DNA of 32,960 nucleotides from Vampirovibrio sp. Lineage in GTDB: Bacteria > Cyanobacteriota > Vampirovibrionia > Vampirovibrionales > Vampirovibrionaceae. The first letter of the stretch is position 1; each line of letters opens with the position of its first letter. This document shows positions 1 to 32,960 of this stretch, piece after piece. The notes below the pieces were generated by a model. The model saw only the letters and a program-made list of their open reading frames with translations, searched no databases and had not been told where the DNA came from. Location of the stretch: contig JAJQJM010000013.1 in assembly GCA_021323475.1 (NCBI GenBank), forward strand, positions 1-32,960, given 5' to 3'. A program made the position numbers and the translations under genes.

Positions 1-1
1 G

Positions 2-802
2 CTGGTGGTTGCAGGCAGCCGCTCCATGCCGGGCGCCGCCGTTTTATGCGCGGAAGCGGCCATGAGCGCCGGGGCAGGACTCGTCACCTTGGCAGCCCCG
101 GCCAGCGTGTTTGAGCAAATGAACCTGAGCCCGGAAATCATCCGCCTGCCCTTACCGGATGAGAATGCCTTGGGTGCGGCCTCCGTAGCCGCGTTACAGC
201 AGGCTCTGGTGGAAAAGCGCTATAACACGGTCATCATCGGCCCCGGCTTAGGGCAAACGCCGGAAACCACTGCCGCCATCTTGGCGCTGCTTGAAACGTT
301 GAAACAATCCGAACTTGCCGTCATCGTGGATGCGGACGGGCTCAATGCCCTAAGCACCCACCCTTCCGCCTTAAACGAGCGATTTATTCTCACGCCTCAT
401 ATTGGGGAATGCGCCCGACTGTTGAACACAGACAATCAACAGATTCTAGGCAACGTATTGGAAGCGGCCCAGCAGGCACGTTCTACCTATCAAGCGCATA
501 TCGTGTTGAAATCGGCTTCCACAGTAATCGCTACGTTTGGAACTGAGCCTCTATGCTGGATCTCACCCACCGGAAACCCCGGCATGGCCACCGCCGGCAG
601 CGGGGATGTGCTGAGTGGCATTATAGGGGCTATGGCGGCGCAACGGCATGCCCAGCGGCAAAGCCTTTGGCAATCCGCGCCCTTGGGTGTTTATCTGCAT
701 GGCTTGGCCGGGGATGCGGCAGCGGACGCGTTGACCCAATACGGCATGAAAGCATCCGATATTACCCGTCACCTGCCCCAAGCGTTTAAAATGGTGTTAT
801 GA
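2..802 (+). CDS. nnrD: ADP/ATP-dependent NAD(P)H-hydrate dehydratase, 5' truncated by window edge
   Basis: This is the carbohydrate-kinase-fold dehydratase that repairs hydrated NADH/NADPH using ADP or ATP. The reading frame is open to the left edge (Leu-Val-Val-Ala-Gly-Ser), so the apparent GTG at base 5 is internal and the true start lies outside. Family motifs are visible: GPGLG in the middle, VDADGLNAL, LTPH, and the C-terminal signature GNPGMATAGSGDVLSG, which matches the YjeF C-terminal domain. Whether an N-terminal epimerase domain (NnrE) is fused upstream cannot be seen. The stop codon overlaps the next start in an ATGA arrangement, which implies translational coupling with the HEAT-repeat gene. 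The family call is firm; the cofactor (ADP or ATP) is not readable from the sequence. Confidence 0.9.
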   Translation: MVVAGSRSMPGAAVLCAEAAMSAGAGLVTLAAPASVFEQMNLSPEIIRLPLPDENALGAASVAALQQALVEKRYNTVIIGPGLGQTPETTAAILALLETLKQSELAVIVDADGLNALSTHPSALNERFILTPHIGECARLLNTDNQQILGNVLEAAQQARSTYQAHIVLKSASTVIATFGTEPLCWISPTGNPGMATAGSGDVLSGIIGAMAAQRHAQRQSLWQSAPLGVYLHGLAGDAAADALTQYGMKASDITRHLPQAFKMVL

Positions 803-1554
803 GTTTCGTTCCCATCAAGAAAATCCAGAAACGGGATCCGGCCACCGGCGAGATGATCGAGCTGTACGCCGTGCCCTCCGTTTCCATTGCCACCCCGCAA
901 GGTCGCAAGCTGATTCCCAACCCCTCCGGCAACGAGGCCAACCTGTTCAACACCCTGGCAGAAGCGGAGGAAGCCATCCGCCGGGCCGGGTTCGATTATG
1001 AATTCGAGGGTAAAAAAACCTACCTGCTTGGTCAAGCCGCAGCCGCCGGGCAATCCAAGGCACGTTATAATGCTTCTTCCGTGGATCAGGCCGTTCCGCT
1101 ATTACTGGACATGCTGCAAGCGCGAGAAGCCAGCGTTGTGGCGAATGCCGCTTATGCGTTAGGGGCGTTAAAAGCCTTTGGAGCCATTGATCCGTTGGCC
1201 GAGCATTTGGGGCACGATGATCCGAGTGTCCGCAAAACGGTTGCCGAAGCCCTGGCCAAGTTTGGCATGCCCGCCCTGCCCCGTTTGCACGATGCCTTTG
1301 AGCAAGCCCGCGCCAGTAGCCATAAAAACGCGCCTTACATTCGCCTGACGGTGATGTTGTGCTTTTTGGAAATGCTGGACCAGGGTTTGGGCTTACCGCT
1401 GCGGGACCAGTTTTTGCCCCTGGCCGTAACCGCCCTGGCGGATGAAAGCTGGCTGGTTAAGTCGCAAGCCGCACTGGTCGTCGGTCGCACCGCGCAAATG
1501 CTGGACGAGGAACGTAAAAAAGCCGAACAGCAACGCCGGGGCCCCTCCTCCTGA
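799..1554 (+). CDS. HEAT-repeat protein of unknown role
   Basis: This 251-residue soluble protein has no signal peptide or membrane segment. Residues about 1-80 form a small, probably beta-rich N-terminal region. From about residue 90 onward, helical repeats of HEAT/PBS-lyase type appear (AVPLLLDMLQAREASVVANA, then AIDPLAEHLGHDDPSVRKTV, then ALPRLHDAFEQ), each with the typical Asp/Pro-Ser-Val-Arg turn. Such repeats usually mediate protein binding. The start codon overlaps the stop of the hydrate dehydratase gene by four bases, so the two are probably co-translated. The C-terminus is charged (EERKKAEQQRR). The specific function is unknown; a scaffold role is inference only. Confidence 0.75.
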   Translation: MSFVPIKKIQKRDPATGEMIELYAVPSVSIATPQGRKLIPNPSGNEANLFNTLAEAEEAIRRAGFDYEFEGKKTYLLGQAAAAGQSKARYNASSVDQAVPLLLDMLQAREASVVANAAYALGALKAFGAIDPLAEHLGHDDPSVRKTVAEALAKFGMPALPRLHDAFEQARASSHKNAPYIRLTVMLCFLEMLDQGLGLPLRDQFLPLAVTALADESWLVKSQAALVVGRTAQMLDEERKKAEQQRRGPSS

Positions 1555-1564
1555 CACACAGGCC

Positions 1565-2443
1565 CTAGTGAGGCTGTTTTAATGCCTCTTGAAAGGCCGC
1601 CTCGTCTTCCAGCTCAGAGTTGTCCGGCTGGTTCAGCAGGCCCATTTTCTGTTGCATACTCTGGAATTTCAGGAAGCTCACCAGTGAATCTATCTCGTCA
1701 TCGTTCAGCGGGCCGCCATGCTTTTTGGAAAATGGCGGCATTTGCGGGGAATTGGGCGAACCATCCGCAATCACACTTCGGATATGGCTGCGATAGGCTT
1801 CATCTTCGTAATCGCCACCCAACAGAGACGGCCCGGCAGCGGCAGGATTCCCGGTGGCATGGACGCCGTGGCACATGGCGCAATCCGCTAAAAACAACGC
1901 TTTGCCGCTTTTGCCCTTACCGGCATCCACATGGCAGGTGGCGCATTTGCCTTCAAACAGCACCAGCTTGTTTTTGGGCTGCAACATAATCTGATCATGG
2001 CCTTCCATGGGCTTTGGCAACACGTCACCTACTACAAACAAGGCCAATTCAGGCCGTTTGGGGTCGTTGCTATGCACGACAATTTTCTTACGGACTTTGC
2101 CCAGCTTGATGCTGGTGTCCAGTTCCACCTCAAGGCGGGTAAAATCACCGGGCGCAATGACCTTTTTGCTGACATCCGCCACCGTGCAACCGCAAGAGGT
2201 GTCGACTCCTGAAATTCGCAAGTGCTTTCCGCCGATATTGTAGATGAGAAAGCCTGTTTTCACCTTGCTATCGGTTTGTATCTGGCCGATATCCCGCACC
2301 CGCTCCTCGACGGACGCGATGGGGGGCTCGTAAATAGATACCACCACCGGCCTTCGGCCCGGCGTGGTCATGATATACCAGCCGGCAAAGAATGCCAGCA
2401 ACGCGAACGCCACTAAAATCATCACGCGTGACGGAGAGCGCAT
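1565..2443 (-). CDS. Membrane-anchored DUF1573 / c-type cytochrome fusion
   Basis: The ATG at 2443 has a GAGG nine bases upstream; an in-frame TTG at 2485 with its own GAGG would add 14 residues. From the ATG, residues about 6-27 are a hydrophobic signal anchor. A DUF1573-type beta domain follows (DIGQI, TSCGCT, IAPG, HSNDPKRP) with its conserved Cys-Gly-Cys at about 84-86. The C-terminal domain has two haem-binding motifs, CATCH at about 167-171 and CAMCH at about 188-192, and PQMPPF, a likely distal Met near 235. The predicted product is a periplasm-facing, tethered cytochrome. Two CxxCH motifs only 21 residues apart is unusual: the spacing fits one cytochrome domain with an extra haem or metal site. 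CcsA/Ccs1 encoded elsewhere in this window would supply haem attachment. The gene is convergent with the HEAT gene and divergent from the aldo/keto reductase. Confidence 0.82.
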   Translation of the reverse strand: MRSPSRVMILVAFALLAFFAGWYIMTTPGRRPVVVSIYEPPIASVEERVRDIGQIQTDSKVKTGFLIYNIGGKHLRISGVDTSCGCTVADVSKKVIAPGDFTRLEVELDTSIKLGKVRKKIVVHSNDPKRPELALFVVGDVLPKPMEGHDQIMLQPKNKLVLFEGKCATCHVDAGKGKSGKALFLADCAMCHGVHATGNPAAAGPSLLGGDYEDEAYRSHIRSVIADGSPNSPQMPPFSKKHGGPLNDDEIDSLVSFLKFQSMQQKMGLLNQPDNSELEDEAAFQEALKQPH

Positions 2444-2558
2444 GGAGAGGGACCTCGCCTTTCTTCCGGAAGATGGAACCGCCAATATCCTCTACATTGT
2501 AATTCAAATTGTGTTTACCGGTTGCAGACAAGGCGGCAAATCTTTTACCCTGAAAAAT

Positions 2559-3521
2559 ATGCGATACCGAATTCTAGGAAAAACCGGTTTTCAGGTTTCA
2601 GAGGTTGGCTTTGGCGGATGGGCCATTGGCGGAAATGCCTTTGGCGACAGTTACGGCGCCACCGATGACACGGCTTCCCTGACCGCGTTAAACCGAGCCT
2701 ACGAGCTGGGCTGCACTTTTTTCGATACCGCCGATGTTTACGGACATGGGCATGCGGAAACACTATTGGGCCAAGCCTTAAAAGGCTGGCAGCGAGACCG
2801 GATTTTCATTGCTACCGCAGGCGGGCAGGATTTTTTCGAGGAAACCCTAGCCAAAGCCGGAGGCGTCAAACCGAACTTTTCGGCCAGACACTTGCAAACC
2901 GCCGTGGACCGCAGCCTGAAACGCCTGGGTGTTGAGGCCATTGATCTGTACCAGCTTCATACCCCGCCGCTGGAGCTGATTCAGCATGGCCAAATCTTTG
3001 ATGTGTTACGCAACCTGAAAAGCCAGGGGAAAATCCGCTTCTACGGCATTGCGATTCACGATCCGCAGGAAGGCGTCCAGGCCATCAAGCTGGGGCAGGT
3101 GGATTGTGTGCAGGCCATCTATAACCTGTTTGACAAACGAATTGAAAACCAATTGCTGCAAACCTGCGCTGAAACGCAAACCGGGCTGATCGTTCGCGAA
3201 CCCTTGGCCCGCGGCTTTTTATCCGGCAAGTTTCAGGAAAACACCTCGTTTGAAAAAGGCGACAACCGGGCCATCTGGCCCAAGCCGCTGATTAACAAGC
3301 GCATTCAGGCCGCCGAAAAATTCAAACCGCTCATTCCGGAAGAATATAACCATTTGAGTCAACTGGCCATTGCCTATCCTCTCGCCAGCCCGGCGGTATC
3401 CACCGTCATTCCCGGCTGCAAGACGCCGGAGCAAGCCGAACGAAATATGGCCGTAGGCGCATTACCTCCTCTCACGCAGGATACGATGCAGGCAATAAAT
3501 CGGATTCAGGGGCTTTTATAA
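2559..3521 (+). CDS. Aldo/keto reductase-family protein lacking catalytic lysine
   Basis: This is a TIM-barrel protein of 320 residues, the normal length for the family. I chose the ATG at 2559 because it begins the conserved MRYRILGKTGFQVSEVGFGG strand; the longer frame from 2364 would run through the divergent cytochrome gene. The catalytic tetrad is only partly present: Asp56 (FFDTADVYG), Tyr61 and His134 (LYQLH) are there, but position 87 in IFIATAGG is Ala where IATKGG is expected. NADPH-binding features near the C-terminus (VIPGCKTPEQAERN) are intact, so the fold and cofactor binding are probably kept. The substrate is unknown. Loss of Lys would weaken ordinary carbonyl reduction, so a different reaction or a regulatory role is possible. 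The Shine-Dalgarno is weak. Confidence 0.88.
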   Translation: MRYRILGKTGFQVSEVGFGGWAIGGNAFGDSYGATDDTASLTALNRAYELGCTFFDTADVYGHGHAETLLGQALKGWQRDRIFIATAGGQDFFEETLAKAGGVKPNFSARHLQTAVDRSLKRLGVEAIDLYQLHTPPLELIQHGQIFDVLRNLKSQGKIRFYGIAIHDPQEGVQAIKLGQVDCVQAIYNLFDKRIENQLLQTCAETQTGLIVREPLARGFLSGKFQENTSFEKGDNRAIWPKPLINKRIQAAEKFKPLIPEEYNHLSQLAIAYPLASPAVSTVIPGCKTPEQAERNMAVGALPPLTQDTMQAINRIQGLL

Positions 3522-3576
3522 ATCGCATATAGAATACAATCCGGTTTCTGTTGAGATTTTCAGGAGATTTCCGCGA

Positions 3577-4206
3577 ATGGGTACAATTTCGCCACGTTTC
3601 GGGGCTGTTTATCGCCCTGTTGCACCGGTTAACCGGCCATTGCCTACTATACAAGACCCGTTACCGCTGGTGGCAAGACTGGGGCTGCAAACCAAAATGC
3701 TGATGGACGGCAATGTTCTGTATAATGAACCTTTGGTACAAAGCCTGGTAAATTGCAGAGAAATGGCCATTCCCGCATTAAAGACCCTGTTCCAGAGTAC
3801 CAATAACACGCCTGTCCTGCTGGAAGGGCTGTATGCGGCCGGCAAAATGGCAGAGGCGAAGGTCAACAACCTGGAGGAACTGTATCCTGCCCTCACCCGC
3901 TGGAACAGCCATCCCGATCCGACAATCCAGATGCATTTAGCCCGCTTTTACCGTAAAATCAACGAACCGAAAACCTTTGGGCCCATGCTGTCCACGGCAG
4001 TCAATTACGCCGTCAACATGTACCCGATGTCTTCGTCCTCTTCCTATAACGTAACTGAAGAGGTGGGAGCCACCCTGCTGGATCAGATTGCCCGGCGCAC
4101 CGCGCAGGAAACAGTCCGGCAATTGCTCCCTTTCATTCAGAACAAGCCGTTTCAGCCGATGCCACCCGTTTTTCTACCGAATAACAAGCCGAACCCCAAG
4201 CCTTAA
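3577..4206 (+). CDS. Uncharacterised helical protein
   Basis: This 209-residue protein belongs to no family I recognise. The ATG is preceded by AGGAG about ten bases upstream. The N-terminal 30 residues are Pro-rich and probably unstructured. Residues about 50-140 look like alternating helices with HEAT/ARM-like spacing (PALKTLFQ, VLLEGLYAAGKMAEAK, TIQMHLARFYRKI). A Ser-rich turn (YPMSSSSSYNV) follows, then a helix, then a Pro/Asn-rich tail (NNKPNPKP). There is no signal peptide or membrane segment. It sits between the aldo/keto reductase and the ROK kinase on the same strand, with small gaps, so co-transcription is plausible. Confidence 0.65.
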   Translation: MGTISPRFGAVYRPVAPVNRPLPTIQDPLPLVARLGLQTKMLMDGNVLYNEPLVQSLVNCREMAIPALKTLFQSTNNTPVLLEGLYAAGKMAEAKVNNLEELYPALTRWNSHPDPTIQMHLARFYRKINEPKTFGPMLSTAVNYAVNMYPMSSSSSYNVTEEVGATLLDQIARRTAQETVRQLLPFIQNKPFQPMPPVFLPNNKPNPKP

Positions 4207-4248
4207 TTAGAGAAAACCGAGAGCAAGAAAGAGAAGAGAGTAGTGCTA

Positions 4249-5271
4249 ATGAAAGACACAGCCATTACCGAAGCCAACCCCAGGCCGAACCATGCCCCGT
4301 CCAAAACCGGAATTACCAAACCCACCGTCGGAATCGACATTGGAGGCACTAAAATCAACGCCGCCGTGGTGGTGCCGGACAGCAAGCCGGGCGAAGAACA
4401 GTTTCAGTCGCTCATCAACGCGCCTACCCCTACGGATTCCGCCGTCTTCATGGATACACTGGTCACTATGGTGGACACCCTGAAGCAGCAGCATGACGTA
4501 GCCGCCGTCGGGATTTCCACAGCCGGGGTGGTGGACTCGATTCACGGGCGCATTCTGGGTTCTACCGGCAATATGCCGGCGCTGAAGAATCTCTGCAACC
4601 TGAAAGAATTACTGGAGGCCCGCATCCACCTGCCCGTCCATATGGAAAATGACGCCAACGCGGCCGCATACGGCGAATGGCGCAGTGGTGCCGCCAAAGG
4701 CGCGGAAAACATGTTCGCCATTACGCTGGGCACTGGCGTAGGCATGGGCATTGTGTTCAACGGCCAAATGTACCGAGGAACCCACTTTTACGCGGCGGAA
4801 GGCGGACACATCGCCATTTCTTACCACCGGGAGCGTAAATGCACCTGCGGCCGCTGGGATTGCTGGGAAGCCTTTGCCTCCGGCACCGGCCTGCAAAAAA
4901 CCGCCGCGATAGCCCTGGAGGCCGCTCCGGAAACTGCCAAAGCCGAGTTTCTGCAAAACTACTGCACCAACAACGAGGTGACCACTTATGCCGTCATCGC
5001 CGCTTGGAAAGACAACAACCACATCGGCGCCAAAATTATTGATCAATGGCACAACCATATCGCAGTCGGGCTGGGTAGCCTGATCAACGTGATGGATCCG
5101 GATATGATTGTGGTCGGCGGCGGTTTGGCTCAGTTCGTCAACTTCGAGTTGTTGAAGGAGCGCGCCCTGGAGCGCTCCATGAGTAATGACTTCCAGTTGG
5201 TCCCCGCCACATTGGGTAACCATGCGGGCATTGTGGGAGCCGCGTACCTTGCCTTGGAAACCTTAAGCTAA
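4249..5271 (+). CDS. ROK-family sugar kinase (glucokinase-like)
   Basis: This ATP-dependent hexose kinase is of the ROK type. Counting from the ATG at 4249, the phosphate-binding DIGGTK is at about 30-35, the catalytic ENDAN with Asp135 follows, GTGVG is at about 161-165, and the ROK zinc site is complete: EGGH (His187) and CTCGRWDC (Cys198, Cys200, Cys205). An in-frame GTG at 4243 is an alternative start only two codons earlier, and a purine-rich stretch (GAGAAGAGAG) lies upstream of both. Length, about 340 residues, is slightly long because of a Pro-rich N-terminal extension. Glucose is the likeliest substrate, but N-acetylglucosamine or mannose kinases share these motifs. The stop codon abuts the rsmA start with no gap (TAAATG), indicating an operon with rsmA and ispE. 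Confidence 0.88.
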   Translation: MKDTAITEANPRPNHAPSKTGITKPTVGIDIGGTKINAAVVVPDSKPGEEQFQSLINAPTPTDSAVFMDTLVTMVDTLKQQHDVAAVGISTAGVVDSIHGRILGSTGNMPALKNLCNLKELLEARIHLPVHMENDANAAAYGEWRSGAAKGAENMFAITLGTGVGMGIVFNGQMYRGTHFYAAEGGHIAISYHRERKCTCGRWDCWEAFASGTGLQKTAAIALEAAPETAKAEFLQNYCTNNEVTTYAVIAAWKDNNHIGAKIIDQWHNHIAVGLGSLINVMDPDMIVVGGGLAQFVNFELLKERALERSMSNDFQLVPATLGNHAGIVGAAYLALETLS

Positions 5272-6162
5272 ATGGCCCCTTCGAAACCACCCATTGAAAC
5301 CAATAACCCGCTACTGGCCGAAGCCCGTCGGCTTCGGCTGAAAAAGCGGTTCAGCCAGCACTTTCTGATCAATCAGCAGGTGGTGGATAACATTGCGGGC
5401 CTGATGAACCTGGGGCCGGATGATACCATTGTGGAAATCGGCCCCGGTGCCGGCTTTTTAACCGAAAAGCTGGTTCCGCATGCCGGTAAGTTAATGGCCG
5501 TCGAGCTGGATCGGTACATGGCGGAATACATGCGCCGGAAATTCCCTACCGCCCAGTACCCACAATTTGAACTGGTGGAACAGGACATCCTGCAATTCGA
5601 CTTCAATCGGGTAGCAGCACCCAAGTTCAAGGTGGTGGGTAATTTGCCGTATCAAATCACATCCAAAATCATGTTCCTGTTGGCAGGCGAACTGGATCAG
5701 CCCGTGTACCCGCTACGGGAGCGCATTACCCAGCTTACGGTAATGGTGCAAAAGGAAGTAGCGGACCGGATCACGGCATCTCCGGGGCAGCGGGCCTACA
5801 ATCCGCTTTCCATTGCCCTGCAGTTCTGGTTTGAGCCCCGGTTCGACTTTGTGGTGCCGGCCCGTGACTTTTGTCCGCCTCCCAAGGTGGAATCGGCGGT
5901 GGTTACGCTGATACCTCGGCCAGAACCACTGGTGCAGGTGAATGATATGCGACTGTTCGGCAAGCTGATAAAAGCGGCCTTTTCCCAGAAACGGAAAACC
6001 ATTCGCAACGCACTACTGGGCGCTTCTTTTACCGACGGAGCCACGTTGGACCGCGTGTTTGAAACCGTGGGCGTCAATTCCGGCCTGCGCGCGGAAGCCA
6101 TTTCGATTGTGACCTTTGGGGAGTTAGCCAATGCTTTCGGTTCAAACGCCGGCCAAAATTAA
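5272..6162 (+). CDS. rsmA: 16S rRNA dimethyladenosine transferase
   Basis: RsmA/KsgA dimethylates the two adjacent adenosines near the 3' end of 16S rRNA during small-subunit maturation, using SAM. Characteristic motifs are present: FSQHFL at about 27-32, the SAM-binding EIGPGAGFLT from residue 55, VELD at the acidic ribose-binding position, and the catalytic NLPY at 124-127. The region FCPPPKVESAVV is also diagnostic. Length (296 aa) is normal, with a roughly 25-residue N-terminal extension. It starts immediately after the ROK kinase stop, and its last 32 bases overlap the ispE start, so translation of the three is probably coupled. Confidence 0.96.
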   Translation: MAPSKPPIETNNPLLAEARRLRLKKRFSQHFLINQQVVDNIAGLMNLGPDDTIVEIGPGAGFLTEKLVPHAGKLMAVELDRYMAEYMRRKFPTAQYPQFELVEQDILQFDFNRVAAPKFKVVGNLPYQITSKIMFLLAGELDQPVYPLRERITQLTVMVQKEVADRITASPGQRAYNPLSIALQFWFEPRFDFVVPARDFCPPPKVESAVVTLIPRPEPLVQVNDMRLFGKLIKAAFSQKRKTIRNALLGASFTDGATLDRVFETVGVNSGLRAEAISIVTFGELANAFGSNAGQN

Positions 6163-7075
6163 CCTGTTCCTCAACATTCGCCCCCGCCGCCCGGACGGCT
6201 ACCATGAAATCTGCTCGATCATCCAGGCCGTTCGGCTCTGGGATCGGCTGGACGTAACCCCGCGCGGGGATGACAAACGGGACGTCCGTTTCACCTGCAA
6301 CATTCCGGCGCTGGAATACCAACCCAAGGAAAATCTGGTGGTGAAGGCCTACCAATTGTTCTGGCAAGCCACCGGCATCCCTCCGCTGGGTTTGAATGTC
6401 CATCTGGAGAAGGAAATCCCCATGCAGGCGGGCCTGGGGGGCGGCAGCTCCAATGCGGCGGCCATGCTGGTGATACTGAACCACCTGACGCATGCCAACC
6501 TCTCTGCGGACGAGTTACGCCGGTTGGGCGCCCAACTGGGCTCGGATGTGCCGTTTTTTATTGAAGGCGGCATCGCGCTGGTCAGCGGACGCGGCGAGGT
6601 TATTGAGCCTTTGCCCGGCAACCTGGTAGAAGAGCAGTCATTAGTCATTGTAAAACCGCTATCCCTGAATATCGACACCACACTAGCCTATCACCGGTTC
6701 GCCAGCGGCGGAAAGTACGAGGAACGTTCACCGGAACATTTGCTGAATGCGCTGAAGGAAGGCAAACAAAAGCGGCATACCCGTGACGAGGCGGCTTTGG
6801 AATCGTATCTGCTGAATGACTTTGAAAAGGTGCTGTTTCCCGAGTATCCCATGCTGGGGCAAATGGCTAAAAAAATGCGGGATGCCGGCATTCAACGCCC
6901 ATTATTGTCCGGCAGCGGTTCAGCCATGTTCGGATTTTCCGAAGCCAACCATACGATTCGTAAAGCCCTTACCGAGGCATTCCCCAAGAGCCAGTTCGAA
7001 ATTTTCTGGACTCAGACCTATCCGGGCGGCCCCATGCAGATTTCCCGCGAACTTAGCCCTAGCATGGCCGGTTGA
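6131..7075 (+). CDS. ispE: 4-diphosphocytidyl-2-C-methyl-D-erythritol kinase
   Basis: IspE phosphorylates CDP-methylerythritol in the non-mevalonate isoprenoid pathway. It is a GHMP kinase: PAKINLFL with Lys9 at the N-terminus, PDGYHE, the ATP-binding loop GLGGGSSNAA at about 101-110, LGSDVPFF with catalytic Asp139, and the C-terminal GHMP motif LLSGSGSAMFG. Length (314 aa) is slightly above the usual 280-300. The start lies within rsmA; ispE next to rsmA is a common bacterial arrangement. The presence of the gene shows that the organism makes isoprenoids by the MEP pathway. Confidence 0.96.
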   Translation: MLSVQTPAKINLFLNIRPRRPDGYHEICSIIQAVRLWDRLDVTPRGDDKRDVRFTCNIPALEYQPKENLVVKAYQLFWQATGIPPLGLNVHLEKEIPMQAGLGGGSSNAAAMLVILNHLTHANLSADELRRLGAQLGSDVPFFIEGGIALVSGRGEVIEPLPGNLVEEQSLVIVKPLSLNIDTTLAYHRFASGGKYEERSPEHLLNALKEGKQKRHTRDEAALESYLLNDFEKVLFPEYPMLGQMAKKMRDAGIQRPLLSGSGSAMFGFSEANHTIRKALTEAFPKSQFEIFWTQTYPGGPMQISRELSPSMAG

Positions 7076-7256
7076 AGGCACATTACGGCACTCACCTTTT
7101 TACACTCCAATATCTTTTTTTCATCTTTTTCGGGAAACCCGATATAGATCAGCAATATTACCTATCACGTTGTTTTTATTCTATTAGATTAATCTTGCGG
7201 CAAATCCATGCGGTTTGCGCAGCATTCCACTTGAAGTCACGGAGATTGAGCGCAAT

Positions 7257-7463
7257 ATGACAAAACTTGAACTGCAATTACTTAAGAACGATCTTTTCAA
7301 GGCGGAAAAAGAACTGGTTTGCATTGAGGCTGAATACGGCAAAGCCTCCCTCCAGTATCAGGAAGCCTTAAAACGCTTCGCACGGCTGTGGGCGGTGTTA
7401 AAAATGTCTCGCCCTCAGGAAGAATTTCTGCGGGAAGCCGCCCGTACCCCCGCCCTCGTTTAA
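7257..7463 (+). CDS. Small predicted coiled-coil protein
   Basis: This 68-residue ORF starts at the ATG at 7257, with GGAG 12 bases upstream. The sequence is almost entirely amphipathic helix rich in Leu, Lys and Glu (KLELQLLKNDLFKAEKEL, then YQEALKRFARLWAVLK), so a short coiled coil is likely. I do not recognise a family. The 180 bases upstream are AT-rich, with a perfect ten-base palindrome (AGATTAATCT, 7186-7195) that may mark an operator. The gene is convergent with the glycosyltransferase; no clear terminator lies between them. That it is a gene rests on its ribosome binding site and codon use. Confidence 0.6.
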   Translation: MTKLELQLLKNDLFKAEKELVCIEAEYGKASLQYQEALKRFARLWAVLKMSRPQEEFLREAARTPALV

Positions 7464-7515
7464 AAACCGTTTGTCTGATCTTAAAACAGGCAAGAAAGAA
7501 GTATCGTAGTAGACA

Positions 7516-8484
7516 TTATTTTGCCGGGCTTAACTGGCGCTGCGCCTCATACCAGTCCCGCTGATGCCGGGTGGTTTCGGTAAGCAAGCGGCAAAACGTC
7601 TCATCCGGGTAACGGTAGGGTTCAATACGGTAGTTAAAGTCCTCGAACAACAGCGCATGCTCGTTCACAGGATGCACCCATTCCCCATTCAGCCTTTCGA
7701 TATAGGTTCTCAACTTAGCTTCCCGCTTAAAGCGCGGATTGATGGCCATATTCAAATGCACCAGGTTCACACTGTTCAGGCGTCCCTTGGGACCCTGGCA
7801 TTCAATGCCCAAATGCCCCACGGCGCCCGGAAACTTCAGCAGCGATTTGTCATTTTTGAACAGACGCATCTGGTAATCCGGGTACAGGTAACCGTCATTG
7901 ATCCATTGCAACGGATCGATGGACGATAAATGCAGACGAGGGATTTTATAGTGGGTATAGCGATCGGTGGAAAGCAATCCGGCGACCAACCCGGTGAAAT
8001 GGGGTTCGGGATACTCGTCATCATCCAGTCGCAGCACCCAGTCCCCGTGGCAGCGGTCAATCAGCGGCTCCAACCCGGCATTGCAAGTCAGCGCGTCGCT
8101 TTGAATCACAAACAGCTCGTCCGCCAAGCCTTCGCAAGCTGCCAAGGTGTTATCCGTGGTTTTACTATCCACGCCCACCACAATCTCATCGGAAAAAACC
8201 CGAATATACTCCAGCAACGGGCGGATGCGTTCGGCGGAGTTCATGGTCATAATGCAGGTGGTTAACTTGGGACGCGTTGCGGCATTTCGACCTAATGCCT
8301 CCCAGCGAGGGCGTACCAGCCAGTTCTCGTAGAGTGCGCCCAGACGGTGGGAAAACCGGCGAGCCCGTTGCCGCGACATATCCCGCCTGAACACCTGTTG
8401 GTAACGCTGATCGCGCTGTATGGCAAAGTCGGAAGCTTTCATACCCCCATTATGAATGACCCCCGGTGAATTATAAAGCCGCAT
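7516..8484 (-). CDS. Glycosyltransferase family 2 protein
   Basis: This 322-residue protein has a GT-A domain starting near residue 72 (KLTTCIMTMNSAERIRPLLE), the DEIVVGVDSKTTDNT strand and the nucleotide-sugar/metal motif RLDDDEYP. The overall pattern resembles the KdtX/WaaE-type beta-glycosyltransferases that decorate lipopolysaccharide cores, but no LPS genes adjoin it and the acceptor is unknown. There is no membrane segment. The first ATG (8484) has no clear ribosome site; an ATG at 8442 is an equally possible start. The gap to the divergent kinase gene is only 20 bases if 8484 is used, which is very short for two promoters and slightly favours the downstream start. Confidence 0.85.
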   Translation of the reverse strand: MRLYNSPGVIHNGGMKASDFAIQRDQRYQQVFRRDMSRQRARRFSHRLGALYENWLVRPRWEALGRNAATRPKLTTCIMTMNSAERIRPLLEYIRVFSDEIVVGVDSKTTDNTLAACEGLADELFVIQSDALTCNAGLEPLIDRCHGDWVLRLDDDEYPEPHFTGLVAGLLSTDRYTHYKIPRLHLSSIDPLQWINDGYLYPDYQMRLFKNDKSLLKFPGAVGHLGIECQGPKGRLNSVNLVHLNMAINPRFKREAKLRTYIERLNGEWVHPVNEHALLFEDFNYRIEPYRYPDETFCRLLTETTRHQRDWYEAQRQLSPAK

Positions 8485-8504
8485 GATGATAAAGATGACC
8501 TACA

Positions 8505-10487
8505 ATGAAGAGAGAGTTGGAACGAGTGGGACCCCTATTGGAAAAAGCCAGTACATCGCTCAAATCTGAGCGGGTCAGCCAGCTTTTGAGCCGGTTGGGC
8601 CAAATCAGGGCCGCAATTGTGCTGGACACCATCACCACCCGTTTTTTACTGCTGTTTCTGTTCCTGTTAGCCATTCCGCTGATTACGGTCATCATTTTCA
8701 CGGTCTCCCTGCTGGCCCAGCATTTGGACGAAGCCGCAAACAGCCAGTTGGCCTTAAGCAAGAACCTGTTCTCATCGGCTGTATCCGTGGCCACGGATAA
8801 ATTGAGGATGCTGGAAAGCTTCCAGATGAAGGACACATCCACCGGATATAGCAACAATGTTGCCTGTCCCAGGTCTCCGCTGGGCATTTGCGTACTGATT
8901 AACCGGAACTCAGGCAAAGCCCATATCGCCAGCCTGACTCCCATCCCATTGAACCGGCTCGAACAAGTGTCTCCGGTGTTGCATACCCTGTCCACAAAGG
9001 AGGCAGCCCCCTCCGCGACCTTTTACGCCCATATTGGGGACAGTCTTTACCTGATGCGCAAAGACATGGAAAGAACGGCCAAAGCGGGCACGGAAATTTT
9101 TCACGGCATCCCCGTCAATAACGTCTTTCTCAATCGCATATACCGGCAACAGCCCGATTTGGAAACGGAAATATGGATTTTACGCGTCTCCGACACGTTG
9201 CCTCAACCCATTTTAACCGCCGCCAGCCCCAAAGGACATTATCCGGTACCGACGGCCCAGGTATTAACTGCGCTACAGCAAATTAATCAACAGACCAACC
9301 TGCCCCTCACCGTGAAGGTGAATGCCACTCAATACCGCATCTTAAGTGAATATATCTATTCCCCATCAAACGAGAAAATTGCGCAGATCCTGCACATCCT
9401 GCCGCTGACCCAAACCCATATGCTGTTAAGCAATTATTACCTGGGTATTTATATTATCGCGGTGGCCAGCCTGCTATTTTCCGTACTGCTAGCCATGATG
9501 GCCGGACGAACCATCACTCAGCCGCTGCTGAAGCTGATTAGCCAGGTAAATACCTTAAGCCGCGAAAACGTAAACAAAGCGCACGACGAGGTAGCCGTGA
9601 CCGGCGTTTACGAAATTAACCAGCTCGGCAACGCGTTTAACCGCATGATTAAACGCCTGAAACAGGAACATAAAATGAAAGACGAGTTCGTGGCTACGCT
9701 GACCCACGACCTAAAAGTCCCTCTGTTGGCGGAAAAACAGACGCTCTCCTACTTTCTGAAAGAAGCCTACGGCCCCTTAAGCGCTGAACAGACCGAGGTC
9801 TTGGATATTTTGAAATCATCCAACCGCTCCTGCCTGTCTTTGGTCAATGGCCTGCTGGAAGTTTACCGCTATGAGTCGGGCGAGGTTTCCCTGGTGATAG
9901 AGTCCTTCAATTTAGCGGCTCTGATGAGCGAAACCGTAGGAGAATTGTTGTCCCTGGCCCAGGAGAAGTCCATTACCCTTGAAATGGACCGGCATTTTTC
10001 TCAGACCACGGAAAATGACATAATGGTTTATGCAGATCGCTTGGAAATTAAGCGTGTTCTGCATAATCTAATTAGTAACGCAATTATTAATACTCCCACA
10101 CATGGGTCTATTCGCTGTAAAATTACGGACCAGACTTATTTTGGTAGCGAGACAGTATATAAAGTTAGTGGTTTTCAATACACCACTTTAAAATATCCGT
10201 TAAAGTTAACAGATCGGTTATTGGTTAGCATCCAAGATTCCGGAATTGGTTTTTCAAGCGATGATATGCCCTCACTCTTTAAACAATTCGCCGCAAGCAA
10301 AGGACGAAACCCCATGAGCATTGGCCTGGGGTTATACAACTGCTATCAGGTTCTCCATGCTCATAATGGTACATTATGGGTAGAGAGTACGGAAGGCGAA
10401 GGCTCTACGGTCAATTTTATCCTTCCGGTAACGAAACAGGCGGCCCAGGACAGGAGGGTCTTCAGTGACAGACGCCGGAACGCCTAA
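8505..10487 (+). CDS. Membrane sensor histidine kinase
   Basis: This 660-residue kinase has, in order: a short cytoplasmic N-terminus; TM1 at about 46-70; an extracytoplasmic sensor region of roughly 240 residues; TM2 at about 312-332; HAMP at about 333-385; a HisKA dimerisation helix with THDLKVPL (phosphoacceptor His401); and an ATPase domain with N-box NLISNAIINTP, G1 DSGIGFS and G2 GLGLYNC. The partner response regulator follows and overlaps by 23 bases, with its Shine-Dalgarno inside this gene. An in-frame GTG at 8526, preceded by GAGAGAG, is an alternative start. The segment 10,015-10,310, inside the ATPase domain, is visibly more AT-rich, with different codon choice from its flanks. 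The stimulus is unknown. Confidence 0.93.
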   Translation: MKRELERVGPLLEKASTSLKSERVSQLLSRLGQIRAAIVLDTITTRFLLLFLFLLAIPLITVIIFTVSLLAQHLDEAANSQLALSKNLFSSAVSVATDKLRMLESFQMKDTSTGYSNNVACPRSPLGICVLINRNSGKAHIASLTPIPLNRLEQVSPVLHTLSTKEAAPSATFYAHIGDSLYLMRKDMERTAKAGTEIFHGIPVNNVFLNRIYRQQPDLETEIWILRVSDTLPQPILTAASPKGHYPVPTAQVLTALQQINQQTNLPLTVKVNATQYRILSEYIYSPSNEKIAQILHILPLTQTHMLLSNYYLGIYIIAVASLLFSVLLAMMAGRTITQPLLKLISQVNTLSRENVNKAHDEVAVTGVYEINQLGNAFNRMIKRLKQEHKMKDEFVATLTHDLKVPLLAEKQTLSYFLKEAYGPLSAEQTEVLDILKSSNRSCLSLVNGLLEVYRYESGEVSLVIESFNLAALMSETVGELLSLAQEKSITLEMDRHFSQTTENDIMVYADRLEIKRVLHNLISNAIINTPTHGSIRCKITDQTYFGSETVYKVSGFQYTTLKYPLKLTDRLLVSIQDSGIGFSSDDMPSLFKQFAASKGRNPMSIGLGLYNCYQVLHAHNGTLWVESTEGEGSTVNFILPVTKQAAQDRRVFSDRRRNA

Positions 10488-11148
10488 GGTCAAGGTCCTG
10501 ATCGTCGATGATTCCCGCCTGACCCGCATTAGCGTAAAAACCACCCTCAAATCCGCGCAAGGGGAAATCGAACTGGTCGGCGAAGCCGAAGAAGGCAATC
10601 AGGCCATTGATCTGGTGGGCAAGCTACAGCCCAATGTGGTGCTTATGGACATCGGCATGCCGATTATGGACGGAGTGCGCGCCACACAAGCCATTAAAAA
10701 GCAGTTCCCAGACGTCAAAGTGGTCATGCTGACCTCGCACGAGGATGAGGAAGACGTGCTGGATGCCTTCAGTTCCGGCGCAAATTCCTACTGCCTGAAA
10801 GAAACCCCGCCGGACATGCTGGTGCATGTTATTTTATCCACCGCACACGGCGCCTGCTGGATCGATCCCAAAATTGCCCGCATTGTGATGAGCCAATTGC
10901 AGCCGATGGAACGCAACGGCATCAAGAACGGTGCTTCGGAAGAGTCGAGCGGCTTTGCCATGCTGACCGAACGGGAAATTGATGTCCTCAAGCTGGTAAC
11001 CCAGGGCCTGAACAACGCCGAGATATCCGATAAACTGTGCATCAGCATGAATACGGTGAAAACCCACCTGAAGAACATCTTCCAGAAGCTGGAAGTGGAA
11101 GACCGCACCGCAGCCGCCCTGAAAGCGCTGAAGGAGCGGATTATCTAG
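10465..11148 (+). CDS. NarL/LuxR-family response regulator
   Basis: The GTG start is set by a strong AGGAGG a few bases upstream, inside the kinase gene. The receiver domain occupies about residues 8-125: acidic pair Asp15-Asp16, phosphoacceptor Asp62 (LMDIGMPIMDG), the Thr of VVMLTS and Lys112 are all in place. A linker with Glu/Ser leads to a LuxR-type helix-turn-helix at about 167-222 (LTEREIDVLKLVTQGLNNAE, then NTVKTHLKNIFQKL). It should be activated by the overlapping kinase. Two inverted repeats lie just downstream, in front of a 52-residue membrane protein gene, and are natural candidates for its binding sites; this is inference from position. Confidence 0.95.
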   Translation: MTDAGTPKVKVLIVDDSRLTRISVKTTLKSAQGEIELVGEAEEGNQAIDLVGKLQPNVVLMDIGMPIMDGVRATQAIKKQFPDVKVVMLTSHEDEEDVLDAFSSGANSYCLKETPPDMLVHVILSTAHGACWIDPKIARIVMSQLQPMERNGIKNGASEESSGFAMLTEREIDVLKLVTQGLNNAEISDKLCISMNTVKTHLKNIFQKLEVEDRTAAALKALKERII

Positions 11149-11162
11149 GCAAGTCCAGTTTG

Positions 11163-11213
11163 CGCTATGCCATAGCGGTACGCTCGTACTAGAATAGAAG
11201 CATCTGTTATATT
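11163..11213 (+). promoter_or_regulatory. Tandem palindromes and candidate promoter for the small membrane protein
   Basis: A 15-base perfect inverted repeat (CGCTATG, C, CATAGCG) at 11163-11177 is followed directly by GTACG-CT-CGTAC at 11178-11189. About 20 bases further is a -10-like TATATT at 11208-11213, with no recognisable -35. Palindromes at the -35 to -50 position with a poor -35 fit an activator-dependent promoter. The repeats could instead form RNA hairpins at the end of the upstream transcript, but no T-run follows them. Confidence 0.4.
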
Positions 11214-11235
11214 CCCAGCCTAAGGAAGTTTCCCC

Positions 11236-11394
11236 ATGCAAAAACCTGTCATGTATGAAGATACAGAAACCGGTGGCATCAGCGGCTACCAGCCGGAAGT
11301 CTACATTCGCCCCGGCGCAAACCTGTCTGTGTTTGTCTGGTTGACCCTGCTGGGCTTGCCCGCATTTTTGCTGTTCTTGATCTACTCCCACTAG
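11236..11394 (+). CDS. Small single-pass membrane protein, 52 aa
   Basis: The ORF begins at an ATG with AAGGAAG upstream. The product has a polar N-terminal half (MQKPVMYEDTETGGISGYQP) and one hydrophobic helix near the C-terminus (LSVFVWLTLLGLPAFLLFLI), ending YSH. It is bounded by the response regulator gene, a palindrome-bearing promoter region and a strong terminator, so it probably forms its own transcription unit. I do not recognise the family. Small membrane proteins beside two-component systems often modulate a sensor or an envelope complex, but that is only a suggestion here. Confidence 0.65.
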   Translation: MQKPVMYEDTETGGISGYQPEVYIRPGANLSVFVWLTLLGLPAFLLFLIYSH

Positions 11395-11423
11395 GTCGCA
11401 GTTCTTTTAGTAAGAATCCATAT

Positions 11424-11454
11424 AAAAAAGAGGACCCAAAAGGTCCTCTTTTTT
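11424..11454. terminator. Bidirectional rho-independent terminator
   Basis: A 13-base-pair stem (AAAAAAGAGGACC paired with GGTCCTCTTTTTT) with a five-base loop lies between the small membrane protein gene and the convergent malic enzyme gene. T-runs on both strands make it functional in either direction. Confidence 0.92.
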
Positions 11455-11466
11455 CAATTGCACCAA

Positions 11467-13986
11467 CTAGAGCGCGGGAGCCAGCATGCCTTCGGAAATG
11501 AAGTGGTTCAGTTGCTTGGCCACTTCCGAGGGCTCCATTGCCCGACGGGCCACCCCGGTTTCCATGGCGGCCTTGGCCACCGCAGACGCCACCGCAGGCG
11601 GCACGTGGAAATCCAACGCGGAGGGAATAATCGTTCCGGCCTCTAGTTGCTCCTCGGTAATCAGTTCGGCAATGGCGTGGGCGGCGGCAATCTTCATATC
11701 GTCGTTAATTTCTCTGGCCCGCACATCCAGTGCGCCCCGGAAGATGCCCGGAAACGCCAGCGAGTTATTCACCTGGTTCGGGAAATCACTGCGTCCGGTC
11801 GCCATGACTTTAGCACCTGCCGCATAGGCTTCATCCGGCATAATTTCCGGAATGGGATTGGCTAAAGCAAAGATAATCGGGTCTTTCGCCATATTGCGCA
11901 CCATTTCCTGGTTTACCGTACCGGGAACCGACAGACCCAGGAACATATCCGCGCCACGCATCACGGTTTGCAGGTCACCACGTTCATCAGCCAGGTTGGT
12001 AATCTCGGCAATATCCCGTTTGAAGGGATTCATGCCTTTCTCGCGGCCTTTATGAATAACACCGGCCGTATCGCAGATAATAATATCCTTGGCACCCGCC
12101 TTCAGCAACAATTTAGAGACACTTAAGGCAGCAGCACCCGCGCCGTTCACCACAATCCGCAGATCGGACATCTGCTTATCCGCCACTTTAATCGCATTGA
12201 ACAGGGCGGCTAACACCACCACGGCGGTGCCATGCTGATCATCGTGGAACACGGGAATGTCCAGCTCCTCCGTCAAGCGCTTTTCAATCTCAAAGCAACG
12301 GGGAGCGGCAATATCCTCCAGGTTGATGCCGCCGAACACCGGGGCAATTTTCTTAACGGTCTCTACAATCTCATCGATCTCCTGGGTGCGCAGGCAAATG
12401 GGGAACGCTTCCACGCCACCGAAAGTTTTGAAGAGCACCGCCTTGCCTTCCATTACCGGCAAGCCCGCACCGGGACCGATATTGCCCAGGCCCAACACGG
12501 CGCTGCCATCCGTGACGATGGCAACCAGGTTGTTCTTCAGGGTCATATCGTAGGCCTTTTCCGGATTATCCCGAATCACTTCGCTGGGGCGGGCTGCTTC
12601 CGGCTGGGAATAGATGCAGTTGTAGATATAATTGTCCCGAATCGGCACGTAGGAGACGGTTTCAATCACCCCGTGGTAGCGCTTGTGATTGATCAGGGAG
12701 ATTTCATCGTTGGTTTTACCGGCCAGTTGCTCGGGCTCAATGTCCTCTACCCAGGCGTTGGAGCCTTCATACACGAAGTTCATGACCTTTTCTTCAATGC
12801 TGACAGGGTCCACGGCGACCTGGGCCACCTGGGTATCCATTGCCGCACCGGCCACCGCCTTGGCAATCTTGGCAGAAACCCGGTAATCCAAGGGCTCCGG
12901 CAGCACCACTTCCTGAGAAAGCTCATCGCCAGTCACCAAATCCGCCATGGCATGCGCCGCCGCGCACAGCATGGCATGGTTAATATCGGTGGCCCGCACA
13001 TCCAGCGCGCCCCGGAATACGCCCGGCAGAATCAGGGAGGAATTAATCTGGTTCGGTGCATTATTCAAGCTGGTGGCAACCACTTTGGCACCGGCCTCCT
13101 TGGCAGCGTGGGCAGAGATTTCCGGCTCCGGCAGGGCCAACGCAAAAATAATCGGATCGTGGGCCATCGTACGAATCATCTCTGGTGTCAGCACCCCGGA
13201 GGTGGAGAAACCAATGAACACGTCCGCACCGCACAGCATGAAGGCCAAATCGCCTTTTTTATCTTCCCGGTTGGTCAGGCGGGCCACTTCGGACTTGATG
13301 TAATTGAGGCCTTCAGTTCGCCGGTAATACAGCGCCCCATGACGATCCAGTACCTTCACATCGCCAACACCCACCTGCTTCAGCATTTTGGCCGTGGCAA
13401 TACCGGCGGCACCGGCCCCGTTGATTACGACAGAGATATTTTCCAGCTTTTTATCCACAATTTTCAGAGCGTTCAAAAGGGCTGCCAACACGGCAGTGGC
13501 GGAGCCATGCTGATCCGCATGCAGAATCGGCAGGGACACCGCCCGTTTTAAGCGCTCCGCAATGGCAAAACAGCGGGGGGACGATATATCTTCCAAGTGG
13601 AAGCCACCAAACGTGGGCGACAGGTAGCGGACAATTTCCACAAACTCGTCCACATCCTTGGTGTTAATAGCGATGGGGAAACCATCGATGCCCGCAAAGT
13701 TCTTATGGAAAACGCTTTTTGCTTCCAACATGGGCAGCGCGGCGTAAGGACCGACATCTCCCAAGCCGTAAACACTGGAACCATCCGTCACAATGGCAAC
13801 TGTGTTGCCCCGCATGGTGTAATCAAAGGATGCCAGGTGATCTTTCTCGATTTCAAGGCAGGGTTTGGCCACGCCCGGCGTGTATACCCAGCTAAGGGTC
13901 GCCGTATCCTTGATGGGGAGTTTGGGGGTAATGCCAATCAGGCCACGATGCTTGATTCTCAGGGAACATCCGTCCACAACGGTCAT
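11467..13986 (-). CDS. Tandem-duplicated malic enzyme (two fused copies)
   Basis: Malic enzyme oxidatively decarboxylates malate to pyruvate. This 839-residue protein holds two malic enzyme units, about 1-400 and 455-839, instead of one unit or the usual fusion to a phosphotransacetylase domain. Copy 1 keeps YTPGVAKP (Tyr35), the lysine of the EAK motif (Lys90), FHLEDI (Glu132-Asp133) and GAGAAG. It has HADQHG where HDDQHG is expected (Ala157), ALP for ANP (Leu285), and NS for the paired Asn (315-316). Copy 2 keeps Lys515, NLEDI (557-558), HDDQHG (581-586), ANP (Asn710) and NN (740-741), but the YTPGVA loop reads YSQPEAARP (Tyr459). An Asp after the second Rossmann strand (about 214 and 639) suggests NAD use. 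The ATG is preceded by AAGGAG. Copy 2 is probably the main catalytic unit. Confidence 0.93.
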   Translation of the reverse strand: MTVVDGCSLRIKHRGLIGITPKLPIKDTATLSWVYTPGVAKPCLEIEKDHLASFDYTMRGNTVAIVTDGSSVYGLGDVGPYAALPMLEAKSVFHKNFAGIDGFPIAINTKDVDEFVEIVRYLSPTFGGFHLEDISSPRCFAIAERLKRAVSLPILHADQHGSATAVLAALLNALKIVDKKLENISVVINGAGAAGIATAKMLKQVGVGDVKVLDRHGALYYRRTEGLNYIKSEVARLTNREDKKGDLAFMLCGADVFIGFSTSGVLTPEMIRTMAHDPIIFALALPEPEISAHAAKEAGAKVVATSLNNAPNQINSSLILPGVFRGALDVRATDINHAMLCAAAHAMADLVTGDELSQEVVLPEPLDYRVSAKIAKAVAGAAMDTQVAQVAVDPVSIEEKVMNFVYEGSNAWVEDIEPEQLAGKTNDEISLINHKRYHGVIETVSYVPIRDNYIYNCIYSQPEAARPSEVIRDNPEKAYDMTLKNNLVAIVTDGSAVLGLGNIGPGAGLPVMEGKAVLFKTFGGVEAFPICLRTQEIDEIVETVKKIAPVFGGINLEDIAAPRCFEIEKRLTEELDIPVFHDDQHGTAVVVLAALFNAIKVADKQMSDLRIVVNGAGAAALSVSKLLLKAGAKDIIICDTAGVIHKGREKGMNPFKRDIAEITNLADERGDLQTVMRGADMFLGLSVPGTVNQEMVRNMAKDPIIFALANPIPEIMPDEAYAAGAKVMATGRSDFPNQVNNSLAFPGIFRGALDVRAREINDDMKIAAAHAIAELITEEQLEAGTIIPSALDFHVPPAVASAVAKAAMETGVARRAMEPSEVAKQLNHFISEGMLAPAL

Positions 13987-14030
13987 ACAAAAAGGCTCCT
14001 TTGGGGCAATCTGCGATGCGACATCGTTCT

Positions 14031-14059
14031 ACTTTACTCCCGTCCGCCTTGGGTTTCAA
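14031..14059 (-). promoter_or_regulatory. Candidate promoter of the tandem malic enzyme gene
   Basis: On the reverse strand, TTGAAA (14059-14054) and TAAAGT (14036-14031) are separated by exactly 17 bases and lie about 45 bases upstream of the start codon. The pair sits between the arms of a ten-base inverted repeat (CAATCTGCGA at 14007-14016 and TCGCAGATTG at 14067-14076). Confidence 0.45.
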
Positions 14060-14176
14060 CGGGTTTTCGCAGATTGGAAGCCGTTTGAATTCCGGTTAAA
14101 GGCCGCTTTTGCTCCAATTGCCTTTGTGCTTTGATAGGGCCAGTTCCATCATAAAAACAAGCACATGGAGGCCCCT

Positions 14177-15295
14177 ATGAGCACTTCCCATAAAATCGCG
14201 GTTTTACCTGGAGACGGCATCGGCCCGGAGATTATGGAGCAAGCCATTAAGGTGCTCAAGGCCTTCGAACAGAAGTTTAATGCTCGCTTCGAGCTGGAAG
14301 CCGCCAACATCGGTGGCGCGGGCATCGACAGCGACGGGGTTCCCCTGCCGGAAAAAACCCTGAAGCTGGCCCAGGAGTCCGATGCGGTGCTGATGGGTTC
14401 CGTGGGCGACTTTAAATATGACAACCTCGATCCCAAAATCCGACCGGAGCAAGGCTTACTGCAAATACGCAAGGCGCTGGGCCTGTATGCCAACCTGCGC
14501 CCGGTCAAAGGCTACAAGTGCCTGGAGCATGTCTCCACCCTGAAGCCGGAAGTGGTAACCGGCATTGACGTGATGGTGGTTCGGGAACTGACCGGCGGCA
14601 TTTACTTCGGCCAGCCCCGCGCTCGTGAAGGCTCCGGGACACAAGAAAAAGCATATGACACCTTGGTTTACACCCAGCCGGAAATTGAGCGCATTGCCCG
14701 TGTTGGTTTCGAGATGGCCTTGAGCCGCCGCCGGAAGCTAATGTCCGTGGATAAGGCCAACGTACTGGCCAGTTCCCAACTATGGCGGGACGTGGTAAAC
14801 GCCATCGCCAAGGACTACCCGGAAGTGGAGTTGTCTCATATGTACGTGGATAACGCGGCCATGCAGCTCATTCTGAACCCCAAGCAATTCGATGTCATCC
14901 TGACCGAGAATATGTTTGGCGATATTTTATCCGATGAAGCCAGCATGTTGACCGGCTCTTTGGGCATGCTACCCAGCGCCAGCCTGGGCGAGAAAAAACC
15001 GAACGGCAAGCGCAATGCCTTGTACGAACCCTCCCACGGTTCCGCGCCGCAATTTGCCGGGCAAAACAAGGTGAATCCCATTGCACAGATTCTATCGCTG
15101 GCCATGATGCTGGAATACAGCTTCGGCTACAAGCAGGAGGCCGCTCAAATCGACCAGGCCATTGAACAAGTGCTGAATGAGGGCTACCGCACCTTTGACG
15201 TTATGGGCGAAGATGCCACGCTGGTCGGCACCTCCGAGCTGGGTGATAAAATTGCCGCCGCCCTGCTGGAATTGCCCGCACCGATTCCAGCTTAA
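14177..15295 (+). CDS. leuB: 3-isopropylmalate dehydrogenase
   Basis: LeuB oxidatively decarboxylates 3-isopropylmalate in leucine synthesis. The beta-decarboxylating dehydrogenase hallmarks are present: [11 protein letters not shown] at the N-terminus, [20 protein letters not shown] (the LeuB-specific arginine helix), [12 protein letters not shown] with its catalytic Tyr, the catalytic Lys of SVDKANVL, and the metal-binding Asp of the [10 protein letters not shown] segment, followed by EPSHGSAP. The ATG at 14177 is used because GGAGG lies six bases upstream; an ATG at 14165 would overlap that site. Length (372 aa) is typical. No other leucine gene lies alongside. The gene is divergent from the malic enzyme, sharing a 190-base intergenic region. 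Confidence 0.93.
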
Positions 15296-15335
15296 GATGA
15301 TGCCAATTTAAGACGGTATTCAGGCAACACCCGGC

Positions 15336-16265
15336 TTAATCGAAGTCGTAGTCATCATCGGAGGAACCGTGGTGCCCGAAGATACGACTCCACCAGCCGC
15401 CGCCGCCATCATCGTCAGCATCTCCGGCATCCGAATCGGAATCCTCAGCGTCCGTATCCGAGTCCTCGTCTCCGCCATGCTTGTCGTCTGTGTCATGCGA
15501 ATGGCTCTTATCAGAATGATGCGTCTTGCTATCTCCGACATCCTCATGATGAGCGGAGTCCGCGTCCCCATCGTCCACGCTGTCGGAATCTTCACTCCGT
15601 TCCTGGTGTTTCGATTTCTCTGAGCTTTCATTGGTGCTCTCCGAGCCTTCTGCGGTGGAAGGTTCATCCTTCGATGTGGCCGGATGCTTTTTATCTAAAT
15701 CCGGCAGATCCGCATCCGAACCAGAAGCCTCTGTCTTATCGCTAGCCTGCTCAGGGTGCTTTTTATCCAGCTTATGCGCTATCAGGTTACCACCCACGTT
15801 GCCAATGATGTTACCGGCTGCGGAAATCCCCACATTAGCCGCCAGATCCTTTGTCCAATTACTGTTTCGGCTGGTTGATGGCTGTCTTTTCGCATTGCTG
15901 CCCGTTGCCTTGGTTGAGCTCTTTTGAGAAGAAGATTTCTCCTTCGCCGCCCCCTTTTTGGGAATTAAATCCGCAAAGGCCTTGCCCAGCTTCTGGAATT
16001 GAGAGAACAACGCATAGTAGAAATGCCGAATCGCCAGCGTAATCCGGGTCCATAGCTTGATTTTGCCGGATTTATTGATGCGCCCCTTGAACTCGTCCCT
16101 TGGCAGCTCGGCCACAATATCCGGATTGCCCAGCATCTTATATAACTGGTTCGCCGAGCAGGCCGCCGACCGTTTTCCGGTCGCTTCCGCAAGCGATTTC
16201 CTCTGTTTGTCGGGCAGATTGGCATACATGGACTCAGCAAACGAGGGGGAGGATACGGGGCTCAT
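15336..16265 (-). CDS. Charge-polarised protein with Ser/Asp/His-rich acidic tail
   Basis: I do not recognise this 309-residue protein. Residues 1-140 are basic and contain an aromatic helix (LWTRITLAIRHFYYALFSQF) followed by a Lys/Ser-rich stretch. Residues about 141-163 are a Gly/Ala-rich hydrophobic segment (VGISAAGNIIGNVGGNLIA) that could insert into or lie on a membrane. The motif LDKKHP occurs twice (166-171 and 190-195). From about 180 to the end the chain is an acidic, presumably disordered tail of Asp, Ser, Glu and His, interrupted near the C-terminus by GGGGWWSRIFGHHG and ending in DDDYDFD. Such a tail could bind Ca2+ or other metals or be phosphorylated. There is no cleavable signal. 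The start has AAGGAT upstream. The base composition may reflect repeat expansion of GAY/AGC codons. Confidence 0.7.
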   Translation of the reverse strand: MSPVSSPSFAESMYANLPDKQRKSLAEATGKRSAACSANQLYKMLGNPDIVAELPRDEFKGRINKSGKIKLWTRITLAIRHFYYALFSQFQKLGKAFADLIPKKGAAKEKSSSQKSSTKATGSNAKRQPSTSRNSNWTKDLAANVGISAAGNIIGNVGGNLIAHKLDKKHPEQASDKTEASGSDADLPDLDKKHPATSKDEPSTAEGSESTNESSEKSKHQERSEDSDSVDDGDADSAHHEDVGDSKTHHSDKSHSHDTDDKHGGDEDSDTDAEDSDSDAGDADDDGGGGWWSRIFGHHGSSDDDYDFD

Positions 16266-16438
16266 GAATTGAAATCCTTCTATGCATTCGTTAAGATGAG
16301 GGCCACGTTCCCGCGCCCCCAGATTGACCCAATTTATACAGGGATACGGGATTAAAAGCTGAAAAACTCTTTTTGTGCCTTTTCAGTGTTGCGGAATTGA
16401 ACCGGAATTCATTTTTTCAGTATAAGGAGAACTCTCTG

Positions 16439-16915
16439 ATGGAAAGAACATTTATCGCCCTGAAACCGGACGCCGTACAACGCGGTTACATCGGTGAAAT
16501 CATCACCCGTTTCGAGCGCAAAGGCTTCAAGCTGATCGGCTTGAAACTGATGCACGTTACCCCGGATATGGCTGGCGAACACTACGGCGAACACCGCGAA
16601 AAGCCCTTCTTCAAAGGCCTGGTGGACTTCATCACCTCCGGCCCCATTGTGGCAATGGCTTGGGAAGGCAACAACGTAGTGGAATCCGCGCGTAAAATGA
16701 TGGGCGCCACCAACCCGAAAGATTCCGCTCCCGGCACCATTCGTGGCGACTTTGCCGTGGATCTGGGCCGCAACATCATTCATGGTTCCGACAGCGTGGA
16801 AAGCGCCGAGCGTGAACTGAAGATCTTCTTCGGCACGAACGAGCTGCTGTCCGGCTGGAGCCGCACCACCGAAGGCTGGATATACGAGAACCCCAAAACC
16901 CCGGCCACCGTGTAG
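16439..16915 (+). CDS. ndk: Nucleoside diphosphate kinase
   Basis: Ndk equilibrates nucleoside triphosphate pools through a phosphohistidine intermediate. The start ATG at 16439 has AAGGAG seven bases upstream. Motifs: [15 protein letters not shown] at the N-terminus, and [15 protein letters not shown], which holds the catalytic histidine and family signature. Length is 158 aa, slightly longer than the usual 140-150 because of the C-terminus. The gene is divergent from the acidic-tail protein and ends in a strong terminator. Confidence 0.97.
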
Positions 16916-16942
16916 GTTCAATCAGGCGAATATCTTTATCGG

Positions 16943-16975
16943 CACCCGTGAGCAATCACGGGTGTTTGATTTTTT
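16943..16975 (+). terminator. Rho-independent terminator of ndk
   Basis: A nine-base-pair perfect stem (CACCCGTGA with TCACGGGTG, loop GCAA) is followed by TTTGATTTTTT. The T-run overlaps the stop codon of the convergent ABC ATPase gene. Confidence 0.88.
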
Positions 16976-17744
16976 AAGCTGTTTCAAAGATTTCCAAATA
17001 CCGGCGGGTGGTTTCTTGCTGCGCATGCCGCAAAATGTCGGATGGGCTGCCCTCTTCCACCACCTTACCACTATTGATGAACACCAGGCGATCCGCCATA
17101 TGCGCCACAAAGCGCAATTCATGGGTCACCATCACCAGCGTCATCCCCTGGGCCGCCACCTGCTCAATGACTGAAAGCACTTCCCGGCTCATGGGCGGGT
17201 CCAGCGCGCTGGTCGGCTCATCCAGCAGCAAAATATCCGGCTCCATCGCCAAGCTTCGAGCGATGGCCACCCGTTGCTTCTGCCCACCGGAAAGGTGTTC
17301 CGGGTACAGATTCGCCTTATCCGCAATGCCCACCTGTCCCAGTAATTGATGTGCCCGCTCCAGCGCTTGCGCTTTATGGACTTTCTTCACCCGTACCGGC
17401 CCCAGCATAACGTTTTCCAGTACGGTCAGGTGTGGAAACAGGTTAAACTGCTGGAATACCATGCCAATCCGCGAACGGAACCGGTTCCAGTCCAGCACCG
17501 AATCACTCAGGTTATTCCCGTTGACCACGATTTCACCGGCGTCGAACTGTTCCAAGCCATTGATACAGCGAAGCAAGGTGGTTTTTCCGCAGCCGGAAAA
17601 GCCCATCAAGGCGATTTTTTCACCCCGATGCACCGTTAAATCAATGCCATCCAGTATCTTTGCAGCGTCAAACCGTTTTGAAACCCCGGAAAACCGAATC
17701 ACAGCATCGGATGGGTCAATTGATTTTTCCGCAGGGCTGGGCAT
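16974..17744 (-). CDS. Amino-acid-type ABC transporter ATPase, without partner genes
   Basis: The Walker A motif (GFSGCGKTT), Q-loop (MVFQQFNLFPH), signature (LSGGQKQRVAIARSLA), Walker B (ILLLDEPTSALDP) and the switch His (VTHELRFV) are all present. The spacing and MVFQQFNLFPHLTVLENV are typical of polar amino acid importers (GlnQ/HisP group). I chose the ATG at 17744; a TTG at 17783 would lie inside the upstream gene. The start is only seven bases after the stop of the AMIN-like/TPR gene, so the two are probably co-translated. No permease or binding-protein gene is next to it, so either partners are elsewhere or it serves a different membrane complex. It ends within the ndk terminator. Confidence 0.92.
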   Translation of the reverse strand: MPSPAEKSIDPSDAVIRFSGVSKRFDAAKILDGIDLTVHRGEKIALMGFSGCGKTTLLRCINGLEQFDAGEIVVNGNNLSDSVLDWNRFRSRIGMVFQQFNLFPHLTVLENVMLGPVRVKKVHKAQALERAHQLLGQVGIADKANLYPEHLSGGQKQRVAIARSLAMEPDILLLDEPTSALDPPMSREVLSVIEQVAAQGMTLVMVTHELRFVAHMADRLVFINSGKVVEEGSPSDILRHAQQETTRRYLEIFETA

Positions 17745-17751
17745 ATGAGCG

Positions 17752-19434
17752 TTAGTCCCGAACGCGTTGCAGGGCCTTGCCAATATCCTTTGCGCCCGGA
17801 TTCAGCGTAAGCGCCTGCCGGTAATGCCGTTCCGCCTGCTCCCGGTCGCCGGTCAACTCGTACGCCAGGCCCAGGTTATACTGAATGTCCGCCGAGGCCG
17901 GATGCAATTGGGCCGCCTGCTTCAGGAAAGACAACGCCTGAGGCGTATGCCCCATTTCCTCATGCAGCGTACCCAGCATATAAGCCACCTGAGCTTGTTT
18001 AGAATCTTGTCGGTACAGTTTTTCCAGCACCTGAACCGCTTCGGTTTTCTTGCCCGCGGAAACCAGCGCTTCCGCATAACGTTGGCCGTACTTGGACGGA
18101 GCCAAATCAGCAGCTTTCTGGAATGCCTGGGTCGCCAGCGCTGGCTGGTTCAGCTTTAGCTGAATTTCACCCAGGGCGGCATGCAGATCCGCATTATCGG
18201 CATCCAGTCGCAACGCCTGTTGCACTTGGGCCAGCGCCTGATCAAAGCGGCTCTGCTTGTAATAGGACAAGGCGCTTTCCATCAGCGAACCCACTTGGCC
18301 CGCTTCATCCAGCTGCTCGCTTTCCGCCTGAAACAGGTTGTTAAAGGGGTCGGTAATGCTGGCAACGGTATCATCGGCAATGGGAGCGTTTTTGGGATGA
18401 ATAATGACGGGCTTGCCCCGCTCATCCAGGGTCACCGCCTGAATGGGAGCCGCCCCACCTTGATATCGCGGCATGGCCATGACGACCTGATACCCCGGCT
18501 CCGGCGGCGCAGCAGGCTGAACCACACCCGAAGATGGCATGGAATTCACTTGAGTGGAGACCGTTGATTCGGCCCGAGTCCGCTGGGAATCCTGTTGAAC
18601 CTGATAAGCAGGCCCGGCCATAACGCTTGGCTTGCGCTGATAAGCCGGCGGCAGGCTGGGCGAATTGGTAACGGATTCAATCTGAGGGCCTGAAGAGTCT
18701 ATTTTAACCCGCATATTACCTGCTTGCGAAGCAGACGGGCGAAATGTGGCCGGCGTGATAGATTCCTGAGCGCGAGACTCCTGCATGTCCATAAACCGCA
18801 CCGGAACCGTCGCCTTGGTGTCCGGCTTGGTGTTCTGCTTGTTGTTCGAATTAGTGCTTGTTTCATCAATTTCAATGCGGGCAGCCGGTGTTTTAAACGC
18901 GGGCTTGGCTTGAGGGGAAGGCGATTTACCGGCACCTGCCTGCTTTGCAGGGGCCTCATTCACCACGGCCAGCATTGCCTTGGCGGAAGATGGCAAGAAC
19001 GTCAACTCCGTAGGCCCAATCACCCGGATGTTCTTCAGGCCCAGATTGGGCCCTGTAAAGATAATCTCCTGATACTCGTCCGTCTGACGGGTTTTGGTGC
19101 TCACCCCGTTCAGCATGGCAGATTGGACAGCACCGGTCGCCAGCAGGTTAATACCGCCTTCCGGCGTAATCAGGTTGCTGGCAATGCGGGCGTTATACAA
19201 CCGCAGCACGACCCGGTTCTTATCCAAAACCTGCATCTGGTATTGGAACGGCAAATCGGATTGGAACTCAATCGCTTGAGTATTGTTGCCCGCCAGCGCA
19301 CGGGTTTCTATCCCGGTAACGCCCACAAACATGGAGGCCGCCCACGATGCTGAACCGCAACAGCCCACGGCCAGTAATGCCACAGACGCCGCTGGAACCA
19401 GCAGGCCCTTAAACAACCGCCTCAAATCGGACAT
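17752..19434 (-). CDS. Exported protein with AMIN-like domain, disordered linker and TPR repeats
   Basis: Counting from the ATG at 19434 (a GTG at 19464 is the alternative, adding ten residues; neither has a good ribosome site), residues 1-33 are a signal peptide ending near SWAAS. Residues about 35-145 form a beta-rich region whose pattern (QAIEFQSDLPFQYQMQVLDK, then RVVLRLYNA) resembles AMIN domains, which bind peptidoglycan or secretion machinery. A linker of about 230 residues rich in Ser, Pro, Gln and Thr follows. The last 175 residues are TPR repeats (ALSYYKQSRFDQALAQVQQA, then DLHAALGEIQLKLNQPALA, then QYNLGLAYELTGDREQAERH). It is a likely periplasmic scaffold for envelope proteins. 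It is followed seven bases later by the ABC ATPase. Confidence 0.82.
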   Translation of the reverse strand: MSDLRRLFKGLLVPAASVALLAVGCCGSASWAASMFVGVTGIETRALAGNNTQAIEFQSDLPFQYQMQVLDKNRVVLRLYNARIASNLITPEGGINLLATGAVQSAMLNGVSTKTRQTDEYQEIIFTGPNLGLKNIRVIGPTELTFLPSSAKAMLAVVNEAPAKQAGAGKSPSPQAKPAFKTPAARIEIDETSTNSNNKQNTKPDTKATVPVRFMDMQESRAQESITPATFRPSASQAGNMRVKIDSSGPQIESVTNSPSLPPAYQRKPSVMAGPAYQVQQDSQRTRAESTVSTQVNSMPSSGVVQPAAPPEPGYQVVMAMPRYQGGAAPIQAVTLDERGKPVIIHPKNAPIADDTVASITDPFNNLFQAESEQLDEAGQVGSLMESALSYYKQSRFDQALAQVQQALRLDADNADLHAALGEIQLKLNQPALATQAFQKAADLAPSKYGQRYAEALVSAGKKTEAVQVLEKLYRQDSKQAQVAYMLGTLHEEMGHTPQALSFLKQAAQLHPASADIQYNLGLAYELTGDREQAERHYRQALTLNPGAKDIGKALQRVRD

Positions 19435-19601
19435 AGAGATTGGCACCCGTTTAAATTTGCTCACTCACACCGAAGAAAATTGGACACTTCCCGGTTTTCC
19501 CTGTCTGTATTGTACCATTCCAAGGCGCAAGCGCCCTAAACCACATGGTGGAAATTACGGTTGAACTTGCCTTGAAAATTTCAATAAAAACCTGAGTGTG
19601 A

Positions 19602-20516
19602 CTAGCCGATCTTGCCGTAGGAGTGCAGCCCAATACCCATCAGGTTCACACCGAAGTAGGTGATCAGCATCAGCACAAAGCCAATGACCGATACCCAGGA
19701 AAGAGTGCGGGCGCTGTGTTCACCATTAACCCGCAGGTGCAGGTAAACACCGTATCCCAGCAGGGTCACCAGGCTCATGGATTCTTTCGGATCCCAGCTC
19801 CAGTAGTTGCCCCAGGCTTCGTTGGCCCACATACCGCCCAAAATAATCCCCAGGGTCAGCAAGGGGAACCCGAATGCCACGCACCGGTATGTAATTTCAT
19901 CGTACACGTTGGCTTTGTCCTGAATCAGCTCCAGTTCCAGATTCAGCGCATTCGTCTGAGCATCGGCATTCTGCAACGCGTGAGCGCCTGCCATGGCCGG
20001 GGTCAGTTGACCCCCACCCTGATTTTGGCCTTGCTTGCCGTTGCCAAGGAAGTCTTTAATCAGGAATACCAGCGAGCTAAGGAACGCGATAGTAAACAGC
20101 GCATAGGACAGCAGAATAATCGGCACGTGAATACTGCGCCAGTAACTCTGTAGGGCGGGTTGCAGGGGGTGAATCTCAGTCGGTAACGTCAAGTTATAGA
20201 TAAGCGAGCCCATCAGCATCAGCGTCACCGGCAAACCCAGCGTCCGCAGCTTGAACCAACGGTCCAGCACCACAAAGGCCAACTGCATGCCGATACAAAC
20301 CACCAGCAGGGATTCGTACATGTTGGACAGGGCAAAATACTTGGCCGTGGCCGAGCGGATCACCAGCGAGATAATCAGGCAAAGGCAGGATAACAGCATG
20401 GTGCCCCAGCCGCCTTCCCGAAATAAGGTCTTGGGGCGGATGGCATGCAACAGATAAAACACCACACTAACGGCCAGCAGGGTAAGCGCCGTGTAATACC
20501 AGTTGAGTTCGCTCAT
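19602..20516 (-). CDS. ccsA: Cytochrome c biogenesis protein CcsA (System II)
   Basis: CcsA handles haem and attaches it to apocytochromes c together with Ccs1. The product is a polytopic membrane protein of 304 residues with the tryptophan-rich WWD signature (WANEAWGNYWSWDPKE, about 230-245) and flanking histidines, His130 (RSIHVPI) and His298 (GLHSY). A hydrophilic loop of about 50 residues with Gln/Gly repeats (about 157-205) is longer than in many homologues. The ccs1 gene lies 75 bases upstream on the same strand, the usual pairing in cyanobacteria, plastids and several other bacteria. The predicted client within this window is the DUF1573-cytochrome c protein. Confidence 0.94.
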   Translation of the reverse strand: MSELNWYYTALTLLAVSVVFYLLHAIRPKTLFREGGWGTMLLSCLCLIISLVIRSATAKYFALSNMYESLLVVCIGMQLAFVVLDRWFKLRTLGLPVTLMLMGSLIYNLTLPTEIHPLQPALQSYWRSIHVPIILLSYALFTIAFLSSLVFLIKDFLGNGKQGQNQGGGQLTPAMAGAHALQNADAQTNALNLELELIQDKANVYDEITYRCVAFGFPLLTLGIILGGMWANEAWGNYWSWDPKESMSLVTLLGYGVYLHLRVNGEHSARTLSWVSVIGFVLMLITYFGVNLMGIGLHSYGKIG

Positions 20517-20591
20517 GGTGTGTCGCTCCGCTTGGGTTTCTTCATTCTTTTACATTATCTTCTTACGTTTTACGTTGACTTTACAGTCCCG

Positions 20592-22169
20592 TTAAACAGT
20601 CACGGTTTGTCGTGTTTCATCCGGTGCAGGCTGGCCCGTAGCCGGTTTTGGTTTGTCGACAGGAGCCACGTTGTATTGCAAGTCGCTTAGCAACTCAGTT
20701 TGCAAGCGCTGGAGTTCTTTCATAAAGCTCAAACGGGCTTTGTTGGTTTTATAGAGCATCATAACGCGCCCCCCTTGGCCGTCCTGCCCGGTGGTAATGG
20801 CCATCCACAGGCGCCGTTGGGAGAAAATACACATAATGGTGCCCAGAATGATAATGATGTAAGACAGGTACATCCAGGGCACTTCCGGCCCTTTCTTGAT
20901 TTGCAGGCCGGTAGCGATTTCCGGCTTCACGTATTTGAAGGTCATGCCGGACAACGTACCGGACTGCCCTTCCAGCAACCGCAAATTCGGCGGCATTTGG
21001 CCGGGTTTGGCCCCAACAAAGCCTTTTTGATCCCGCAGGAAGACCACTACATAGTTACGGGTGACGTTGGGATCTTGTTGCACAAAGAAGGGGAAGACCA
21101 TTAGCGCCCTGCCGTTGTCCAGCTCGGTCAGGCTGACCGGGCGGTTCATGAAGGTGGTATTGGTATCCAGCTTCATCGGCTTGCCGTTGACTGCCATAAA
21201 CAGCTTGCCCGTGGGATTGAAACTGGCCTGATACAGCACCGTATCGCCCACAGCCAGCGGATGGTTGACTGAAATAGTTTCCCGTTTGGTTTCCTTGCCG
21301 GATTTGTCCAGTACGGATAAATCCGCGAAGTATTGCTTGACCACGGTCATGTTATCGGGCGTTTGGCCTTCCGGGTAGTATTCAATGCGGAAGTCGTTGA
21401 CCCGAACCTTCCAGTCCGGCACGGAACCCAGCCACACGGATTCATCCACGTTGGGGCGGAACATTTCCGCCTGTTCAATACCGAAGATTTCACCCGGCAC
21501 GGCCAGTTTCTGCGCCTTGAAGCCCAGAAAAGCGCCAAAAACGGAAGCCACCAGCATCATCAGGATACCAAAGTGGGCAACTACCGGGCCAAAACGGCTC
21601 CAATTCCCTTTTGAGGCATAAAATAAAACCTGTCCCGGCTTTTGCAGCGCGGCAGGCGCCTTATGCAAACCGTAGCGGTGCTTTTTCAGCAAACCGGACA
21701 CCTGAGCCGTCACGGTGCCGATAGACGCGTCGGATACATAGGAAAGTCTGTGAGGGGAAGCCTGAATATGTTCCGGCCCGCAGAAGGTCTTGCGGGTGGC
21801 GGCCAGAAAGGCGGGCTTCAACCATTGAAAGCTACCAAACAGCAGGCTGAAGAAGAACAACACTTCCAGCGCGATAAACCAGTAGGACGAATAGACGCTG
21901 AACAGGCCCATTGCCTTGAAAATGCGGTAGTTGGCGCCAAAATCGCGCTTGATCTGCGCCACCTCCACAATGCCCTCCTGGGGCAGCAATACGCCGGCCA
22001 GGGTGGCTAGCGCCAGCATGGAAATCAGCACAATGGCCAAATGGACGGAACGGAAGCAGGCTAACATTGCCCAAACCTTCTCCGGGAAGGTCTTCGGTTG
22101 CTTCGCTCTGCTGTTAAACATCGTTTGGCGGGGACGAGGGACCGTTTTCTCGGTCTGTGAGGGATTCAT
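20592..22169 (-). CDS. ccs1: Cytochrome c biogenesis protein Ccs1/ResB
   Basis: This is a 525-residue ResB-family protein. The N-terminal membrane block begins with the family-typical FRSVHLAIVLISMLALATLAGVLLPQ, followed by a second span (SSYWFIALEVLFFFSLLFG) and a third after residue 190 (FGPVVAHFGILMMLVASVFG). A long periplasmic domain (about 215-430) follows, then a last span (MYLSYIIIILGTIMCIFS) and a cytoplasmic tail. It forms the System II haem ligation complex with CcsA, whose gene is next. The ATG at 22169 has only a weak ribosome site; a start at an internal Met about 16 codons in is possible. The tail ends in a Pro/Thr-rich stretch. Confidence 0.93.
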   Translation of the reverse strand: MNPSQTEKTVPRPRQTMFNSRAKQPKTFPEKVWAMLACFRSVHLAIVLISMLALATLAGVLLPQEGIVEVAQIKRDFGANYRIFKAMGLFSVYSSYWFIALEVLFFFSLLFGSFQWLKPAFLAATRKTFCGPEHIQASPHRLSYVSDASIGTVTAQVSGLLKKHRYGLHKAPAALQKPGQVLFYASKGNWSRFGPVVAHFGILMMLVASVFGAFLGFKAQKLAVPGEIFGIEQAEMFRPNVDESVWLGSVPDWKVRVNDFRIEYYPEGQTPDNMTVVKQYFADLSVLDKSGKETKRETISVNHPLAVGDTVLYQASFNPTGKLFMAVNGKPMKLDTNTTFMNRPVSLTELDNGRALMVFPFFVQQDPNVTRNYVVVFLRDQKGFVGAKPGQMPPNLRLLEGQSGTLSGMTFKYVKPEIATGLQIKKGPEVPWMYLSYIIIILGTIMCIFSQRRLWMAITTGQDGQGGRVMMLYKTNKARLSFMKELQRLQTELLSDLQYNVAPVDKPKPATGQPAPDETRQTVTV

Positions 22170-22467
22170 TGGATGGTCACAACCTGGTTCAAGGTCGGGT
22201 TATCTGGCAGTATTATCCGCCAATCTCCCGGAATCTACAATGAGGCTACGAATATAGTAAGGCATCGCCGATGTAATTTTTTCCGCGCTGTTTACACTTC
22301 GACAAAAACAAAACATCACAAGCAATTCAAGATAATAAATTGTTTTTATTTAAATATGCAAGTGGTGCAACCCACTCGCGGGATGGTTGGTAGTGTATGG
22401 AGTGTCTTTCTCATCGTGTGAGAAACGTCTGAGAATAAAGCTGAGTTAGTAATTGGGAGTGTGAGAC
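22170..22467. other. AT-rich intergenic region
   Basis: These 298 bases separate the divergent ccs1 gene and a small ORF. The stretch from about 22,300 to 22,360 is strikingly AT-rich (TTTATTTAAATATG and similar), as expected for promoters in both directions, but I cannot fix a convincing -35/-10 pair. An 82-codon open frame here (22173-22421) has no ribosome site and a composition unlike the other genes, so I do not call it. Confidence 0.5.
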
Positions 22468-22653
22468 ATGAGTTTAAAGAATCATCTGTCCGTTTCAGTG
22501 GAATCTGAAGGAACACTGGTGCCGGTTGCACTGGAAGTTCACGATATGCTGGGTGTTTTGCAATCTTTGGATAGCGGGCTGTGGAATCCGTTAAATCTTT
22601 TAGACTCTCGTCATCCGGCCAATCTGAGCCGCTCTCTGCGCCTGTCGCAATAA
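22468..22653 (+). CDS. Small protein, 61 aa, unknown
   Basis: The ATG has GGGAG eight bases upstream and the ORF ends TAA. The product has a short polar N-terminus, a central VPVALEVHDMLGVLQSLDSG helix-like part and an Arg/Ser/Leu-rich end (RHPANLSRSLRLSQ). No family is recognised, and there is no signal or membrane segment. It is followed by a series of RNA hairpins and a strong terminator. It may be a real gene, or a coincidental frame at the start of a regulatory RNA transcript. Confidence 0.45.
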   Translation: MSLKNHLSVSVESEGTLVPVALEVHDMLGVLQSLDSGLWNPLNLLDSRHPANLSRSLRLSQ

Positions 22654-22656
22654 TCC

Positions 22657-22776
22657 AACGCGGCGCGGCTTTGCCGTGTTCATGCCGATTGTCTGAGAAC
22701 TGAAAAATACTGAACCATTATAAAGTGGCTGGCGCTTGTGTGCGCTCCCCGTAGCCCTTAAGGCGTCGGCCACTTT
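22657..22776 (+). ncRNA. Candidate structured RNA
   Basis: Directly after the small ORF stop, AACGCGGC pairs with GCCGTGTT (22657-22664 with 22673-22680, one G-U). Then AAAGTGGC (22722-22729) pairs perfectly with GCCACTTT (22769-22776) and encloses two further hairpins, GCGC/GCGC (22732-22745) and GCC/GGC (about 22754-22764). The enclosed layout resembles a compact three-way junction. A strong terminator follows about 60 bases later. It could be a small regulatory RNA or a structured 3' UTR. No known RNA family was recognised. Confidence 0.4.
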
Positions 22777-22838
22777 TCAAATTTCTTTTTTAATTTCGCT
22801 CTCTAACAGTTACACCAAATCTCTCTCTCTTCTCTTAT

Positions 22839-22868
22839 GGCGTCCATTCGGGCGCCTTTCTTTTTTTT
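22839..22868 (+). terminator. Rho-independent terminator
   Basis: A seven-base-pair stem (GGCGTCC with GGGCGCC, one G-U, loop ATTC) is followed by TTTCTTTTTTTT. It ends the transcript carrying the small ORF and the structured region. Confidence 0.88.
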
Positions 22869-22905
22869 GAAACACCTTTAATAAGAAAAGAGAGTGAATT
22901 GCCAA

Positions 22906-23391
22906 TTATCGCTTCAGGTACACATTGCCAATGACATTGCGGAAGGTTGCCAACTCCAGCTCGCAGGCGCTCACGGATATTCGCAGGGCTTCATTTTCTT
23001 CTACCAGCCGCTGCACATGATCCGCCATCGACCGGTTATCCGCGTAATATTCATTCAACTTGGCCCGCAGCATGTCCAATTCCGTTTGCGCGGGGCTTTC
23101 GGCCATGTAGGCCATCACATGCTCCGCCACCAATTTTGCCAGCTCATCCCAGTCGGAATTGCCATGATGCAGCTCCTCAGCGGATGCAGCAAAACCGGAC
23201 TGCCGATGCTGTTGAAACGCATCCAGTCCCTCTTCCAAATCCAGCGATAAACTCGCTTCCAGCTCCCTCAAATCTTCGGAGAATGGAAAGGGTTGCACCA
23301 CCTGCTCTACCGGCAATGGCTCGGATAAGGCTTCCATTGCTTCTGTCAGATCGGACTCATCACGGGTCCAGCGCTCGAATGAATACTGCAA
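22906..23391 (-). CDS. Uncharacterised acidic coiled-coil protein
   Basis: This 161-residue protein starts at a TTG (23391), supported by AAGGGAG nine bases upstream. It is acidic in its first 60 residues (repeated Glu/Asp/Leu), with a middle region containing WDELAKLVAEHVMAYM. The C-terminal third is a clear heptad-like helix (LDMLRAKLNEYYADNRSMAD, then RLVEENEALRISVSACELEL). There is no signal or membrane segment. I do not recognise the family. It might act as a cytoplasmic structural or adaptor protein. It lies next to the J-domain gene on the same strand, about 110 bases downstream of it. Confidence 0.65.
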   Translation of the reverse strand: MQYSFERWTRDESDLTEAMEALSEPLPVEQVVQPFPFSEDLRELEASLSLDLEEGLDAFQQHRQSGFAASAEELHHGNSDWDELAKLVAEHVMAYMAESPAQTELDMLRAKLNEYYADNRSMADHVQRLVEENEALRISVSACELELATFRNVIGNVYLKR

Positions 23392-23499
23392 GTGCGTTCA
23401 CTCCCTTGCCAACAGATTCATTATATAGATTCCGCATGACCTCAACCGGGAATTCCGGCAAGATGACACAAAGTTTTACAAGGAAACCCAATGATTAAT

Positions 23500-24384
23500 T
23501 CAGAGCGCGTGGGCGCTCATCTGCCAGAACCGCTTGATTTCCTCGTAAGCGCCGATAATGGCTTTCATTTTTTCTTCGCTACCATTGGGCAAATCCGGAT
23601 GATACGAGAGGGTTAATTTGCGAAACTGCTTTTTAACCGCCTCCTGCGATGCCCCCATTTGCACCTGGAGCGTTTGATACGCCTGGTAAATACTGTTTCC
23701 CGGCTGGGCGGACGCCTGCCGGGAGCCGGTGCTGGACTGGCCGGAGCGATTTCCTGAGCGTGGAATTTCATCGCCCATCATGTCGCACCAATCATCAAAA
23801 TTGAAGGTGTGCCCACCGGCCTGCTCGTACTGGGCCCGGTGAATCTTATCGTAATTTTTCTTATAGGTATCTACATCCCGGCGAAACTGGGCAAACCACG
23901 CCTGTCGTTCTTCGGCGGAAGCGCGAATAAACGCGTCGATCTTTTTAAAGGAATCCAGCGTAAAATAGTGCCGCCAGTTCACATCCCGCCCGGTCAGGTT
24001 CAGTTCGTAATCCCGCAGGCTTTCCAGCAGGGCCTTATCCGCCGAAGATACCTTGATACGGAAATACTCAAAAATCCGCAACTTGTATTGTTCCCGCTTT
24101 TCCGCGTTTTCCATGCGGCTAAGGGCCTTCTGGTTCCGGTAATCCTCAATTTCCCGGCTCAACTGCCGCCGCAGGGAATGAGACAACTTTTGCAGAATCC
24201 GGTCATCACAGGATTCTCCCGGAGCAAGCCAGTCCAAGGTCTTGAAAAATTCCAGCAGCCGCTTTTGCCGAAAGGCCGTATTGCCGGACAACAGGTAGTC
24301 TTCCAACTGGCGCTTGCTGTCGGCGGACAAATGAGCAAACACGGGGAGGGAATGCTCTGTGAAAAATGCGGTTTGGGTAGCCAT
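23500..24384 (-). CDS. Protein with C-terminal J-domain
   Basis: This 294-residue protein has its DnaJ-like domain at the very C-terminus (about 232-290): AYQTLQVQMGASQEAVKKQF, then RKLTLSYHPDLPN with the essential HPD at 262-264, then AIIGAYEEIKRFW. The first 200 residues are helical, charged and unlike known DnaJ modules: no Gly/Phe region, no zinc finger and no signal peptide. A Ser/Gln/Gly-rich linker (about 208-230) joins the two. By family logic the J-domain should stimulate a DnaK ATPase, and the N-terminal part would bring a specific client or location. The client is unknown. C-terminal placement of the J-domain is less common than N-terminal. Confidence 0.8.
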   Translation of the reverse strand: MATQTAFFTEHSLPVFAHLSADSKRQLEDYLLSGNTAFRQKRLLEFFKTLDWLAPGESCDDRILQKLSHSLRRQLSREIEDYRNQKALSRMENAEKREQYKLRIFEYFRIKVSSADKALLESLRDYELNLTGRDVNWRHYFTLDSFKKIDAFIRASAEERQAWFAQFRRDVDTYKKNYDKIHRAQYEQAGGHTFNFDDWCDMMGDEIPRSGNRSGQSSTGSRQASAQPGNSIYQAYQTLQVQMGASQEAVKKQFRKLTLSYHPDLPNGSEEKMKAIIGAYEEIKRFWQMSAHAL

Positions 24385-24455
24385 GTCAAAAGGATACCAT
24401 TTCGCAATCCGAATCCACCAGCCATAGGTGTGATTTTCCTGGAAGGCTGCCTACA

Positions 24456-25121
24456 ATGAGAGTAAAGAAGCGGAGCAACCCCATGCGTGTAACCGGTCTG
24501 CAAATTTGTCTGGCGCTGGCCTATCTGGGCATTTCCTGGCTCGCCATTTGCCCCAACGGGGCCGCCGTCAATATTATGAACATCCCAATTTCCCCACCCA
24601 TGCAGCGGACTGAGCCGGATCCCCGCTTCATTGCCTATACATTCCCGCCCGGCACCGCCTTTCAGGTATTGCTGCAAACCCCGCTGGATACAGCCATCAA
24701 TGAGTTGCAGGATCCGGTGGAGGTCATTATGGACCATAACCTGTATCTGCAAGAAGAGTTGGTGCTACCGAAGAATACCCGCTTTAACGGCCTAGTTGCC
24801 CAGCTTGAAAAGCCTCAGCAGGGCATGGATGCCATTATGGGCATTATGTTCAACGAAATTCTGCTGCAAAACGGTGAAAAACTGCCCATTGTGGCCCATG
24901 TAAGAACCGAACGACCCGATCATCTGTGGGGAGGTCGCGTAACTCAGGGCACCAAGCCGGTGCTTTCCACCCAGCGGGTTTGGGGAATCGGCGAATACAA
25001 CCGGATTACCTTTGCCGGCCCCCGAGCGATGGGGGCGGACATCAAAATCCCGCCCGGTGAACACTGGACCATTATTCTGGACGAGCCGCTCACCATCGTG
25101 AAAGCACGCAGCGAAGACTAA
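24456..25121 (+). CDS. Predicted exported beta-rich protein of unknown function
   Basis: This 221-residue protein carries a basic N-terminus and a hydrophobic segment (GLQICLALAYLGISWLAI) that reads as a signal peptide or anchor. Two starts are possible: the ATG at 24456, with GGAAGG nine bases upstream, and the ATG at 24483, with GGAG seven bases upstream. The mature part is beta-rich (GTAFQVLLQTPLD, LVLPKNTRFNGLVAQLEKP, GEHWTIILDEPLTIV). Phrases such as LPKNTRFNG resemble the pattern of VirB10/TrbI-like beta domains, but the similarity is too weak to name it. It is divergent from the J-domain gene, with about 70 bases between them. Confidence 0.7.
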   Translation: MRVKKRSNPMRVTGLQICLALAYLGISWLAICPNGAAVNIMNIPISPPMQRTEPDPRFIAYTFPPGTAFQVLLQTPLDTAINELQDPVEVIMDHNLYLQEELVLPKNTRFNGLVAQLEKPQQGMDAIMGIMFNEILLQNGEKLPIVAHVRTERPDHLWGGRVTQGTKPVLSTQRVWGIGEYNRITFAGPRAMGADIKIPPGEHWTIILDEPLTIVKARSED

Positions 25122-25244
25122 GAAGAAAGGCTCATCTCAGCCTGATTCTCCAGGTTCAAACCTTGAAAACGTCACTCGAATGGCCAAGCAAGGCCAGTAA
25201 AACGAGTGGCCAAGTACGCCTTACGACAAGCCCCACCGTTTCAC

Positions 25245-25586
25245 CTAATGGACGGCGTCCGCCTCTGAGAGATAAATATCGATCGTCTTGTTCAGGTTAG
25301 TCAGGTTGACCAGGTTATTAACGTAGTTCTGCAGACCGAATGCGCCAAATGTGCCGCCAGCTTCTTCGCAGGTGCGCTTGCAGAACAGGATTACGCTCAG
25401 GCCGGAACTGTCCATAAAGCTGACTTTGCTGAGATTCAGCACAATATTTTTTTGCCCCTGGGCCACGATACCGGCCACGGAAGACTTAATGGCTTCGCAG
25501 TTGCGAAAGTCGACATTCTGGGCGTCAATGTCCACAATTGTTTTGGAACCCTTATCACGGCTCTCGATTTTCGTTTCGGAACTCAT
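25245..25586 (-). CDS. STAS-domain anti-sigma factor antagonist-like protein
   Basis: The ATG at 25586 is preceded by AGGGAG about nine bases upstream, which decides it over the in-frame start at 25610. The 113-residue product is a single STAS domain: KTIVDID and KNIVLNLSKVSFMDSSGLSV, with the conserved DSSG phosphorylation site (Asp59-Ser60-Ser61-Gly62), then the helical GTFGAFGLQNYVNNLVNLTN. Family members are switched by serine kinases and phosphatases and release sigma factors or other partners. No kinase, phosphatase or sigma gene lies next to it, so the partner must be elsewhere. No membrane segment is present. Confidence 0.88.
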   Translation of the reverse strand: MSSETKIESRDKGSKTIVDIDAQNVDFRNCEAIKSSVAGIVAQGQKNIVLNLSKVSFMDSSGLSVILFCKRTCEEAGGTFGAFGLQNYVNNLVNLTNLNKTIDIYLSEADAVH

Positions 25587-25640
25587 CGGCCACTCCCTTG
25601 TAAACACCACCTTTTATGTTCTCTGATCCCCCGTGTTTGT

Positions 25641-25664
25641 GCAAGGGGTTGACAAGCCCCTTGC
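25641..25664. promoter_or_regulatory. Perfect inverted repeat enclosing TTGACA
   Basis: GCAAGGGG (25641-25648) and CCCCTTGC (25657-25664) are exact complements, with an eight-base centre TTGACAAG that contains a consensus -35 hexamer. It lies between the divergent STAS and alaS genes. No good -10 follows at normal spacing, so an operator or an RNA hairpin is as likely as a promoter. Confidence 0.4.
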
Positions 25665-25692
25665 GATAGAATCATCCATTCGAGGTAGATAT

Positions 25693-25720
25693 TTGATCCT
25701 GCCTTAGCTACACTTATAAC
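25693..25720 (+). promoter_or_regulatory. Candidate alaS promoter
   Basis: TTGATC (25693-25698) and TATAAC (25715-25720) are separated by 16 bases. The start codon is 27 bases downstream, with AAGGA before it. I saw no T-box-like leader. Confidence 0.45.
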
Positions 25721-25746
25721 AGGTAATAATAAGATAAGGACAGGCA

Positions 25747-28449
25747 ATGGCTCTCTCTGGCACATTTTCAGGCGCAACCATCCGCGAAAAGTTTATTCGG
25801 TTCTTTGCAGAAAAACATGGGCACAAGCACCAGCCCAGTGCCAGTCTGGTGCCCACGAACCCCACCGTACTGCTGACTCCGGCAGGAATGTTGCCGTTTG
25901 TCCCTATCTTTTTAGGCATTGAGCCGCCGCCCACACCACCCAGAGCCGTCAGTTCCCAGAAATGCGCCCGCGTTAGCGGCAAGGCCTCCGACCTGGAGTA
26001 CGTGGGCCGTACCCCACGCCATCATACCTTCTTTGAAATGCTCGGCAACTTCAGCTTCGGCGACTACTTCAAGCGGGAAGCCATTACCTGGGCCTGGCAA
26101 TTCGTAACCGAAGAACTGCAAATCCCCCGTGAAAAGCTGTGGGTTACCGTCTTTAAGGATGACGAGGAAGCCCGCGACATCTGGCATGAAGTGGCCGGAA
26201 TCCCTAAGAATCAAATCATTGGCCGCAGCGAAAAAGACAACTTCTGGGGTCCTCCCGGCCCAACCGGCCCTTGTGGCCCTTGCTCGGAAATTTTCTACGA
26301 CCGGGGTGGCCTGCCCTCCGGTTCACCGGAGGATAATGCAGACTTGCTGGATGAAGACCGGTTCGTGGAAATCTGGAACCTGGTATTCATGCAGTTATTC
26401 CAGGATGAGAACGGCAAACGTACCCCGCTGGAAAACAAAAACGTGGATACCGGCATGGGCCTGGAGCGCGTCACCATGGTCATTCAAGGGAAAGACAACA
26501 CCTTTGAAACCGATTTGCTGTTCCCACTGGTCGATCAGGTATCCAAGCTGTGCAAAATCCCTTATAAGCAGAACGATAAGACCGATGTGGCCATGAAAAT
26601 CGTGGCCGATCACATCCGTTGCATCAGCTTTGCCATTGCGGACGGCATTACCCCCAGCAACGAAGGCCGGGGTTATATTATCCGCATGCTGCTGCGCCGG
26701 GCGGTGCGTTACGGCAAAAAATACCTAGGCTTTCAAGAGCCATTCCTGTACCAATTGGTCGCCACGGTTCGCAATCACTACCAGACCCCTTACGAAGAGC
26801 TGAAAAACCGGTACAACCACATTGTGGAAACCGTCAAGCTGGAAGAAAAACGCTTCTTCGACACGCTGGAGCGCGGCTCCAATTTGCTGGAAGAAGTGAT
26901 GGCCTCGGCCCGCAATTCGACTGGCAGCAACAACATCATTCCGGGCGAGCATATTTTCAAGCTCTACGACACTTACGGCTTCCCGGTGGAATTGACCGCC
27001 GATATCGCCCAAGAAGAAGGCATCCAACTGGATATGGAAGGCTTTGAGCGCTGCATGGAAGATCAGCGAACCAAAGCCAGATCCGCACGTGGCAAAGGCG
27101 AAGCCATTGTGAAAGACCAGCTTTATAGTGAGCTACTAAGCAGAGTTGGCGCCACGAACTTTGTGGGCTATGAAGCCCTGAGCACCGAAGCCACCGTAAA
27201 AGCCCTGATTGTGGACGGGCAGGAGGTGGAGCAGGTCGGCGGCACCAACCAGCCGTTTGAAGCCATTCTGGACACCACCCCGTTTTACGCCGAATCCGGC
27301 GGGCAGGTCGGTGACCGGGGATCGTTTTCCAGCGATGACGGGCATCACGGCCTGACCGTGGTAGTGAATGACACGATTAAGGTTGGCGATTTATTCGTCC
27401 ATAAATGCCTGTACGATCAAGGCAATGGCCTGAAAGTGGGCGATAAAATCGTGGCGCATGTCGATCCGGTAGCCCGTCAGCAAGCGGCCATTCACCATAC
27501 CGCCACCCACTTATTGCAAGGCGCATTACGGGAAGTGCTGGGCGATTCCATCACTCAGGCGGGTTCCTACGTTTCACCGGAAGGCGCCCGGTTTGACTTC
27601 ACCTTTAACCGGGGGCTGAAACCGGACGAATTGGCCCGGGTGGAATTTTTAGTGAATAAGTGGATTCAGGAAAATATTCCCCGCAATATTTGCGTGATGG
27701 ATATTGAAAATGCGCGCATTTCCGGCGCCATTTTGATGGCCGGCGAGAAATACGGCGAGCAGGTGCGGGTTATTTCCTACGGAGAGGCCAGCAAGGAGCT
27801 TTGCGGCGGCACGCACGTGAACCAGTTGGGAGAAATCGCCCTGGTCAAAATCGTGTCGGAAGGGGCCATCGCCTCCGGCATTCGACGCATTGAAATTGTG
27901 GCCGGCGAAAAAGCCTACAAACAATTCAAGCAGTTGGAAGCTGATATTAAGGATATTGCGGAACTGCTGAAATCCCCGGTGCGTGAAGTTCCCGGCAAAG
28001 TTCAAAAACTGGTGGACGAACTGAAAAACCGGGAAAAGCTGATTCGCAACCTGGAAGAAAAATTATCGCTGCAAGAAGTAAAAAGCCTGCAGGCTCGATT
28101 AACTCCGGAACATCCCGTTTTGGTGCACCACTTAAAAGGCTATAACGTGGACGGACTGAAACTGATTGCGGAAAAACTGGCCAAAGTGGCTGGCCCCCAC
28201 GTGATTGTGCTGGCCGGAGATGCCGATAACAAGGCCTCCTTTGTCGCCAGTGTTTCGGATGAATTCATTCAAAAAGGCATCAAGGCCGGCGATCTGGTAA
28301 AGCAGGCCGCGCAAATTTGTGACGGCGGCGGCGGCGGGCGTCCCAATTTCGCCCAGGCCGGCGGCAAGGATAGCAGCAAAATTCCCAACGCATTATCTGC
28401 AGTTCAGGAAAATCTCTCTTCCCTATCAAACGTAAGCAGCGCGGTATAA
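25747..28449 (+). CDS. alaS: Alanyl-tRNA synthetase
   Basis: AlaRS charges tRNA-Ala and edits mischarged products. The 900-residue protein is full length. The class II catalytic core occupies roughly 1-460, with FFEMLGNFSFGDYFK, GPPGPTGPCGPCSEI and the motif 3 region GRGYIIRMLLRRAVRYG. The editing domain has the zinc ligands HxxxH at 584-588 (HTATH) and CGGTH at 686-690. The C-terminal oligomerisation/tRNA-binding part has the Gly-rich GGGGGRPNFAQAGG. All key residues I could check are present, so normal function is expected. Confidence 0.98.
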   Translation: MALSGTFSGATIREKFIRFFAEKHGHKHQPSASLVPTNPTVLLTPAGMLPFVPIFLGIEPPPTPPRAVSSQKCARVSGKASDLEYVGRTPRHHTFFEMLGNFSFGDYFKREAITWAWQFVTEELQIPREKLWVTVFKDDEEARDIWHEVAGIPKNQIIGRSEKDNFWGPPGPTGPCGPCSEIFYDRGGLPSGSPEDNADLLDEDRFVEIWNLVFMQLFQDENGKRTPLENKNVDTGMGLERVTMVIQGKDNTFETDLLFPLVDQVSKLCKIPYKQNDKTDVAMKIVADHIRCISFAIADGITPSNEGRGYIIRMLLRRAVRYGKKYLGFQEPFLYQLVATVRNHYQTPYEELKNRYNHIVETVKLEEKRFFDTLERGSNLLEEVMASARNSTGSNNIIPGEHIFKLYDTYGFPVELTADIAQEEGIQLDMEGFERCMEDQRTKARSARGKGEAIVKDQLYSELLSRVGATNFVGYEALSTEATVKALIVDGQEVEQVGGTNQPFEAILDTTPFYAESGGQVGDRGSFSSDDGHHGLTVVVNDTIKVGDLFVHKCLYDQGNGLKVGDKIVAHVDPVARQQAAIHHTATHLLQGALREVLGDSITQAGSYVSPEGARFDFTFNRGLKPDELARVEFLVNKWIQENIPRNICVMDIENARISGAILMAGEKYGEQVRVISYGEASKELCGGTHVNQLGEIALVKIVSEGAIASGIRRIEIVAGEKAYKQFKQLEADIKDIAELLKSPVREVPGKVQKLVDELKNREKLIRNLEEKLSLQEVKSLQARLTPEHPVLVHHLKGYNVDGLKLIAEKLAKVAGPHVIVLAGDADNKASFVASVSDEFIQKGIKAGDLVKQAAQICDGGGGGRPNFAQAGGKDSSKIPNALSAVQENLSSLSNVSSAV

Positions 28450-28768
28450 AAAGAGTGGCTGAGAAGAATCCCTAATTCAACTCATGGATAAAATCTCAAT
28501 TTAATCCTGATAAAGATTATGCAAAGATTCGTCTTTTAAAAGGTCCCAAGTTTTTATAATGAGGGGATATCAGAGTCTTTTCGGCTTTGGAATTAAGATC
28601 TTATGAAGACTAGCCCTCATATTATTGGCAACGTGAAGTGGAGGTGATAGCATAAATCATCTCTCGAAGGTTGCTTTTTGTTTTGGTGGGTAAAAAGGAC
28701 TTTCAATCAATTAGGTAGGTTAAGGTAAGTCAAAATTGTTATTGAACCAAATAGGAGTTGAGTTAGAT
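28450..28768 (+). promoter_or_regulatory. Long structured leader of the SLH-porin gene
   Basis: This 319-base stretch has no credible gene. A perfect -10 TATAAT (28555-28560) with a weak -35 suggests a transcript start near 28567 and an untranslated leader of about 200 bases. Within it, GGAGGTGAT (28640-28648) is a nine-base match to the anti-Shine-Dalgarno, but no ATG, GTG or TTG follows at a usable distance. The same bases form an eight-pair hairpin with ATCATCTC (28656-28663; loop AGCATAA). The porin's own weaker GGAG (28754-28757) lies 11 bases before its ATG. No terminator for alaS is visible. Confidence 0.5.
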
Positions 28769-30628
28769 ATGACTTCAAGAAGAGTGACACCCTTGCTGCT
28801 CGCAGCAAGCATCTTCCTGACAGGTGCAACCGGTGCCTTCGTTGGTTCGATGACGTCCGCTCACGCTATTACCAGCGTGGATGAACTGACTGACGTAAAC
28901 CAGAATCACTGGGCTTACGAAGCTCTGCGCGATCTGGTTGAAAAGTACGACGTTATCGAAGGTTATCCTGATCACACCTTCCGCGGCGAGCGCAATGCAA
29001 CCCGTTGGGAATTGGCTGCCGCCCTCAATGCGTTGATCAAGTCCGTTGGTCGTGACTTGGCTCGCCTGGGCGCTGAAAAAGCCGACAAATCCGATCTGGA
29101 AACCCTGGCTAAATTGCAGGAAGAGTTCAAAAACGAACTCGCTGCTCTGCAAGCCCGTACCGAAGCGCTTGAATCCCGCGCCAGCGCGATTGAAGCCAAG
29201 AACGCCGAGCAAGATCAGCGTTTGAGCCTGCTGGAAAGAACCCAAATTCACGGCGATGCCAGCATCGGCGTACTGGGTGATTTGAACGGCCGCGGCACCC
29301 GCGATCAGTTCAGCGCTCCCGGCAGTGGCCGTGACGGTATTCTGAACGGCATTTCCGCTATCGGTCGTGTTCGTTTGACCATGGACATCCCGGTGAAGGA
29401 AGACAAAGAAGATTCCAAGATCGGCGCCGGTGAAATCCACACCCGTTTGATCGGTGCTTTCGGACGTCTCGCTCCGAACGGCGTTAACCAAGGTGGCGCT
29501 GGCCCAGCCAACCCATTCAACGGTTACTCCCGTATCGCTGGCGATGCTTCTCTGAACAACGAAGGTCTGAACGCAGCTACAGGTTTAGCCGGCGTTACCG
29601 GTGGCAGCAATACCCGTTCCACCCTGTACATTGAAGACATTCACTACCACCAGCACTTCAAAGCAGGTATTCCTCTGTTGACCGACTGGACCTTCGGCGC
29701 TGGCGCTAGTGACAACTGGCAAACCACCGGCGACCTGTACGTCGGTTCCATGCCGTGGCGCTATCTGTACGACAAGAGCCCGTACCGTGGTAACGAGCAA
29801 ACCCAGTTCCAGAACAACGCGTTCGTGAACACACCGGGTGTTGCCATCAACCAGAACTACCCGATGATCGCTTACCAATGGCACCAACAACTCGGTTCCG
29901 ACAGCCTGAGTGCTGACTTCACCACCGGTGTCGGTTCTATCAACGTGGGCGACATGATGGATGGTTTCAACCTGACCTATGAAGGTCGCTTGAACTATAA
30001 AGTGGCCGACCTGCCCGGTAACATCTACGCCGGTGGCTATAACATCTGGGGTATGGGTAACACCGTTAACTCCGCTACCTTGCTGGCTGGCCGTGTGAAC
30101 CGTTCCGGAACCGTCAGCAGAGCGTTCGGCGGCAGAGACAGCACCAATGCCCTGTACGCTGGCTGGAACCAGGAATGGTACAAAGGCATCGGCACCACCA
30201 TTAACTACATGTACAGCAGTGGTGGTGTTTGGAACTACGGTTACCTGACCAACAACCAAAACCTGGGTGTTAACTCTGCTACCGTGCGGGTTGCCCCTGG
30301 CGACTTCGACCCGGTTACTGTTGCAGGCCGTCAGTCCATCACCGGTGTGTTGAACATTCCGATGAGCGTATTCGGTATTCGCGAGAACGACGTATTCGGT
30401 ATCGGTTACTCTGTGATTCAACTGAGACAAGACCGTATCGGCGACAACTTCCCGCGCGCTACCCGTTTCCACCAAGCTTGGGAACAAACGGCTGAAGCTT
30501 ACTACAAGTGGGCTGTTAACGATGCCATCTCCATCATCCCGAGCGTACAAGTTATCTCCAATAGCTTGGGCGTTCGTGAAAACGGCATCAACACCGTTGT
30601 GGGTCTGCGCACCAGCTACTCTTTCTAG
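28769..30628 (+). CDS. SLH-domain outer-membrane porin (cyanobacterial type)
   Basis: I chose the ATG at 28769; the frame is open further back to 28736 (a TTG) but the signal peptide starts here. Residues 1-33 are a signal peptide with cleavage after AHA. An SLH domain follows at about 38-95 (NHWAYEALRDLVEKYDVIEG, YPDHTFRGERNATRWELAAAL), then a coiled coil (about 96-157). The rest, to residue 619, is a beta-barrel rich in Gly, Asn, Tyr and Thr, ending in phenylalanine (SYSF), the usual C-terminal signal for barrel assembly. SLH plus coiled coil plus barrel is the layout of major cyanobacterial outer-membrane proteins, in which the SLH domain holds pyruvylated peptidoglycan-linked polymer. Codon choice is more biased (GGT, CTG, AAC) than in neighbours, suggesting high expression. 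Confidence 0.92.
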   Translation: MTSRRVTPLLLAASIFLTGATGAFVGSMTSAHAITSVDELTDVNQNHWAYEALRDLVEKYDVIEGYPDHTFRGERNATRWELAAALNALIKSVGRDLARLGAEKADKSDLETLAKLQEEFKNELAALQARTEALESRASAIEAKNAEQDQRLSLLERTQIHGDASIGVLGDLNGRGTRDQFSAPGSGRDGILNGISAIGRVRLTMDIPVKEDKEDSKIGAGEIHTRLIGAFGRLAPNGVNQGGAGPANPFNGYSRIAGDASLNNEGLNAATGLAGVTGGSNTRSTLYIEDIHYHQHFKAGIPLLTDWTFGAGASDNWQTTGDLYVGSMPWRYLYDKSPYRGNEQTQFQNNAFVNTPGVAINQNYPMIAYQWHQQLGSDSLSADFTTGVGSINVGDMMDGFNLTYEGRLNYKVADLPGNIYAGGYNIWGMGNTVNSATLLAGRVNRSGTVSRAFGGRDSTNALYAGWNQEWYKGIGTTINYMYSSGGVWNYGYLTNNQNLGVNSATVRVAPGDFDPVTVAGRQSITGVLNIPMSVFGIRENDVFGIGYSVIQLRQDRIGDNFPRATRFHQAWEQTAEAYYKWAVNDAISIIPSVQVISNSLGVRENGINTVVGLRTSYSF

Positions 30629-30652
30629 GCCATCAACAGCCAAGAAAAAAGC

Positions 30653-30687
30653 AAAAACACCCTGGGTTTCGGCCCAGGGTGTTTTTT
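30653..30687 (+). terminator. Rho-independent terminator of the SLH-porin gene
   Basis: A 14-base-pair stem (AAAAACACCCTGGG with CCCAGGGTGTTTTT, loop TTTCGG) ends in a T-run 25 bases after the stop codon. The A-run on the other side makes it potentially bidirectional. Confidence 0.93.
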
Positions 30688-31021
30688 ATGGTTCCAAGCG
30701 CAAACATTTTTATATTTGCCTGCGTTTTTCTACGAAATGATTTCTTTGCGTTTTATTCGCATATCCGAACGCTTTCTCTGGCCTTCTATACCCATCATTC
30801 CTGTGTAAGCGGGAACTCAGGCAGGCTGGTTTGTCCAGTATTCCCGTCGGTGCGGGGATGACGAATGGGAATATCCCATTTTTCCACCTCTAGTCGCCAA
30901 TTTAATAGGCCGCGGCTGCAATTGAAACCACTCGTAATATTCTGCACGTTTCAAGCGCTTAAAGCCCGCTCAGACAGCAGACAGGCTTACAATATCTACA
31001 ATCCGGTAGAACCGTTTTAAA
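30688..31021. other. Intergenic region with repeat-like element
   Basis: About 330 bases between the porin terminator and the convergent NUDIX gene hold no credible ORF. It contains the REP-like pair at 30794-30864, a short inverted repeat (AATGGGA-ATA-TCCCATT, 30855-30871) running into a T-run, and, near the NUDIX 3' end, an imperfect seven-pair stem that could weakly terminate that gene. Otherwise nothing is recognised. Confidence 0.5.
30794..30864. repeat. REP/BIME-like inverted pair
   Basis: One unit reads ATCATTCCTGTGTAAGCGGG and the other, on the opposite strand, TCGTCATCCCCGCACCGACG; each can fold as a small hairpin (for example ATTCCCG/CGGGGAT). The pattern GTCATTCC...GGGAAT is that of extragenic palindromic repeats in many bacteria. 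Only one pair is visible here, so repeat status rests on resemblance. Confidence 0.4.
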
Positions 31022-31744
31022 TTAAGACGCTTCCGCCACCGGATTGCGATTGGCGAAGGAATACAACTGGGCCGGGCGATGATAGCCTTCCATCTTGGTT
31101 TCACCAGTATCCTTCAGGATGTCGGACGAAAGAATTTTCTTGCGGAAATTCCGCTTATCCAGGGTTTTACCCAGGATCAATTCATACACGCGTTGCAACT
31201 CGGTCAATGTGAATTTATCCGGTAAAAGCTGAAAAGCCACGGAAGAAGACTCCAGATGACGCTTCAGTTTAACCAAGGCCTTTTGCACAATTTCCGCGTG
31301 ATCGAAGGCCAGTTCAGGCAACTCGTTGATGCTGAACCAACCCACATCTTCCGCGTTGGCATGGGCTTCCAGGTGCAATTTTTCGGCGCTAACCAGCGCA
31401 TAATAGGCAACCGTGATAACTCGCGCCCGTGGGTCACGGTCCGGCTGACCAAACGAGCCTAATTGTTCCAGATAAATATGATTGACAGTGGTTTCTTCAA
31501 ACAGCCGCCGACTGGCGGCCTGTTCCAAGGTTTCACCCACATGGATAAAACCACCCGGAATCGCCCACATATGGTCGAAGGGAGGTTGTTTCCTTTGAAT
31601 CAGCAATACCTTCAATCGGTTCTGAATCACGGTGCAAAGCACAATATCCACTGTTACCAGCGGCGTTTCATAACAAGAAAGCGCGGTACTATTGCCAGCA
31701 CCGGTTTTGCTCTTCTGAATTGTTTCAATAAAGCTATCAGTCAT
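31022..31744 (-). CDS. NrtR-like regulator: NUDIX domain plus winged helix
   Basis: This 240-residue protein has an N-terminal NUDIX domain (about 28-160; TVDIVLCTVIQNRLKVLLIQ, then MWAIPGGFIHVGE) and a C-terminal winged-helix part (FTLTELQRVYELILGKTLDK, then RNFRKKIL, then HRPAQLYSF). This is the domain layout of NrtR, which represses NAD-biosynthesis genes and responds to ADP-ribose. The NUDIX box starts normally (Gly65, Glu71, Arg79) but has Arg80 where catalytic Glu is expected and Thr86 for Gly, so hydrolysis is probably lost and ligand sensing kept. No NAD-synthesis gene is adjacent. Related ADP-ribose/sugar-sensing regulators share the architecture, so the regulon is uncertain. Confidence 0.85.
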   Translation of the reverse strand: MTDSFIETIQKSKTGAGNSTALSCYETPLVTVDIVLCTVIQNRLKVLLIQRKQPPFDHMWAIPGGFIHVGETLEQAASRRLFEETTVNHIYLEQLGSFGQPDRDPRARVITVAYYALVSAEKLHLEAHANAEDVGWFSINELPELAFDHAEIVQKALVKLKRHLESSSVAFQLLPDKFTLTELQRVYELILGKTLDKRNFRKKILSSDILKDTGETKMEGYHRPAQLYSFANRNPVAEAS

Positions 31745-31934
31745 AGACTCGGTCCGTTGAATTATAGGTCGTTTGGCAGTGATGGGATCCGATACGCGCC
31801 AAACCCTGAAATCGGGGACGTAATGCTCACCCTAGCATATTTCGCTATGAGTATCATACTGCAAAATAACGCTTTTTCAATGCTCAGTCATAGCCTCGGC
31901 CAGGAATGTTGCATGATAAGCTCAATTGATTCCC
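31745..31934. promoter_or_regulatory. Region upstream of the NUDIX regulator, with palindrome
   Basis: These 190 bases hold an 11-base palindrome AGTATCATACT (31850-31860). On the reverse strand, TTGCAG and ATATGC lie either side of it at about 18 bases, so it could be an operator between promoter boxes. A TATAAT also occurs on the reverse strand at 31766-31761, without a good -35. Autoregulation by the NUDIX protein is a guess. Confidence 0.3.
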
Positions 31935-32507
31935 CTATTCAGACAGCCTGGCTTCCCGCTTGCGTGCCAGTACAAAGCCATTGGGCGTTTCCAGATCACT
32001 GGTCTCCCAGCCAGGGGAAGCATTTATGGCCTCAATGAAATTGGCCATCTGCTTCCGGTGAGAACGGGTATTATCGGCCAGCAAAACGCCGCCCGGCCCT
32101 AAAAGCTGCTCAGCCATCTCCATATAGGCCAGATACTCGGACTTGCGGGCATCAATAAACATTAAATCAAAGGTTTGGCTTTCCGCTTGCAGGGATTTCA
32201 GCACGGTCAAGGCATCGCCGTGCAATAAGTTCACCCAGCCATCCAGGCCGGCTTCCCGTAAGTGACTTAACGCCTGGGCCTGTCGTTCCGCAGAGGCATC
32301 GATGGTGGTGACATGGGCATTTTGCGCCGATGCAGCCTGTGCCAGGTGAAGCGTGGAATATCCGACCGAGGTCCCTACCTCCAGCATGCGCCGAAAGCCG
32401 CCGATACGGGCCAGCAGGTATAAAAATCGAGCATCCTCGCGCGGCAAAGACCAGTGGGATTTTAAATAATCCGGATCCGACTCCAAACGCTCAATAACTG
32501 TGTTCAT
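31935..32507 (-). CDS. SAM-dependent O-methyltransferase family protein
   Basis: This 190-residue protein has the class I methyltransferase fold of the catechol/caffeoyl-CoA O-methyltransferase group: MLEVGTSVGYSTLHLA (SAM loop), TTIDAS (acidic ribose-binding), the metal-binding segment LMFIDARKSEYLAY, GGVLLADN, and a Gly-rich C-terminus with NGFVLARK. The metal ligands (Asp of FIDAR, Asp-Asn of LADN) are present, so divalent metal dependence is likely. The methyl acceptor is unknown. The start is only five bases after the hemD stop, so it is co-transcribed with hemD; co-location does not by itself show a tetrapyrrole substrate. Confidence 0.9.
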   Translation of the reverse strand: MNTVIERLESDPDYLKSHWSLPREDARFLYLLARIGGFRRMLEVGTSVGYSTLHLAQAASAQNAHVTTIDASAERQAQALSHLREAGLDGWVNLLHGDALTVLKSLQAESQTFDLMFIDARKSEYLAYMEMAEQLLGPGGVLLADNTRSHRKQMANFIEAINASPGWETSDLETPNGFVLARKREARLSE

Positions 32508-32512
32508 CGCGC

Positions 32513-32960
32513 TTACTCCGCCACCTTCCCGTTCAGTTCCAGGTAAAAATCCAAAATGGCTTGCGCCAACGCATCAAACGTATAGGGTTCGGCTTGAATT
32601 TCGGAATGCCCCCATAGCTTAACGGCGGCCTGGGTGGTTTTAGGGCCCAGGCAGGCGACTATTGCCGATTGTGCCGATTGCAAATTCAACACGGCCATTT
32701 CATTCAGCTGCTTCAACGCGGAAACTGCGGACGGGCTGGTAAACACCAGCATATCAACCGGTTGTCGAAGAATCGCTTCTTCCGCAGCAGAGAGAGCGGT
32801 TCTTAACGTGGTGCGGTAAACGACTAGCGGCGTCACCTGGACATTGCGCTCGGACAATAGTGTGCGCAGGTTTTGATTGGCCAGGTTTCCACCATGATCA
32901 TCGATTCTTCCGGAAAATTGTTCGGCAAAATCAACATCATCGATTTTGGCGGCTTGGCCC
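32513..32960 (-). CDS. hemD: Uroporphyrinogen-III synthase, N-terminus cut by window edge
   Basis: HemD closes hydroxymethylbilane into uroporphyrinogen III, the precursor of haem. The frame is open to the right edge; upstream residues read FSGRIDDHGGNLANQNLRTL, so the TTG at 32857 is internal. Family features: VTPLVVYRT, then MLVFTSPSAVSALKQL (the domain 2 substrate-cradle motif), IVACLGPKTTQAAVKLWG and AEPYTFDALAQAIL. About half of the protein is visible. Haem made by this pathway would feed the CcsA/Ccs1 system in this window. Confidence 0.88.
   Translation of the reverse strand, partial: GQAAKIDDVDFAEQFSGRIDDHGGNLANQNLRTLLSERNVQVTPLVVYRTTLRTALSAAEEAILRQPVDMLVFTSPSAVSALKQLNEMAVLNLQSAQSAIVACLGPKTTQAAVKLWGHSEIQAEPYTFDALAQAILDFYLELNGKVAE

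What the first reader, a model, noticed from the sequence alone, without database searches (positions are those of the whole stretch)
15336..16265. Charge-polarised protein with Ser/Asp/His acidic tail and twin LDKKHP motifs
Seen: a basic half, a Gly/Ala hydrophobic segment and a roughly 130-residue acidic tail containing several HH/HSH clusters, closed by GGGGWWSRIFGHHG and DDDYDFD. This does not match a family I know. The composition suggests metal or Ca2+ binding, phosphorylation or phase separation; membrane association is possible through the hydrophobic segment.
Basis: partly seen in the sequence, partly recalled or inferred. Interest (0 to 1): 0.5.

Follow-up and report, generated by a model that had tools for sequence, protein, structure and literature searches.

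The report
Vampirovibrio-only protein with acidic tail

Summary
The ORF is real, lies on the minus strand (309 aa) and has the described charge split. It belongs to a narrow orphan family: orthologues in 3 of the 4 other held genomes of the genus (one is Vampirovibrio chlorellavorus NCIMB 11383), always between leuB and ndk. No credible relative was found in the sampled order, class and phylum genomes, a pattern scan of genome contigs, viral contigs, phages, plasmids, Pfam, NCBIfam, PHROGs or PDB sequences. In another genus of the family leuB and ndk follow each other with 52 bp between them, so the gene looks like a gain within the genus. The basic N-domain (~105 residues) is under purifying selection (dN/dS 0.10-0.14). 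The tail varies in length and sequence, but stays acidic and ends in a Gly/aromatic island in all four. His clusters and twin LDKKHP occur in this species only; His metal binding is not a family trait, and the hydrophobic segment is weak for a membrane span. Best guess: an adaptor whose basic domain binds an anionic partner and whose acidic tail regulates or docks, like SSB or HMGB1 tails. A prey-directed role is not excluded, but VirB4 was found in only 2 of 4 carriers.

The parts
15336..16265 (-). CDS of the 309-aa charge-polarised protein; convergent with leuB, divergent from ndk
   Evidence: orthologues; selection
16266..16279 (-). Shine-Dalgarno-like leader AAGGATTTCAATTC directly before the ATG, 13 of 14 bases the same in all four orthologues
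16292..16299 (-). Octamer TCATCTTA, at the same distance from the ATG in all four; role unknown
15951..16265 (-). Basic N-domain, residues 1-105 (pI 10), predicted helical, the most conserved part; ends in a long cationic, aromatic helix whose amphipathic end (86-103) is kept in all four
15858..15950 (-). Basic Ser/Lys-rich linker, residues 106-136
15759..15857 (-). Gly/Ala hydrophobic segment, low-confidence helix 137-169, weak for a transmembrane span
15408..15758 (-). Acidic tail, residues 170-286, low model confidence (probably disordered); length and sequence vary among orthologues
15753..15770 (-). first LDKKHP (residues 166-171), not in the three orthologues
15681..15698 (-). second LDKKHP (residues 190-195), not in the three orthologues
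15366..15407 (-). C-terminal Gly/aromatic island GGGGWWSRIFGHHG (residues 287-300); counterparts GGGGLFGWLGGLFGG (two orthologues) and GGGWFGWPWGG (V. chlorellavorus)
14165..15295 (+). leuB (3-isopropylmalate dehydrogenase; name recalled from the sequence, no family scan run), conserved neighbour
16439..16915 (+). ndk (nucleoside diphosphate kinase; name recalled from the sequence, no family scan run), conserved neighbour

Best explanation
A genus-restricted orphan protein, probably cytosolic, that works as a two-part adaptor. SHOWN: a conserved gene under purifying selection; a basic N-domain that evolves more slowly than the rest; a fast-changing tail that keeps its strong negative charge and always closes with a Gly-flanked aromatic cluster; the leuB-ndk location in all four carriers. 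INFERRED: the basic domain, with its cationic amphipathic helix, binds an anionic surface (nucleic acid, or the inner face of the membrane); the acidic disordered tail lies over that surface as a reversible competitor, and its aromatic tip docks onto a partner protein or back onto the protein itself, as acidic tails do in SSB or HMGB1 (recalled). The His clusters and twin LDKKHP motifs are species-level decoration of a tolerant tail.
For: Orthologues in 3 of 4 other genus genomes at the same site. N-domain dN/dS 0.10-0.14 against 0.32-0.43 for linker plus tail in the same three pairs. Acidic fraction of the tail 0.29-0.32 in 4 of 4 while its length from residue 161 runs from 87 to 149. 4 to 6 hydrophobic or aromatic residues within the last 25 in 4 of 4, against 2 to 7 in the 62 to 124 tail residues before that. 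Predicted helices with pLDDT 73-84 over residues 11-90, and means of 34-51 after residue 100. No N-terminal hydrophobic stretch of the signal-peptide kind is visible (no predictor was run).
Against: No binding partner, fold match or genomic link shows what the N-domain binds. Residues 91-100 of the model have pLDDT 53, and the N-domain folded alone, V. chlorellavorus sequence first, gave only 56. The best PDB fold matches of the full model are insignificant (Foldseek best E 2.5; VIA best Z 3.9). Acidity plus an aromatic tip would also fit export, surface or membrane roles.
Confidence: 0.33

Rival explanations
1. It is delivered to or displayed towards the algal prey: a Vampirovibrio-specific effector or attachment-pad protein, which would explain its restriction to a genus known for predation and its quick change.
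For: Restricted to the genus in what was searched; changes faster than ndk (N-domain dN/dS 0.10-0.14 against 0.03-0.06 in the three close pairs); Soo et al. 2015 (PMC4451040, passages seen) report an attachment pad of unknown composition and propose a conjugative T4SS with protein effectors.
Against: VirB4 (PF03135, E 1e-10 or better) was found in only 2 of the 4 gene carriers (G002 and G004; not G000 or G003, both about 95% complete). No signal peptide is apparent by eye. The extreme C-terminus is not conserved (DYDFD here, GGGD in the others).
Confidence: 0.2
2. Peripheral membrane protein: the cationic amphipathic end of the N-domain helix, the Gly/Ala segment 137-169 and the C-terminal Gly/aromatic island bind the inner leaflet.
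For: Residues 86-103 have a hydrophobic moment of 0.60-0.64 in 4 of 4, and the highest in each protein starts at residue 86-89; the Gly/aromatic island is conserved.
Against: Hydrophobic peak at most 1.17 on the Kyte-Doolittle scale; the C-terminal island sits in acidic sequence, unfavourable at an anionic membrane (inference).
Confidence: 0.2
3. Metal- or Ca2+-buffering protein: the acidic and His-rich tail binds divalent ions.
For: 47 D+E and 13 His in residues 161-309.
Against: Tail His 0, 2 and 2 in the orthologues; His clustering not beyond chance; no tandem GGxGxD motifs, a single one in one of four proteins.
Confidence: 0.1
4. Spurious or decaying ORF without function.
For: Orphan, restricted to one genus in what was searched, and not found in one genus member (G001).
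Against: Same frame, start site, leader and location in 4 genomes; dN/dS well below 1 in the N-domain.
Confidence: 0.03

Closest known systems
[quoted passage not shown] an SSB tail paper, PMC4137731, was seen only as a listing with the start of its abstract)
   Same: Folded N-part, flexible linker, acidic C-terminal tail with hydrophobic residues at the tip.
   Different: No SSB match in Pfam; N-part predicted helical, not an OB fold; tail far longer and Gly/Ser/Asp-rich.
HMGB1-type basic-domain plus acidic-tail proteins (recall)
   Same: Strong charge split that would allow the tail to compete for the basic surface.
   Different: Eukaryotic family (recall); no HMG-box match in Pfam.
PopZ-type polar organisers (recall)
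   Same: Helical part plus acidic disordered part, no enzyme signature.
   Different: Order of parts differs (recall); no Pfam or NCBIfam match.

Membership tests
Any family held in Pfam-A, NCBIfam, PHROGs, or any PDB sequence | Profile or sequence match at the family's threshold | tested here: not met
   best E 0.15, far under the curated cut-off; none up to E 1
SSB | SSB / OB-fold DNA-binding domain | tested here: not met
   No SSB profile match; N-domain predicted helical
SSB | Acidic C-terminal tail whose hydrophobic tip binds partner proteins | not testable with these tools
   Acidic tail and aromatic island present; binding needs an experiment
RTX / type I secreted Ca2+-binding proteins | Tandem GGxGxDxxx nonapeptides | tested here: not met
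   0, 0, 0 and 1 GGxGxD in the four proteins, none in tandem
T4SS effector | A T4SS in every carrier genome | tested here: not met
   PF03135 in 2 of 4 carriers; the drafts are incomplete, so a missed locus is possible
T4SS effector | Translocation into prey | not testable with these tools
   Needs an experiment
BEN-domain DNA-binding proteins | BEN fold | tested here: inconclusive
   BEN chains make up 5 of the 50 rows listed, at Z 2.8-3.6, under any trust level; no Pfam match
PopZ | PopZ-type oligomerisation domain | tested here: inconclusive
   No Pfam or NCBIfam match, but no direct comparison was made

The most novel reading that the evidence does not exclude
A new protein family, gained between leuB and ndk in predatory Vampirovibrio, whose basic domain and acidic tail with a Gly/aromatic (FG-like) tip act on the algal prey or build the attachment pad of unknown composition.
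Probability: 0.1. Interest if true: 0.65.

Novelty: new member of a known kind. Interest (0 to 1): 0.27.

Why it matters
Vampirovibrio chlorellavorus is a predatory relative of cyanobacteria whose attachment pad is of unknown composition (PMC4451040, passages seen). A gene confined to this genus in what was searched, kept under selection and sitting between two core genes, is a sensible candidate for genus-specific biology.

Tried and rejected
Chance ORF: rejected by conservation, leader and dN/dS. His metal site: not conserved. Transmembrane anchor: weak. Homologues outside the genus: the phylum sample gave G179 and the class sample gave G179, G547 and G024 at E 0.001-0.003, each with stop codons inside the match; I treat them as chance. 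Paralogues in the own genome: none for the whole protein, the N-domain or the tail alone. A remnant in G001, the genus member without the gene: leuB and ndk lie about 32 kb apart there; no ORF of 80 aa or more with a strongly acidic end was found in the span, and I saw no resemblance in the 1-kb gap after leuB (by eye). Positional counterparts: the ORF between leuB and ndk in G007 and the acidic-tailed ORF beside leuB in G005 show no relation by hhalign (E 0.24 and 0.25, probability under 1%). Fold searches gave nothing convincing. A paper search for charge-polarised bacterial tails and a second Vampirovibrio search gave nothing useful; both seen as listings only. The 66-paper Vampirovibrio list was seen for 30 entries. 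RNA families: none in 15000-17000. The promoter scan listed no site for this strand upstream of the gene, and no terminator is evident after it. A first script stopped part-way after the window protein; searches did the rest. In one search the ndk rows that involve the window were one codon out of register and are not used.

Full report
The ORF at 15336-16265 is on the minus strand and encodes 309 residues. Residues 1-160 carry 26 K+R and 10 D+E; residues 161-309 carry 14 K+R and 47 D+E. The gene stands alone: it converges on leuB (ends at 15295) and diverges from ndk (starts at 16439).

The window is one whole contig of a 3.34-Mb draft genome. Orthologues appear in 4 of 39 related genomes searched, the own genome counted: the window genome and three of the four other members of its genus. 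Two of these are named in genome contigs: Vampirovibrio chlorellavorus NCIMB 11383 and a Vampirovibrio metagenome assembly; that the window belongs to the genus rests on the kinship column. An N-domain profile finds 4 of 18 genomes of the order, all of the same genus, 2 of 386 in a phylum sample and 7 of 382 in a class sample. The hits outside the genus (G179 in both samples, G547 and G024 in the class sample) have stop codons inside and E-values of 0.001-0.003, so I count them as chance. A pattern scan of genome contigs gave 71 candidate stretches, 2 of which encode a relative; viral contigs gave 133 candidate stretches and none; the V. chlorellavorus N-domain had no match in phage or plasmid records. 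Pfam, NCBIfam, PHROGs and PDB sequences gave nothing of note.

In all four carriers the gene lies between leuB and ndk. I read the stretch after leuB in ten genomes without the gene. In G006, another genus of the family, ndk follows leuB after 52 bp. In G007 a 138-aa unrelated ORF lies between them. In the other eight ndk was not seen next to leuB: G001, where the two are about 32 kb apart on one contig, and G005, G008, G009, G010, G011, G012 and G013 (an ndk motif search of the flanks held). No similar ORF was found in the G001 span. So the neighbourhood is not fixed in the order, but where leuB and ndk sit together outside the genus the gene is missing. The simplest reading is a gain at this site within the genus, followed by loss or rearrangement in G001; gain after G001 split off is equally possible, and I built no tree.

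The gene is under selection. Its leader AAGGATTTCAATTC is the same in 13 of 14 bases in all four genomes. Among G002, G003 and G004 the N-domain has dN/dS 0.10-0.14, linker plus tail 0.32-0.43, and ndk 0.03-0.06. Comparisons with the window itself are saturated or nearly so at silent sites. Window N-domain identity to the other three is 46-51%, while its ndk is 84% identical to that of G002 and its leuB 86-89% identical to the three.

The tail is 87 to 149 residues long counted from residue 161, with 0.29-0.32 acidic residues in all four, so charge is kept and sequence is not. The last 25 residues hold 4 to 6 hydrophobic or aromatic residues in each protein, against 2 to 7 in the 62 to 124 tail residues before them. 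They form a cluster behind a Gly run: GGGGWWSRIFG here, GGGGLFGWLGGLFGG in two orthologues, GGGWFGWPWGG in V. chlorellavorus. In a 400-kb background sample of 348 ORFs the V. chlorellavorus orthologue is first in tail acidity and the only one with such an end; in charge polarisation it is second in absolute terms, fifth per residue, and first of the 296 ORFs of 150 aa or more.

The model of the whole protein, made with three sequences, shows helices at 9-16, 19-31, 34-45, 48-52, 56-62 and 71-100. Mean pLDDT is 73-84 over residues 11-90, 53 over 91-100 and 34-51 beyond; a helix 137-169 is of low confidence. The N-domain alone, with the V. chlorellavorus sequence first, gave pLDDT 56 and nearly the same helices, the long one broken at 88-89. 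No solved fold matches convincingly; with so thin an alignment this is not evidence of a new fold. The end of the long helix (86-103) is strongly amphipathic in all four (moment 0.60-0.64).

What it does is inferred. A basic helical domain plus an acidic disordered tail with an aromatic tip is the plan of adaptor proteins in which the tail competes for the basic surface and the tip docks a partner. I rate this first, at about one in three. Peripheral membrane binding is a fair rival because of the conserved amphipathic stretch. A prey-directed role is attractive because V. chlorellavorus preys on algae, and Soo et al. 2015 (PMC4451040; passages seen) report an attachment pad of unknown composition and propose a T4SS. 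Against it, VirB4 was found in only G002 and G004 of the four carriers, and no export signal is evident by eye. Metal binding through His is unlikely as the family's role.

Verdict: a genuine, conserved orphan family, absent from the family libraries searched and confined to one genus in what I could search; the striking local motifs are not family traits; function open. Modest interest.

Noticed in passing
window 11467-13986 (-): 839-aa ORF with two stretches each of the malic enzyme N-terminal and NAD-binding domains (PF00390, PF03949): it reads as two malic-enzyme halves fused in tandem.
   Followed up: partly
L033 (G005) 3066-3623 (-): In another genus of the family a 185-aa acidic-tailed ORF converges on leuB at the same place and orientation, with no detected relation and no Pfam match. 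Coincidence or positional replacement is open.
   Followed up: partly
L033 (G005) 3829-4890 (-): 353-aa Tyr/Gly/Asn-rich repeat ORF (YDPYGYDPYG...) next to it.
   Followed up: no
L031 (G001) 3039-4880 (-): 613-aa ankyrin-repeat protein (Ank_2, E 4e-52) about 1 kb after leuB in the genus member that lacks the gene.
   Followed up: partly
L055 (G007) 1006-1422 (-): A different 138-aa ORF sits between leuB and ndk in G007, so this junction carries unrelated genes in different genera.
   Followed up: partly
window 16292-16299 (-): TCATCTTA, at the same distance upstream of the start in all four genomes; role unknown.
   Followed up: no
window 28736-30628 (+): SLH plus OprB porin, an arrangement I recall from cyanobacteria.
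   Followed up: no
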